This document shows positions 1 to 60,730 of a stretch of DNA of 60,730 bases, in pieces. The notes below the pieces were generated by a model, which saw only the letters and a list, made by a program, of their open reading frames with translations, was not told the origin of the DNA and ran no database searches. This DNA is from Betaproteobacteria bacterium. GTDB lineage: Bacteria > Pseudomonadota > Gammaproteobacteria > Burkholderiales > Burkholderiaceae_F. Each line of letters begins with the position of its first letter. Positions within the stretch are counted from its first letter, which is position 1. The position numbers and the translations under genes are program-made. Location: positions 1-60,730 of the forward strand of contig VBCK01000124.1 in the NCBI GenBank assembly GCA_005882215.1. The letters are read 5' to 3'.

Positions 1-707
1 TCCAGGTAGCCCTTGGGCGGCGGCAGGCATCCGTACGAACCCGCGGTCGGCTCGACGAACACTGCCGCGATGTTCTCCGCTCCGTACAGCTGGCAGAAAC
101 GATTCAGATCGTCGGCCAGTTCCGCACCTCGTTCCGGCTGGCCCTTGACCATCCGATTCTCCGGCAGCGCCGTATGCCGCATGTGGTACACGACGGGCAA
201 GCCCGTGCCAAACGAACGGCGGTTATTGACCATGCCCGCCAGGGCCACGCCGCCCAGGTTCACGCCGTGATAGGCGCGCTCGCGCGAAATAAAGATCTGC
301 CGTTGCGCCTGGCCGCGCACTCGGTGGTACATCAGCGCCATTTTCATAGCCGTATCAACGGCTTCCGAACCGGAATTCACGAAAAACACCCGATTCAGCT
401 GCGCCGGCGTGTACTCGGTGATCCGGTTGGCCAGCTCGAAAGCCTTCGGATGCGCGCGCAGAAATGACCCGCCGTAGTCCAGTGTCTTGAGCTGGTCGAA
501 CACGGCTTGCGCGATCTCCGGCCGACAGTGGCCCGCGGCGACGCAGAACAGTCCCGCCGAAGCGTCGATCAGGGCCCGCCCGTCGGGCGCATAGAGGTAC
601 ATGCCCTCGCCACGGACGATCAGGCGAGGCTCCTTCTTGAACTCCTTGTTGGGAGAAAACGGCATCCAGAACGGTTCAAGCTCGCCCGCCACCCCGGCCT
701 GCGTCAT
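1..707 (-). CDS. omega-amino acid--pyruvate aminotransferase (class III), 3' truncated by window edge
   Basis: The reverse strand encodes the first 235 residues of a PLP-dependent class III aminotransferase. The start ATG at 707 is preceded by an AGGAG ribosome site. Visible family features are the N-terminal WMPF segment, the cofactor-phosphate motif NSGSEAVDTAMKMA, AYHGVN, and the IAAVFVEPTAGS..GCLPPPKGYL stretch. These resemble beta-alanine/omega-amino acid:pyruvate transaminases, which move an amino group from omega-amino acids to pyruvate. The catalytic Lys lies beyond the window, so completeness cannot be judged. It diverges from the DUF1624 gene on the plus strand. Substrate assignment within class III is an inference from similarity recalled from memory. 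Confidence 0.88.
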   Translation of the reverse strand, partial: MTQAGVAGELEPFWMPFSPNKEFKKEPRLIVRGEGMYLYAPDGRALIDASAGLFCVAAGHCRPEIAQAVFDQLKTLDYGGSFLRAHPKAFELANRITEYTPAQLNRVFFVNSGSEAVDTAMKMALMYHRVRGQAQRQIFISRERAYHGVNLGGVALAGMVNNRRSFGTGLPVVYHMRHTALPENRMVKGQPERGAELADDLNRFCQLYGAENIAAVFVEPTAGSYGCLPPPKGYL

Positions 708-816
708 TTGCGAAGCTCCTCACGAATCGATGAATACGAGATCATCTGGCTATTATCCGACGTTCCCCGTTGGGCCGACCACAAACAGAAAACCGGCGCC
801 CACGTCCGAACCGATC

Positions 817-1569
817 ATGCCCGCCGTCCGCCCCGATGCGCCCCGATCGCTGCAGCGCCTGCCGGTGGTCGACCTGGTGCGCGGCCTGGCGATCGTGCAG
901 ATGATCGCGTACCACTTCGTCTATGACCTGACCTACTTCGGATGGCTGCACATCGAAATGACGCGGGAGCCAGGCTGGATCGGCTGGCGCAACGCGATCG
1001 TTTCCCAGTTCCTGTTGATCTCGGGCGTCGGCCTCGGCTTGGGTGATGCGGCAGGACGATCCGGCACGCGTTTCTGGCGCCGCTGGGGCCAGATCGCGGC
1101 AGCCGCTGCGCTCGTTTCGTTGGCCAGCGCGTGGTTGTTCGGCCCGCGACTGATCTGGTTCGGCATTCTGCATTTCGTCGCGGTCGCGCTGTTGCTGGGG
1201 CGCCCGCTCGCGTCTCTGGGCCCGCTGAACGCATTGGTTGGGGTTGCGCTGCTCGCGCTCGGGCTGACCGTTCACACTGAACACTTCGACCCTGCCTGGG
1301 TGAGCTGGATCGGCCTGGCAGCCCACAAGCCGGCCACCGAGGATTACGTGCCGCTGCTGCCGTGGTTCGGCGTGTTTGCAATCGGCATCGGCCTGGCCGG
1401 TCTGTGGCAGCAGCGCGGCTTCGCGCTGCCGCCGTCGTGGCAGCGACTCGATTCAGCGCCGAGCCGGGCGCTACGCGCGCTGGGCCGCTGGCCGCTGACG
1501 GTCTACCTGCTGCACCAACCGATCATGATGGGCGCCCTGTATCTGGTGCGCCCTGCGTTGATGTCGTGA
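817..1569 (+). CDS. DUF1624/HGSNAT-like integral membrane protein
   Basis: A 250-residue multi-pass membrane protein. The N-terminal signature LPVVDLVRGLAIVQMIAYHFVYDL, followed by FLLISGVGLGLG, is typical of the DUF1624 (heparan-alpha-glucosaminide N-acetyltransferase catalytic-domain-like) family. The C-terminal LTVYLLHQPIMMGALY is also conserved in it. I placed the start at the ATG at 817 because the family begins close to the RLPVVDLVRG motif; longer upstream readings run into the divergent aminotransferase. Function in bacteria is not established: a membrane acyltransferase is the usual guess. It ends just before a palindromic repeat and the convergent cation-efflux gene. Confidence 0.8.
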   Translation: MPAVRPDAPRSLQRLPVVDLVRGLAIVQMIAYHFVYDLTYFGWLHIEMTREPGWIGWRNAIVSQFLLISGVGLGLGDAAGRSGTRFWRRWGQIAAAAALVSLASAWLFGPRLIWFGILHFVAVALLLGRPLASLGPLNALVGVALLALGLTVHTEHFDPAWVSWIGLAAHKPATEDYVPLLPWFGVFAIGIGLAGLWQQRGFALPPSWQRLDSAPSRALRALGRWPLTVYLLHQPIMMGALYLVRPALMS

Positions 1570-1585
1570 ATCTCGCCTCTACGGG

Positions 1586-1634
1586 CACCCTCACCCCCGG
1601 CCCCTCTTCCGCAAGCCGGAGAGGGGAGGAACTT
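1586..1634. repeat. dispersed GC-rich palindromic repeat, copy 1
   Basis: Sequence of the form CACCCTCACCCCCGGCCCCTCTTCC-loop-CGGAGAGGGGAGG. The CCCCTCT/AGAGGGG arms form an imperfect hairpin. The same CCCTCACCCC + GCCCCTC...GAGGGGC pattern recurs at 14020-14060 and 23582-23621. This copy sits between two convergent genes (ends at 1569 and 1641), where it could also serve as a bidirectional terminator. Confidence 0.65.
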
Positions 1635-1640
1635 CTCCGC

Positions 1641-2594
1641 TCAGCGCAGCTCGCGCAGCGCGATCGTCTCCTCGGGAGCGTGGGCCCGCAGCCACTCCGG
1701 CTGCAAGGTCACATGGTCGATGCCGAAATCGCGGGCCAGCACGCGCCGGGCCTCGAGCAGAATGCCTGGCCACGACTCGATCCGATCGAGCAGCAGGTGC
1801 GCCGACACCGCGTTGCGGCCGGGCACGATCGACCAGACGTGAAGATCGTGGATCGAACGCACGCCATCGATTCTGGCCAGAGCCTGACCGACTTGCTGGA
1901 ACTCGACCCCAGGCGGAACGCTGTCCAGCAGCATCATCGTCGATTCCTTCAATACCCCGAGCGTCGAGCGCAGGATCAGGCCGCTGACCAGCATCGACAG
2001 CAGCGGATCGACCACGGTGTACCCGGTCAGGTAGATCACCGCGCCGGCCACCAGGGCTGCGACCGAGCCGAGCAGATCACCCAGAACGTGCAGCAGCGCC
2101 GCCCGTATGTTCAGGTTCTCGCGATGCTGCGCCAGAGCCCAGGCAATCGACAGGTTGACGGCCAGCCCGACGCCGGCAATCAGCAGCACCGCCGCTCCGT
2201 TGACGCGAATCGGGTGGCGGATCCGATCGATGCCTTCCACCACCAGCCATGCGACCACCGCCAGCAGCGCCAGCGAGTTCACGAAGGCGGCGATCACCTC
2301 GGCCCGGGCCAGCCCGAACGAGTGCCGCGCGGACACCGGGCGCTGAGCCATCCTGTTTGCGGCAAGCGAAAACAGCAGGGCAGCGGCGTCGGTCAACAGG
2401 TGGCCGCAATCGGCCAGCAACGCCAGCGACCCGGACCAGAGGCCGCCCACCAGCTCCACCAGCGCGTAGCCACTGGTCAGCGCGACCGCGATCACCAGCG
2501 GGCGCGAGCTCGAAGGCTCCGCGGGGTGACTGTGCCGGCTGTCGACCCGCCGGTGTTCGCTGTAGCGCTGTACCGGGACCTGACGCCCTGTCAC
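1641..2594 (-). CDS. cation diffusion facilitator (CDF/CzcD-like) metal efflux transporter
   Basis: A 317-residue CDF antiporter, expected to export Zn(II), Co(II) or similar divalent cations across the inner membrane in exchange for protons. The transmembrane metal site is visible: [10 protein letters not shown] in TM2 (Asp62, His65, Asp69) and HVLGD in TM5 (His169, Asp173). The C-terminal cytoplasmic ferredoxin-like domain ends [16 protein letters not shown]. The N-terminus is His-rich ([10 protein letters not shown]). The start is a GTG at 2594 that overlaps the scoB stop as GTGA, implying translational coupling. A longer reading into scoB is unlikely. The link between metal efflux and ketoacid CoA transfer is unexpected. 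Confidence 0.88.
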
Positions 2595-3238
2595 TGGGAA
2601 CGGACGCCGGGCAGGTGCACGGGGCAGCCGGTCCGGGTGCGAATGTCCTCTTGCGTGACGCCCGGCGCAATCTGGACCGCGGTCAGGCCGTCGGGCGCGA
2701 TGTCGAATACGCCAAGCTCCGTGATGATCCGGTCGACGACTCCGACTCCGGTCAGCGGCAACGAACATTGCTTCAGGATCTTGTGCTCGCCGTTCTTGGA
2801 CGTGTGTTCCATCAAAACGACCACGCGCTCGACCCCGGCGACCAGATCCATCGCGCCGCCCATGCCCTTGACCAGCTTGCCCGGAATCATCCAGTTCGCA
2901 AGGTCGCCGGACTCGCTGACCTGCATCGCCCCCAGGATCGCCAGGTCGACGTGACCGCCGCGGATCATCGCGAACGAATCGGCGCTGGAAAAGTAGCTCG
3001 AGCCGGGCAGCGCCGTAACCAGTTGCTTGCCCGCATTGATCAGGTCCGGGTCGATTTCCTGCTCCGTCGGGAACGGACCGATGCCGAGCAGCCCGTTTTC
3101 CGACTGCAGCATCACGTCCATTCCGGGCGGGATGTAGTTCGCCACCAAGGTCGGCATCCCGATGCCGAGGTTCACGTAGTAGCCGTCGCGCAGCTCCTGG
3201 GCGGCTCGCTGTGCCATCTGTTCGCGATTCCACGCCAT
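2591..3238 (-). CDS. scoB: succinyl-CoA:3-ketoacid CoA-transferase subunit B
   Basis: Beta subunit (215 aa) of the 3-oxoacid CoA-transferase, which activates acetoacetate with succinyl-CoA. The SENG motif ([11 protein letters not shown]) carries the catalytic Glu, about residue 47, that forms the glutamyl-CoA thioester. [13 protein letters not shown] near the N-terminus is diagnostic. I chose the ATG at 3238, two bases after the scoA stop; an upstream in-frame start lies inside scoA and adds Arg-rich non-family sequence. The stop overlaps the GTG start of the CDF gene. Confidence 0.95.
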
Positions 3239-3240
3239 CG

Positions 3241-3945
3241 TCAGGCTCCCGCGGCGCGCACCGTGCGCTGCTCGATTCGACGGCTGGGATGCGGATTGAC
3301 GACCAGCCGCTTGACGAAAATTCCCGGCGTGTGGACCTGGTCGGGATCGAGCTGGCCGTTGTCGACCAGCATCTCGACTTCGGCCACGGTAACGCGCCCG
3401 CACATGGCCACCACCGGATTGAAATTGCGGGCCGTCTTCCGATACACCAGGTTACCTTGCCGGTCAGCCTTCCAGGCCTTCACCAGCGAGACGTCGGCAC
3501 ACAGCCCGCGCTCCATCACATAGTGCTCGCCGTCGAATTCGCGCGTCTCCTTTCCCTCGGCCACGATCGTGCCGTATCCGGTCCGGGTGAAGAACGCCGG
3601 TATTCCGGCCCCGCCCGCCCTCATCCGCTCGGCCAGCGTGCCTTGCGGCGTGAATTCCAGCTGCAGTTCGCCGGCCAGATACTGCCGCTCGAATTCCTTG
3701 TTCTCGCCCACGTAAGAGGCGATCATCTTGCGGATCTGGCGCGTGCCGAGCAACAGGCCCAGTCCAAAATCGTCCAGCCCCGCATTGTTGCTGATGCAAG
3801 TCAGGTTCTTGACGCCAGAGGCCCTTAGCGCGTCGACCAGCGCCTCCGGCACGCCGCAAACCCCGAAACCGCCGACCGCGATGGTCTGGCCGTCCTTCAC
3901 CAGTCCCTCCAGCGCGGCCTGCGCCGAGGCGAACAGCTTGTTCAT
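3241..3945 (-). CDS. scoA: succinyl-CoA:3-ketoacid CoA-transferase subunit A
   Basis: Alpha subunit (234 aa). The CoA-binding glycine-rich segment [19 protein letters not shown] lies near residues 21-40, followed by LTCISNNAG and the [26 protein letters not shown] block typical of the Pfam CoA_trans alpha subunit. It pairs with scoB two bases downstream to form the heterodimeric enzyme for acetoacetate (ketone body, leucine and lysine) breakdown. The length matches the family. Confidence 0.95.
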
Positions 3946-4022
3946 CGACCGCTCCGAATCTGTCTGAGTGGAATTCTAGTCGCGTCCAACCAGGGCGACA
4001 GCTTGATGCGATCACCCTGCCG

Positions 4023-4799
4023 TCACGCGACCGACGCCCCGTCGTCAATCGCGATCACGGCCCCGTTGATCATCTGGCTTTCGTCCGAGGACAGCAGCAG
4101 GATCAGACCGTCCAGGTCCTCGACGCCTCCGACACGCTGGCGGGGCAGCGATTGGATCAGTCGCTGGCCGTTTTCGGTTTCCCACAGCGTCTCGTTCATC
4201 TCGGTGCGCACGTAACCCGGGCAGATGGCGTTCACGTTGATGCCGAACCGTCCCCACTCGGCGGCCTGAGCCCGCGTCATCTGGATCACCGCGGCCTTCG
4301 TCATCGAGTAGATCCCGAGTCGCGGCATCGTGCGCAGCGCCGCAACCGAGGCGATGTTGACGATACGCCCGCGAAACCCGGAGTTGGTCTGGCTGTGCTC
4401 GATCATGCGACGGCCGACGGCCTGCGCCAGGAAAAAGGCTCCCCGCACATTGGTGTCGAACAGGCGCTCGTAATCGGACTCCTGTACGTCGGTGATCAGC
4501 TGCGCCGCGGCCACGCCCGAGTTATTGATCAGGATGTCGAGCGGCCCGCACTGTGACTCGGCTTCCGCCACCGCGCTGCGCACGCTGTCGAGGTCGGTGA
4601 CATCCAGCCGGGTCGCGTGCGCGGCGCCGCCTGCGGCCTCGATTTCGGCGCGCAATTCCTTCAGACGGGACATGCGCCGCGCCGCAAGTACCACGTTGGC
4701 GCCCGCCGCCGCGAGCACGCGCGCGCACCGCGCGCCAATGCCGCTCGAGGCGCCGCTGACGAAAGCGACCTTTTCCTTCAAATTCACGTTCAGCGCCAT
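4023..4799 (-). CDS. short-chain dehydrogenase/reductase (classical SDR)
   Basis: A 258-residue cytoplasmic NAD(P)-dependent oxidoreductase. The cofactor motif SGASSGIG is at about 15-22, NNSG at about 92-95, and the catalytic Ser151, Tyr164 and Lys168 are all present (NIAS...YSMTK). The ending VIAIDDGAS is typical. The start is the ATG at 4799 beginning MALNVNLKEK; an earlier in-frame start adds eight unconserved residues. Arg41-Arg42 after the second strand hints at NADP preference. It diverges from the ETF-QO gene and lies upstream of scoAB, so a role in acyl or ketoacid catabolism is possible, but the substrate is unknown. Confidence 0.88.
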   Translation of the reverse strand: MALNVNLKEKVAFVSGASSGIGARCARVLAAAGANVVLAARRMSRLKELRAEIEAAGGAAHATRLDVTDLDSVRSAVAEAESQCGPLDILINNSGVAAAQLITDVQESDYERLFDTNVRGAFFLAQAVGRRMIEHSQTNSGFRGRIVNIASVAALRTMPRLGIYSMTKAAVIQMTRAQAAEWGRFGINVNAICPGYVRTEMNETLWETENGQRLIQSLPRQRVGGVEDLDGLILLLSSDESQMINGAVIAIDDGASVA

Positions 4800-4870
4800 G
4801 CACACTCCCCGCCCGATGGGCAAAATGATCGCACACGGGCACTAGAATGTGCGGCTGGGGAGGCGTTTCA

Positions 4871-6523
4871 ATGACGGCCGGCGCGCGCGAAGTGATGCAG
4901 TACGACGCGGTGATCGTCGGGGGCGGTCCGGCGGGACTGGCCGCGGCAATCCGCCTGAAACAGCGCGCGCTGCAGGCCGCCCGCGAATTGAGCGTCTGCG
5001 TGCTCGAAAAAGGTTCGGAGATCGGCGCCCATATCCTGTCCGGCGCCGTGCTGGACCCGCGCGCGCTCGACGAGCTGCTGCCGGACTGGAGGCAGCGGCA
5101 GGCGCCGGTCGATACGGCGGTGACCTCGGACCAGTTCCTGTTCCTGACCGAACGGCGGGCGCTCGCGCTGCCCCACTGGATGCTGCCGGCCTGCTTTCGC
5201 AATCAAGGAAACTACGTGATCAGCCTCGGCAGCCTGGTGCGCTGGATGGGGCGCCAAGCCGAGGAGCTCGGTGTGGAGATATTTGCCGGCTTTGCCGCCA
5301 CCGAGGTTCTGTCCGGACCCAAGGGGCAGGTGCTTGGGGTGGCGACCGGAGACCTTGGCATCGGCCGCGACGGTCAGCCCACGCCAAACTTCCAGCCCGG
5401 CGTGGAGCTGCACGCGCCCTACACGCTGTTCGCGGAGGGCTCGCGTGGCCACCTCGGACGGCAACTGATCGCCGGCCGCGGCCTGGATCAGGGTCGCGAC
5501 CCGCAGACCTATGCGATCGGGGTCAAGGAGCTGTGGGAAGTCTCTGCCGACCAGCATCAGCCGGGTCGCGTCGTTCATACCGCCGGTTGGCCTCTCGATT
5601 CCGGCACCTACGGCGGATCGTTCATGTATCACATGCGGGACCGGCTGGTTGCAGTCGGCTTCGTCGTCGGCCTGGGTTACTCCAACCCGTATCTGTCCCC
5701 ATTCGAGGAATTCCAACGGTTCAAGCTTCATCCGACCGTGCGACCGACGTTCGAGGGTGGTCGGCGGATCAGCTACGGCGCGCGAGCGATCACCGCCGGC
5801 GGCCTGCAATCACTGCCGAGGCTCGTGTTCCCGGGCGGTGCGCTGATCGGGTGCGAAGCCGGCTTTCTGAATGCCTCCCGGATCAAGGGCAGCCATGCGG
5901 CCATGAAGTCCGGAATGATGGCGGCCGACGCCGCCTTCGACGCGATCGCGGCCGGGCGCAGCCATGATGAGCTGGAGGCGTACCCGCGCGCATTCGAAAG
6001 TTCGTGGCTGCGCGAGGAATTGCACCTGGCGCGCAATTTCAAGCCGTGGATGGACAAGGGCTTGTGGGCCGGCACCTTGATGTTCGGCGTCGATCAAGTC
6101 GTGCTGCGCGGCCGCGCGCCCTGGACGCTTCACCGTGGAACGCCGGACCACGCCAAGTTGCGCCCGGCGGCCGAATGCACGCCGATCCAGTATCCGAAGC
6201 CCGACGGGAAGATTACGTTCGACCGGCTTTCTTCCGTGTACGTATCGAACACCCATCACGAGGAGAACCAGCCTTCACACCTGACCCTGAAAGACCCCGC
6301 GATCCCGGTGCGGGTGAACCTCGCCATCTACGCGGGGCCCGAGTCCCGCTACTGCCCGGCCGGCGTGTACGAGTTTGTCGCCGACGGCAACGGGACGCAG
6401 CGACTGCAGATCAACGCCCCGAATTGCGTGCACTGCAAGACCTGTGACGTCAAGGATCCGACGCAAAACATCGTGTGGGTCGCCCCGGAAGGCGGGGGCG
6501 GCCCGAACTACTCCAACATGTAA
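4871..6523 (+). CDS. electron transfer flavoprotein-ubiquinone oxidoreductase (ETF-QO)
   Basis: A 550-residue membrane-associated FAD/[4Fe-4S] enzyme passing electrons from ETF (fatty acid and amino acid dehydrogenases) to ubiquinone. The FAD motif VGGGPAGLAAA is at 16-26, SGAVLDPRAL and GCEAGFLNASRIKGSHAAMKSGM follow. The cluster cysteines are Cys495 (YCPAGVYEF), Cys519, Cys522 and Cys525 (CVHCKTCDVKDPTQNI). It ends GGGGPNYSNM as the family does. The ATG at 4871 was chosen because GGGGAGG lies just upstream; an ATG at 4847 would place that ribosome site inside the gene. It fits the catabolic neighbourhood and delivers quinol to the same pool as complex I. Confidence 0.95.
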   Translation: MTAGAREVMQYDAVIVGGGPAGLAAAIRLKQRALQAARELSVCVLEKGSEIGAHILSGAVLDPRALDELLPDWRQRQAPVDTAVTSDQFLFLTERRALALPHWMLPACFRNQGNYVISLGSLVRWMGRQAEELGVEIFAGFAATEVLSGPKGQVLGVATGDLGIGRDGQPTPNFQPGVELHAPYTLFAEGSRGHLGRQLIAGRGLDQGRDPQTYAIGVKELWEVSADQHQPGRVVHTAGWPLDSGTYGGSFMYHMRDRLVAVGFVVGLGYSNPYLSPFEEFQRFKLHPTVRPTFEGGRRISYGARAITAGGLQSLPRLVFPGGALIGCEAGFLNASRIKGSHAAMKSGMMAADAAFDAIAAGRSHDELEAYPRAFESSWLREELHLARNFKPWMDKGLWAGTLMFGVDQVVLRGRAPWTLHRGTPDHAKLRPAAECTPIQYPKPDGKITFDRLSSVYVSNTHHEENQPSHLTLKDPAIPVRVNLAIYAGPESRYCPAGVYEFVADGNGTQRLQINAPNCVHCKTCDVKDPTQNIVWVAPEGGGGPNYSNM

Positions 6524-6526
6524 GGC

Positions 6527-6949
6527 CTAGACCTTCGCCGCAGCCGTGTCCCGATACATCCAGGCGACGATCGCTCCGAGGATCACCATCAGTATGCCGT
6601 CAAAGATGATCTGCTTGATCACCAGACCTCCCGGCATCGGCTGTACGACGAAATAGATGATGTAGGTCGGCACGATCGTCAGCAGCGCCACGGCGACGCC
6701 GAACCGCACGCCCTGCGCCAGCCACGGCTTCGCCTCGACGCCGCGCACGTAGATCCAGACGAATGCGCCAGACAGGATCAGGTGCGCCAGTATCATCAGC
6801 GGAAAGTACTTCTGCTGGTCTTGCTCTGCCCGGAACAGACTGGTCAGCTGCAGGTAATCGGAATGCAGCAGCACGCCGTGCACGACGAAGCTGCCGATGA
6901 ACCAGGCGAAGAACAGCACGATCCAGGCGATGATCAGGTTCTTGTTCAT
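6527..6949 (-). CDS. hypothetical four-helix integral membrane protein
   Basis: A 140-residue protein with four predicted membrane helices: LIIAWIVLFFAWFIGSFVV, FPLMILAHLILSGAFVWIYV, FGVAVALLTIVPTYIIYFVV and IIFDGILMVILGAIVAWM. Short charged loops separate them and the N-terminus begins MNKN. No catalytic motif is apparent and I do not recognise the family with certainty. It resembles small uncharacterised proteins found in environmental proteobacteria. It converges with ETF-QO with only three bases between stop codons. Confidence 0.75.
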   Translation of the reverse strand: MNKNLIIAWIVLFFAWFIGSFVVHGVLLHSDYLQLTSLFRAEQDQQKYFPLMILAHLILSGAFVWIYVRGVEAKPWLAQGVRFGVAVALLTIVPTYIIYFVVQPMPGGLVIKQIIFDGILMVILGAIVAWMYRDTAAAKV

Positions 6950-7014
6950 GGTCTCCCCCTTCGGTGGAAAGGGCCGCGCTCATCCAGACCCCCAAAACGA
7001 ACCCTCAGCACGGA

Positions 7015-7398
7015 TCATCCTCGCAAATCGGTGTCCTGGCTGAAGACGTTCTTCCACGCCCCCTGCTGGAGGCGCCAGATCGAAGTGATCACCATCGACT
7101 CGGGCTCGGTCGCGCTTTGCAACGGAGCCCGCGCCCAGCGTGCGAAATACGACAGCGCGACGAGCCCCTCGGCCAAAACCATCATTGCCGGATTTGACAG
7201 CTCGTACCACGCCACGGAAGGCCCGCGCTGCAGCCGGGCCAGGTGATCGCTCTTGGCGGCCATCCCGGTGCGGTAGACGCCACGGAAGTCGTCGGACAGC
7301 AGACGGGCGTCGGCGGTCGCGTCGCCGTCCTTCAGCGCCTGCCACACCGCGCGCTCAAGCTCGATGAAATGTTCGATCTCGTATGATTCAGCGGGCAC
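7015..7398 (-). CDS. SnoaL/DUF4440-like small protein
   Basis: A 127-residue protein of the nuclear transport factor 2 fold, judged from the pattern ELERAVWQALKDGDATADARLLSDDFRGVYRTG...MVITSIWRLQQGAWKNVFSQDT. In DUF4440 proteins an N-terminal helix with E/D is followed by the LLxDDF segment and a late W-K-hFxQDT strand. The start appears to be a GTG at 7398 overlapping the last 11 bases of the Nudix gene, as no ATG exists downstream at a suitable place. Function is unknown. It is the last gene of the run that starts with nuoA. Confidence 0.72.
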   Translation of the reverse strand: MPAESYEIEHFIELERAVWQALKDGDATADARLLSDDFRGVYRTGMAAKSDHLARLQRGPSVAWYELSNPAMMVLAEGLVALSYFARWARAPLQSATEPESMVITSIWRLQQGAWKNVFSQDTDLRG

Positions 7399-7984
7399 CG
7401 AGCATGCGCTCCAGCCAGCAAAGTCCGATGATCGTCTTGCCATCGGTGATTCTTCCGTCACGCACCCACTGGTCCAGATCGCGCCAGCGCACGCTGAACA
7501 GCTCCAGGACCTCGCCCGGATCGCGACGAGCCGTGTCCAGTTCCAGCGAGCGGGCCAGGAAAATGTCGATTTTCTCGTCGCTGTAGCCGATCGCGTTGTG
7601 AAACGCGCCGGCGTGGGCCCAGTTGCGCGCTCGATACCCGGTCTCCTCGAGCAACTCGCGCTGCGCACAGTCCAGCAGCGCCTCGCCCGGATCGATCTTG
7701 CCCGCGGGAAACTCGATGAAGGTGCGGCCCAAGGGATAGCGGAACTGACGCTCCAGCAGCACGTGATCGTCGTCCAGCATCGGGATCACCACGACGGCGC
7801 CCGGATGATGGATGAACTCGCGATAGGTCACGTGCCCGTCCGGGCAGCGCACGATATCCCGATACACCCGCAGCAGGTCGCCGGCGTAGGCGAGCCGCGT
7901 GTGCAGCGTGGCCTCCGCCAGGGCGTCGGTGTCCTGGCCCGCGGCGGCGGCTGCTGGGTCGATTCTGCGCGTGCGGTGAGGCAT
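7388..7984 (-). CDS. Nudix hydrolase, ADP-ribose pyrophosphatase type
   Basis: A 198-residue Nudix enzyme. The Nudix box GKIDPGEALLDCAQRELLEETGY (residues 95-117) matches GX5EX7REUXEEXGU exactly. The preceding segment RYPLGRTFIEFPAGKID and the lack of extra domains point to an ADP-ribose or related nucleoside diphosphate sugar pyrophosphatase that hydrolyses substrate to AMP plus ribose phosphate. It lies nine bases after nuoN in the same direction, and a Nudix gene near nuoN is common in Burkholderiales. Co-transcription with complex I is likely. Confidence 0.9.
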   Translation of the reverse strand: MPHRTRRIDPAAAAAGQDTDALAEATLHTRLAYAGDLLRVYRDIVRCPDGHVTYREFIHHPGAVVVIPMLDDDHVLLERQFRYPLGRTFIEFPAGKIDPGEALLDCAQRELLEETGYRARNWAHAGAFHNAIGYSDEKIDIFLARSLELDTARRDPGEVLELFSVRWRDLDQWVRDGRITDGKTIIGLCWLERMLGAR

Positions 7985-7993
7985 GGCGCTCGC

Positions 7994-9481
7994 TCAGCCG
8001 CCCAGCGTGCGCAGCATCGCGCTCGAACACAGTGCGAGCAGATATTGCGGCAGCACACCCAGCACGATCACAGCGAGGCCGTTGGCGGTCAGCGCGATCC
8101 TCATGTCGGCGGGCACATCGAGAGGCTGGTCCGGCCCTGGCGGGTCGAAGTACATCACCTTGACGACGCGAATGTAGTAGAACGCCCCCACCAGCGTGAA
8201 CAGCACCGCGATCACCGCAATCCAGACGACCGGGAGCGCGGAATTGTCGGCCAGCAGCGACTGCAACACCACCACCTTGGCGTAGAAACCGGCCGTCGGC
8301 GGAACTCCGGCGAGCGAGAACATCGCCAGCGCCATCACGAACGCATACCACGGCCGGTGGCGGAACAGTCCGCGCAGATCGGAGATTTCCTCGGCCTCGA
8401 AGCCCTGGCGCGACAGCAGCAGCATGGTGCCGAAGGCCACCAGCGTGGCCAGCGCATACGTGATCACGTAGAACATCGCGGCGCCATAGGCCGAGGCCGC
8501 GCTGGCCGTGGTACCGCCGGCAACGCCCGACTGCATAGCCAGCAGCATGAAGCCCATCTGTCCGATCGTCGAGTAACCGAGCATCCGCTTCAGGTTGCTC
8601 TGCGCCACCGCCGTCAGGTTGCCCACCGCCAGCGATGTCAGGGCCAGCAGCAGCAACATCAGGTGCCAGTCGTCGGCGACCGGCGTCAAGCCCTCCACCA
8701 GCAAGCGGAACGCGACCGCGAAAGCGGCCATCTTGGGGGCCGAGGCGATCAGCAGCGTAACCGGCGTGGGCGCCCCGTGATACACGTCGGGCACCCACAT
8801 GTGAAACGGCGCCGCGCCCAGCTTGAAACCGATCCCTGCCACCAGGAATACCGTCGCCAGCACGAGCGCCGGCCGGTTGGCCACTTGCGAGGCCGAGATC
8901 CGGTGGGCGATTTCGTTGATGTCCAGAGTCCCGGTGGCGCCATACAGCATCGACATCCCGTACAGCAGGAATCCGGACGCCAGGGCCCCCAGCACGAAGT
9001 ACTTCATCGCCGCTTCCCCGGCTCGCGGCTGGTCGCGCTGCAGCGCGACCAGCGCATACAAGGCGAGCGATTGCAGCTCCAGCCCGAGGTAGATCACCAG
9101 CAGGTTGTTGGCCGAAATCATCGTCATCACGCCCAGCAGCGTGAACAGCGCGAGCGAGAACAGTTCTCCGCGCCACATCGCCCGGGCGCGCGCGTAGCTC
9201 TGCGCATACACCAGCGCAAAGCCCGTCGCCAGCAAGGCGAACAGCTTCAGCACCTGGGCCATCGGGTCGGTCACGAACATGCCGCCGAACGCGTACTGCA
9301 CGAGTTGCGCCTGCAGCAGGTTCCAGCAACACAGCGCCGCCGCGGCCAGCGCCGTCAGAGACATCGAATAACTCAAGTTGCGCCGCCGCTCCGGCACGTA
9401 CAGGTCCGCCACCAGCACCAGGCAGGCCGCCGCCAGTATCACCGTCTCGGGCAACGCGGCGAGGACGTTGAGCTTGGACAT
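7994..9481 (-). CDS. nuoN: NADH-quinone oxidoreductase subunit N
   Basis: A 495-residue antiporter-like membrane subunit of complex I with about 14 helices. It carries the proton-conducting family signature around LKRMLGYSTIGQMGFMLLAM and GIGFKLGAAPFHMWVPDVYHGAP, including the Lys and His conserved in proton channels. Its ATG directly abuts the nuoM stop (no intervening base). It is the final structural gene of the nuo operon and the length is normal. Confidence 0.97.
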   Translation of the reverse strand: MSKLNVLAALPETVILAAACLVLVADLYVPERRRNLSYSMSLTALAAAALCCWNLLQAQLVQYAFGGMFVTDPMAQVLKLFALLATGFALVYAQSYARARAMWRGELFSLALFTLLGVMTMISANNLLVIYLGLELQSLALYALVALQRDQPRAGEAAMKYFVLGALASGFLLYGMSMLYGATGTLDINEIAHRISASQVANRPALVLATVFLVAGIGFKLGAAPFHMWVPDVYHGAPTPVTLLIASAPKMAAFAVAFRLLVEGLTPVADDWHLMLLLLALTSLAVGNLTAVAQSNLKRMLGYSTIGQMGFMLLAMQSGVAGGTTASAASAYGAAMFYVITYALATLVAFGTMLLLSRQGFEAEEISDLRGLFRHRPWYAFVMALAMFSLAGVPPTAGFYAKVVVLQSLLADNSALPVVWIAVIAVLFTLVGAFYYIRVVKVMYFDPPGPDQPLDVPADMRIALTANGLAVIVLGVLPQYLLALCSSAMLRTLGG

Positions 9482-10969
9482 TTAGGGAAGCTTCGAATGG
9501 CCGACCTGCGTCAGCAACTGACCCACCGAGGCATGCATCGCGTCGGTCAGCGGCCGCGGATAGATGCCCATCGCCAGCACAGCGGCCGCCAGCAGCCCGA
9601 GCGCCAGCAGCTCGCGCGGATCGGCATCGGTGAGGCCCGCCACGGTCGAATTGGCCACTGCCCCGAAGATCACCCGCTTGTACATCCAGAGCGAATACGC
9701 CGCTCCCAGCACCAGCGTCGTCGCGGCCGCCAGCCCGATCCAGAAGTCGTATTGCACGGCGCCCAGGATCACCATGAATTCGCCCACGAAGCCGCTGGTG
9801 GCCGGAAGTCCGCAGTTGGCCATCGTGAACACCATCATCAGGACGGCAAAGCGCGGCATCGTGTTGACCACGCCCCCGTAGTCGGCAATGTCGCGGCTGT
9901 GCGTGCGGTCGTACATCACCCCGATGCACAGGAACATGGCGCCCGAGACGAAACCGTGCGACACCATCTGAGCGATCGCCCCTTCCATCCCGATCGGGCT
10001 GAAGATGAAGAAGCCAAGCGTCACGAACCCCATGTGCGCGATCGACGAGTACGCCACCAGCTTCTTCATGTCCGTCTGGACCAGCGCCACGAACCCGATA
10101 TAGATCACCGCGATCAGCGACAGGGCAATCACGAAACCGGCCAGGCGGTGGGCAGCGTCCGGCGCGATCGGAAGCGAAAAGCGCAGGAACCCGTAGGCGC
10201 CCAGCTTCAGCATGATGGCGGCCAGCACCACCGATCCGGCGGTCGGCGCTTCCACGTGCGCGTCGGGCAGCCAGGTGTGAACCGGCCACATCGGGACCTT
10301 GACCGCGAAGGCCGCAAAAAAGGCGAGGAACACCAGCGTCTGTGCGGTCAGGCCGATCGGCAGGCGCTGCCAGGCGAAGATGTCGAAGCTGCCGCTCGAA
10401 CTCTGGTACAGGTAGACCAGCGACACCAGAAACAGCAGGGAACCCAGCAGCGTGTACAGGAAGAACTTGATGGCCGCGTAGACCCGATTTGGCCCTCCCC
10501 AGACCCCGATGATGATGTACATCGGAATCAGGGTCGCCTCGACGAACACGTAGAACAGCAGCCCGTCGACCGCGCTGAACACGCCGATCAGCAGCCCCGA
10601 CATGATCAGGAAGGACGCGTAATACTGGGCAACCCGCTCTCCGATCGCCTTCCATCCGGCCAGCACCGCGATCACCGTGATAAAGGCCGTCAGCGGGACG
10701 AACCAGATCGACAGGCCGTCGACGCCGAGGTGGTAGTTGGCGTTCAGCGTGCCGATCCAGGGAACTTTTTCTTCGAACTGGAGGCCGGCCTGATCCAGCC
10801 TGAACCCGTTCACGACCGGTACGGTCGCCAGCAGGCCGGCCAGGCTGCCGATCAATGCGACCGCGCGCACGACGGCGGCCGAGCGGTCACGGCCGGCCGA
10901 AAGCAGGAACAGGCCGAATCCGATCGGAATCCAGATCGCCGCGCTAAGCCACGGGAACGCTGCGCTCAT
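9482..10969 (-). CDS. nuoM: NADH-quinone oxidoreductase subunit M
   Basis: A 495-residue antiporter-like subunit. Family motifs include NANYHLGVDGLSIWFVPLTAF, EATLIPMYIIIGVWG (with the key helix-5 Glu), VHTWLPDAHVEAPTAGSVVLAAIMLKLGAYGF and LVAYSSIAHMGFV. It conducts protons across the inner membrane with NuoL and NuoN. The start at 10969 lies 16 bases after the nuoL stop; nuoN follows with no gap. Confidence 0.97.
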   Translation of the reverse strand: MSAAFPWLSAAIWIPIGFGLFLLSAGRDRSAAVVRAVALIGSLAGLLATVPVVNGFRLDQAGLQFEEKVPWIGTLNANYHLGVDGLSIWFVPLTAFITVIAVLAGWKAIGERVAQYYASFLIMSGLLIGVFSAVDGLLFYVFVEATLIPMYIIIGVWGGPNRVYAAIKFFLYTLLGSLLFLVSLVYLYQSSSGSFDIFAWQRLPIGLTAQTLVFLAFFAAFAVKVPMWPVHTWLPDAHVEAPTAGSVVLAAIMLKLGAYGFLRFSLPIAPDAAHRLAGFVIALSLIAVIYIGFVALVQTDMKKLVAYSSIAHMGFVTLGFFIFSPIGMEGAIAQMVSHGFVSGAMFLCIGVMYDRTHSRDIADYGGVVNTMPRFAVLMMVFTMANCGLPATSGFVGEFMVILGAVQYDFWIGLAAATTLVLGAAYSLWMYKRVIFGAVANSTVAGLTDADPRELLALGLLAAAVLAMGIYPRPLTDAMHASVGQLLTQVGHSKLP

Positions 10970-10985
10970 CGGGTCGGATATCCGC

Positions 10986-13034
10986 CTAACGCACCGCGGC
11001 CATCACATATGGCCGGGTCACGAATGCGAACAGCACGATGCCCACACCCACCAGCATCGCGAACGCGTAGTGATAGATGTAGCCGGTCTGGACACGCCGC
11101 ACCAGCAGCGCAATCCAGCGCACCAGTCGGGCCGATCCGTTCACCGCCACCCCGTCGATCACGCCCACGTCGCCGCCTTGCCAGAAGGCACGGCCGATCA
11201 GGCGAGCGCCGGCGCCGAAGACGACCTCGTTGATCCGATCCATGTAGTACTTGTTGTCCAGCAGCGCGTACACGCCCGGAACCCGGTCCCTCCACCGTTG
11301 CGGCAGGTCCGGCCGTTTCAGGTACAGGAACCAGGCCGAGACGACGCCCGCGGCTGCGAGCCACAGCGGCCAGCCGGCCCCGCTGTGCAGGGCCATCTCG
11401 AGCGGCCCGCGGAAATCTTCAGCGAGGGCGATCATTGCAGGGTGCGCTGCGCCGTTCACGGCGATCGAACCGGCGAAAAAGTCGCTGAACAGCATCCGTT
11501 CGACGCTCAGGTAGCCGACCACCACCGACGGAATCGCCAGCGCCACCAGCGGAACGGTCACGACCCAGGGCGACTCGTGAGGAGCGTGGGGCGCCTGGTC
11601 GTCGTGGGCGCTGTCCGCGGCTTGGTGACCGCCGTTCGCGCTTTCCGGCGCATGGGGATCGGACGCTGCGGCGCCGAAGCGCGGCTTGCCGTGAAACACC
11701 AGGAACAACATCCGGAACGTGTACAACGCCGTCACGAAGACACCGGCGGTCACCGCAAACGATGCGAACCCGCTGCCGGGCAGGCTGCTGTGCGCGACCG
11801 CCTCGATGATGCTGTCCTTCGAGTAAAAGCCCGAAAAGCCGGGCGTGCCGATCAACGCCAGCGCGCCGATCAGGAAGGTCGCGTAGGTGAGGGGCATGTG
11901 GCGGGCCAAGCCCCCCATTTTGCGGATGTCCTGCTCGTGATGCATCCCGATGATCACCGAGCCGGCCGCCAGAAACAGCAGCGCCTTGAAAAAGGCGTGC
12001 GTCACCAGATGGAAGATCGCAATCGAATACGCGGATGCTCCCAGCGCCACCGCCATGTAACCGAGCTGCGACAACGTGGAGTAGGCGATCACCCGCTTGA
12101 TGTCGTTCTGAACAATGCCGAGCACGCCCATGAAAAACGCAGTGATCGCGCCCACCACCAGCACCACGGACAGTGCGGTGTCGGACAACTCGAACAGCGG
12201 CGACATCCGCGCCACCATGAAGATGCCCGCCGTCACCATCGTGGCCGCGTGGATCAGCGCAGATATCGGCGTCGGACCCTCCATGGAATCCGGCAGCCAT
12301 ACATGCAGCGGAAACTGGGCCGACTTGCCCATCGCGCCGATGAAAAGGCAGATGCAGATCACGGTCGCCAGCGACCAGTCGGTGCCGGGCAGCACCTGCC
12401 CGGCCAGCGACGGAGTCGTACTGAACACCTGTCGGTAATCGAGCGTTCCGAAATGCGCGAACACCAGGCCAATGCCGAGCACGAATCCGAGGTCGCCCAC
12501 GCGATTGACGATGAACGCCTTCAGGCTCGCGTAGATCGCGCTCGGCCGCTCATACCAGAATCCGATCAGCAGGTAGGACATCAGACCCACCCCTTCCCAG
12601 CCGAAGAACAGCTGCAGGAAGTTGTTGCTCATCACCAGCATCAGCATCGAGAACGTAAACAGCGAGATGTAAGCGAAGAAACGCTGATAACCGGGATCGT
12701 CGGCCATGTAGCCGATCGTGTACACGTGCACCGCGAGCGACACGAAGCTCACGACCAGCATCATCGTGGCGGTCAGCGCGTCGATCAGGAATCCGACGTT
12801 CATCCGGACGGTCCCGACCTGGGTCCAGGTATACAGGTCGGCCTCGATCGGCTGCCGGGCCAGCACCACGTGCTGGAACACGAAGCCGGACGCGACCGTG
12901 GCGGCCGCGACGCCCAGGATGGCGACCGAGTGCGCGCCCCGCCGCCCGATGGCGCGTCCGAGCAGGCCCGCGATCACGGCGCCGGCGAGCGGCGCCAGCG
13001 CCACCACCAGACTCAGGTTGATCCACTGCGCCAT
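10986..13034 (-). CDS. nuoL: NADH-quinone oxidoreductase subunit L
   Basis: A 682-residue proton-pumping subunit. Conserved segments are FGWEGVGLMSYLLIGFWYERPSA (catalytic helix-5 Glu), FPLHVWLPDSMEGPTPISALIHAATMVTAGIF and DIKRVIAYSTLSQLGYM. The C-terminal lateral helix region is present. A His/Ala-rich cytoplasmic loop (about residues 455-485: SDPHAPESANGGHQAADSAH...) is longer than in many NuoL proteins. It starts four bases after nuoK ends. Confidence 0.97.
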   Translation of the reverse strand: MAQWINLSLVVALAPLAGAVIAGLLGRAIGRRGAHSVAILGVAAATVASGFVFQHVVLARQPIEADLYTWTQVGTVRMNVGFLIDALTATMMLVVSFVSLAVHVYTIGYMADDPGYQRFFAYISLFTFSMLMLVMSNNFLQLFFGWEGVGLMSYLLIGFWYERPSAIYASLKAFIVNRVGDLGFVLGIGLVFAHFGTLDYRQVFSTTPSLAGQVLPGTDWSLATVICICLFIGAMGKSAQFPLHVWLPDSMEGPTPISALIHAATMVTAGIFMVARMSPLFELSDTALSVVLVVGAITAFFMGVLGIVQNDIKRVIAYSTLSQLGYMAVALGASAYSIAIFHLVTHAFFKALLFLAAGSVIIGMHHEQDIRKMGGLARHMPLTYATFLIGALALIGTPGFSGFYSKDSIIEAVAHSSLPGSGFASFAVTAGVFVTALYTFRMLFLVFHGKPRFGAAASDPHAPESANGGHQAADSAHDDQAPHAPHESPWVVTVPLVALAIPSVVVGYLSVERMLFSDFFAGSIAVNGAAHPAMIALAEDFRGPLEMALHSGAGWPLWLAAAGVVSAWFLYLKRPDLPQRWRDRVPGVYALLDNKYYMDRINEVVFGAGARLIGRAFWQGGDVGVIDGVAVNGSARLVRWIALLVRRVQTGYIYHYAFAMLVGVGIVLFAFVTRPYVMAAVR

Positions 13035-13038
13035 CGCC

Positions 13039-13344
13039 TCAGCCTTTCAGCGAATCGAGCTCATCGACGTTGATCGTGTTCACCGAGCGGAACAGTGCCA
13101 CCATGATCGCCAGCCCGATGGCCGACTCGGCGGCCGCCACGGTCAGAATGAAAAAGACGAACACCTGACCGTTCAAGTCGCCCAGGTACCGCGAGAACGC
13201 GATGAAATTCGTGTTCACCGCCAGCAGCATCAGCTCGATCGCCATCAGCAGCACGATCAGATTCTTCCGGTTCAGAAAGATCCCGATCACCGCGATCGCG
13301 AACAGCAGCGCCCCGACTCCGAGATACGCCGACAGTGACACCAT
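13039..13344 (-). CDS. nuoK: NADH-quinone oxidoreductase subunit K
   Basis: A 101-residue three-helix subunit (MrpC-like). It contains the two buried glutamates used in proton transfer: [17 protein letters not shown] (Glu in helix 2) and [21 protein letters not shown] (Glu in helix 3). The length is canonical. It lies nine bases after nuoJ and four before nuoL. Confidence 0.97.
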
Positions 13345-13353
13345 GCCTGTCTC

Positions 13354-13971
13354 CTACCCTCCCGTCCGGTCTGCCGTCGCCTGGCCGGATTCGGCCGGCA
13401 TCTGCACGATCGTCAGCCGATCCGAGCGCCGCACCGCCACCTGCTCGGCAGGACTCTGACGCCTGACATCCTTGCGCTGGCGCAGCGTCAGCGCGATGGC
13501 GGCGACGATCGCCACCAGCAACACGCAGCCTGCGATCTGCAGCGGCAGCAGGTAGTCGGTGAACGCGAGCCGCCCCAGCGCGGCCGTGTTGCCGCCCCGC
13601 GGCATCTGCCCCGCGGACAGGCTCTGCCAGCTGCCGTGCGACAGCACCAGCCACAGCTGCAGCGCGATCGCGATCGCCACCAGCAAGGCGGCCGGCAGAT
13701 GGCTCCAGAAGCCGATACGGGTGCGGTCGATGTTGATGTCCAGCATCATCACGACGAACAGGAACAGCACCATCACCGCGCCCACGTACACCAGGATCAG
13801 CACGATCGCGAGAAACTCGGCGTGCAGCTGCATCCAAAGACAGGCGGACGAGAAAAAGGCCAGCACCAGGAACAACACCGCATGAACCGGATTGCGCGCG
13901 GTGATGACGCGCAGCCCGGCCAGCAGCGTGCAGCCTGCGAACACGAGGAAAAGTATGCTCTGGGTATCCAT
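13354..13971 (-). CDS. nuoJ: NADH-quinone oxidoreductase subunit J
   Basis: A 205-residue membrane subunit with five helices. The helix-3 segment FLAIVLILVYVGAVMVLFLFVVMMLDI is the hallmark, with the pi-bulge region that couples to the E-channel. I used the ATG at 13971 (MDTQSILFLVF); an in-frame start further upstream would read through the palindromic repeat. The C-terminal tail after the last helix is hydrophilic and about 40 residues long, somewhat extended. The 138-base gap to nuoI is the largest between genes inside the operon and holds repeat copy 2. Confidence 0.95.
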   Translation of the reverse strand: MDTQSILFLVFAGCTLLAGLRVITARNPVHAVLFLVLAFFSSACLWMQLHAEFLAIVLILVYVGAVMVLFLFVVMMLDINIDRTRIGFWSHLPAALLVAIAIALQLWLVLSHGSWQSLSAGQMPRGGNTAALGRLAFTDYLLPLQIAGCVLLVAIVAAIALTLRQRKDVRRQSPAEQVAVRRSDRLTIVQMPAESGQATADRTGG

Positions 13972-14019
13972 CTCACCGATTACCGACCGTTCGCCAATTA
14001 CTCGACGATCGCGCCCGTC

Positions 14020-14060
14020 CCCCCTCACCCCTGCCCCTCCCCCCGAGAGGAGAGGGGCAG
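14020..14060. repeat. dispersed GC-rich palindromic repeat, copy 2 (inside nuo operon)
   Basis: CCCCTCACCCCTGCCCCTCC followed by a hairpin with perfect 8-bp outer arms TGCCCCTC (14032) and GAGGGGCA (ending 14059). It lies between nuoI and nuoJ, in the only sizeable gap within nuoC-nuoN. A strong terminator here would silence nuoJKLMN, and no U-tract follows the stem on the minus strand. It is therefore better read as a repeat element or RNA-stability hairpin. Confidence 0.7.
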
Positions 14061-14109
14061 TCTTCACTCAACCCGCGCCGCTCTGCTCAAAGGGAAAAGA
14101 AGTCATCCC

Positions 14110-14613
14110 TCAACGATAGGCCGCATCGGCCGCGCGCGCCGCCGCGATCTCCTTTTCATAGCGGTCGCCGATCGCAAGCAGCATTTCCTTCGTGTAGACC
14201 AGGTCGCCCCGCCGCTCCCCGTGATACTCCAGGATGTGCGTTTCCACGATCGAGTCGACCGGACAGCTTTCCTCGCAGAATCCGCAGAAAATGCACTTGG
14301 TCAGATCGATGTCATAGCGCGTCGTGCGCCGCGTGCCGTCGGCTCGCTGTTCCGATTCGATCGTAATCGCCAGCGCCGGGCACACGGCCTCGCACAGCTT
14401 GCAGGCGATGCAGCGCTCCTCGCCGTTTTCGTAGCGTCGCAGCGCGTGCAGCCCGCGAAAACGCGGCGACATCGGCGTCTTCTCTTCGGGATAGCGGATC
14501 GTGATCTTGCGCGAGAACAGGTAGCGGCCGGTCAGCGCCATCCCCTTGAACAGCTCGCGCAGCAGCAGCGAGTCGAAAAAATCGCCCACCGCCCGGATCG
14601 GGCCCTTGCTCAT
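14110..14613 (-). CDS. nuoI: NADH-quinone oxidoreductase subunit I
   Basis: A 167-residue peripheral-arm subunit with two [4Fe-4S] clusters (N6a, N6b). The ligands are C68, C71, C74 and C78 ([12 protein letters not shown]) and C107, C110, C113 and C117 ([15 protein letters not shown]). It carries electrons from NuoG toward NuoB. Start at 14613 overlaps the nuoH stop as ATGA, showing translational coupling. Confidence 0.97.
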
Positions 14614-15818
14614 GGCGCCTCCTTCGCCAAGGCTTCGGAGGCCGGGCCCGCTCCCGCCAAGGCTCCCGCGGCCCTGGCCGCCGGAGCCGCGGCGGAGGCG
14701 GCGCTCCACGGGTTCCACGGCGTCTGCATCAGCACCGCTACGACCACCAGCCAGGCGAGCGTGATCGGAATGAAGACCTTCCAGCCGAGTCGCATGATCT
14801 GATCGTAGCGATAGCGCGGAAACGAGGCGCGGATCCAGACGTACATCGAGGCCCCGCCGAACACCTTGGCAAACAACCAGAACCACGGTGCCAGCCCATT
14901 GCTCCAGTATTTGAGCCACCATCCCGGCAGCGCGATGCCCCATTTGGCCAGATCCACAGGCGCGGACCAACCGCCCAGGAACATCATCGCGGCCATCGTG
15001 GACAGCAGGATCATGTTCGCGTACTCACCCAGAAAGAACATCGCGAATCCCATCCCCGAGTACTCGACCATGTGACCTGCCACGATTTCCGACTCGCCTT
15101 CCACGACGTCGAAGGGGTGGCGGTTGGTCTCCGCCACGGCAGAGATCACGTAGACGCCGAACAGCGGCAGCAGCAACCAGCAGTTCCACGACAGGAACGT
15201 GAGGCCGTGGTCCGCGGACCAGCCGCGGGTCTGCAGATTGACGATCGTGCTCAGGTTCAGGGATCCCGACACCATCAGCACGCCCACCAGCACGAAGCCC
15301 ATCGCCAGTTCGTACGACACCATCTGGGCCGCAGCGCGCAAGGCACCCAGAAAGGCATACTTCGAATTGGAGGCCCAGCCGGCGACGATCACGCCGTACA
15401 CGCCCAGCGACGTCACCGCCATCACGTACAACAAGCCTGCGTTGACATCGGCCAGCACCACCCCGGGCGCAAACGGGATCACCGCCCAGGCCGCCAGCGC
15501 CGGCATCATCACCAGCACCGGCGCGAGCAGGTACAGCGCCCTGTCGGCCTGCGTCGGCACGATCACTTCCTTGAACATCAGCTTCAACGCGTCGGCGACC
15601 GGCTGCAGCAGCCCGAGCGGGCCGACCCGGTTCGGACCCAAGCGGATGTGCATCCACCCGATCAGCTTGCGCTCCCAGTAGGTCAGGTAGGCGACCATCA
15701 CCAGGATCGGAACCACAATCGCAAGGATCTTGCCGAGGGTGATCAGAACCGAGAGCCACAATCCCGAGCCGCCGCCCCAGCGACCCACCAGGCCCATCGT
15801 CTCGGCCGCTTCGCTCAT
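14610..15818 (-). CDS. nuoH: NADH-quinone oxidoreductase subunit H
   Basis: A 402-residue membrane subunit forming much of the quinone chamber. The family motifs [62 protein letters not shown] and [28 protein letters not shown] are all present. After the last helix (about residue 360) comes an Ala/Pro-rich tail ([19 protein letters not shown]...) of roughly 35 residues, not usual for NuoH. The start at 15818 overlaps the nuoG stop as ATGA; the earlier in-frame reading lies within nuoG. Confidence 0.96.
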
Positions 15819-18142
15819 CCCGCGCGTTCCAGCCGGATCGGCCCGAACATCGGACCCAGCGCACTGGTGGACGCGTGCCCGGCCGGGACCCGGACCACGC
15901 CGTCCGGCAGGCGCGAATCGACCCCGCATTCGAGCAGCGCCACCGCCGAACCCTGCCGCACCCACGCTCGATCCCCGCGCGCCAGGCCGAAACGCTTCAA
16001 GGTCGCCTCGTTGGCCGTTGCCCGCGGCGGGCGGGCGTCGGCCGTTTTCTGCAGGGACAAAGCGCGGCGCACCAGCGCGTCGGTCCAGTAAATCGGTACA
16101 TCGGCGATGCGTTCGGCATCAAGGCCGGCCGGCGCCTCGGACGAAAGCGCCGGGGCGACCCTGAGGTCGTTCGACAGCCAGGCCGACGGAATCGCCGGCA
16201 ACGCGCACTCGCGCACCTGCTCGGGCGATTCGTAGTCGAATCCCGCCAGCCCCAACAGGTTTCCGAGCACGCGCAGCACTTTCCAGCCCGGCCTGGCCTC
16301 GCCTTGCGGGTGCGCAGCGCCGTTGAAGCTCTGAACCCGGCCTTCGGTGTTCACGAACGTTCCGGCCGTCTCGGCGAACGGCGCAATCGGCAGCAGCGCA
16401 TGCGCGTACTCCATCGCTCCGTTGCGATAGGCGCTGCACGAGACCACGCACTCGGCCGCCGCCAGCGCCTTCGCGGCCAGCGCCGGATCGGCCGTGTCGT
16501 ACTCGGGCTCGCAGTTCCACAGCATCAGCACCGGGCGCGGCCGCTCGAGCATGGCGCGCGCATTCAGCCCCCCGCGCAACGGCCGGGCGCCGGCAAGGTA
16601 ACCGCCGACGCTGTTGGCGCCCTCCCCCAGCACCCCCATCCGGGCCCCGACCGCTTCGGCGATCCATTGCGCCCAGGAACCGATCGACGCCGCCTGCGGA
16701 TGCTGGATCGCCGCGTTACCCAGCAAAACGGCCGAATTCGCTCCCGAACACAGGCTGTCGGCGATCTTGCGGGCGATCTCACCCGGTTTCACGTCGGCGG
16801 GCGCGGCCAGGCCCTTGATCTGCGCCACCGCCGAGGCGATCTGCGCAAGCTGCACGGTCCAGCCCGAGGGCGCCGTGATCGCGCGATGGGCCACGTTCAT
16901 CAGCGGATCATCGTCGACCGCGTGCACGACGCTGAGCTGGCAGCCGTGCCCGACCGCATCGCGCAGGCGCACCGCCATCAGCGGGTGGTCCTTGCGCAGG
17001 AACGAGCCGACCAGCAGAACGCGGTCCAGGCGGTTCAGCGCGGCCACCGGCATGCCGAGCCACGGGGCGCCACGCCGCACCGCGTCGGCCGAAAAGTCGG
17101 TTTGCCGCAGCCGAAAATCGATGTGATCGGAACCCAGCGCGCGCGTCATCTGGGCCAGAAGGAACATTTCCTCCAGCGTGCTCGCCGGCGACACCAGCGC
17201 GCCGATCGAGTCGCCGCCCTGGCGCGAACGCGCTTCGTTCAGCGTCGAGGCAACGAAATTCAGCGCCTCTTCCCACTCGACCTCGCGCCAGCCGCCCGCG
17301 TGCCGCAGCATCGGATGGGTCAGCCGATCGGCCGCGTACAAGCCCTCGTAGGAGAAGCGGTCCCGGTCCGACAGCCAGCACTCGTTGATTTCCTCGTTTT
17401 CCAGCGGAACCACCCGCATCACCTGCTGAGCCTTGACCTGAACGATCAAGTTGGAACCGAGCGAATCGTGCGGGCTGACCGACTTGCGCCGACCCAGCTC
17501 CCAGGTGCGGGCTGCATAGCGGAACGGCTTGCTGGTCAGCGCTCCGACCGGGCAAATGTCGATCATGTTGCCCGAGACTTCCGAGTCGACGCTGTGGCCG
17601 AGGAACGACAGGATCTCGGAGTGCTCGCCGCGCCCGGCCATGCCGAGTTCCATCACGCCGCCGATCTGCCGGCCGAAGCGCACGCAGCGGGTGCAGTGGA
17701 TGCAGCGGGCCATCTCCTCGGCCGCAACCAGCGGCCCGATGTCCTTGTGAAACACCACGCGCTTGGGTTCCGTGTAGCGCGACGCCGAAGGGCCGTAACC
17801 GACCGCGAGGTCCTGCAACTGGCATTCGCCCCCCTGATCGCAGATGGGGCAATCGAGCGGATGGTTGATCAGCAGGAACTCCATCACGCTGCGCTGCGCC
17901 TCCTTCGTGCGCTGGCTGGTCGTGTGCACTGTCATGCCGGCCGCCACAAACGTGGCGCAAGCGGGCATCGGCTTGGGGACTTTCTCGACTTCCACCAGGC
18001 ACATCCGGCAGTTGGCCGCGAGCGACAGCTTCTTGTGGTAGCAAAAGTGCGGAATCAGGATGTTCAGCCGGGCGGCGGCCTCCAACACGGTGGTGCCCTC
18101 GGGCACCGACACCTTCGTTGCGTCGATCGTCAATTCGATCAT
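15815..18142 (-). CDS. nuoG: NADH-quinone oxidoreductase subunit G
   Basis: A 775-residue iron-sulfur subunit. The N-terminal ferredoxin domain carries the [2Fe-2S] N1b ligands ([21 protein letters not shown]), then His/Cys ligands of N5 ([25 protein letters not shown]) and the N4 cluster motif ([17 protein letters not shown]...[12 protein letters not shown]). A degenerate molybdopterin-oxidoreductase domain without evident cofactor residues follows. It lies 54 bases after the nuoF stop. Confidence 0.96.
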
Positions 18143-18196
18143 GGCCGGCGCTTCCTGGGGTTCACGCCATCGCGTCGTAACTGGACTGGCGCAAGG

Positions 18197-19501
18197 CTAC
18201 ACATAATCAGGCACCAGGCAGCGGCGGTGCTCGATGTGATGCTCGAACTCGCTGTGAAAGTTCTTCAGAAACGATCGCACCGGCAGCGCCGCCGCGTCCC
18301 CCAGCGCGCAGATCGTGCGTCCGATGATGTTCGCGGCCACCGAGTCCAGCAGATCCAGGTCCTCGGGCCTGCCCTGCCCGTTCTCGATCCGGTGCGCCAC
18401 GCGGTACAGCCAGCCGGCACCCTCGCGGCAGGGCGTGCACTGCCCGCACGATTCCTCGAAGTAGAAATACGACAGGCGTTCCAGGCTGCGCACCATGCAG
18501 CGGGTCTCGTCCATCACGATCACGCCGCCGGAGCCGAGCATCGAGCCGGCCTTGGCGATCGAGTCGTAATCCATATCGGTCGCCATCATCACAGCACCCG
18601 GCAGCACCGGCATCGACGATCCGCCCGGGATAACGGCCTTGATCCGCCGGCCACCCCGCATGCCTCCGGCCAGCTCCAGCAGCTTGGCGAACGGCGTGCC
18701 GAGCGGCACCTCGTAGTTTCCGGGCGAGGTGACGTCGCCCGAAACCGAAAATATCTTGGTGCCGCCGTTGTTCGGCCGCCCGAGCGACACGAAGGCATCG
18801 GCACCGTGGCGCAGGATCCATGGAACGGTGGCGAACGTCTCGGTGTTGTTGATCGTCGTGGGTTTGCCGTACAGCCCGTAGCCGGCCGGAAACGGCGGCT
18901 TGAACCGGGGCAGCCCCTTCTTGCCCTCGATCGATTCCAGCAACGCGGTCTCTTCACCGCAGATATAGGCGCCGAAGCCGTGCGTCGTGTACAGATCGAA
19001 TGAGAAATCGCTGCCCAGGATGTTGCGGCCCAGATATCCGGCCTGGTACGCCTCGTCCAGCGCCTGCTGGAAGCGTTCGTATTCCGGCCAGATCTCACCG
19101 TGGATGTAGTTGTATCCGGCCGTCGATCCGGACGCATAGGCCGCGATCGCCATGCCTTCGATCACCGAGTGCGGGTTGTAGCGAAGGATGTCCCGGTCCT
19201 TGAAGGTCCCCGGCTCGCCTTCGTCCGAATTGCACACCAGGTACTTGGGCCCGGCGTACTGGCGCGGCATGAAGCTCCATTTCAGCCCGGTCGGAAATCC
19301 CGCACCGCCGCGCCCACGCAGCGCCGACTTCTTAACTTCGGCGATCACCTGGTCCGGGGTCATCTTCTCGGACAGCATCCTGCGCAGCGCCGCGTAGCCG
19401 TCGCGCTTCTGGTAGTCGGCCAGCTGCCAGTTCTGGCCGTCCAGCCCATCCAGCACGATCGGTTTGATGTGCCGCCCGTGGAAGCATGTCTGAGCGCTCA
19501 T
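18197..19501 (-). CDS. nuoF: NADH-quinone oxidoreductase subunit F
   Basis: A 434-residue FMN- and NADH-binding subunit with cluster N3. The NADH/FMN glycine-rich loop [32 protein letters not shown], and the cluster motif [12 protein letters not shown]...C near the C-terminus (with [13 protein letters not shown]) are intact. The ATG at 19501 is preceded by a GAGGGCGGA ribosome site; starting at 19531 would overlap nuoE by 23 bases. It oxidises NADH and passes electrons via FMN to NuoG. Confidence 0.97.
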
Positions 19502-19508
19502 TCCGCCC

Positions 19509-20024
19509 TCATCGACTCTTATCCCGCCCAAGCTCCTCGAGCAGCTGATCGATTCGATCGTCGCTCAGGAAGCTGCACATCCGCTTGTTGTTGACCAGCA
19601 CGACGGGCGCGTCGCCGCAGGCCCCGAAGCACTCGCCTTCCTTCAGCGTGAACAGCCGGTCGGAAGTGGTTTCCCCGAAACCTATCCCCAGCTTCGCCTT
19701 CAGGTACGCCGCGGCCCGGGTCGCGCCCGACAGGGCACACGGCAGGTTCGTGCACAGCGTCAACTTGAAGCGCCCGACCGGCTGCAGGTCGAACATCGCG
19801 TAAAACGTGGCCACCTCATAGGCGGCGATCGGGGGCATGCCCAGGTACGAGGCGACCGCCTCGATCGCCCAGCCCGGAAGCCACCCCAGCTCGTCCTGCG
19901 CGATCACCAGCCCGGACAGAACGGCCGAACGCTTCTGCTGCGGAGGATATTTGGCGACTTCGCGGTCGATCCGGCGGTAGGCCTCGGCCGACAGCGTCTC
20001 GCCGGTTTCGGGCAGCGCGCTCAT
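19509..20024 (-). CDS. nuoE: NADH-quinone oxidoreductase subunit E
   Basis: A 171-residue thioredoxin-fold subunit with [2Fe-2S] cluster N1a. The ligands Cys91, Cys96 (CTNLPC), Cys132 and Cys136 ([10 protein letters not shown]) match the family spacing. The N-terminal helical segment ending ...[17 protein letters not shown] is diagnostic. The start at 20024 overlaps the nuoD stop as ATGA. The longer in-frame reading upstream falls inside nuoD. Confidence 0.96.
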
Positions 20025-21274
20025 CGGTCGATCTCCCCGAACACGATGTCCTGGGTGCCGATCACGGTCACCGCATCGGCCAGCATGTGACCGCGCGTCA
20101 TCTCGTCGAACGCCTGCAAGTGAGCAAATCCCGGCGCGCGGATCTTCAGCCGGTAGGGCTTGTTGGCACCATCGGAGACCAGATAGATGCCGAACTCGCC
20201 CTTGGGGGCTTCGACCGCCGCGTACACCTCGCCGGGCGGCACGTGAATGCCCTCGGTGAACAGCTTGAAGTGGTGGATCAGCTCTTCCATGTTCGACTTC
20301 ATGTCGACCCGGGACGGCGGAGCCACCTTGTGGTCGTCCGACATCACCGGCCCCGGATGCGTGCGCAGCCACTCGATGCACTGGCGGATGATCCGGTTGC
20401 TCTGGCGCATTTCCTCCATCCGCACCAGGTAACGGTCATAGCTATCCCCGTTGCGGCCGATCGGAATGTCGAAATCCATCTGCCGATAGACCTCGTAGGG
20501 CTGCTTCTTGCGCAGATCCCACGCGATTCCCGAGCCGCGCAGCATCGGGCCGGTGAACCCCAGCGCCAGCGCCCGCTCGGGCGACACGACCCCGATGCCG
20601 ACCAGCCGCTGCTTCCAGATCCGGTTGTCGGTCAGCAGCGTTTCGTATTCGTCCACATAGGTTGGAAACCGTTTCGTGAAATCCTCGATGAAGTCGAGCA
20701 GCGAGCCCCGGCGGTTGGCGTTCAGGCGCTCGACCTCCTGCGCGCTTCGATAGGCCGAGGGTGCGTAGCGCGGCATCGAGTCGGGCAGGTCCCGGAACAC
20801 CCCGCCCGGCCGGTAGTAGGCGGCGTGCATGCGCGCACCACTGGCGGCTTCGTACATGTCGAACAGGTCCTCGCGTTCGCGGAACGCGTACAGGAACACC
20901 GCCATCGCGCCTATGTCCAGCCCGTGCGCGCCGATCCACAGCAGGTGATTGAGCAGGCGCGTGATCTCGTCGAACATCACGCGGATGTATTGGGCCCGCA
21001 GCGGCACCTCGACACCGACCAGCCGCTCGATCGCCATCACGTAGGCGTGCTCGTTGGCCATCATCGACACGTAGTCGAGGCGGTCCATGTAAGGGACCGA
21101 CTGGATGTACGTGCGGGTCTCGGCCAGCTTTTCGGTCGCCCGGTGCAGCAGCCCGATGTGCGGGTCGGCGCGTTCGATCACCTCGCCGTCGAGCTCCAGC
21201 ACCAGCCGCAGCACCCCATGCGCCGCCGGATGCTGCGGGCCAAAGTTGAGCGTGTAATTGCGAATGTCCGCCAT
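20021..21274 (-). CDS. nuoD: NADH-quinone oxidoreductase subunit D
   Basis: A 417-residue 49-kDa subunit related to the [NiFe]-hydrogenase large subunit; with NuoB it forms the quinone reduction site. It contains [22 protein letters not shown] (quinone-site His in the first loop), [30 protein letters not shown] and the C-terminal [14 protein letters not shown]. The Cys ligands of the hydrogenase ancestor are absent, as expected. It follows nuoC by 16 bases. Confidence 0.97.
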
Positions 21275-21290
21275 CAGCGATCCATGGTCC

Positions 21291-21881
21291 TCAAGGCTTC
21301 GCGTAGCTGTCTTCGCGGATCACGCGCGGTGTGACCTCGCGCGGTTCGATCGTGACCGGTTGATAGATCACGCGCTTCTGCTCGGGGTCGTATCGCATCT
21401 CCACGTGGCCTGAAACCGGGAAGTCCTTGCGGAACGGATGGCCGACAAAACCGTAGTCGGTCAATATCCGGCGCAGGTCGGGGTGCCCTTCGAACACGAT
21501 TCCGTACAGGTCGAATGCCTCGCGCTCGTACCAGCCGGCGGCCGGCCACACCGAAGTCAGCGTCGCGATCACCGGAAATTCGTCGTCGGTGCAGAAGCCG
21601 CGCAGGCGCAGCCTCCAATTGTTGGAAACGGACAGAAGGTGAGCGACGACGGCGTAACGCCGGCCCTCCCACGGCCGCTCTCCATAGCTCGAGTAGTCGA
21701 CTCCGCACAAGTCGATCAGCTGCTCGAAGCCGAGCGAGGCGTCCTCGCGCAGTACCTGGGCAAGCTGCAGGTACTGGGAGGCGGGCGCAGTCAAGGTCAG
21801 TTCGCCAAAGCCCGATCGCAGATCGGCCGCCGCTTCTCCCAGCCGCGTACGCAAGCGTTCTGCCAGAACTTCGATTCCCAT
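21291..21881 (-). CDS. nuoC: NADH-quinone oxidoreductase subunit C
   Basis: A 196-residue 30-kDa subunit of the peripheral arm. The signature [11 protein letters not shown] appears as [39 protein letters not shown]. It has no cofactor and packs against NuoD. It is a separate gene, not the NuoCD fusion of enterobacteria, in keeping with betaproteobacteria. A 75-base gap separates it from nuoB. Confidence 0.97.
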
Positions 21882-21956
21882 CAGTGCGGGTCCGTTGCGT
21901 TCGAGCTCAGCGAGGGTCTCGCAAATCGGCCCGCGCAGTGGTTTCTCATCAGCCTG

Positions 21957-22436
21957 CTAGCGGGCGATCGTGTTGGTGCGGCGTATCTTCTTCTGCAGCT
22001 GCAGGATTCCGTAGATCAGCGCTTCGGCGGTCGGCGGACACCCAGGCACGTAGATGTCCACCGGTACGATCCGGTCGCAGCCGCGAACCACCGAGTACGA
22101 GTAATGGTAGTAGCCGCCGCCATTGGCACACGATCCCATAGAGATCACCCAGCGCGGTTCCGCCATCTGGTCATATACCTTGCGCAAGGCGGGGGCCATC
22201 TTGTTGCACAGCGTGCCGGCCACGATCATCACGTCCGACTGTCGCGGACTCGGCCGGAACACCATGCCGAAGCGGTCCAGGTCGTAACGGGCGGCGCCCG
22301 CGTGCATCATCTCGACCGCGCAACACGCCAGGCCGAACGTGACCGGCCACAGCGACCCGGTCTTGGACCAGTTGATCAGCTTGTCCAGGCTGGTCGTAAC
22401 GAAGCCTTCTTCGAAAACGCCTTCGATAACGCTCAC
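21957..22436 (-). CDS. nuoB: NADH-quinone oxidoreductase subunit B
   Basis: A 159-residue subunit holding the terminal [4Fe-4S] cluster N2. The ligands are Cys38 and Cys39 ([10 protein letters not shown]), Cys103 (GSCANGG) and Cys133 ([11 protein letters not shown]), the tandem-Cys arrangement unique to N2. I chose a GTG at 22436 ([15 protein letters not shown]) because the family starts there; an in-frame start at 22496 would overlap nuoA by about 40 bases. It lies 19 bases after nuoA. Confidence 0.95.
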
Positions 22437-22455
22437 GGTCCGGACCTCGCGACTC

Positions 22456-22821
22456 TCATTCCCAGTCCAACGCGCCCTTTTTCCATTCGTAGACAAAGCC
22501 GACCGTCAGAATGGCCAGGAACAGCATCATCCCCCAGAAGCCGGGGCTCCACGGGCCCAGATCGCCCAAGGTCGCGCCCCAAGGAAACAGGAACGCGACT
22601 TCCAGGTCGAACAGGATGAACAGGATCGCTACCAGGTAATACCGGACGTCGAACTTCATTCGCGCATCTTCGAACGCTTCGAAACCGCACTCGTAGGGCG
22701 ACAGTTTCTCCGGGTCCGGGCGGTTCGGACCGAGCAGCATGCCGATCGCGACTGGCGCGATACCGATGATCGCGCCGACGATCAGGAACAACAGGACCGG
22801 CAGGTAGCTTTCAAGATCCAC
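22456..22821 (-). CDS. nuoA: NADH-quinone oxidoreductase subunit A
   Basis: A 121-residue three-helix subunit and first gene of the nuo operon. It has [18 protein letters not shown], the conserved loop [41 protein letters not shown], and a third helix. The loop Cys is involved in the active/deactive transition. The start codon is GTG at 22821 with GGGAA upstream. The tRNA-Leu gene lies about 108 bases upstream on the same strand; I saw no convincing promoter between them. Confidence 0.96.
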
Positions 22822-22928
22822 GCAATTCCCGCGCCGCTTGTGCGCATCCGGCGGGCACCCCCGGACGCTCGAGTTTTCCCACCACCCCTTGCTATGACCG
22901 TTTCCGGCCGGGCTGGTTCACGTCGACG

Positions 22929-23013
22929 TGGTGCCGACGGTGAGACTCGAACTCACACGGCTTTCGCCGCCACCCCCTCAAGATGGTGTGTCTACCAATT
23001 CCACCACGTCGGC
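22929..23013 (-). tRNA. tRNA-Leu (anticodon GAG)
   Basis: An 85-base tRNA with encoded CCA. The acceptor stem GCCGACG/CGTCGGC pairs perfectly over 7 bp, the D arm is GTGGAATTGGTAGACAC, the anticodon stem-loop is CCATC-TTGAGGG-GGTGG with anticodon GAG. A long variable arm (class II) and the T arm GTGAG-TTCGAGT-CTCAC follow. A TAGAAT -10-like box lies at 23025-23030, well placed for a start a few bases before the tRNA, but its -35 is poor, so read-through from secG is also possible. It is the usual neighbour between secG and nuoA in Burkholderiales. Confidence 0.96.
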
Positions 23014-23102
23014 GATCGGGCAGAATTCTACCCGCTTTCCGCAAAGCAGCATCGGCGAATGCCGCCGACCGTCATCGGCAGGCCGCTGCCTGCGCGGCGT
23101 TT

Positions 23103-23552
23103 CTACTTGGGAATGTCGGTCGGGCGATTGGCCGGTGGCGGCGTCCCGGCGCCGGCGGGCGATGGTGTCGCACCTTTCTGAGGCGCGGTAGTCGCGGGAA
23201 TCTCGCCCGGACCGCCGGGCGCCGCCGGTGCTCCAGCCGGCGCCGGCGCGGGCGCGTCCTTGCCGACCGTACTCATGATGCCGCCGCGGTCGGTTCGAGC
23301 CGATGTCGTGCGCGCCGTGGTGGCCGTGTACGCCAGGCCGATCGTCGCCAGGAAGAAGATCGCTGCCAGCACGGCGGTCGAGCGCGAAAGAAAATTGGCC
23401 GATCCACTGGCTCCGAACAGGCTGCCGGAGGCGCCGCCTCCGAAGGCCGCTCCCATGTCGGCGCCCTTGCCATGCTGCAGCAAGATCAACACGATGATGG
23501 AAATCGCGCAGATCACCTGAACCACGATCAACAGCGAATTCAGCCACGCCAT
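23103..23552 (-). CDS. secG: preprotein translocase subunit SecG
   Basis: A 149-residue Sec translocon accessory subunit. Two membrane helices (LNSLLIVVQVICAISIIVLILLQ and STAVLAAIFFLATIGLAYT) flank the conserved cytoplasmic loop QHGKGADMGAAFGGGASGSLFGASGSANFLSR. After the second helix comes a roughly 70-residue Pro/Ala/Gly-rich tail (APAPAGAPAAPGGPGE...), longer than the E. coli protein. It follows tpiA with a palindromic repeat between them and precedes tRNA-Leu. Confidence 0.95.
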   Translation of the reverse strand: MAWLNSLLIVVQVICAISIIVLILLQHGKGADMGAAFGGGASGSLFGASGSANFLSRSTAVLAAIFFLATIGLAYTATTARTTSARTDRGGIMSTVGKDAPAPAPAGAPAAPGGPGEIPATTAPQKGATPSPAGAGTPPPANRPTDIPK

Positions 23553-23581
23553 AAAATCTTCTCCTACTTACTTGGTCATTT

Positions 23582-23621
23582 CCCTCACCCCTTGCCCCTC
23601 TCCCTGAGGGAGAGGGGCAAG
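23582..23621. repeat. dispersed GC-rich palindromic repeat, copy 3 (perfect 15-bp arms)
   Basis: CCCTCACCCC followed by the perfect palindrome CTTGCCCCTCTCCCT-G-AGGGAGAGGGGCAAG (23591-23621). It is the best-preserved of three copies. It lies between tpiA and secG, 30 bases before the secG start on the transcribed strand. No U-tract follows, so a repeat or RNA-processing role is more likely than a simple terminator. Confidence 0.75.
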
Positions 23622-23627
23622 TTCGTG

Positions 23628-23653
23628 CGGGAAATGTTCGTCAACATTTCCCG
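23628..23653. repeat. 26-base perfect palindrome just after tpiA
   Basis: Arms CGGGAAATGTT and AACATTTCCCG, 11 bp each, around a 4-base loop CGTC. It begins five bases past the tpiA stop codon in transcription order and directly precedes repeat copy 3, so the two hairpins stack in tandem. It could protect the tpiA mRNA 3' end or belong to a compound repeat. Confidence 0.7.
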
Positions 23654-23658
23654 AATAC

Positions 23659-24417
23659 TCAGTTGGCAGCGCGGTCAGCGCTCTGGCAAATCGAGATAAA
23701 GTCCGTCACCGACAGCGACGCGCCGCCGATCAGGCCGCCGTCGACATCCGGCTGCGCGAACAGCTCCAGTGCGTTCGACGGCTTCACGCTGCCGCCGTAA
23801 ACGATGCGCGTCTGCGAAGCCGCACCGGGATCGTGTCGCGACAGCAAGGAACGTATCGCCGCGTGCACCTCCTGCGCCTGGGCCGGGGTCGCGGTCTGAC
23901 CGGTCCCGATCGCCCACACCGGCTCATAAGCGATCGCGCAGGCCGCCAGCTCGTCGGCCGCACAGGCGTCGAATACCGGCGCCAGTTGGGCGGTGATGAC
24001 CGCCAGCGTCCGGCCCTGCTCCCGTTCGTGCAGCGTCTCTCCGACGCAGATGATCGGCTTCAGCCCGTGCACAACCGCCCGTGCCGCCTTGGCCGCGACG
24101 ATCCCGCTGCTTTCTCCGTATCGGCTGCGGCGTTCCGAATGGCCGACGATCACCCACCGAACCCCGCAGTCGAGCAGCATCTCGGCCGCGATTTCCCCGG
24201 TGGCCGTCCCGGGCGCCTCGGCGCTCAGGTTCTGCGCACCGGCGCTGGCGTGCCGCGTGCCGCGCAAGGCATCGGCCACCTGCGCCAGATAAACGTAGGG
24301 AGCGCACACCGCAACTTCAGACGAGACCGTCGAGGCCGTGAACACCCGCAGCCACTCGCGATTGGACGCGAACGAGCCGTTCATCTTCCAGTTGGCGGCG
24401 ACCAGGGTGGCGCGCAC
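23659..24417 (-). CDS. tpiA: triosephosphate isomerase
   Basis: A 252-residue TIM-barrel enzyme interconverting dihydroxyacetone phosphate and glyceraldehyde 3-phosphate. It has the N-terminal ANWKMNGS (Lys11), VIVGHSERR (catalytic His), AYEPVWAIGTGQTATPAQAQE (catalytic Glu) and the phosphate loops IVYGGSVKPSNA and GGLIGGASL. The start is a GTG at 24417 with GGAGG four bases upstream; no ATG exists before the NWK motif other than inside pnp. The 59-base gap to pnp suggests co-transcription. Confidence 0.95.
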   Translation of the reverse strand: MRATLVAANWKMNGSFASNREWLRVFTASTVSSEVAVCAPYVYLAQVADALRGTRHASAGAQNLSAEAPGTATGEIAAEMLLDCGVRWVIVGHSERRSRYGESSGIVAAKAARAVVHGLKPIICVGETLHEREQGRTLAVITAQLAPVFDACAADELAACAIAYEPVWAIGTGQTATPAQAQEVHAAIRSLLSRHDPGAASQTRIVYGGSVKPSNALELFAQPDVDGGLIGGASLSVTDFISICQSADRAAN

Positions 24418-24476
24418 GAAGCCTCCGGGTGTGCTGGCGGTCCAAGCCGGCTTGATTCCTGACCGCCAGCGCTCGC

Positions 24477-26603
24477 TCAGGACTGGGTGACCGGCGTGGC
24501 CGGGTCGGTCGCAAGCGCTTTCATCGAAAGGCGGACCCGCCCCTTTTCGTCGGCCTCGATCACCTTGACCTTGACTTGCTGGCCCTCTTTCAGGAAATCG
24601 GAGACCTGGTTGACACGCTCGTTGGCGATCTGCGAGATATGCAACAGGCCGTCGCGCCCCGGAAGGATCTGGACGATCGCGCCGAAATCGAGCAGGCGAA
24701 GCACGGTGCCGTCGTAGACCTTGCCGACCTCGACCTCGGCGGTGAGCTCCATGATGCGCCGCTGCGCCTCGCGACCTTTCTCCTGGTCGACGCTGGCGAT
24801 GATCACGGTGCCGTCGTCCTCGATGTCGATCTGGGTTCCGGTCTCCTCGGTCAGCGCGCGGATCACCGAACCGCCCTTGCCGATCACGTCGCGGATCTTC
24901 TCCGGATTGATCTTCATCCGGATCATGCGCGGGGCGTAGGCCGACAGCTCGCCGCGCGAGGCCGCGATCGAATCCTGCATTTTCTGCAGAATCGTCATCC
25001 GGGCCTCGCGCGCCTGCGCCAGCGCGACCTGCATGATCTCTTTCGTGATTCCCTCGATCTTGATATCCATCTGCAGCGCGGTGACGCCGCGCGAGGTGCC
25101 CGCCACCTTGAAGTCCATATCTCCCAGGTGGTCCTCGTCGCCCAGGATGTCGGTCAGGACTGCAAAGCGATTGCCCTCCTTGATCAGACCCATCGCGATA
25201 CCCGCCACGTGCGCCTTGACCGGCACGCCGGCGTCCATCAGCGCCAGGCAGCCGCCACACACGGAGGCCATCGACGATGATCCATTGGACTCCGTAATCT
25301 CCGAGACGACGCGTATCGAGTATTGGAATTCCTCGACCGGGGGCAGAACCGCGGCCAGCGCGCGCTTGGCCAGGCGTCCGTGCCCGACCTCGCGACGCTT
25401 CGGTGCGCCCATGCGCCCCGTTTCGCCGGTGGCAAACGGCGGCATGTTGTAGTGGAGCATGAAGCGCTCGCGATACTCGCCCTGCAGCGCGTCGATGATC
25501 TGCTCGTCCTGTTTGGTGCCCAGCGTGGCCGTCACCACGGCCTGCGTTTCACCGCGGGTAAAAAGCGCCGATCCATGGGTTCGCGGCAAGACTCCGAGCC
25601 GGATTTCGATCGGCCGCACCGTGCGCGTATCGCGCCCGTCGATGCGCGGCTCGCCGTCCAATATCTGGCTTCGTACGAGCTTGGCCTGCAGATCGAACAG
25701 GATCGCGCCAACCTCGTTGGGGTCCGGCGGGGCATTTCCCGTCTCGGTCGCCTCGGTGATCAGCGTCGAGGCCGTTTGCGCCTCGATCTCGCTGATCCGC
25801 TGGGATCGCGCCTGCTTGCTGCGGATCTGGTAGGCCGCCCGCAGGTCCGACCCGGCCAAGTTCACGATGCGCGATAGCAGGACCTCGTTCTTGGGTGCGG
25901 ACTGCCAGTCCCAGGCCGGCTTGCCCGCCTCACGCACGAGGCTGTGGATCGCGTCGATCGCAAGCTGCATCTGCTGATGGCCGAAAAGGACCGCGCCCAG
26001 CATCACGTCTTCAGGCAGCTGATCGGCTTCGGACTCGACCATCAGAACCGCGCGCTCGGTCCCGGCCACCACCAGATTCAGGGCCGAATTCTTCAGTTGC
26101 GAGGCGGTCGGATTCACGACCAACTGGCCGTCCACGTATCCGACGCGAGCCGCCCCGATCGGTCCTTTGAACGGGATGCCCGACAGCGACAGCGCAGCCG
26201 AGGCGCCGATCAACGCCGGAATATCGGGGTCGATTTCCGGATTGATCGACATCACGTGCAGGACCACCTGCACTTCGTTGTAGAAGCCGTCGGGGAACAG
26301 CGGGCGAATCGGCCGATCAATCAGGCGCGAGGTCAGCACCTCTTTTTCCGAAGGACGCCCCTCGCGTTTGAAGAAGCCGCCTGGGATGCGCCCGGCCGCA
26401 TACGTCTTCTCGACATAGTCGACCGTCAGCGGGAAAAAGTCCTGCCCGGGGCGAGCCTTGCCGGCCGCCACGACCGTGGCCAGCACCACCGTATCGTCCA
26501 TCGAAACCAGCACGCTGCCGTCGGCCTGGCGTGCGATTTCCCCGGTCTCGAGCTGCACCGTGTGCGCCCCGAACTGAAACGTCTTGGTCACTTTTTGGAA
26601 CAC
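24477..26603 (-). CDS. pnp: polyribonucleotide nucleotidyltransferase
   Basis: A 708-residue phosphorolytic 3'-5' exoribonuclease. Two RNase PH-like domains ([27 protein letters not shown] and the catalytic second core [20 protein letters not shown]...[32 protein letters not shown]) are followed by a KH domain ([29 protein letters not shown]) and an S1 domain ([34 protein letters not shown]). The start is GTG at 26603 ([10 protein letters not shown]) with AAAGGA upstream. It sits downstream of rpsO, the classic rpsO-pnp pair. Confidence 0.97.
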
Positions 26604-26716
26604 TTGGTTTTCCTTTCGTGCCCAGCCAAGGACACACCGATGCGGGCGGCAATCCGTCCAGGCGATTGGCTCAGCACTCGAGTCATCCGACGGCCGGTCC
26701 GTGCTGCGACCGCTGC

Positions 26717-26986
26717 TTACTTGCGCAGGCCCAAGCTCTCGATCAGACCCTTGTAGGCGTCCGGCTTCTTGCCCTTCAGGTAGTCCAGCAGTTTGCGCCG
26801 CCGACTGACCATTTTGAGCAGGCCACGCCTGGAATGATGATCCTTGACGTGAGTCTTGAAATGCTCGGTCAGCTCATTGATGCGAGCGGTCAGCAACGCG
26901 ACCTGTACCTCGGGCGAACCGGTATCGTTTACGGCGCGCTGAAACTTGGCGACGATGTCGCCCTTTTTGATATCTGCAACCGACAT
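26717..26986 (-). CDS. rpsO: 30S ribosomal protein S15
   Basis: An 89-residue ribosomal protein that binds the central domain of 16S r[74 protein letters not shown] is canonical. The ATG at 26986 follows an AAGGGGAC ribosome site. A perfect TATAAT box lies about 60 bases upstream and the short leader can fold into a hairpin and pseudoknot, reminiscent of S15 autoregulation in other bacteria. Confidence 0.97.
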
Positions 26987-26990
26987 CAGG

Positions 26991-27052
26991 GTCCCCTTGA
27001 GGCCAACATGCGGTCACGGAAGGGCCTCCGTGCCGTGAAGCGGCGGATTATA
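26991..27052 (-). promoter_or_regulatory. rpsO promoter -10 and structured leader (candidate S15 autoregulatory element)
   Basis: TATAAT at 27047-27052 on the minus strand, no good -35. The transcribed leader of about 55 bases contains a hairpin CACGGA-GGCCCT-TCCGTG (27016-27033). The loop's GGCC, extended by the closing stem A, can pair with downstream GGCCT (around 27000-27004), directly next to the AAGGGG ribosome site. That arrangement would form a pseudoknot beside the start site. S15 controls its own translation through an RNA pseudoknot in E. coli; application here is inference. Confidence 0.45.
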
Positions 27053-27134
27053 AGCCCAGACGGCGTCCAAGGCGCGTGCGCCCGGTACCGGGCCCGCTCG
27101 TATCGGGGCCGGAGATGCCGCGGCCCCGATACAG

Positions 27135-28679
27135 CTACGGAGCGAGCGAGATCTGTGGATTGATCCGTTCGGCGGTCGTATACAGCTTGTTGAGCGCGTT
27201 GATGTACGCCTTGGCAGAGGCCGCGATGATGTCCGGATCGGATCCGATGCCGTTGACGATCCGGCCGGCGCGGGCCAGTCGGACCGTGACCTCGCCCTGA
27301 GCTTCGGTGCCGGTCGTGATCGCGTTGACCGAGTACAGCAGCAGCTCGCAACCGCTGCCGACCTTGCTTTCGATCGCTTTCAGCGTGGCATCGACCGGGC
27401 CGTCGCCGTCGGAGCGGGCATCGATCTCTTCAGCACCGACGCGAAACACGACGCGGGCGTGCGGGCGCTCGCCGGTTGTCGAACCTTGCGAGAGCGAAAC
27501 CAGGCGGAAATACTCGTTATGCGGGACGACCGCCTCATCGGAAAACAGCGCCTGGATGTCCTCGTCGAAGATCTCCGCCTTGCGGTCTGCCAGGTCCTTG
27601 AAGCTCGCAAAAGCCGCTACCAGTTCCTCCTCGCTTTCGATCGGAATGCCGAGCTCCTGGACCCGCTGGCGGAACGCGGTGCGGCCGGACAGCTTTCCCA
27701 GCACGATCCGGTTGGTGGTCCAGCCCACGTCCTCGGCGCGCATGATCTCGTAGGTCTGGCGCGCCTTCAGCACCCCGTCCTGGTGAATGCCCGAGGCGTG
27801 CGCAAACGCGTTGGCGCCCACCACGGCCTTGTTGGGCTGGACCGGAAAGCCCGTGATGTTGGATACGAGCTTGGAGCTGGCAACGATCTGCGTGGTGTCG
27901 ATCCCGACCTCCAGACCGAACACGTCGTGGCGCGTCTTCACGGCCATCACCACTTCCTCGAGCGACGTGTTGCCGGCGCGCTCGCCCAGACCGTTGATCG
28001 TGCACTCGATCTGGCGCACGCCGTTCAACACGCCGGCCAGCGAATTGGCCACGGCCATTCCCAGGTCGTTGTGGCAGTGAACCGACCAGACCGCGCGGTC
28101 CGAATTGGGCACGCGCTCGCGCAGCTCCCGCAGCAGCCGTCCGTACTGCTCGGGCACCGCGTAGCCGACCGTATCGGGAATGTTGATCGTGGTGGCCCCT
28201 TCGGTTATCGCCGCCTCGATCACCCGACACAGGAAATCGAGCTCAGAGCGGCTGCCGTCCTCGGTGGAGAACTCGACGTCGTCGGTGAAGCGGCGCGCCA
28301 GGCGCACCGCTTGCCTGGCCTGCTCGAGGACCTGATCGGGCGACATCCGCAACTTCTTTTCCATGTGCAGCGGCGAGGTTGCGATGAACGTGTGGATCCG
28401 CTTCGACCGTGCGCCGGCAAGAGCCTCGGCCGCCCGGGAGATGTCGCGCTCGTTGGCGCGCGCCAGCGAACACACGGTGCTTTCGCGCACGGCCGCCGCG
28501 ATCGAGCGGATCGCCTCGAAATCCCCGTTGGAGGACGCGGCGAAGCCGGCTTCGATCACGTCCACGCGCAGGCGCTCCAGTTGCTTGGCGATCCGAAGCT
28601 TCTCCTCCCGGGTCATGGCGGCGCCCGGGCTCTGTTCACCGTCGCGCAGCGTGGTATCGAAGATGATCAAACGGTCCAT
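27135..28679 (-). CDS. leuA: 2-isopropylmalate synthase
   Basis: A 514-residue enzyme condensing acetyl-CoA with 2-ketoisovalerate, first step of leucine synthesis. The TIM-barrel starts [18 protein letters not shown], with metal-binding [16 protein letters not shown] and the GAGERAGN-like [18 protein letters not shown]. The C-terminal LeuA regulatory (allosteric leucine) domain follows, ending ...[31 protein letters not shown]. The ATG at 28679 was chosen over an in-frame start at 28700 because the enzyme family begins MDRLIIFDT. It has its own promoter and leader peptide candidate. Confidence 0.96.
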
Positions 28680-28709
28680 CGGGACTCTCCCTGAAGGCAT
28701 GTCTTTCCG

Positions 28710-28730
28710 GCCTGGGGGTCACCCGCAGGC
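28710..28730 (-). promoter_or_regulatory. leuA leader hairpin ahead of the ribosome site
   Basis: In the RNA sense the arms GCCTG and CAGGC close a GC-rich hairpin with inner GGGT/ACCC pairing. It lies between the leader peptide stop and the leuA start. No U-run follows, so it is not a textbook intrinsic terminator; it may act on translation or with Rho. Confidence 0.35.
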
Positions 28731-28759
28731 TGGGCAGAACTCGAATTGTGGGTCGGGGG

Positions 28760-28810
28760 TTAGCTGCGCGCGGGGCGCAGCAGCAGCGGCCGCAGTCGGG
28801 GCGCGGCCAT
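28760..28810 (-). CDS. candidate leucine leader peptide (16 aa) upstream of leuA
   Basis: A short reading frame MAAPRLRPLLLRPARS ends in TAA, with five leucines in 16 residues, including three consecutive CTG codons followed by arginine and proline. It starts about 36 bases after the expected transcription start of the leuA promoter and stops 80 bases before leuA. Leu-codon runs in such a position are the hallmark of ribosome-mediated attenuation of leucine genes. No clear Shine-Dalgarno precedes the ATG, which lowers confidence. Confidence 0.5.
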   Translation of the reverse strand: MAAPRLRPLLLRPARS

Positions 28811-28852
28811 GCGGGTACTGAGGTGACGGGTGTCTAGTGCTTCCACCAAGTC

Positions 28853-28881
28853 ACTATAAGCGCATTCGCCCGCGTTAACAA
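28853..28881 (-). promoter_or_regulatory. sigma70-type promoter for leuA
   Basis: TTGTTA (-35, 28876-28881) and TATAGT (-10, 28853-28858) separated by exactly 17 bases on the minus strand, starting right after the pssA stop codon. This gives leuA independent transcription from the ilv-psd-pssA genes. Confidence 0.7.
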
Positions 28882-28885
28882 TCGC

Positions 28886-29737
28886 TCAATGCGGCGGCGC
28901 CGTCTCGGCGCCGGAGCGCGCCGGCTGGGCCGGATTGGATTGGCCGCGCCAGCGGCGCCAGCCCCAGTACACATACCCGGAGACGGCGTAGCAGCAGAAC
29001 AGCACGAACAGGACGATGGGCGGGTCCGAGGAGATCAAGAAGATCGCCACCACGATCGCCACCATCACCCAGAACGGCACGCTGACGCCGACGTGGAAGC
29101 TCTTGCCGCTGTAAAACGGGGCGCTCGAGACCATCGTGAGGCCGGCATACACGGTTACGCCGAATGCGACCCAGGGCAACCACACTTGCTGTATCTGCAG
29201 GTGATTGTCGACCGCCAGCCAGACGAACCCGGCTACCAGCGCTGCGGCGGCCGGGCTTGGCAGGCCCTGAAAGAAGCGCCGGTCAACGACTCCGATATTG
29301 GCGTTGAAGCGGGCCAGCCGCAACGCGGCTCCGGCGCAGTAGACGAACGCCGCGGCCCACCCCCAGCGCCCCAGTCCGCGCAGCGCCCATTCGTACATCA
29401 CGATCGCCGGCGCAACCCCGAACGAGGTCATGTCGGACAGCGAATCGAAGTGCTCGCCGAACGCGCTTTGCGTATTCGTCAGACGAGCCACCCGGCCGTC
29501 CATTCCATCGAGGACCATCGCGGTGAAGATGGCCACCGCGGCCCATTCGAAACGCTGATTCATCGCCTGCACCGTCGCGAAGAAACCCGCGAACAGCGCT
29601 GCCGTCGTAAAAAGATTGGGAAGCAGGTAGATGCCGCGCCGGCGGCGTGCCGGGGCCTTGAAGTCGTCTGGAAGCGCGCCGGCGGAACCGGCGAGCGGGC
29701 GCAGCTTGCGCCGGCGAAAGCGCATCGGCACCTTCAT
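28886..29737 (-). CDS. pssA: CDP-diacylglycerol--serine O-phosphatidyltransferase
   Basis: A 283-residue integral membrane enzyme making phosphatidylserine from CDP-diacylglycerol and serine. The CDP-alcohol phosphotransferase motif is LDGMDGRVARLTNTQSAFGEHFDSLSD (DG..AR...FG...D...D). About seven membrane helices follow a basic N-terminus (RFRRRKLRPL). The ATG at 29737 overlaps the psd stop by one base (TGATG); the earlier in-frame start is inside psd. With psd it makes phosphatidylethanolamine. Confidence 0.94.
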   Translation of the reverse strand: MKVPMRFRRRKLRPLAGSAGALPDDFKAPARRRRGIYLLPNLFTTAALFAGFFATVQAMNQRFEWAAVAIFTAMVLDGMDGRVARLTNTQSAFGEHFDSLSDMTSFGVAPAIVMYEWALRGLGRWGWAAAFVYCAGAALRLARFNANIGVVDRRFFQGLPSPAAAALVAGFVWLAVDNHLQIQQVWLPWVAFGVTVYAGLTMVSSAPFYSGKSFHVGVSVPFWVMVAIVVAIFLISSDPPIVLFVLFCCYAVSGYVYWGWRRWRGQSNPAQPARSGAETAPPH

Positions 29738-30378
29738 CAGAACTCGGCCAGCACCGAGGTGCCCGCGTGGACGCAATCACCGACCGCGACCACCGGCCTC
29801 ACGAAGCGCGGCAGGTACACGTCCACCCGCGAGCCGAAGCGGATGAAGCCGAAGCGCTGGCCGCGCACCAGCCGATCGCCGGTCTGCACATAACACAGGA
29901 TCCGGCGCGCGATCAGTCCGGCCACCTGCACGACCGAGATCCGCTCTCCGGTCGGCATACGCAGCACGATCACGTTGGCCTCGTTGCGTTCCGACGCCTT
30001 GTCCAGGTCCGCCTGGATGAAGGCTCCCGGGCGATATTGAACTTTTTCGATGACGCCGTCGACCGGCGCGCGGTTGCTGTGGACGTTGAACACGTTCATG
30101 AACACGCTGATCAACAGCGCGTCGCTCCCGGTGTTCGGATCGCGCAGCGCTTCGACCCTGACGATCCGGCCGTCGGCCGGAGACACGATCGCACCGGGCC
30201 CGGCGCGAACCTGCCGGGGCGGATCGCGGAAGAACTGAACGACGAACGCGGCCAGCAGCCACAGCGGAATCGACCAGGCAAAACCGGCCAGCGACGCGAC
30301 CACGACCGCGGCCGCCACGGCCGCCCCGATGAAGGGCCAACCTTCGCGCGCCAGCCACGGCTGCAGTCGGCCGTTCAT
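29737..30378 (-). CDS. psd: phosphatidylserine decarboxylase proenzyme (short form)
   Basis: A 213-residue proenzyme that self-cleaves to give a pyruvoyl group. The processing site is the Gly-Ser pair at about 182-183 (IRFGSRVDVYLP). Other motifs are RDPPRQV, SPADGRIV and VFMNVFNVHSNRAP. Two N-terminal hydrophobic helices anchor it. The length and lack of a long N-terminal region mark the compact (archaeal-type, Psd-A) form common in betaproteobacteria. It decarboxylates the PssA product. Confidence 0.94.
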   Translation of the reverse strand: MNGRLQPWLAREGWPFIGAAVAAAVVVASLAGFAWSIPLWLLAAFVVQFFRDPPRQVRAGPGAIVSPADGRIVRVEALRDPNTGSDALLISVFMNVFNVHSNRAPVDGVIEKVQYRPGAFIQADLDKASERNEANVIVLRMPTGERISVVQVAGLIARRILCYVQTGDRLVRGQRFGFIRFGSRVDVYLPRFVRPVVAVGDCVHAGTSVLAEF

Positions 30379-30437
30379 AGGTGAGGGTCCAGCGCGCCTC
30401 CTGCGACGGTCCGCATCGATGCCACTCGATCCGATTC

Positions 30438-31980
<1,543 letters not shown>

Positions 31981-31981
<1 letters not shown>

Positions 31982-33756
31982 TACAGGTCTTCCGAGCCCA
32001 GCAGCATTTCCGTCAGTCCCTTGCCGGACTTGACCATCGGCCAGACGTTCTCGGTCTGGTCCGTGATGAAGTCCATGAACACGAGCCGGTCCTGCAGCCG
32101 CGTGAACGCCTCCCTCAGGGCCGGCTCGACGTCGGCCGGCCGCTCGATCCGCATACCGACGTGCCCGTAGCTTTCGGCCAGCTTGACGAAATCCGGCAGC
32201 GCGTCCATGTAGGACTCCGAGTAGCGGCTGCCGTAGTCGATCTGCTGCCATTGCCGGACCATGCCCAGATAGCGGTTGTTCAGGTTGACGATCTTCGGGG
32301 TCAGCCGGTATTGCTTGCACGTCGACAGCTCCTGGATGCACATCTGGACCGAGGCCTCCCCCGTGACGACGGCCACCCGGGCGTCGGGATTGGCCATCTG
32401 CACGCCCATCGCATACGGCAGGCCCACCCCCATCGTGCCCAGTCCGCCCGAATTGATCCAGCGGCGCGGCTTCTCGAACGGGTAATACTGCGCCGCCCAC
32501 ATCTGGTGCTGCCCGACGTCCGACGTTACGAAGGCATCGCCCTCCGTCACCTTCCATAGCGTCTGGATCACATATTGAGGCTTGATCACCTGGTCGTTCA
32601 TTTCATATTTCAGGCAATCGCGCGACCGCCACTGCTGGATCTGCCGCCACCACGCCTCGGTGCTCGCCGACGGCTGCGCGGGGCGGTTCGCCTCCAGCTG
32701 TATCAGAAGCTCGCCCAGCACTTCCTTCACGTCGCCCACGATCGGCACGTCGACCTTGACACGCTTGGAGATCGACGACGGATCGATGTCGACGTGGATG
32801 ATCTTGCGCGGGCTCTGCGCGAAGTGCTTCGGGTTGCCGATCACGCGGTCGTCGAAGCGTGCGCCAACCGCCAGCAGCACATCGCAATGCTGCATCGCCA
32901 TGTTCGCTTCGTACGTCCCATGCATGCCGGGCATGCCGAGGAAGCGGCGATCGGAGGCGCGCAGGCCGCCCAGGCCCATCAGCGTATTGGTGCACGGCGC
33001 GTTCAACCGGTCCACCAGCCGCGCCAGAGCCTCCGAGGCGTCGGCCAGGATCACGCCTCCGCCGGTGTAGATCATCGGCCGCTCGGCCTGCAGCAGCAGC
33101 TGAACCGCCTTCTTGATCTGACCCATGTGGCCCTTGACCACCGGGTTGTACGAGCGCAGCGACGGGTTGCGCTGGTATTCGAAGGGGCATCGCGCGACCG
33201 TCACATCCTTCGGAATATCGACCAGCACCGGGCCGGGTCGCCCGCTGCGAGCGATATAAAAAGCCTTGCCGATGGCGCCGGCAAGGTCCTTCACATCCTT
33301 GACCAGGAAGTTGTGCTTGACGCACGGCCGCGTGATGCCAACCGTGTCGCACTCCTGAAATGCATCCTGTCCGATCGCGTGCGTCGGGACCTGGCCGGTC
33401 AGAATGACCAGCGGGATCGAATCCATGTAGGCGGTTGCGATTCCCGTGACCGCATTGGTGACCCCCGGTCCGCTGGTGACCAGCGCGACGCCCACGCGCT
33501 GGCTGGAACGCGAGTACGCATCGGCGGCATGAACGGCGGCCTGTTCGTGCCGCACCAGGATGTGCTGGAAGCCGTCCTGCTTGAAGATCGCGTCGTAGAT
33601 GTACAGGACCGCCCCGCCCGGGTAGCCAAAAACGTGCTTGACACCCTCGGCTTGCAGGCAACGTACGACGATTTCGGCCCCGGTGATCGCGCCGCTGTCC
33701 GCACCGTCGCCGGACGCCGGTTCGGCGCGCTGGACTTCCGCGCTGGCGGATTTCAT
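31981..33756 (-). CDS. ilvB: acetolactate synthase large subunit
   Basis: A 591-residue TPP-dependent enzyme making acetolactate/acetohydroxybutyrate. The N-terminal domain has FGYPGGAVLYIYDAI and the activating Glu in VRHEQAAVHAADAYSRSS; FAD/quinone-oxidase-like middle domain; TPP motif region VVTGEASVQMCIQELSTCKQYRLTPKIVNLNNRYLGMVRQWQQ. The usual GDG/GEG start of the TPP motif reads GEA here, a small deviation. First gene of ilvB-ilvH-ilvC. The first 30 residues (EVQRAEPASGDGADSG) are a non-conserved extension. Confidence 0.95.
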
Positions 33757-33907
33757 CGACTCGATCCTCTCAAAGTCCGTCTGGAGATTGATCGGACGCC
33801 GTTCCTCGCCTGCTCGTGACAGGTGGTGCGGCGGACTGAAATCCTGTGGAAAGCGCGGGCGCCGAAAGTCAGGTCGGCGCGGCCGATTTCCGTGATTTCA
33901 ATGAATT

Positions 33908-33936
33908 AGCTTAGTTCACCGGATGGGGATTCGCAA
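33908..33936 (-). promoter_or_regulatory. possible ilvB promoter
   Basis: TTGCGA (33931-33936) and TAAGCT (33908-33913) with a 17-base spacer on the minus strand, about 150 bases before the ilvB start. Matches to consensus are moderate. The leader between them and ilvB contains no ATG-started peptide, so no Leu/Ile/Val leader peptide could be found there. The 319 bases between ilvB and the sigma-factor gene otherwise hold nothing recognisable. Confidence 0.35.
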
Positions 33937-34075
33937 ATCGGGCCGCCCAGGCACCGCGACCCGAAGCCTCCGGGGAGCGCTCTGATACGATCTGGCGCCG
34001 CTCAGGAAGGGATCACTGCGGGGGTCGGGGTGTGGAGGGATCACCCTTGTCCGGGGCAAAGTCACGGCCTGCCCG

Positions 34076-34639
34076 ATGGCGACACGCGAAGAACTCGGAG
34101 CATTTCTAGCCAGCGCCGAACGCCGGGCCTACAAACAGGCCTTGTTTGCACTTCGGGACGAAGACAACGCCCTGGACGTCGTCCAGGACGCGATGCTGAA
34201 GCTGTCCGAGCATTACAGCGACCGGCCGCCTCAGGAACTGCCGCCGCTGTTTACACGAATCCTTCAGAATGCGATTCACGACTTCTTTCGACGTCAGAAG
34301 GTCCGCTCGACCTGGGTGACGCTGCTGTCGGCTTTCGGCGGCACCCAGGAAAGCGACGAAGATCCGCTCGAGACGCTGGAGGCCGCGGAAGGCACCGGGG
34401 CGGCCGAGAGCGCCGCCGACCACGCCGAACGGGCCCAGATCGTGGGAATTATCGAGCAGGAGATCGCCAATCTTCCGGCCCGTCAACGACAGGCATTCCT
34501 GCTGCGTTACTGGGAGGACATGGACGTTGCCGAGACGGCGGCTGCGATGGGCTGCTCGGAGGGGAGCGTCAAAACGCACTGTTCCCGGGCGACGCACGCC
34601 TTGGCACAGGCGTTGCTTGCACGTGGGATCACGCTATGA
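34076..34639 (+). CDS. ECF-type RNA polymerase sigma factor
   Basis: A 187-residue sigma-70 family protein. Region 2 covers FALRDEDNALDVVQDAMLKLSEHY...LPPLFTRILQNAIHDFFRRQK; region 4 covers LPARQRQAFLLRYWEDMDVAETAAAMGCSEGSVKTHCSRATHALAQAL with the DNA-binding helix-turn-helix. A charged linker (TQESDEDPLETLEAAEG) joins them. Its stop overlaps the following DUF3619 gene as ATGA. In Burkholderiales this trio is common; DUF3619 may be its membrane-bound regulator. Confidence 0.92.
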   Translation: MATREELGAFLASAERRAYKQALFALRDEDNALDVVQDAMLKLSEHYSDRPPQELPPLFTRILQNAIHDFFRRQKVRSTWVTLLSAFGGTQESDEDPLETLEAAEGTGAAESAADHAERAQIVGIIEQEIANLPARQRQAFLLRYWEDMDVAETAAAMGCSEGSVKTHCSRATHALAQALLARGITL

Positions 34640-35052
34640 ATGAAGTCGAGTTCGCGTACCGGGTCCGCCAGGCCCTGAATGAAGGCGCCGATCGGCTCGA
34701 GTACCGGGTCGTTTTGCGCCTGGAAAAGGCGCGCCGCGCCGCTCTGGAGCGGCAAAAGGCCGATCTGGACAGGCCCCTGTGGGTGCCCGCCCTGCGGTTT
34801 GCCGCCGCAGGGGGTAGCTCGTGGGCTCTGGACGAGTCCGCGCCAGCCTGGATCTGGCTGCGCCGGCTGGGCGTGCTTGCCCCGATCATCGCGCTGGCGG
34901 TCGGTTTCGTCGGAATCTACCGCTGGCACGAGGATCAGGCGATCGCGGAACGCGCCAACATCGACCTGGCGGTGTTGCTGGACGACACGCCGATCGACAC
35001 TTATGCCGATAAAGGCTTCGGTGTGATGATCCGCGATGAGCAGGGGATCTGA
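34636..35052 (+). CDS. DUF3619 single-pass membrane protein (possible anti-sigma partner)
   Basis: A 138-residue protein. The cytoplasmic N-terminus (NEVEFAYRVRQALNEGADRLEYRVVLRLEKARRAALERQK) is helical, and one membrane helix (LGVLAPIIALAVGFVGIYRWH) follows at about 83-104. The C-terminal LAVLLDDTPIDTYADKGFGVMIR is the conserved DUF3619 ending. It overlaps the sigma gene by four bases and the DUF3106 gene by up to 17. Position and topology suggest a membrane-tethered sigma regulator, which is inference only. Confidence 0.82.
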   Translation: MNEVEFAYRVRQALNEGADRLEYRVVLRLEKARRAALERQKADLDRPLWVPALRFAAAGGSSWALDESAPAWIWLRRLGVLAPIIALAVGFVGIYRWHEDQAIAERANIDLAVLLDDTPIDTYADKGFGVMIRDEQGI

Positions 35053-35059
35053 ACGCCGG

Positions 35060-35581
35060 ATGCGGTACCGGCTGCTGAGCCTGCTTCTGACCTGCGTGGC
35101 TGCCTCCGCGGGGCTGGCTCAGCCGCCAGCCCCGGCGCCAGCGGGCGGCGCCACGGCGGCGCGCGCTCAGTCGATCTCGCACCCGCAATGGCGCGAATTG
35201 AGCTCTGATCAGCGCGAAGCGCTCGGGCCTCTGGCGGCCGACTGGGACAAGTTCGATTCGGACCGGAAGAAAAAATGGCTGGAGATCGCGGCCAAGTATC
35301 CGAACATGTCGCCGGAAGGCAAGCAGCGCTTTCACGAGCGGATGCCGCAGCTGGCCAAGCTGACCCCCGAGCAGCGGGAAACCACGCGCGAGAATTTCCG
35401 GCATGCGTATTCGCTGCCGCCGGGTCAGCGTCAGGCGCTGACGCAGAAGTACCAGGGGCTTCCTGAAGAACGCAAGAAGGCCCTGGCGGCGCAGGCACAC
35501 ACGAAGAAGCTGGCCGCAACGCCCCGGCGCCCGGCAAGCCCGGTGCGCGAAGCCAGCTCGGTCCAACCCAGTCCGCATTGA
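35060..35581 (+). CDS. DUF3106 secreted/periplasmic protein
   Basis: A 173-residue protein with an N-terminal signal sequence (MRYRLLSLLLTCVAASAGLAQ). The mature part repeats WxxLSxxQREALxPLAxxWDKFDxxRKKKWLEIAxxYPxMSPEGKQRFHERMPxxAKLTPEQRExxRENF, the DUF3106 pattern of short amphipathic helices. It ends in a basic, Pro-rich tail. An ATG at 35036 gives an eight-residue longer form; 35060 was preferred since the signal peptide then starts cleanly. Function unknown; probably an envelope sensor or stress protein for the upstream sigma factor. Confidence 0.8.
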   Translation: MRYRLLSLLLTCVAASAGLAQPPAPAPAGGATAARAQSISHPQWRELSSDQREALGPLAADWDKFDSDRKKKWLEIAAKYPNMSPEGKQRFHERMPQLAKLTPEQRETTRENFRHAYSLPPGQRQALTQKYQGLPEERKKALAAQAHTKKLAATPRRPASPVREASSVQPSPH

Positions 35582-35615
35582 CAGGGCCGGTCGCGACCGC
35601 CCGCCCCCGGCGCCC

Positions 35616-36800
35616 TTAAGCGCACTCCGCGGAAATCTGGAAAACCTGCCGAAGATAGGCTATGTAGGCCGGGTCGTCGCACATGTTCTTTTCCGGACTG
35701 TCCGTCAGCTTGGCGACCGGCTGGCCGTTGCAGCGGACCATTTTGATCACGATCTGCAGCGGCGTGTAACCCAGGTCGTTGGTCAGATGGGTACCGACGC
35801 CGAACGCGAGCCGGGCCCGACCCCGGAACCTGCGATACAGCTCGATGACCCGGCCAAAGCTCAGCCCGTCGGAAAACACCAGCGTCTTGGTTCGAGGATC
35901 GACCCGGTTGTGCTGGTAGTGGGCGATCAGCCGTTCGCCCCACTGGATCGGATCGCCCGAGTCGTGGCGCGCACCATCGAAGAGCTTGCAGAAGTACATA
36001 TCGAAATCGCGCAGGAATGCATCCATCCCGTACACGTCCGACAGCGCGATACCCAGGTCGCCGCGGTACTCTCGGGCCCAGGTCTCGAAGCCGAACGTCT
36101 GCGAATCCCGCAGGCGCGGTCCGAGCGCCTGGCAGGCCTGCAGATATTCGTGCGCCATCGTGCCCAGCGGGATCAAGCCGTGCGCGCGCGCATACATCAC
36201 GTTGCTCGTGCCCGCCAGGTTCTCCCGCAGATCCGACTTCAGCGTCCGCAGCACTTCGTCGTGCCAGCTGCGGGAGAATCGGCGGCGTGTGCCATAGTCG
36301 GCGATCCGCACCTCCGACAGCGTCGCATCGTCCCGGACCAGGGCGATCTTGGTCCGCAGTCGGCGACGACCCTCGGCGAAGTCGGGGGCGGGCACGGTGC
36401 GACGAAAGTAGACCTCGTTGATGATCGCCAGCACCGGGATCTCGAACAGGATCGTGTGCAACCATGGTCCCCGGATCCCGACATCGATTTCCCCCGGCCG
36501 GTCGGCGATCGGTTCGATCCGGATGTACTTGGTGTTCAGCTGAAACAGCGCCAGGAAATCGACGAAGTCGCTCTTGACGAAGCGCAGCCCGCGCAGATAA
36601 TCGAGCTCGCCCTCGGTCAGGCGCAACGTGCACAGGTCCGCGACTTCCCGCCGGATCGACTCGACGTCCGGCGTCAGATCGACACCGGGCGTGCGGCACT
36701 TGAACCGGTACTCGACCTGTGCGCCCGGAAACTGATGCAATACCACCTGCATCATCGTGAACTTGTACAGGTCCGTGTCCAGCAGGGAATCGATGATCAC
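35616..36800 (-). CDS. pncB: nicotinate phosphoribosyltransferase
   Basis: A 394-residue enzyme turning nicotinate and PRPP into nicotinate mononucleotide in NAD salvage. Motifs: [35 protein letters not shown] (the His phosphorylated during catalysis), [47 protein letters not shown] and [24 protein letters not shown] prefer a GTG at 36800 because an ATG at 36842 would leave only five bases to the divergent fdxA start. It shares a short control region with fdxA. Confidence 0.93.
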
Positions 36801-36847
36801 GATAAGATCCGTATCGCGGCCCGACCGCCGCCCCAGGCACAACAGCC

Positions 36848-37171
36848 ATGACCCATGTAGTAACCGAATCCTGCATCCGCTGCAAGTACACGGACTGCGT
36901 CGACGTGTGCCCGGTGGACTGCTTTCGCGAGGGTCCGAACTTTCTCGCGATCGACCCCGACGAGTGCATCGACTGCGCCGTGTGTATTCCGGAGTGCCCG
37001 GTCAATGCGATCTACGCCGAGGAGGACGTACCGGCGGAGCAGCGCCCCTTCATACCGCTGAACGCGGAACTGGCCAAGCAGTGGCCGTCGATCACACGGA
37101 TGAAGCCGCACCCACCGGATGCCGACGAGTGGAAAGACGTCAAAGAGAAATTGCAGCACTTGAAGCGTTGA
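36848..37171 (+). CDS. fdxA: 7Fe ferredoxin FdxA
   Basis: A 107-residue electron carrier. Cys9, Cys17 and Cys50 should bind a [3Fe-4S] cluster and Cys21, Cys40, Cys43 and Cys46 a [4Fe-4S] cluster, matching the Azotobacter-type ferredoxin arrangement ([14 protein letters not shown] and [12 protein letters not shown]). The C-terminal tail [17 protein letters not shown] is also typical. Diverges from pncB. Partner reactions cannot be told from context. Confidence 0.95.
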
Positions 37172-37313
37172 CCCCCCGTTGACGGGCCGGCCGGGTCGCG
37201 GCTGGACCGTGAATCGGTCCCCGTTTGGCCGATTCGGGCGAGGCCGCGGGCGATAGAATCGCAAGCGATTCCGGGCGGGCAACGCGCCTCGGCGCACGTG
37301 GGGGAAGTCCGAC

Positions 37314-38558
37314 GTGTTGTATCAGCTCCATGAGTGGCAGCGCAGGCTCCTGAACCCGATGTCGACCTGGGCGCAGGCGACCTCGCAACTGTTCTCCAAT
37401 CCGTACAGCCCCCTTTCCTACACGCTCTACTCGCGCCGGCTCGCGGCCAGCTACGACCTTCTGTACCGGCTCGGCAAGCACTACGAGAAGCCCGTGTTCG
37501 GCATCAAGGCCGTGACGGTCGATGGGACCGAGGCGGCGGTCAACGACGTCGTCGCGATCGAGAAGCCTTTCTGCCGCCTTCTGCATTTCGAGCGCGATCT
37601 GAGCGCGCTGCCCGCAGGCCGGCCCGCCGATCCGAGAGTGCTGGTGGTGGCCCCGCTGTCGGGGCACCACGCCACTTTGCTGCGCGACACGGTTCGCACG
37701 CTGCTGCCCAGCCACGACCTGTACCTCACCGACTGGACCGATGCCCGGATGGTGCCTCTGTCGCAGGGGCCGTTCCATCTGGACGACTACGTCGACTATG
37801 TGATCGAGTTCCTCGACCATGTCGGCCCCGGCTCGCATGTGATTTCCGTGTGCCAGCCGACCGTGCCCGTGCTCGCCGCGGTTTCGCTGATGGCCGCGCG
37901 TCAGGATCCGGCGCTGCCCAGGACGATGACGATGATGGGCGGCCCGATCGATACGCGGCGCAATCCGACCCAGGTCAACGCGCTGGCCAAGCGCAAGTCG
38001 CTCGACTGGTTCCGCAACACCGTGGTCTTCAAGGTGCCGTCGTCCTATCCCGGCTACCTGCGGGAGGTCTACCCGGGCTTCCTGCAGCACGCCGGCTTCG
38101 TCGCGATGAATCCCGACCGGCACATGAATTCGCACTGGGATTACTACCTGGATCTGATCAAGGGCGATCAGGACGACGTGGATGCGCACCGGCGCTTCTA
38201 CGACGAGTACAACGCGGTGCTCGATCTGCCGGCCGAGTATTACCTGGACACGATCCGGATCGTGTTCCAGGAGCATCGCTTACCCGACGGGACCTGGCAT
38301 ATACACGGCGAACGGGTCGCTCCCGAGGGGATCCGAAACGTGGCGCTGTTCACGATCGAAGGCGAGCTGGACGACATCTCGGGCAGCGGACAGACCCAGG
38401 CCGCGCACGATCTGTGCCGCGGAATTCCGCAGGCGAACCGCCGCCACCTGACGGCCATCGGCGTAGGTCACTACGGTATCTTCTCCGGCCGCCGCTGGCG
38501 CGAGATGATCAGTCCGCAGATTGCACAGTTCATCCGAGCGCATGATTCAAGCGGCTGA
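37314..38558 (+). CDS. phaZ: intracellular polyhydroxyalkanoate depolymerase (PhaZ-type), paralog 1
   Basis: A 414-residue enzyme hydrolysing stored polyhydroxybutyrate. It has RVLVVAPLSGHHATLLRDTVRTLLPSHDLYLTDWTDARMVP and a Cys nucleophile (Cys180) in SVCQPTVPVLAAVS instead of a lipase Ser, with a downstream Asp (GELDDISGSGQT) and His (GVGHYGIFSGRRW) completing the triad. No signal peptide, as expected for a granule-associated cytosolic enzyme. Start is GTG at 37314 with GGGGGAAG upstream. A palindrome GAATCGC-AA-GCGATTC at 37256-37271 lies in its upstream region. Confidence 0.92.
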   Translation: MLYQLHEWQRRLLNPMSTWAQATSQLFSNPYSPLSYTLYSRRLAASYDLLYRLGKHYEKPVFGIKAVTVDGTEAAVNDVVAIEKPFCRLLHFERDLSALPAGRPADPRVLVVAPLSGHHATLLRDTVRTLLPSHDLYLTDWTDARMVPLSQGPFHLDDYVDYVIEFLDHVGPGSHVISVCQPTVPVLAAVSLMAARQDPALPRTMTMMGGPIDTRRNPTQVNALAKRKSLDWFRNTVVFKVPSSYPGYLREVYPGFLQHAGFVAMNPDRHMNSHWDYYLDLIKGDQDDVDAHRRFYDEYNAVLDLPAEYYLDTIRIVFQEHRLPDGTWHIHGERVAPEGIRNVALFTIEGELDDISGSGQTQAAHDLCRGIPQANRRHLTAIGVGHYGIFSGRRWREMISPQIAQFIRAHDSSG

Positions 38559-38627
38559 ACAAAATCGTTTAGTGTAGTGGCGTCACGGTCACCAGGTCGG
38601 TCCAACAACAAAGTCGGAGACCACTCC

Positions 38628-39023
38628 ATGCGACTCAAGAAGATCATGGCGATCATCAGTTGCGCGTTCATGCTTGGCACCGGCCTTCCGCTGCCGGCGC
38701 GCGCGGCGCTGATCGGTACTGAACAGTTGTTGCGCAACGACTCGAGCGAGCGCGTCCGGATCAGCAGCTTTCTGGCACGCGCCGAAGTCCGTCGCGAGCT
38801 CCTGGCCCGCGGCGTGGACCCCGCCGACCTGCAGGCACGCGTGGCGGCGCTGAGCGACGACCAGGCCCGGGATCTGGCCGCGCACATCGGTCAGCTCCCT
38901 GCCGGAGGCGACGGGGTCGGGGACGTGGTGGGGGCCTTGGTGCTCGTGTTCGTGATCCTGCTGATCACGGACCTGCTCGGCTGGACCAAGGTCTTTCCGT
39001 TCACGCGCCCGATTCACCGGTGA
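38628..39023 (+). CDS. PA2779-family small membrane protein
   Basis: A 131-residue protein with a signal peptide (MRLKKIMAIISCAFMLGTGLPLPARA) and a C-terminal membrane helix (VVGALVLVFVILLITDLLGW). The middle segment RNDSSERVRISSFLARAEVRRELLARGVDPADLQARVAALSDDQARDLAAHIGQLPAGGDG is the PA2779 family core. The family is of unknown function and usually sits next to a PA2778-family cysteine peptidase; here that partner starts 2.2 kb downstream at 41185. The ATG at 38628 follows CGGAGA. Confidence 0.85.
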   Translation: MRLKKIMAIISCAFMLGTGLPLPARAALIGTEQLLRNDSSERVRISSFLARAEVRRELLARGVDPADLQARVAALSDDQARDLAAHIGQLPAGGDGVGDVVGALVLVFVILLITDLLGWTKVFPFTRPIHR

Positions 39024-39068
39024 GCTGGCTTCGAGCAGAGCCGACGCACGCGAATCGCCCTTAGTAGA

Positions 39069-40289
39069 TCAGGCCGCGCTGGCGTAGATCGCGTCGCGCA
39101 CGCGCGGGTAGATCTGCTCGGCCCACTTGCGCCCGCTGAACACGCCGTAATGACCGACGCCGGTCTGGATGTGGTGCGTCTTGCGATAAGGCCGCACGTT
39201 ACTGCATAGCTCCTGCGCCGCGACGGTCTGGCCCACCGCGCAGATGTCGTCGCGTTCGCCCTCCACCGTCATCAGGGCGGTGCGACGGATCGCCGCCAGG
39301 TCGACAGCGCGTGCACCCCAAACGAGCCTGCCCCGCGCCAGGTCGTGCGTCTGGAACACCTTCTCCACGGTCTCGAGATAGAACTCGGCGGGCAGATCGT
39401 TGACAGCCAGGTACTCATCGTAGAAGTGCTGGATGGGTCGCGCCTCGTCCGTCCGGCCTTCCGCCAGGTGCTCGTAAATCTGACGCAACGACTGCTGGTG
39501 GCGCGGCAGATTCATGCTCATGAACGCCATCAGCTGCAGGAACCCCGGATATACACGGCGCAGGAAGCCCGCATGAGGCGGTGGCACTCGGCTGATCAGG
39601 TTCTGCTCGAACCAGCCGATCGGCTTGCTGGCCGCCAGCCGGTTCACTTCAGTCGGGTTCACGCGGCAATCGACGGGACCGGCCATCAGCGTGAGGCTGC
39701 GCGGCTGGGCCGGGTGGTCGTCTTCGGCCATCAAGGCAACGGCCGCCAAGGCCGCCACGCAGGGCTGGCATACCGCAATCACATGGCAACCCGGCCCGAC
39801 CGTCGCGATGAAGCGCATCAGGTAGCCGATGTGGTCGTCCAGCCCGAAATCGCCATGACTCACCGAGACGTCGCGCGCGTTGAGCCAGTCCGTGATGTAA
39901 ACGTCGTGATCGGGCAGCATCGTGCGCACGGTTTCGCGCAACAGCGTCGCAAAGTGTCCCGACAGCGGCGCCACCAGCAGCACGGGCGGTTGCATCGGCA
40001 TTGCGCCGGCCGGGTCTTTGCTGAAGTGGAGCAAGGTTCCGAACGGCAGGCGGGCGACGGCCTCTTCCGTGATCTGAACCTGCTGCCCGCCCACCGTCAC
40101 CTGATCGATGCCGAAGGCGGGTCGGCTGTGCGTCAGGCGCACCCGAGCGATCAGTTCCCAGGCAGCGGCAATCTTCCGCAAGACCGGGCGCTGGGGCCGC
40201 TGGCGCTGCAGCGCTGCGTCCAGCTCCTGCACCAGCAGGCGCAGCGGTGACAACAGTTCGGACTGCACTTCGTATGCCAGGTACAGCAC
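39069..40289 (-). CDS. intracellular polyhydroxyalkanoate depolymerase (PhaZ-type), paralog 2
   Basis: A 406-residue paralog of the depolymerase at 37314, on the opposite strand. It keeps LLVAPLSGHFATLLRETVRTMLPDHDVYITDWLNARDVSVS, the Cys nucleophile (VCQPCVAALAAV), the Asp region (EGERDDICAVGQT) and the His region (TGVGHYGVFSGRKW). The start is a GTG at 40289 with GGGAGG seven bases before it, giving MLYLAYEV, which lines up with MLYQLHEW of paralog 1. An in-frame start at 40469 would overlap the GST gene. The two may act on polymer chains of different length or at different times. Confidence 0.9.
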   Translation of the reverse strand: MLYLAYEVQSELLSPLRLLVQELDAALQRQRPQRPVLRKIAAAWELIARVRLTHSRPAFGIDQVTVGGQQVQITEEAVARLPFGTLLHFSKDPAGAMPMQPPVLLVAPLSGHFATLLRETVRTMLPDHDVYITDWLNARDVSVSHGDFGLDDHIGYLMRFIATVGPGCHVIAVCQPCVAALAAVALMAEDDHPAQPRSLTLMAGPVDCRVNPTEVNRLAASKPIGWFEQNLISRVPPPHAGFLRRVYPGFLQLMAFMSMNLPRHQQSLRQIYEHLAEGRTDEARPIQHFYDEYLAVNDLPAEFYLETVEKVFQTHDLARGRLVWGARAVDLAAIRRTALMTVEGERDDICAVGQTVAAQELCSNVRPYRKTHHIQTGVGHYGVFSGRKWAEQIYPRVRDAIYASAA

Positions 40290-40437
40290 GGCGGCGCCTC
40301 CCACGAATGAGTGCACGCAAGTTGCGCGCCAACCGGGTCGGCGAACCGACGCTCGCCCGCGATGATCAGGGTCGCAGGGGCGTGGCACATCCCTTGCGGG
40401 TCGATGACCGAATGCGGCCCGCATTGGGAGGCGGACA

Positions 40438-41094
40438 ATGTCCAGCGCGGTTCTGACGATCAGCAGCAAGAACTACGGGGCCTGGGCGCTGCGCGGCTGG
40501 TTGATGGCCAGGTTTGCTGGGCTCGATTTCACCGAGCGCGTGATCCCGCCGGACGACCCCGCAATGAAAGCCGAGATGCTGCTGCTGTCGTCCTCGATCC
40601 GAGTGCCCTGCCTGGAGCACGACGGGGCGCGCGTGTGGGACACGCTGGCGATCGGCGAATACCTGAACGAGATCAGGCCCGAAGCCGCATTGCTGCCGGC
40701 CGACCGCGCGGTCCGTGCGCACTGCCGGGCGATCTGCGGCGAAATGCACTCGGGGTTCAGCGCGCTGCGCTCGTCGCTGCCGATGAACATCAAGGGCCAT
40801 TTCCCGAAGTTCAAACTGTGGTCGCGGGCGCAAGCCGATGTCGACCGCATCGTCGCGATCTGGACCGAGTGCCTGCAAGCCTACGCAGGACCCTATCTGT
40901 TCGGCACCCGCCCTTGCATCGCCGATGCGATGTTCGCGCCGGTGGTCACGCGCTTCCTCACCTACGAGGTGGCACTCGACGCGCCCTGCGCCGACTACTG
41001 CCGCACGATCATGGCCTTGGCTCCAATGCAGGAATGGGTGGAAGCGGCCCGGGCAGAACCGGACGAGATCGACGAGCTGGACGCCGAGTTCTGA
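40438..41094 (+). CDS. glutathione S-transferase family protein
   Basis: A 218-residue protein with an N-terminal thioredoxin-like domain (SKNYGAWALRGWLMARFAGLDF...VPCLEHDGARVWDTLAIGEYLNEIRP) and an all-helical C-terminal domain. The SSIRVPCLEHD and DTLAIGEYL segments match the glutathione-binding loop with cis-Pro and the conserved Ser/Glu region, here with Asp-Thr in place of Glu-Ser. Strong GGGAGG ribosome site. A 15-base palindrome (AATGCGG-C-CCGCATT, 40411-40425) lies just ahead of it. Substrate unknown. Confidence 0.88.
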   Translation: MSSAVLTISSKNYGAWALRGWLMARFAGLDFTERVIPPDDPAMKAEMLLLSSSIRVPCLEHDGARVWDTLAIGEYLNEIRPEAALLPADRAVRAHCRAICGEMHSGFSALRSSLPMNIKGHFPKFKLWSRAQADVDRIVAIWTECLQAYAGPYLFGTRPCIADAMFAPVVTRFLTYEVALDAPCADYCRTIMALAPMQEWVEAARAEPDEIDELDAEF

Positions 41095-41184
41095 ATCTCC
41101 AAGGCGCCCGGGACGCACCGATCGGGTGCGCCCCATCGGGCAGCCCGCTCCATTACGCTCGCTGTCGGGGCGCTCGAGGCACCG

Positions 41185-42192
41185 GTGGGTGGCACCGGCA
41201 AGCCGGTTCGCGCCGATCGGGGGATTCGATTGATTTCGGTGCCGGGACTCGGTCGCACCGCTTCTGCGGGCTGCCTTTTGCTGCTGCTGGGCGGCTGTGC
41301 CACCCCTCAGGTCGATGCGCTGCTGCGCGAGAGGCCGGCGGGCCTGCCCGCCTCGCACCGGATCGAGGTGCCCACTTTCGATCAGAAGGATCACCAATGC
41401 GGCCCGGCCGCACTGGCGATGGCGCTGGACGCCGCAGGCGACACGGTGAGCCCGCCGGATCTGGTCGGGTCGGTCTTCGTGCCGGCGCGCGAGGGTTCGC
41501 TGCCGCCCGAGATGCTGGCGGCCGCGCGACGGCGCTCGCGCCTTGCGGTCGAGCTGGATCCGCGCATCGATGCGGTGCTGGCCGAGGTGGCGGCCGGCAC
41601 GCCGGTTATCGTGCTGCAAAACCTCAGCCTTCCGATACTTGCGATCTGGCATTACTCGGTCGTGGTCGGATACGACCTGGATCAAAAGCAGATCCTGCTG
41701 CAGTCGGGCGGCCAGCACGCCGACCCGCTGTCGTTGCGAACCTTCGAACACACCTGGGCGCGCGCGCAGTACTGGGCGATGGTTGTGCTGCCGCCGGAGC
41801 GGCTGCCGGTCAGCCAGCAGCCGATGCAGATCTTCGCTGCGGCCACGACGCTGGAGCGGATCGACCCGGCCGCCGCGCGCCGCACTTACCGTTCGATCAC
41901 GCAGAGGTTTCCGGATTTTCCCGAAGCCTGGATCGGGCTCGGCAACACCGCCTATGCGCAGGGCGATCTGACGGAATCGGCCCTGGCCTTCCGGAAGGCG
42001 ACCGAGCTGGATCCGGGCAGTGCAGATGCCTGGAACAACCTGGGCAGTGCCATGGGGGCACTCGGACGGCCCTGCGAGGCCGCGCAGGCCGTCCGCCGTG
42101 CCCTGCAAATCGGCGGCCCGCACCTGGCCCAGTACCAGCAGACGGCCGCCGAGATCGACGCATCCTCCTGTACCGAGCGCAGCTTGAGATAA
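41185..42192 (+). CDS. PA2778-family C39-like cysteine peptidase lipoprotein with TPR
   Basis: A 335-residue lipoprotein: signal peptide with lipobox LLGGC (Cys38), then a papain-fold C39-like peptidase with nucleophile Cys72 ([17 protein letters not shown]), His156 ([11 protein letters not shown]) and a following Asp. The second half is TPR-like ([47 protein letters not shown]). Start is a GTG at 41185 with GAGG upstream. Such proteins are usually adjacent to a PA2779-type protein. The substrate is unknown; possibly a processing peptidase of the outer envelope. The lipid anchor and family name come from recalled annotation. Confidence 0.85.
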
Positions 42193-42199
42193 TCGCGCG

Positions 42200-42670
42200 A
42201 TGAGCGCGAATCCCGATCCGGCGCGCGGCGCCGCACGGACTGTGCCGACCGCCTTGATCGAGGAGTCGCGCTGCATCGGCTGCACACTGTGCATCGAGGC
42301 CTGCCCGTTCGACGCGATCGTCGGCACCGCCAGGCGGATGCATACGGTGGTCGATTCGCTGTGCGTCGGATGCGAGCTGTGTGTGCCGCCCTGCCCGGTC
42401 GACTGCATCTCGATGGTCGCCGGCCGGCCCGAGCGGGTCTGGACGAGGGCGCAGGCCGTGGCGGCGGGCGCGCGCGTGAAGGCGCACAAGCGCCGGCTCG
42501 AACGGGAGAGCCTGGAGCGCGAGGCCCGGCTCGCCTCACGGACGCGCGAGGATGAAGAGCCGGCCGACGAGGATTTGAGCGATGCGGGGCGCGGGCCGGT
42601 CGATCGAATCGCGGCGATCGTGGCGCGCGCCGTTCAGCGCGCCCGGCAGCGCCGCTCCGGTACCCCCTGA
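42200..42670 (+). CDS. RnfB-like two-cluster ferredoxin (truncated RnfB, orphan)
   Basis: A 156-residue protein with two [4Fe-4S] motifs: Cys25, 28, 31, 35 ([18 protein letters not shown]) and Cys55, 58, 61, 65 ([16 protein letters not shown]). It resembles the ferredoxin part of RnfB/RsxB but lacks the N-terminal membrane helix and the other Rnf subunits are not nearby. The C-terminal half is basic and helical ([19 protein letters not shown]), then a short Arg-rich tail. It overlaps nth by one base (TGATG). In betaproteobacteria this pairing with nth is recurrent from general knowledge. Confidence 0.85.
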
Positions 42671-43311
42671 TGATCGCGGCGCGGCGCCGGGCAATCTTCG
42701 AAGCGTTGCGCCGCGCCAATCCGGATCCGCGCAGCGAGCTCGAATTCGGCAGCCCGTTCGAACTGCTGGTGGCCGTCGTTCTGTCGGCCCAGGCGACCGA
42801 CCGCAGCGTGAACCAGGCGACCCGCGAGCTGTTTCGGGTGGCGGCGACGCCGTCGGCGATGCTCGCGCTGGGCGAAGAAGGGCTGATTGCACACATTCGG
42901 ACGATCGGGCTGTTCCGGACCAAGGCGCGCAACCTGATCGGCCTGTGCCGGATGCTGCTCGAGCAGCACGGCGGCCAGGTGCCTCGCACCCGCGAAGCGC
43001 TGGAGGCGCTGCCCGGCGTGGGACGCAAGACCGCGAACGTCGTGTTGAACGTCGCCTTCGGAGAGCCGACCATCGCCGTCGACACGCACATCTTCCGGGT
43101 GGCCAACCGGACGGGCCTGGCCCCCGGCAAGGACGTCGAGGAGGTCGAGCAGCGGCTGCTGAAAACGGTGCCGGAGGAGTTCCGGCAGCACGCGCATCAC
43201 TGGTTGATCCTGCACGGCCGTTACGTGTGCGTCGCCCGCAAGCCCAGGTGCTGGCAGTGCGCGATCGCAAAGTGGTGCGAGTTTTCGCCCAAGACCGCCG
43301 CGCCAGCGTAG
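42670..43311 (+). CDS. nth: endonuclease III
   Basis: A 213-residue DNA glycosylase/AP lyase that removes oxidised pyrimidines. The helix-hairpin-helix LEALPGVGRKTANVVLNVAF carries catalytic Lys120, with Asp138 (VDTHIFRV). The [4Fe-4S] loop C187-X6-C194-X2-C197-X5-C203 is complete. It begins within the stop of the ferredoxin gene, so the two are co-translated. Confidence 0.96.
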   Translation: MIAARRRAIFEALRRANPDPRSELEFGSPFELLVAVVLSAQATDRSVNQATRELFRVAATPSAMLALGEEGLIAHIRTIGLFRTKARNLIGLCRMLLEQHGGQVPRTREALEALPGVGRKTANVVLNVAFGEPTIAVDTHIFRVANRTGLAPGKDVEEVEQRLLKTVPEEFRQHAHHWLILHGRYVCVARKPRCWQCAIAKWCEFSPKTAAPA

Positions 43312-43461
43312 TGTGCGGTGAACCGGCGTCAATTCCGAACGAACGACGCCGTGTCCGATGTCGCTTCAGGTTCGCACTTGTCGAATGTACCGCAGCTCGC
43401 GGGAGCGACCCCTCGCTGCCGACCTTGAGCCGACATTAGCGACGCCAGCAAGGACACTACG

Positions 43462-43795
43462 TCACCTCTTGGGGTACTCCGTGAAAACGTAGTCACGATT
43501 CTTCACTATCGTTCTTCGCCATTTTGGCACCGTCGGGGAAAGGCTTGCCGTTACCGGGAACACCGGCCTTATAGGCGTCGATCATCGCGGGGTTCCCGAG
43601 GATCACAGCAAGCAGCCCTCCGTTTTCACTGATAGAAATGGTCTGCCAGCCTTCGTATCCCCTGAACTCGGAGAACGCGAGCCCATTCGGCACTTTGAGC
43701 GTGTACTTGTCCTGGGCGGAAATCGCAACCCCGGTAGCCAGGAGAGCGAGCGCCACCGTAACACCCACACTGACCAGCATGCTTTTGCCCTTCAT
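43462..43795 (-). pseudogene. cytochrome P460 pseudogene lacking the heme-binding segment
   Basis: The first 94 codons read as a normal cytochrome P460: signal peptide MKGKSMLVSVGVTVALALLATGVAISA, then KYTLKVPNGLAFSEFRGYEGWQTISIS..LAVILGNPAMIDAYKAGVPGNGKPFPDGAKMAK. The frame then ends at 43493 after NDSEES. In the next frame, up to TGA at 43462, is TIVKNRDYVFTEYPKR, the usual P460 C-terminal tail that follows the CxxCH heme motif. So about 50-70 codons including CxxCH are missing and the ends are joined out of frame. GAAGAA occurs on both sides of the junction, which could have mediated the deletion. Confidence 0.85.
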
Positions 43796-43936
43796 CGCCG
43801 CGGCTCCTTTATCCGGTCAATCCACCAAACCGGCAGCAGCTTACCCAATACTCAAGGTGGCGGGAATGCTTGGAATGGTGCAACCTCTGCCGACTGGTTC
43901 GGCCGGTCAACGCAGCAACTGTACAGGAGCGCATTC

Positions 43937-44317
43937 ATGTCTGAACAGACCTCCCAAGCCAATCGAGAATTGGTCGTCATGCTGACTCGTGGCACCGATC
44001 ACGAGCTTTCGTCGGTGGCATTCACAATCGCGTGCGGTGGAATCACTTCAGGAATGAAGGTCTATGCGTTCCTGGTCAGCTCAGCTGTCGACTTGGTGCG
44101 CCGCAAGGCTGTCGACATCACTCACGTCCCACCGCTGGACCCGCTGAAGAAACTGATGGAAGACTTTGTCGCGCGGGGAGGAACCATCTGGGCATGCCCG
44201 CCGTGCGTCAAGGCGCGTGGCTACACGCAAGAGGACTTCATCGATGGCGTGACCATTCAGGGCGCCAGCGCGATGCACGAGCGCCTCAAGGCAGGTGCAG
44301 CGAGTCTTAGCTTCTGA
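43937..44317 (+). CDS. DsrE-family protein
   Basis: A 126-residue protein with the DsrE/TusD-like Rossmann-type fold: ELVVMLTRGTDHELSSVAFTIACGGITSGMKVYAFLVSSAVDLVRRKAVD..PLKKLMEDFVARGGTIWACPPCVKARGYTQEDFIDGVTI. The CPPC pair is the conserved redox or persulfide site. A AGGAG ribosome site precedes the ATG at 43937. Family members carry sulfur or act as peroxiredoxin-like proteins; the role here is not clear. It is divergent from the P460 pseudogene and close to the PQQ-dehydrogenase gene. Confidence 0.86.
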   Translation: MSEQTSQANRELVVMLTRGTDHELSSVAFTIACGGITSGMKVYAFLVSSAVDLVRRKAVDITHVPPLDPLKKLMEDFVARGGTIWACPPCVKARGYTQEDFIDGVTIQGASAMHERLKAGAASLSF

Positions 44318-44406
44318 GCGACGGCTCAGGGTCCGGAGCGCCAGTTCGCGACTTTCGGATGCAGCCGTTTACCCGAGATCTTGGGGCGAGCGTAACGAGC
44401 CTTGAT

Positions 44407-44444
44407 GCGTCACCAGCGACATCCCGATCTGTCGCTGGCGACGC
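44407..44444. terminator. hairpin between convergent DsrE and PQQ-dehydrogenase genes
   Basis: Inverted arms GCGTCACCAGCGACA (44407-44421) and TGTCGCTGGCGACGC (44430-44444), 15 bp with one mismatch around an 8-base loop. It lies between the ends of two convergent genes (44317 and 44500), which suggests bidirectional termination, though no clear T-tract follows either arm. The rest of the 182-base gap holds nothing recognisable. Confidence 0.5.
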
Positions 44445-44499
44445 CTCTTGGGGTTCGGCGATAGTCAACTTCGATTGTTAGCTCAACGGTATCGATGCT

Positions 44500-46293
44500 T
44501 CATTCGTCGCCGGCAAGCGTAAACGCAATGAACGCATCCCCAACCGGGTTGGGCGGGAAGTTGTTTCTATCGGGCACGTTACCGCCGAATGCGTTCGCAA
44601 TGTACTCGCGCCCGTTCACCATGTAAGCCACCGGATTGGACTCGGCTCCGCCTACGAAGTGAAGGCTGGGATCGGCGGGTCCGTCGAAGGTCCACAACAT
44701 CTGGCCCGTGCGCGCATCCACGGCGTGGAACTTGCCATTGCCTTCGCCAAAAAAGACCAAGTCACCGGCAACCAGCACCCCCGATTTTGCCGGCTGGTCA
44801 ATCCGGATCTTCCACTTTACCTTCCCGGTGTTGGTATCAGTGGCTCCATACAAACCGAAGTTGATCACGCCCTCTTGCGGAGTGACTTCGTCGAACGTGG
44901 AGCCGAGGAAGAGCCCGTTGGCGTTCGGCCCGGTGTTGGAGGGGTTCGTCTGGAACGTCGTGGGTTCATAACGTGTGCCGTAATACACGAACCCGGTGCG
45001 CGGACTGTACCCGGCCGGGTTCCATTCGCATCCGCCGTCATCGCCGGGAACGATGAGGTAAAGCTGTTCCTGAGGGACGGTCCATTCAGGCGCCAGCTTG
45101 ATACCGGGGAAGGCTGCAGTCAGCTTCGTGGTGTCAATCGTCCCTGGCACGAAGTCCAACGGCGTCAACGGCTCTACCGTCGATACCGGCTGCGTCGAAG
45201 AGGCATTTTGCCAACTCGGATCGGTAGGTACGGCAACCTCATTTACTGGAAATATGGGCTCGCCGTTCCTGCGATCGAGAATGTAATAGTTTCCGTTCTT
45301 GCTGCAGTGGCCGAGCGCGGGAACGGTGGTTCGCTCGCCGCCTTCTCCCTTCTTCGTGACTGGAAACAGCACGATGGTTTGCGCACTGTCGTAATCCCAG
45401 AGGTCATGATGGGTCTCCTGGAAATGCCAGCGAGGCTGTCCAGTGGCGATATCAAGAGCAACGATGGAGGTTGCATAGAAGTTGTCGCCCATTCGGTCGA
45501 TACCGTTGATGTCGGGACCCGCGTTGCCGGTATTGATGTAGAGCAACTGCAGCGAGGGATCGATCGCGGGCGAATTCCAAACCGCTGCCCCACCCGTGAG
45601 AAAGGAGTCCCCGGCCCAACCGCCTCCTGACGTGGTGCGGAACCTCCATAGCTCTTCGCCCGTGTGGGCGTCGAAGGCGGCCACCTGGCCGCGGACTTCA
45701 TACTCACCCCCGGATGAGCCTACGATGACCAAGCCATGGACAACCACAGGGGCCATGGTCAAAGCGAAGCGGTCGTGATAATCGACCACCTTTGTTTTCC
45801 AGGCTACGTGGCCGGTCTCGGCATTCAGGGCTACGAGATAGCCGTCCAACCTGCCCAGATAAACTCTCCCCGGAGCGAATCCAACCCCGCGGCTAACGCG
45901 GCCGCAGCAGATTTTGATGTCGCCAAGCGGCGGCATTTCCCCCGCAATCTCGGTGGGCTTGTATGCCCAGATTTGCTTCCCCGTCGCCGCGTCAAGGGCA
46001 AACACGTTGCTGTGTCCATCCACGATGTACATCGTGCCGTTGTGGACGATCGGAGATGCTTGAAGTTCTGCCAAAGGATCCAAGACACCCGTGTGGAACA
46101 CCCACGCTACTTTGAGGTTGTGCACGTTCTTGGGGTTGATCTGGTCGAGGTTCTGGAAACGCGTGTTGGCGAGGTCGTTGCCGTACGACAGCCAATTCAC
46201 ATTCTGGCCCGAAGCCGTCATTGCAACGGCCGCGAAAATCGCCAACAGAATGAGCGGGCGCAGGACGCGGTTGCTGCTAGCCCTTCCTTTCAT
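44500..46293 (-). CDS. periplasmic PQQ-dependent alcohol dehydrogenase-type quinoprotein
   Basis: A 597-residue eight-bladed propeller quinoprotein. A signal peptide (MKGRASSNRVLRPLILLAIFAAVAMTASG) is followed by NWLSYGNDLANTRFQNLDQINPKNVHNLKVAWVF, the PQQ family start. The vicinal disulfide pair Cys-Cys (DIKICCGRVSRGVGFAPG) and tryptophan-docking repeats (FALDAATGKQIWAYK, VALNAETGHVAWKTKVVD, AFDAHTGEELWRF) are visible. There is no C-terminal cytochrome c domain. AGGGGG precedes the ATG. GC content is visibly lower than in neighbouring genes. Substrate unknown; no pqq genes are in the window. Confidence 0.88.
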   Translation of the reverse strand: MKGRASSNRVLRPLILLAIFAAVAMTASGQNVNWLSYGNDLANTRFQNLDQINPKNVHNLKVAWVFHTGVLDPLAELQASPIVHNGTMYIVDGHSNVFALDAATGKQIWAYKPTEIAGEMPPLGDIKICCGRVSRGVGFAPGRVYLGRLDGYLVALNAETGHVAWKTKVVDYHDRFALTMAPVVVHGLVIVGSSGGEYEVRGQVAAFDAHTGEELWRFRTTSGGGWAGDSFLTGGAAVWNSPAIDPSLQLLYINTGNAGPDINGIDRMGDNFYATSIVALDIATGQPRWHFQETHHDLWDYDSAQTIVLFPVTKKGEGGERTTVPALGHCSKNGNYYILDRRNGEPIFPVNEVAVPTDPSWQNASSTQPVSTVEPLTPLDFVPGTIDTTKLTAAFPGIKLAPEWTVPQEQLYLIVPGDDGGCEWNPAGYSPRTGFVYYGTRYEPTTFQTNPSNTGPNANGLFLGSTFDEVTPQEGVINFGLYGATDTNTGKVKWKIRIDQPAKSGVLVAGDLVFFGEGNGKFHAVDARTGQMLWTFDGPADPSLHFVGGAESNPVAYMVNGREYIANAFGGNVPDRNNFPPNPVGDAFIAFTLAGDE

Positions 46294-46423
46294 GTTGCAC
46301 CCCCTGTGGTTGGTTGAGGTTTACAACAGTTCAGCGCTCCTCCGGTTTGTGGCGGGCGGACAATCAACTCACGCGAGGCGGAGAGGGACTCGCCTATGCA
46401 GAAAAAGAGCGAGCGTGCCCGGT

Positions 46424-46449
46424 TGGGACATGGCTTACCTCATGTCCCA
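46424..46449. promoter_or_regulatory. palindrome TGGGACATG-N8-CATGTCCCA upstream of PQQ dehydrogenase
   Basis: Two perfect 9-bp arms separated by GCTTACCT, 130 bases before the dehydrogenase start. The symmetry suits a dimeric regulator, or an RNA hairpin in the leader. It overlaps the stop of the small reading frame at 46440-46484. Confidence 0.5.
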
Positions 46450-46484
46450 GCAAAACTGGCGACAGAGTTCCTCTTTGCTTTCAT
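46440..46484 (-). CDS. possible 14-aa leader peptide before PQQ dehydrogenase
   Basis: A reading frame MKAKRNSVASFAGT with a near-perfect AAAGGAGG ribosome site eight bases before its ATG. Its stop codon lies inside the palindrome at 46424-46449. It is not PqqA, which needs conserved Glu and Tyr. It may be a leader peptide or a gene remnant. The 465 bases between 46293 and 46759 also contain the 11-base direct repeat CGCCTATGCAG at 46391 and 46590, and nothing else recognisable. Confidence 0.35.
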   Translation of the reverse strand: MKAKRNSVASFAGT

Positions 46485-46758
46485 GGTCGCTTCCTCCTTT
46501 GCGAGCGCTGTTACTTCTCGGAGGAGCTCCGGATGGTGCCCATGAGCGCCCGCCAGAGGAAGACTCTCCCCCCTTGGTCGTTGCAGTAGCGCCTATGCAG
46601 TATTAGAGACCACAGCCGTTCTTGACCGGACACCCCACCTGCGTGTTACCCGAAGAACGCGGCTGCGGCGGTTAGTGGGGCGCAGTGCGAGAAAGGTTCA
46701 ACACGAAAGCGAAAGGCGATCGGCCCGGGGTGGACCGGGGTCGGTCTGCGACTGCGTC

Positions 46759-48627
46759 TTAGTCCTTGAACGGCGGCGCCGCGCGCAGCACTTCGTCGAT
46801 CGTGGTCAAGCCGAGCACGACCTTTTCGGCGCCCGATACGCGCAGCGAGCGCAGGCCGTCGCGCGCCGCCTGCTCGCGCAGCTCCTGCAGCTCCGCCCCG
46901 CGCGCGACCAGCAGCCGGATCGGATCGGTCACCACCAGCAGCTCGACCAGCCCGGTGCGTCCCAGATAGCCGGTGCGGCGGCATTCCAGGCAACCGACCG
47001 GGCCGTAAATGGTCCGCGGCGGCGCCGAGCGCCAGGGGGCCACCAGCTCGCGCCACAGGGCCTGGTCGGGGCCATCCTGCGGCGCCTTGCAGCTCGGACA
47101 CAGGGTACGTACCAGGCGCTGCGCCAGCACGCCGATCAGCGTCGCATTGACCAGGTAGCGAGGAACGCCCAGTTCGACCATGCGCGCCACCGAGGAGGCC
47201 GCATCGTTGGTATGCAGCGTCGAGAAAACGAGGTGGCCGGTCAACGCGGACTGCACCGCCATGTCGGCCGTCTCGCGGTCCCGAATCTCGCCCACCATGA
47301 TCACGTCGGGATCCTGCCGCATCAGCGCGCGCAGACCGTCGGCAAACGTCAGGTCGATGCCGGGCTGCACCTGCATCTGGTTCAGGCTTGCGTCGACCAT
47401 CTCGATCGGATCCTCGACCGTGCTGACGTTCACCTCGTCGGTGGCCAGTTGCTTCAGAGTCGAGTACAGCGTGGTCGTCTTGCCCGAGCCGGTCGGGCCC
47501 GTCACCAGCACGATGCCGGACGGGCGACGGATCAGTTCCGACCAGATCTTCGCCTCCGCATCGGAAAAGCCGAGCTCGGCGTAGCTGCGCACCACGACCT
47601 CGGGATCGAAGATCCGCATCACCAGCTTTTCGCCGAACGCGGTGGGCAGCGTCGACAGGCGGATTTCCACCTCGCGGCCTCCAGCCCCGCCGGCCCGCGT
47701 CTTGATGCGCCCGTCCAGCGGCCGCCGCCGCTCGACCACATCCATCCGGCCCAGCAGCTTGATGCGGCTGACCATCGCATGCATCACGCCCGGCGGCACC
47801 TGGTAGACCTGATGCAGCACGCCGTCGATCCGGAAGCGCACGACGCCCTGGTCGCGCTTGGGCTCCATGTGGATGTCGCTGGCGCGCTGATCGAACGCGT
47901 ACTGCAGGATCCAGTCGACGATGTGGATCACGTGCGCGTCGTTGGCCTCGACCTTGGAGCCGAGCTCGACGAGCTGCTCGAAATTGCTCAACAGATTGGT
48001 GGTACCGGCCTTGGTCGCCCCCTTCACCTGCTGCGCCAGCTTGTAGAACTCGGTCGTGTAGCGGGCGATGTCGACCGGATTGGCGACCACGCGCTGCACG
48101 GTCTTCTTGGAGATCTGTTCGATCTCGCGCACCCAGTCGTCCAGGAACGGCTCGCAGGTGGCCACCACGATTTCGGTGGTCTTGACCGCGATCGGCAGAA
48201 TCGAATACCCGGTGGCATAGGCGCTGGACATCACGTCCACCACCCGCGTGAAGTCGACCCGCAGCGGATCGATGTGCTGGTACGGCAGCTTGACCTTTTC
48301 GGCCAGCCATTGCGTCAGCGACTCCAGATCGAGCAGCCGGCGCTGCGCATCCGGAGTGCGGAAATTCATTTCGGCCAGCAGCGCGATCGGGTGCCCAAGC
48401 CGCTCGCGGTCGCCGATCGCGAACACCCGTTCAGAATCCGATTGCGACAGCCACCGGTCGGCCACCAGTTGCCGGACCACGTACGCGAGCGGCAGCCGGC
48501 CGCTGATCGGAGCCTGGACCGGTTGGCGCGATTGCGCCGCGCGCTCCGCTGGTGCGCTGGCCGCACCCTCGGGCGGCGTCGCGCGCCGCGACCGCTGTTG
48601 CGCCGGCACCCGGGCCGCGTCGCTCAT
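46759..48627 (-). CDS. PilB/GspE-family secretion or pilus ATPase
   Basis: A 622-residue hexameric ATPase of the type IV pilus/type II secretion class. N-terminal MshEN-like region (about 60-200), then the GspE core with GPTGSGKTT Walker A (377-385), VEDPIEMVDASLNQMQVQPG (Asp box), MRQDPDVIMVGEIRDRETADMAVQSALTGHLVFSTLHTND (Walker B and His box), and the tetracysteine zinc site CPSC..CLECRRTGYLGR. The N-terminal 40 residues are Ala/Gln/Pro-rich. No other pilus genes lie nearby. Its ATG overlaps the upstream DUF1631 stop as ATGA. Confidence 0.93.
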   Translation of the reverse strand: MSDAARVPAQQRSRRATPPEGAASAPAERAAQSRQPVQAPISGRLPLAYVVRQLVADRWLSQSDSERVFAIGDRERLGHPIALLAEMNFRTPDAQRRLLDLESLTQWLAEKVKLPYQHIDPLRVDFTRVVDVMSSAYATGYSILPIAVKTTEIVVATCEPFLDDWVREIEQISKKTVQRVVANPVDIARYTTEFYKLAQQVKGATKAGTTNLLSNFEQLVELGSKVEANDAHVIHIVDWILQYAFDQRASDIHMEPKRDQGVVRFRIDGVLHQVYQVPPGVMHAMVSRIKLLGRMDVVERRRPLDGRIKTRAGGAGGREVEIRLSTLPTAFGEKLVMRIFDPEVVVRSYAELGFSDAEAKIWSELIRRPSGIVLVTGPTGSGKTTTLYSTLKQLATDEVNVSTVEDPIEMVDASLNQMQVQPGIDLTFADGLRALMRQDPDVIMVGEIRDRETADMAVQSALTGHLVFSTLHTNDAASSVARMVELGVPRYLVNATLIGVLAQRLVRTLCPSCKAPQDGPDQALWRELVAPWRSAPPRTIYGPVGCLECRRTGYLGRTGLVELLVVTDPIRLLVARGAELQELREQAARDGLRSLRVSGAEKVVLGLTTIDEVLRAAPPFKD

Positions 48628-51059
48628 TCGGCCTGCTCGAAGCGCGCGGCGAGCTCGGCCACCCGCTTCGGCGACTTCTCGAACTCCGACACGACGGCAT
48701 CAACCGCCCGGCGCATCAGCGGCTCGGACTCCAGCGGCCGGATGTAGCTTCGACGCAGGTATGTCTTGATCAACTCGGGCGACATCACGTGTGCCTTGTT
48801 CTCGACGCCGCTGCTGAACATGAACAGGGTGCGCAACGGACTGATCCAGCGCAGCCGCGCCTTGATGAATTGAGTGCCGTCCCAGATCTCGAACCAGGTA
48901 CCGCGCGTCCATGAGGCGATGTCCCGGTCGATCTTCGCTTCGGCGCCCCGGTCCAGCTCCCCGATGTCCGTCAACGGCTCGGGCACGCTCAAATCGACCT
49001 CGTGCTCCGCCGCGGCCCGCATCAGCGCGTCGGTCGGAACCTTGATTCCCCCCGGCACCGTCGTCATGGGGAAGGCTCCCGTGAGCTGGATTCCCTCCAG
49101 CTTGACGCGAAGCTCCGAGGACTGCAACGAATGCTTGATGTAGGTCGCCTGGTCGGTCGGTTTGACGGCCATCGCGTGAGACGCCATCAGCTGCTGGAAG
49201 AACTCGTCCTGATCGCGCTGGGCCATCCGTATCAACGCCAGGCCGTCGCGCACGGTCCGGGTTATCGAAGGAATCAACGCCACCAGGCGCTTGCGCTCAT
49301 CGGCAGTGGCCTTCGGCTGCACGCTCCAGACGATCTCGTGAATCACCTCGCGGAAGCGCTTCGAATAGCCCTTGGTTTCGTCATCCCTTACGGTCGCCGC
49401 CACCAGCACCTGGACCCAGGGCCCGAGTAGAAATTCGCGCAGATACCCTTCCAGATCGACCCGGTCGAAAGCGCGCCGCACCTGGATCGTCGTGTTGATC
49501 GTCAGGATCTCGCGCTTTTCGGCCTCCTCGAGCGCCCGCTTCGCGCGCGACACCGGATCGGCATCGCGCGGACGGATTTCGCCCAGGTAGGCATCGAACT
49601 CGGACAGCAGCCGCTCGAACACGCTGACGTCGCGGTCGAACTGGATCAGGACCTCGCGCACGACCCGGTCGACTTCATCCCGGTAGCGCTCGTTTTCGTC
49701 CCCGTACGGCTCCCAACCGGCCGAGGCGTTGGCGATCCGATCGATCAGCCGCCGCGCCGGATGCGAGCTCGAGGCGAAAAAGGCCGCATCCATCAGCGCC
49801 GCCTTCAGCACCGGGAACTGCAGGCGCGACAGCAGCGCCTTGATTTCGGCCGGCACTTGCTGGTCGCGCAACATGTGGTCGAACATCATGCCGACGATCT
49901 CGATGGTCAGCTTGTCGACCGTACGCGAGGACTGCGACAACAGGTGCTCGCGCCAGGCACTGATCGAGCCGGCGGGCGTGCCGGAGAACACGGCCCCCTG
50001 TACACCCTGCAATCCGAGTCCCTGCAGCTCGCTGATGGCCGCCATCAGCGGTGCCCCGACCGGTCCGGGCACCGACATCGGTGGCATCGCATAGCCTCCC
50101 ACGTTGGCCTGAAGTCGCGCCAGCAGGTCGGACAGCACTTTCTGCGCGTCCGCACCCGAGATCGCGGGCCCACCGGCCACCGCACCCGAGCCGATGCCGT
50201 GACCCGCCCCGGCGCCTGCGCCCGCGGGGCCACTCGTGCCGCCGTTCGCCAGTCCGCCGGGAAACCCCGGCCCCCCACCGCCGGTGCCGCCCGCGGCGCC
50301 TGCCGCCGCCGGCGACGCTGAAGGATCACCGGCCGCAGCGCGACCGGTGGCCGGTGCCGCCTGCCGGCTGGCCAGATCGCGCCAGATCTGCTTGGCGTCG
50401 ACACCGTGCGTGCGGAAGTGGTCCAGCAGCGCCAACTCCACGCGAGCCAGCTCTTCCGCGAACGGCCGCTCGAACTGGGCCAGGCAAAAGGCCCACGCAT
50501 CGCGATGCAGGTTCACGTCCTCGATCGCCGCCACCAGCGCCGGCATGAACCCGTCGGGCCCGTACGGGTTGTCGCAGTCGCGCAGCGAAGGGCGCCCAGC
50601 GAGGAAACCGACCACCATGTTCAGGTCGCGCAGCGGCTCGTCCACGATCCGTCGCATCCGGCGCGCGCTGCGCGTGGCGATCGATTCGACGGCGTCATCG
50701 GCCTGCTGAACCAGCGACATCGAGTCGATGTCGACCGGGACCACCTGCGTGCTGGTCTTCACGACCAGCAGTTCGGCGATCATCCGGTCCTGCTGCTCGG
50801 GTACGCGCGCCAGGAACGCCTGGCGCAGTTCGCCGGCCCGGACCGACAGCATCCGCTGCACCAGCGGGGTCCCGATGTCGAAATCCCAACGCGCCGCCAG
50901 CGATTCGCGCACGCTGTTGGCGATCCCGTCGAACGACCCGGACAGCAGCTCGCAGGAAATCGCCGCCGCAGACTTCAACAGCGCCTGCGTCTGGCTGGCG
51001 GAAAGGTAGGGCAGAGCGCTCTGCGAGCGCGCACCGTCGAACGGCACCGTAGAGTTCAT
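48624..51059 (-). CDS. DUF1631 family protein, paralog 1
   Basis: An 811-residue protein of unknown function, highly charged and helical. After about residue 250 there is a Gly/Ala-rich linker (AAAGDPSASPAAAGAAGGTGGGG...). The second half has KLTIEIVGMMFDHMLRD..VPAEIKALLSRLQFPVLKAALMDAAFFASSSHPARRLIDRIA, the DUF1631 core. The C-terminal RGTWFEIWDGTQFIKARLRWISPLRTLFMFSS...MSPELIKTYLRR resembles a PilZ-like barrel. Start ATG at 51059 fits; an in-frame start at 51194 adds an unconserved leader. It is translationally coupled to the PilB-like ATPase. Confidence 0.85.
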   Translation of the reverse strand: MNSTVPFDGARSQSALPYLSASQTQALLKSAAAISCELLSGSFDGIANSVRESLAARWDFDIGTPLVQRMLSVRAGELRQAFLARVPEQQDRMIAELLVVKTSTQVVPVDIDSMSLVQQADDAVESIATRSARRMRRIVDEPLRDLNMVVGFLAGRPSLRDCDNPYGPDGFMPALVAAIEDVNLHRDAWAFCLAQFERPFAEELARVELALLDHFRTHGVDAKQIWRDLASRQAAPATGRAAAGDPSASPAAAGAAGGTGGGGPGFPGGLANGGTSGPAGAGAGAGHGIGSGAVAGGPAISGADAQKVLSDLLARLQANVGGYAMPPMSVPGPVGAPLMAAISELQGLGLQGVQGAVFSGTPAGSISAWREHLLSQSSRTVDKLTIEIVGMMFDHMLRDQQVPAEIKALLSRLQFPVLKAALMDAAFFASSSHPARRLIDRIANASAGWEPYGDENERYRDEVDRVVREVLIQFDRDVSVFERLLSEFDAYLGEIRPRDADPVSRAKRALEEAEKREILTINTTIQVRRAFDRVDLEGYLREFLLGPWVQVLVAATVRDDETKGYSKRFREVIHEIVWSVQPKATADERKRLVALIPSITRTVRDGLALIRMAQRDQDEFFQQLMASHAMAVKPTDQATYIKHSLQSSELRVKLEGIQLTGAFPMTTVPGGIKVPTDALMRAAAEHEVDLSVPEPLTDIGELDRGAEAKIDRDIASWTRGTWFEIWDGTQFIKARLRWISPLRTLFMFSSGVENKAHVMSPELIKTYLRRSYIRPLESEPLMRRAVDAVVSEFEKSPKRVAELAARFEQAE

Positions 51060-51193
51060 TCGGGCGTGAAGCCAGGAGGGCCAACCTGCCCGGCCACCGA
51101 CTGTAGCCGCACAGTGTCGCAAGTCAAGCTGGGCAAAGAGGCTGAAATACGCCTCAACTTTTTCGAACGTCCGGCCGATATCGCGGCCCCGCA

Positions 51194-51985
51194 TCAGAGG
51201 GACAAACCCTCCTGCGGCCGCAGGCGATCGCCGCCGGGGCCGGCGTGGCGGCGCAAGCCCCTGAGCCAGCGGCGCGCCGGAAGGCCCGAGCCCGCCTCGA
51301 TGGCCAGCGCGCGCTCGCGCAACTGCGGCGGCTCGATCCGGATCGTCGGGCCGACGGCAGCCACCGCGATCCGATTTCCAGCGCGCGCCTCATCCAAAAC
51401 GATGACCCGCCCGTCAAAAGCGGCCGCGATCCGGTCCAGGCTCGGTCCGCAGCGGCGCCCAAACAGGTTGAACGACGCGATTCCCGGCTCTCGCAGGGCC
51501 TGGCGGCATGCAAGGTAGAAAAACCGATCGTCGTATACCGGTCCGCGCGCGCGGGCGTCGTACAGGTCCACTTGCAACCAGTCGGAAAATCCGCTCCTGC
51601 GAGGCCGCTGCAGAAACGCCAGCGCGTCATCGCACACGACCGTCAGGCGGCGGCCCTGCTCGGGCAGAGCGAACCACCGATGCGCGGCCCCGATCACGGT
51701 CGGGTCGAACTCGACGACCACCGTTTCAGCAAACGGCAAATGGCGATGGCAGAACTTCGTCAGCGCCGCCGCGCCCAGTCCCAGCTGCAGTACCCGGCGC
51801 GGACGGGGCAACAGCAGCAGCGGCACCATCATCTGCTGTTGATACTCGAGCTCGAGCCGGTACGGATGTGCGATTCGCATCGCGCCCTGGATCCACTCGG
51901 TCCCGAAGTGCAGGTACCGGACCCCGCGCGACTCGGACAGCGTGATGCTGCTAGCTGGAGGCGTCGGTCCCTGGCTGTGCACCAT
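51194..51985 (-). CDS. spermidine synthase-like SAM-dependent methyltransferase
   Basis: A 263-residue Rossmann-fold protein. It begins with a beta hairpin (SRGVRYLHFGTEWIQGAMRIAHPYRLELEYQQQMM), typical of the polyamine synthase family, then the cofactor motif RRVLQLGLGAAALTKFCHRHLP and VVEFDPTVIGAAHRWFALP, with DDALAFLQR and the DLYDA motif. Catalytic Asp of spermidine synthases is not obvious, so a methyltransferase or aminopropyltransferase-like role is open. Its start lies 35 bases inside the 3' end of the second DUF1631 gene. Confidence 0.82.
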   Translation of the reverse strand: MVHSQGPTPPASSITLSESRGVRYLHFGTEWIQGAMRIAHPYRLELEYQQQMMVPLLLLPRPRRVLQLGLGAAALTKFCHRHLPFAETVVVEFDPTVIGAAHRWFALPEQGRRLTVVCDDALAFLQRPRRSGFSDWLQVDLYDARARGPVYDDRFFYLACRQALREPGIASFNLFGRRCGPSLDRIAAAFDGRVIVLDEARAGNRIAVAAVGPTIRIEPPQLRERALAIEAGSGLPARRWLRGLRRHAGPGGDRLRPQEGLSL

Positions 51986-54365
51986 GCTTCAAGTCGAACA
52001 TCACCGCGTCGACCGCCCGCTCGAACAGCGGCGCCGATTCGACCGCAACCAGCCAGCCCGCCTGCAGGTAGGCAACCAGAGTATCCGGGGACAGTGAATG
52101 AGCGCGGTCGCCGCCCGCGTTTGTGAACAGGTAGAGCGCTTTCTTCGGGCTGATCCAGCGCAACACGACCCGCTCCATTTGCCCGGTATTCGCGCGCAGG
52201 TCGAACCACAGACCGCGGCTGAAGCCTGCAATCGCATTCAGGGCCTGCTGCGGGTCCATCGCCGCGGGCAAGGGGTCCTGCTCCGTGGGCGCCGACAGGT
52301 GGGTCACGCCGGGCGCACCGACCGCAAGCGCGTGCCGGACCACGTCGTCCGATACCTTGATCTGGTCCAGCGCGACGTCGCTGGTGTCGGTCGGGATACG
52401 GAAGCCGTCCAGCTTGATCCGGACGGTGCTTGGCGTGATCTGGGGCGGCGAGCCATGCGCGAGCTCCAGCGCTTTGACCGCGCTGGCGTGCGAATTCATC
52501 AGCCGACCGAAGAACTGCTGGATCCGCTCGGACGGCCACTGCATCCGGGTCAGGCCCTCGCGCAGCACGGCCAGCACGTTCGGGATGGTTTCGATCATCC
52601 GCTTGCGGTCGCCCGGATTGATCTTCGGTTGAACGCTCCACACCAGCTCGGGGATCGTATCCAGATAGCGACGCACCAGAGCCGGCTCGGTCTTGTCGCG
52701 CGTCGATGCCTCGACCAGGACACGGACCCAGACGTCGAGCAGGAAATCGCGCAGGTACGACTCCAGTTGCACGCCGTCGAAAGCGCTGCGCACCTGCATG
52801 GTGGCCTTGATCGCGAGAATCTCGCGGTTCTCGGCCTCGGCCAGCGCCCGGCGCGCCCGTGTGACCGGATCGTCGTCGCGGGTGCGCTCCTCGTCCAGGA
52901 ACCGGTCGAACTGTTCAAAAGACTGCTCGAAGGCCTTGGAGGCATCGGCCGGGGAATCGGTCACGGAATCGACCGCGCCGCGGACCTGTTCGAAGTAGCG
53001 CCGGTTGTCCTCGCCGTCAACCGACCAGCCGATCGAAGTGCTGGCAATCCGGTCCAGCAGGCGCCGCGCCGGTTGGCGAGGATCGGCGAACAGCTCCGGA
53101 TCGCCGAGCGCAACCTTCAGAAGCGGAAATTGCAGCCGCGCCAGTTGTTCCTTGATCGCATCCGGAATGTGCCGGTCGCGCTGGATCCGGTCGAACAGCA
53201 ATCCGACCAGCTCGATCGTCAGCTTGTCGATCTTGCGCGAGGCGGTGTCGATCAGACCCTTGCGCAGCTCGGCCGTATGGGCGGCATCCACCCCGGCAGC
53301 CGGCCGCCCGGCGGCCGCGGCGGCGGCGGAGGCGGCGGAGGCGGTCATCCGCAGCGCGTCGTTGATGGCCGATATCAACGCCGGATCGAAACTCCAGCCG
53401 GATCCGGGTGCGCGCGACTCGAGAAACGCAACCCGATCGGCCCGCGTCAGCGCCGCCCCGCCCGGTGTCGCCGACGCTGCGCCGGCCATGGGACCCGTGC
53501 CGGCGGTGCCGGCCGCAGGAGCGGTGCCGGCCGTGGCAAACGCGCCCGGCTGCAAGCGTTCCAACAGACTCAGCAACATTGAGCTCGACTGCGCGTCGCC
53601 CAGCGAGACGATCTCGTTGCCCGTGCGCTCCGCGCCGGATGTTCCCGTCGCTGCCCGGCCGCGAGCCGCGCCGTGCGTGCCCACCACCGTGCTATGCCAG
53701 ACCGGGACGGCGTCGCTCGCGCCACTGTCGGCCAGTCGCTTCTCGATCTGCTTGTAGGCTTGGCCGACGACGCGACTCAGTCCGGATGAAACCAAGCGCA
53801 TCAGGGGAACCACGTCCGGCTCGGCGATCGCGATGTGACGCAACGCACCCGCGATGGCCCGCACGAACAGCGCGATCCGGAACGGCAGGTCGGAGTCGCG
53901 CAAATCGACATCGTGAAGCAGGTTGATCAGCCGTAGCTTGACCGCCGCGAATTCGGTATCGACCGAGTTGCGCAGGCGCGCCGCGCATTGATCGATGGCC
54001 GCGTCGAACTCCGAATCCTCATGCCCGATCAGCGACAGAGCGCGCGCGCCTCCGCCTTCGGACCCGCCGGCCTCGACGAACGAGCCGATCGATGCGATCA
54101 GCTCCGGGTGCAGCGCCTCCAGATACGCTTGCACGAACGCCCGATCGCGTGCCAGCACCGCCTTGACCCGCTTCGAGTCGGCTTCGTCCAGCGACTTGGC
54201 CAGCGGTCCCAGCGTCTCGATCAGCGCGGTCAGCAGCTGTTCTTCGACAACGGTTCGAACCGGCGCCCAGCAGTCTTCGAACAGGCGGCGATATCGAGCC
54301 CGGCGGCGCGACGAGTCGGACCGCTCCGTCGCCTGGAGCGCACGGTCTGGCGTTTCCTCGTTCAT
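51951..54365 (-). CDS. DUF1631 family protein, paralog 2
   Basis: An 804-residue protein that is paralogous to the one at 48624. The shared blocks are KLTIELVGLLFDRIQRDRHIPDAIKEQLARLQFPLLKVALGDPELFADPRQPARRLLDRIA, ALAEAENREILAIKATMQVRSAFDGVQLESYLRDFLLDVWVRVLVEAS and the C-terminal RGLWFDLRANTGQMERVVLRWISPKKALYLFTNAGGDRAHSLSPDTLVAYLQAG. An Ala/Gly-rich low-complexity segment separates N- and C-halves. Function unknown. The C-terminal unit again looks PilZ-like but without a visible c-di-GMP RxxxR motif. Confidence 0.85.
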   Translation of the reverse strand: MNEETPDRALQATERSDSSRRRARYRRLFEDCWAPVRTVVEEQLLTALIETLGPLAKSLDEADSKRVKAVLARDRAFVQAYLEALHPELIASIGSFVEAGGSEGGGARALSLIGHEDSEFDAAIDQCAARLRNSVDTEFAAVKLRLINLLHDVDLRDSDLPFRIALFVRAIAGALRHIAIAEPDVVPLMRLVSSGLSRVVGQAYKQIEKRLADSGASDAVPVWHSTVVGTHGAARGRAATGTSGAERTGNEIVSLGDAQSSSMLLSLLERLQPGAFATAGTAPAAGTAGTGPMAGAASATPGGAALTRADRVAFLESRAPGSGWSFDPALISAINDALRMTASAASAAAAAAGRPAAGVDAAHTAELRKGLIDTASRKIDKLTIELVGLLFDRIQRDRHIPDAIKEQLARLQFPLLKVALGDPELFADPRQPARRLLDRIASTSIGWSVDGEDNRRYFEQVRGAVDSVTDSPADASKAFEQSFEQFDRFLDEERTRDDDPVTRARRALAEAENREILAIKATMQVRSAFDGVQLESYLRDFLLDVWVRVLVEASTRDKTEPALVRRYLDTIPELVWSVQPKINPGDRKRMIETIPNVLAVLREGLTRMQWPSERIQQFFGRLMNSHASAVKALELAHGSPPQITPSTVRIKLDGFRIPTDTSDVALDQIKVSDDVVRHALAVGAPGVTHLSAPTEQDPLPAAMDPQQALNAIAGFSRGLWFDLRANTGQMERVVLRWISPKKALYLFTNAGGDRAHSLSPDTLVAYLQAGWLVAVESAPLFERAVDAVMFDLKHGAQPGTDASS

Positions 54366-54414
54366 CGGTGCCGAATCTGTCGATACACCATCAGCGATTC
54401 GAGCTTAAACCCTG

Positions 54415-54933
54415 TTACGCCTCACACCAAGTCTGCAAAAAGGCCCGCCAGAGGGCCAGCTTCTGATCGAAGCGACGGGCCGCGTGTGCCGGGCTGGTTG
54501 ACGGCAGTACCGCACACGCGTAGCCCAGCTCGGCGATCTGCGCCTGGAAACGGCCGGCCGCCTGGCCGTTGAACGCCACTGCCCGCAGCCCGGGCGCGCG
54601 GCGCGGCAGCTGCGCCAAGTCGTTCGATCGGGGCGCATGAATCTGAGAGTCCAGGCTGCCGCTGCGCCGGCAGCTCCCGTACACGTCCCAGATACCGACC
54701 CGATGTGCGAGCACCCGTTCGAGCCGGTCCGCGTAGGGCAGGCTCGCCAGCGGCTCGCCGAGAATATCGCCCAGAATCCGCCAGAACTGATTGCGCGGAT
54801 GACCGTAATACTGCCGCGCGGCCAGCGACGCCGAACTGGGGAAACTGCCCAGGACCAGCACGCGTACGCCGCTGTCGAGAACCGGTGCAAAGCCCTTGAA
54901 GCGCGGGTCGACGCCCGGCGCCGGTCTCGACAT
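54415..54933 (-). CDS. DNA-deoxyinosine (hypoxanthine) glycosylase
   Basis: A 172-residue member of the uracil-DNA glycosylase superfamily (family 6, HDG). The motif LVLGSFPSSASLAARQYYGHPRNQFWRILGDIL and the later LPSTSPAHA are characteristic. These remove hypoxanthine from deaminated adenine. The ATG at 54933 (MSRPAPGV) was used; a GTG at 54948 would add five residues. It lies 35 bases past the htpG stop, in the same direction. Confidence 0.85.
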   Translation of the reverse strand: MSRPAPGVDPRFKGFAPVLDSGVRVLVLGSFPSSASLAARQYYGHPRNQFWRILGDILGEPLASLPYADRLERVLAHRVGIWDVYGSCRRSGSLDSQIHAPRSNDLAQLPRRAPGLRAVAFNGQAAGRFQAQIAELGYACAVLPSTSPAHAARRFDQKLALWRAFLQTWCEA

Positions 54934-54982
54934 TTTTTGAGTCAGCACGGCTGCGGTTGGAATGGCCCGGCGAACCTCCGAC

Positions 54983-56860
54983 TCAGGACCCTAGCAGCAG
55001 ACCGTTGACCCGCTTCACGTAGGCGGCCGGATCGTCCAGCTGGCCGCCGTCGGCCAGCACGGCCTGCTCGAGCAGCAGATGAGCCCAGTCGGACAGGTGC
55101 TCGTTGTGCGTGCGCAGCCTTTGAACCAGCGGGTGGGCTCCGTTCAGCTCCAGGATCGGGGGCGCAGCCGGCACGCTTTGCCCCGCCGCCTTCAGCAGCC
55201 TCTGCAGATGCGCGCTGAGCTGATCCTTGTCGACCACCACGCAGGCGGCAGAGTCGGTCAGCCGGGTGCTGAGGCGCACTTCCGAAACCCGATCGCCCAG
55301 CGCCTGCTTCACGCGGTCAAGCAGGTCCTTGAATTCCTCGGCGACCTTCTGCTGCTCCTGTTTTTCTTCCGCGTCGGCCAGGGCGCCCAGATCCAGGTTG
55401 CCCTTGGCCACCGACTCGAGCGGCTTGCCGTCGAACTCGGTCAGAAAGCCAACCATCCATTCGTCGACACGATCCGTCAGCAGCAGCACCTCGACGGCCT
55501 TCTTGCGGAAGATCTCCAGGTGCGGACTGCCTCGCGCCGCTTCGACCGACTCGGCCGTCAGATAAAAAATGCTCTTCTGCCCGGCCGCCATCCGGCCGAC
55601 ATAATCGGCCAGCGATGCGGCAGGCGCGGCGTCCGACGTGCTGGTACGGAAGCGCAACAGCCGGGCGATCCGCTCGCGATTGACGGGATCGTCTCCGACG
55701 CCCTCTTTCAGCACCTGACCGAACTCGGTCCAGAACTTTGGATAGTCTTCCTTGCGATTCTCGGCCAGGTCTTCCAACAGCCCCAGCACGCGCTTGGTGC
55801 AGCCCTCGCGAATCGCCTTCACGTCACGGCTTTCCTGCAGCAGCTCACGCGAGATGTTCAGCGGAAGGTCGTTGGAGTCGACCACCCCGCGCACGAAGCG
55901 CAGGTACGCCGGCAGCAGCTGCTCGGCGTCGTCCATGATGAACACACGCCGAACGTACAGCTTCAGCCCGTGCTGATGCCTGCGGTCCCAAAGGTCGAAC
56001 GGTGCCTTGGCGGGCACGTACAGCAGCTGGATGTACTCGTTGCGGCCCTCGACCCGATTGTGGGTCCAGGCGAGCGCCTCCCCGAAATCGTGCGACAGGT
56101 GTTGGTAGAAGTCCCGGTACTGCTGATCGGTGATGTCGGCCTTGGGCCTTGCCCACAAGGCGGAGGCCTGGTTGATCGTCTCCAGCTCCCCGGTGCGACG
56201 GTATTCGTTCTTGTCCTGGTCCCACTGCTCCTTGGGCATACGGATCGGCGTGGCGATGTGGTCCGAGTACTTGACCAGGATCGAGCGCAATTTCCAGGAC
56301 GACAGCAGTTCCTCGTCGTCGGGCTTCAGGTGCAGGATGACATCGGTGCCGCGCCTGGAACGCTCGCTCAGCTCGACGGTGAATTCGCCGGCGCCGTCCG
56401 ATTCCCAGCGCACCGCCTCGGCGGCGGGCAGCCCCGCCCGCCTCGATATGACGGTCACCCGGTCGGCGACGATGAAGGCCGAATAGAAGCCGACTCCGAA
56501 CTGTCCGATCAGTTGGGCGTCCTTCTGCTGGTCACCGGTCAGCTTCTCGAAGAACTCGCGCGTACCGCTGCGGGCGATCGTACCCAGATGCAGGACGACC
56601 TCGTCGCGGGTCATCCCGATTCCGTTGTCCGACACGGTGATCGTCTTCGCGTTCTTGTCATAGTCGACACCGATCGACAGTTCCTCCCCGGCCTCCAGCA
56701 GAGCCGGCGACTTGATCGCCTCGAAGCGCAGCCGATCGCAGGCATCGGACGCGTTGCTGATCAGCTCGCGCAAGAAGATCTCGCGATTGCTGTACAGCGA
56801 ATGAATCATCAGCCGAAGCAGTTGCTTGACCTCGGCTTGAAATCCAAGCGTTTCTTTCAT
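54983..56860 (-). CDS. htpG: molecular chaperone HtpG (Hsp90)
   Basis: A 625-residue dimeric ATP-dependent chaperone. The GHKL nucleotide pocket has [16 protein letters not shown] (Glu32 and Asn36), [15 protein letters not shown]-type DNGIGM and [16 protein letters not shown]. The middle and C-terminal domains are complete ([30 protein letters not shown], and the dimerisation end ...LLGS). The ATG at 56860 ([15 protein letters not shown]) is the family start; upstream in-frame residues are not conserved. It diverges from the PhzF-family gene. No clear sigma-32 site was found in the 71 bases between. Confidence 0.97.
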
Positions 56861-56931
56861 CTGATTGGGTAGAAAAATAATGGACGGTTGCGATAGTGAG
56901 TATTCTGTCAGGTCCAGGAGGCCCCCCAACC

Positions 56932-57825
56932 ATGCCGGCACCGCTGAGCTTTTCCTTTTGCACTTGCGACGTGTTCACCGAACGGCGTTTCGGCGGCAAT
57001 CCCCTGGCCGTCGTGCTGGATGGCGATGCGCTGTCGGATGCTCAGATGCAGGCAGTGGCCCGCGAATTCAACTTCTCCGAGACCGTTTTCGTGCTGCCGC
57101 CGTCGGATCCGGGTCACGGCGCCCGCCTACGGATCTTCACCCCGATGCGGGAACTGCCGTTCGCCGGGCATCCGACCGTGGGTACGGCGTTCGTGCTGGC
57201 CAGCCTCGCCCCCGAGCGGCACCGGGCAGACCGGATCGTGCTGGAGGAAGGCATCGGCCCGGTCAGTGTGGAACTCGAGCGGCATGACGGCCAGCTCAAG
57301 CGCTGCGCCTTTTCCGCGCCGCGCCTGCCCCAGCGCGGGCCGCCAGCTCCCCGGCGGGACGAGCTTGCCGCGATGCTCGGACTGACCGCCTCGCAGGTGC
57401 TCGACTCGGCCGAATTCTGGTCGGCCGGCGTCTCCTACCTGGTGGTGCCGCTGGCTTCGGTCGAGGCCTTACAGCGCTGCCGGCTGGACCTGACCGTGTG
57501 GGCGGGCCTGCTGGCCGGCCATGAATACAAGCACGTCTACCCGGTTGCGCAGGCGGGAGCGGCCTGGCGGGTGCGGATGTTCGCTCCGGACGCCGGCGTG
57601 GCCGAGGACCCGGCAACCGGTTCGGCAGCGGCGGCGTTTGCCGGCTGGCTGGCCGAATACGCGCCTCAGGCGGCGCGCCGGTCCGAGTACACGCTGCTGC
57701 AGGGAGAGGAAATCGGCCGGCCCAGCCGGATCGACCTGCAGATCGACCGCGACGGCGAGCGCATCGCTGCGGTGCGAGTCGCGGGCGCCTCGGTCATGGT
57801 CACTCGGGGGACTTTGCTCGTGTGA
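56932..57825 (+). CDS. PhzF-family phenazine biosynthesis-like epimerase/isomerase
   Basis: A 297-residue protein with the two-domain diaminopimelate-epimerase-like fold. N-terminal [48 protein letters not shown] includes the catalytic-type Glu50. [22 protein letters not shown] and [19 protein letters not shown] are the substrate-binding loops. It is a single protein, not part of a phenazine cluster. The ATG at 56932 follows GGAGG. The 3' end overlaps that of parC by 26 bases on the opposite strand. Confidence 0.9.
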
Positions 57826-60133
57826 TCGACGCCACCCGCATCCGCGGCACCAGCAGCAGGCCCTTGCGGGCCCGGTGGCCGCGGTACTTGTGCAACTCGG
57901 CTTCGCCGAGGGCCACTTCGAGTGGTTTGCCGGATTTGGCCGCGCTGCCGCGCACGATGATGCCGGCCGCGCCGCAGGTCATGCTCGCGACCATCGGCTC
58001 ACCCTCGTCCAGTCCCATCAGGATCACGCCGCGCCCGCCGGCCGGCTGCGCCTTGATCTCGGCGGCCTCGAAAACCAGCAGGCGTCCCTTGTCGGAAGCG
58101 CACGCGATCAGGTGATCGTTCGTTGCATCGACGACGGCCGGGCGAATCGGCTCCTGACCCTCGTCGACGCCGATGAACTGCTTGCCGGCGCGCTGTCGAG
58201 ACAGCAGGTCGCTCAGCCGGCACGCGAAACCGCGGCCGCCACTGGTTGCCACCAGCAGCGGCGCATCCGCCGCCGCCGCCACATAGGCCACCAGCCGTGT
58301 TTCACTCTGCAGATCGATCAGCGAAGTCACCGGCGCACCGTCGCCTCGCGCCGACGGCAGTTGGGCAACCGGGATCGAGTACACGCGCCCGTTGGAACCG
58401 AAGGCAACCAGGTGATCGACGGTACGACACTCGTAGGCATCGTACAGTGCGTCGCCCGGCTTGAATCCGAACTGAGCCCGGTCGTGGCCGTGCCCCGAGC
58501 GGGCCCGCGCGAATCCCATCTCCGACACGATCACCGTCACCGGCTCGTCGAGCACTTTGACCTCGACCACGGCGCGTTCGGCCGCCTCGATCCGGGTGCG
58601 CCTCGCGTCGCCATACTTGCGAACGTCTTCTTCGAATTCCTTGCCGACCTGCTTGCGCAGCGCCGTCTCCGAATTCAGCAGTTTGGAGAGCGCCGCACCT
58701 TCCTTGCGAAGTTCGGCCAGCTCCTTCTCCATCTTCAGGGCCTCGAGGCGGGCCAGCTGGCGCAAACGCAGCTCCAGGATGTCGTCCGTCTGCCGCTCGC
58801 TCAGCGAGAATTCGCGCATCAACGCGGGCTTCGGTTCGTCCGAGGCGCGGATCACTTCGATCACCCGATCGATGTTCAGCAGTACGATCTGCCGGCCGTC
58901 CAGCACATGGATGCGATCGGTGACACGCTCGAGCCGGTACCGGCTGCGCCGGCGCACCGTGTCGATCCGATAGTCGATCCATTCGTGCAGGATCCGAGCC
59001 AGGGGTTTCTGCTGCGGCCGGCCGTCCCGGCCGATCATCACCAGGTTGACCGGGACGCTGGTCTCCAGGCTGGTATGGGCCAGCAGGGTTCGAGCAAACT
59101 CGTCCCGATCGATCTTCGAGGTGCGCGGCTCGAACACCAGACGAACCGGAGCATCCCTGCCAGATTCGTCGCGCATCGAGTCCAGAACCGAGAGCACGAC
59201 CTGTCTGAGCTGCTGCTGGTCGGCGCCGACGGACTTCTTGCCCGGCTTCGGTTTCGGATTGACCAGCTCCTCGATTTCCTCCTGGACGCGGCGCGACGAA
59301 ACCCCCGGCGGTAGCTCGTGCACCACCAGCTGCCACTGGCCGCGCGCGAGCTCCTCGAAGCGATAAGTAGCCCTGGCCTTGATGCTTCCCCGCCCGTTCT
59401 CGTACACCGCCCGCAGTTCGTCGGCCGCGGAGATGATCTGGCCGCCGCCGGGGAAATCCGGCCCTGGGATCTCGCGCATCATCGCGTCCAGGCCGGCCTT
59501 CGGATCGTTCAGCGCGATCTGCAGCGCGCGCACAACTTCAGCCAGGTTGTGCGACGGAATCTCGGTGGCCATGCCCACCGCGATTCCCGAAGCGCCGTTC
59601 AGCAGCACGAACGGCAGGCGCGCCGGCAACAAGCGCGGCTCCTGGTGGCTGCCGTCGTAGTTGGACGCAAAATCGACGGTGCCCTCCTCGAGCTCGTCCA
59701 GCAGCAGCCTCGCGATCGGGGTCAGGCGCGCTTCCGTGTACCGCATTGCGGCGGCCGGGTCATCGTCGCGGCTGCCGAAGTTGCCCTGCCCGTCGATCAA
59801 CGGATAGCGCAGCGAAAAATCCTGCGCCATCCGCACCATCGCGTCGTATGCGGCCTGGTCGCCGTGCGGGTGGAACTTGCCGATCACGTCGCCGACGACG
59901 CGTGCCGACTTCACGTGTTTGGAGCCGGCGGTCAGCCCCATCGCATTCATCGCGTACAGGATCCTGCGCTGCACGGGCTTGCAGCCGTCGCACACGTCCG
60001 GCAGCGCACGCGCCTTGACCACCGAAACCGCGTAGTCCAGGTAAGCCCGTTGCGCGAAGTGCGCCAGCGTCAGACTGTCGCGACCGTCACCGTCACCGCC
60101 GTTGGGTCCCAACAGCGTCAGCTGTTCCGACAT
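57800..60133 (-). CDS. parC: DNA topoisomerase IV subunit A
   Basis: A 777-residue type IIA topoisomerase subunit that decatenates daughter chromosomes. Catalytic Tyr132 lies in [15 protein letters not shown]; the winged-helix region is [70 protein letters not shown]. The C-terminal beta-pinwheel ends ...[11 protein letters not shown]. At the quinolone-resistance position equivalent to E. coli Ser80 there is Gln93, with Asp97 at the Glu84 position; Gln at this place is normal in Burkholderiales ParC as recalled. Confidence 0.95.
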
Positions 60134-60293
60134 CGGTTCGCCATCCGTTTGAAAGGTGTGCGCTCGACCCGCTGGCCAAGCGGCGCGCGCATGTTACCGA
60201 AAACGGATGCGGGAGCAATGCGCGTTCCTGTCCCCGCACCGCGTGTGGCAGAGCCGGCACGCTTGGGGGTGGCAGACAACGAGCGATTCGAGC

Positions 60294-60730
60294 TCAGCGC
60301 ATCAGGGACTTGTCGCGGCCGACTTCACGGCGGTCGGCGAACTCGTTCACGAAATCCTCGGCGCTCAACGGCCGCGCGAACAGGAAGCCCTGCGCCGAGT
60401 CGCAGCCCAGATGCTGCATCCAGGTCTGCTGGGCCTGCGTCTCGATGCCCTCGGCCGTCACGCTAAGGCGCAGGCTGTGCGCCATATCGATCACCGCCTT
60501 CACGATCGTCAGCGTCGTGGCGTCCCGCATGCAATCCACCGTGAAGCTGCGATCGAGCTTCAAGCGGCTGATCGGATGGTCGCGCAGATGCGACAGGCTC
60601 GAGTAGCCCACCCCGAAATCGTCCAGCGCGATTTTAACGCCGGCATCGCGCAGGCCAAGCAGGTTCTCGCGCGCCGTGGCGGTTGCGTCCAGCAAGCCGG
60701 TTTCGGTGACCTCGATCTCGATCTGGCCCG
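60294..60730 (-). CDS. EAL-domain cyclic di-GMP phosphodiesterase, C-terminal part, 5' end outside window
   Basis: The C-terminal 145 residues of an EAL domain. It includes the EVTET start strand, LRDAGVKIALDDFGVGYSSLSHLRDHPISRLKLDRSFT (metal-binding DD and loop 6), IVKAVIDMAHSLRLSVTAEGIETQAQ (Glu motif) and QGFLFARPLSAEDF. All residues needed for c-di-GMP hydrolysis that can be seen here are present. The upstream sensor and GGDEF parts, if any, lie outside the window. The 160 bases to parC hold nothing notable. Confidence 0.92.
   Translation of the reverse strand, partial: GQIEIEVTETGLLDATATARENLLGLRDAGVKIALDDFGVGYSSLSHLRDHPISRLKLDRSFTVDCMRDATTLTIVKAVIDMAHSLRLSVTAEGIETQAQQTWMQHLGCDSAQGFLFARPLSAEDFVNEFADRREVGRDKSLMR

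Follow-up and report, generated by a model that had tools for sequence, protein, structure and literature searches.

Organization of the Block

The window, i.e., the whole stretch of DNA analyzed here (a contig of 60730 bases), carries on its minus strand two genes for DUF1631 proteins (DUFup and DUFdown), a spermidine-synthase-like gene (MT) and a gene for a TfpB-like type IV pilus extension ATPase (Table 1). They run in the order DUFup, MT, DUFdown and TfpB, with a gap of 134 bases between MT and DUFdown and an overlap of 4 bases between DUFdown and TfpB. The initial annotation had described two DUF1631 paralogs of 811 and 804 aa and an MT gene overlapping the 3' end of the upstream one by 35 bases. 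Both open reading frames were found and belong to PF07793, and the overlap covers positions 51951-51985. The fourth gene had been overlooked; it encodes a T2SSE/MshEN ATPase (P0004) whose best NCBIfam match was TfpB. An alternative, longer frame of DUFdown has 856 aa, but this start is improbable, since in the closest ortholog (L066) the frame opens only about 5 codons before the 811-aa start.

Table 1. Features of the block, with positions in the window.
Feature	Position	Strand	Description	Evidence
DUFup (P0003)	51951..54365	-	DUF1631 paralog, 804 aa	PF07793, 336.7 bits
MT (P0002)	51194..51985	-	Spermidine-synthase-like enzyme, 263 aa	Pfam Spermine_synth, 25.4 bits
Promoter-like element TTGACT-16-TACAGT	51100..51127	-	Ahead of DUFdown	14/17 loci
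DUFdown (P0001)	48624..51059	-	DUF1631 paralog, 811 aa	PF07793, 362.3 bits
Predicted SH3/Tudor-like barrel and following helix of DUFdown	48684..48929	-	About residues 711-792	AlphaFold model
TfpB-like type IV pilus extension ATPase (P0004)	46759..48627	-	622 aa	NF053534, 847.5 bits

An EAL-domain gene had also been noted about 6 kb away. The distance was right (5.9 kb), but the gene could not be kept as a member of the block. Its open reading frame starts at 60294 and is truncated by the contig end (60294-60730), and a uracil-DNA-glycosylase-superfamily gene (UDG, by Pfam) and other genes lie in between, among them htpG, a divergent phzF-like gene and a topoisomerase A-subunit-like gene (named by eye). 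Because of this truncation and the divergent gene in between, we rejected the EAL gene as part of the module. On the other side, the gene behind TfpB encodes a PQQ-dependent dehydrogenase in the window (44500-46293) and a prolyl oligopeptidase in L066 (13242-15848). Since close relatives differ in this gene, TfpB is probably the last gene of the block, although nth is conserved at a greater distance. An Rfam search of the window gave no match.

Conservation of Gene Order

A scan with an alignment of the two paralogs, taking one genome per species, revealed 20 loci in 18 other genomes, all of Burkholderiales or of less precisely named proteobacterial MAGs. The gene order, which the initial annotation had left to be checked beyond this strain, was conserved: by tblastn, the loci read htpG-UDG-DUFup-MT-DUFdown-TfpB as far as the contigs reach, apart from the following absences. 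UDG was undetected by tblastn in L063 and L075. Of the 18 other genomes, 14 have DUFup in the block and three (L070, L072 and L073) lack it there, with UDG directly preceding MT, while that of L071 allowed no assessment. TfpB, counted from 840 bits or more, was present in 13 of 19 genomes (window included) and stood directly behind DUFdown in all 13. In the L071, L072 and L073 genomes (one of which, CP070661, is a single 3.7-Mb chromosome record) nothing scored over 456 bits with the TfpB model, and PilB/GspE-like and PilT-like genes are still present there, judged by score. In the L076, L078 and L081 drafts no TfpB was found elsewhere, and the contigs end before its expected position, those of L076 and L078 inside DUFdown. 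Identity to the window was 38-64% for DUFup, 51-72% for MT and 70-90% for TfpB; for DUFdown it was 45-79% over stretches of more than 500 residues, with two short stretches at 33% and 40%. L074 has a second, partial TfpB copy (17315-17761), which covers about 148 residues of the C-terminus and follows the complete copy at a distance of about 4 kb. The nearest pairs in the TfpB tree (e.g., window and L066; L063 and L075) were the same as in both DUF1631 clades.

This arrangement was not a general one. In a sample of 200 genomes of the order, TfpB was present in 94 genomes and DUF1631 in 84, and among the matches listed the two were adjacent in only one of the 94 TfpB-positive genomes, the window's own, so that DUF1631 beside TfpB was rejected as a general rule (listed places were compared by eye, with low-scoring DUF1631 matches outside the list, and 40 TfpB stretches were also read). 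The two genes co-occurred without adjacency, strongly in the order and weakly in the class. TfpB was found in 61 of the 84 order-sample genomes with DUF1631 vs. 33 of the 116 without it (Fisher p 8e-10), and in 27 of 75 vs. 33 of 154 in a class sample of 229 genomes (p 0.025; TfpB counted from 571 bits up), both tests being uncorrected for kinship and genome size. MT relatives occurred in 165 of the 200 order-sample genomes, mostly not near TfpB. Nevertheless, at least 8 other genomes, from three other family groups, have MT on the strand of TfpB and 68-292 bases upstream of it; these pairs were computed from the best 44 MT matches, and inspection of the other listed ones by eye gave no further pair. 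The surroundings were read in five of the eight genomes (two groups), and no DUF1631 gene stood next to the pair there. The simplest history would have TfpB joined first by MT and then by the DUF1631 pair; MT may have been linked to TfpB for longer than the pair has.

A Conserved Promoter-Like Element

In the gap that separates MT from DUFdown, the pattern TTGAC-16-TAnAnT was present in 14 of 17 loci, three copies deviating at one base, and the rest of the gap was unconserved by eye. The pattern was chosen after the window copy had been seen and its spacing was fixed at 16 in this count; in 500 single-base shuffles it appeared in a mean of 0.036 of 17 loci and in at most 2. When spacings of 15-19 were allowed, 12 copies were found in 15 stretches, all with 16. 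As a sigma-70-type element is conserved ahead of DUFdown, DUFdown and TfpB probably have their own promoter. It was rejected as a general TfpB promoter, since the stretches upstream of 40 other TfpB genes all lacked it. In the cluster it was missing only from L071-L073, which form one clade and whose genomes have no detected TfpB, and because they are one lineage the joint absence of promoter and TfpB counts only once. The element is also present in L076 and L078, in whose drafts TfpB was not detected. The L071-L073 lineage, with MT and DUFdown kept in the absence of both promoter and TfpB, is the most informative natural case for judging whether these genes form a module.

These data bear on a reading in which the DUF1631 pair and MT have a job of their own and stand beside TfpB merely through a stable htpG-UDG-...-nth stretch of the chromosome. 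We know of no pilus role for htpG, UDG or nth, and since these genes are kept in the region all the same, synteny alone is weak evidence of a common function. htpG and UDG are equally conserved in place, nth follows at some distance in 8 of the 20 loci, and the arrangement htpG-UDG-TfpB-nth without MT or DUF1631 exists in L086/L146 and L089, which come from two genomes of the same genus. Furthermore, MT-DUFdown can persist without TfpB, as L071-L073 demonstrate. However, the lineage without TfpB also lacks the DUFdown promoter, if only as one event; in the window, DUFdown shares 4 bases with the TfpB gene; and MT-TfpB pairs recur in other family groups. The different genes next to TfpB in the window and in L066 indicate that this chromosomal stretch is not uniformly stable. 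Taken together, we consider such chance company to be a serious possibility, if a rather doubtful one.

The TfpB-Like Motor and the Pilus Machine

P0004 scored far higher with the NCBIfam TfpB model than with those of GspE (510.8 bits) and PilB (493.6 bits), 2.5 bits under the NF053534 cut-off of 850; 10 of the 13 TfpB proteins of the cluster, the window's included, were over it. The PilB and GspE of the same genome reached only 453.9 and 440.2 bits with this model. In the class sample, among the matches listed, 57 proteins scored at least 737 bits, three scored 674, 590 and 571, and the others 512 or less. In a tree of TfpB sequences only, the 13 cluster sequences formed a single clade (SH-aLRT 100). 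By eye, P0004 contains GPTGSGKTT, RQDPDVIMVGE and CPSC...CLEC, which we take to be the Walker A motif, the acidic Walker B region and the CxxC...CxxC zinc motif of an active motor. By its sequence, P0004 is a TfpB-like ATPase with a predicted function in pilus extension.

The genome also encodes a pilus machine. A PilB (803.8 vs. cut-off 675.65 bits) lies elsewhere beside a PilC-like gene, whose protein is below its own cut-off, and coaE; two PilT/PilU-family genes stand in tandem (430.7 and 448.5 vs. 319.1); PilQ passes its cut-off (522.9 vs. 284.35); and there is a separate GspE with a GspF-like neighbor (701.8 vs. 630.25). With its own PilB, PilT/PilU and PilQ present, TfpB would therefore be a second extension motor beside PilB. 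Over TfpB residues 43-100, identity to the window was 56-62% in cluster TfpB vs. 23-34% in other TfpB; this N-terminal part differs most between the cluster and the others, which would agree with the adaptor role proposed below, yet it is the least conserved region in general. In PilB, the N-terminal region binds PilZ, according to the available part of one paper (PMC11656802).

The situation resembles that of Acinetobacter baylyi, for which we rely on an excerpt (PMC8213720). Its TfpB belongs to the same NCBIfam motor family, is a second motor besides a separate PilB in one genome and, like the TfpB here, is encoded outside the pilB-pilC operon; loss of both PilB and TfpB abolishes detectable transformation. 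The TfpB here has as conserved company the DUF1631 pair, the methyltransferase-like gene and the promoter element, whereas the excerpt names no such partners for A. baylyi (PMC8213720).

Family and Fold of the DUF1631 Proteins

Both paralogs score above the PF07793 gathering cut-off of 33.7, DUFdown covering profile positions 58-739 and DUFup 65-740 of 741. A search of the genome (4.55 Mb) found no third DUF1631 gene. In BLASTP the two aligned in their C-terminal half (306 bits, E 3e-96, 41% identity over 442 residues), and the C-terminal signatures that had been reported as common to them, RGxWF and WISP...SPxxLxxYL, are indeed found in both, the latter as LRWISP...SPxxLxxYL. In a quick tree of 100 DUF1631 sequences, the DUFup clade (15 sequences) and the DUFdown clade (17 sequences) each had an SH-aLRT of 100, and they were sister clades (SH-aLRT 97), separate from the canonical proteins found in other families. 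Two sister clades point to one duplication followed by shared inheritance. Neighboring DUF1631 pairs also occur in other families, at L126 (6472-8793 and 8896-11499) and at L121 (5915-8125 and 7557-10577, in overlapping frames), and no MT match was found between the paired genes of either. NCBIfam has a curated family taking in some DUF1631 proteins (NF058594, "PacR"), with which the two paralogs scored 86.7 and 71.6 bits, under the cut-off of 1200; among the matches listed in the open literature searched, no explanation of this name was found.

The AlphaFold model of DUFdown (32 sequences, mean pLDDT 78.5, pTM 0.48) predicts helical stretches at 21-234 and 303-632 with a disordered alanine/glycine-rich linker at 238-305, and at the C-terminus a five-strand barrel (722-775), in which a helix connects the fourth strand to the fifth; the pLDDT across residues 711-780 is 81-91. 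A separate model of the C-terminal unit yielded the same barrel (mean pLDDT 68.7, higher over the strands; pTM 0.54). In VIA-align, where a Z under 8 may reflect merely a common arrangement, the unit matched the SH3-like domain of myosin X with Z 7.0 (1.6 angstrom over 57 residues), and the full DUFdown model matched it with Z 6.9 (rmsd 1.5 over 55 residues). Other matches were the Tudor domains of Spindlin and TDRD3 and the translocation-signal domain of TraI. Foldseek alone gave no match with an E under 0.001 (best 0.013). Because the Foldseek E-values and model scores are weak, the fold class rests on the VIA-align Z of about 7 and on the agreement of two models, which have overlapping alignments. 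The C-terminal unit is thus modeled as an SH3/Tudor-like barrel, a shared shape that shows no function. For the helical core there was no convincing structural match among those listed for the full DUFdown model.

The initial annotation had suggested a PilZ-type barrel here, and the unit might then bind c-di-GMP directly. It is a small beta barrel, and the DUF1631 family is tied to c-di-GMP domains elsewhere (see next). However, structure prediction gave an SH3/Tudor-like barrel in both AlphaFold models instead. No PilZ entry was present among the structure matches listed, a list that excludes nothing alone. The PilZ profile PF07238 had no match in P0001, P0003 or 31 C-terminal members at E up to 10, and hhalign of the unit against four PilZ domains gave a probability of 0.1%. 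RxxxR and D/NxSxxG, the c-di-GMP motifs of PilZ, were not conserved by eye in the C-terminal alignment. Moreover, in DUF1631 fusions PilZ is a separate, N-terminal domain. Direct c-di-GMP binding by a PilZ-type barrel is therefore extremely improbable.

DUF1631 in Other Proteins

DUF1631 was found in 75 of the 229 class-sample genomes as well. We scanned 13 of 15 fetched long DUF1631 frames from relatives (1162-1488 aa), those left out being the second frame of L196 and the frame of L209. GGDEF and EAL follow DUF1631 in 12 of the 13, and a PilZ match precedes it in six, four of them over the Pfam cut-off. At L196-L208, PilZ (N-terminal, in some), DUF1631, GGDEF and EAL are joined in a single chain, and L196 has two long DUF1631 frames in tandem. 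Owing to these fusions, DUF1631 is to be regarded as a domain that c-di-GMP proteins carry elsewhere, PilZ being a distinct domain of its own, and a link of DUF1631 to c-di-GMP is plausible from the sequences. The earlier idea of a second-messenger or surface-sensing module gains indirect support from the adjoining pilus motor gene and from the DUF1631-GGDEF-EAL fusions.

The canonical gammaproteobacterial DUF1631 proteins belong to the same Pfam family as the paralogs here. They differ in lying on a separate side of the tree and in their surroundings, without a TfpB neighbor in the 20 stretches checked. A tie of canonical DUF1631 to the pilABCD block through nadC/ampD, an idea that comes from Pseudomonas, was not used as support: NadC and/or AmpD were near DUF1631 in 4 of 20 stretches, and PilB or PilC in none of them. 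PA4523 of Pseudomonas aeruginosa, which we take to be a DUF1631 protein, is one further point of reference. In the available parts of two papers, it adjoins ampD (PMC9782964) and goes up at biofilm dispersal (PMC13128677).

The MT Enzyme

MT exceeds the Pfam cut-off for Spermine_synth (PF01564; 22.9 bits) just slightly, its best PDB match is METTL13 (5wcj, E 2e-9), and spermidine synthases follow from 1e-6. Strongly conserved motifs are [YF]LHFG[TS].W[VI]QG.M, QLGLGA.AL and DW.QVD.YD. E. coli SpeE reads GGGDG, the Asp of which holds the amine of decarboxylated AdoMet; the window MT has GLGAAAL at this place, and GLGAA or GLGAG is present in all 17 cluster MT sequences covering the site (18 aligned). 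Where SpeE has Gln, MT has NLFG. The C-terminal domain of METTL13 (5wcj) is similar in both respects, with a glycine loop lacking the aminopropyltransferase Asp and an N-L motif at the Gln position, though METTL13 is eukaryotic and has eEF1A as its substrate.

If MT were a true aminopropyltransferase, the module might sense or make a polyamine that tunes surface behavior. Its Pfam score, the spermidine synthases next to METTL13 among its PDB matches and the retention of both Asp of the catalytic D-x-x-D (D-L-Y-D in the window) would agree with this. Nevertheless, the altered GGGDG motif speaks against it, and MT falls far below the cut-offs of both aminopropyltransferase models (NF003380, 163.1 vs. 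304; TIGR00417, 22.7 vs. 249.55). A better SpeE candidate (236.6 bits, itself just under the cut-off) is encoded elsewhere in the genome. We consider the polyamine route unlikely. With METTL13 as the best match, these low scores and the better SpeE candidate, a methyltransferase is the better guess, and MT is probably an AdoMet-dependent methyltransferase by its sequence. As to an anti-phage role, PADLOC gave weak matches only for MT and the ATPase.

Discussion

Our tentative reading, to which we lean with reserve, is that the block is an accessory control module of a second type IV pilus extension motor, TfpB. The conserved gene order, the same nearest pairs in the trees, the promoter ahead of DUFdown-TfpB and the pilus machine in the genome support it, while two facts count against it: most TfpB genes have no DUF1631 or MT neighbors, and one lineage keeps MT-DUFdown with no TfpB found. 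In such a module the two DUF1631 proteins would be cytoplasmic helical adaptors that bind TfpB, or TfpB together with the pilus base, and they would set when the motor engages, tying it to a cell signal. The input may be c-di-GMP coming from partner proteins and not bound by the C-terminal barrel. MT would modify a partner in the module, i.e., the motor, a DUF1631 protein or a pilus protein. As an analog we propose PilZ and FimX acting on PilB, where, in the available part of PMC11656802, accessory proteins in the cytoplasm control an extension ATPase of type IV pili; FimX is a GGDEF-EAL protein, as are most of the long DUF1631 proteins scanned here. The likeness concerns the mode of action, the DUF1631 proteins being large and helical with a predicted SH3/Tudor-like C-terminal barrel.

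In a bolder version of this scheme, a METTL13-like MT would methylate the motor or a pilus protein, and both DUF1631 proteins would read the mark with their Tudor-like barrels. We regard it as very unlikely, but if it were true, a second extension motor would be switched on and off by protein methylation.

Among the matches listed in the open-access literature, no paper was found that links DUF1631 or MT with TfpB, and the listed papers that name DUF1631 have titles on different topics. Its conserved place beside a pilus motor gene, together with the GGDEF-EAL and PilZ fusions, gives this widespread family a testable role. A dedicated partner set of TfpB would make the question of why some bacteria keep two extension motors directly testable, and the block suggests that its products help control the building of filaments that touch and grip surfaces.
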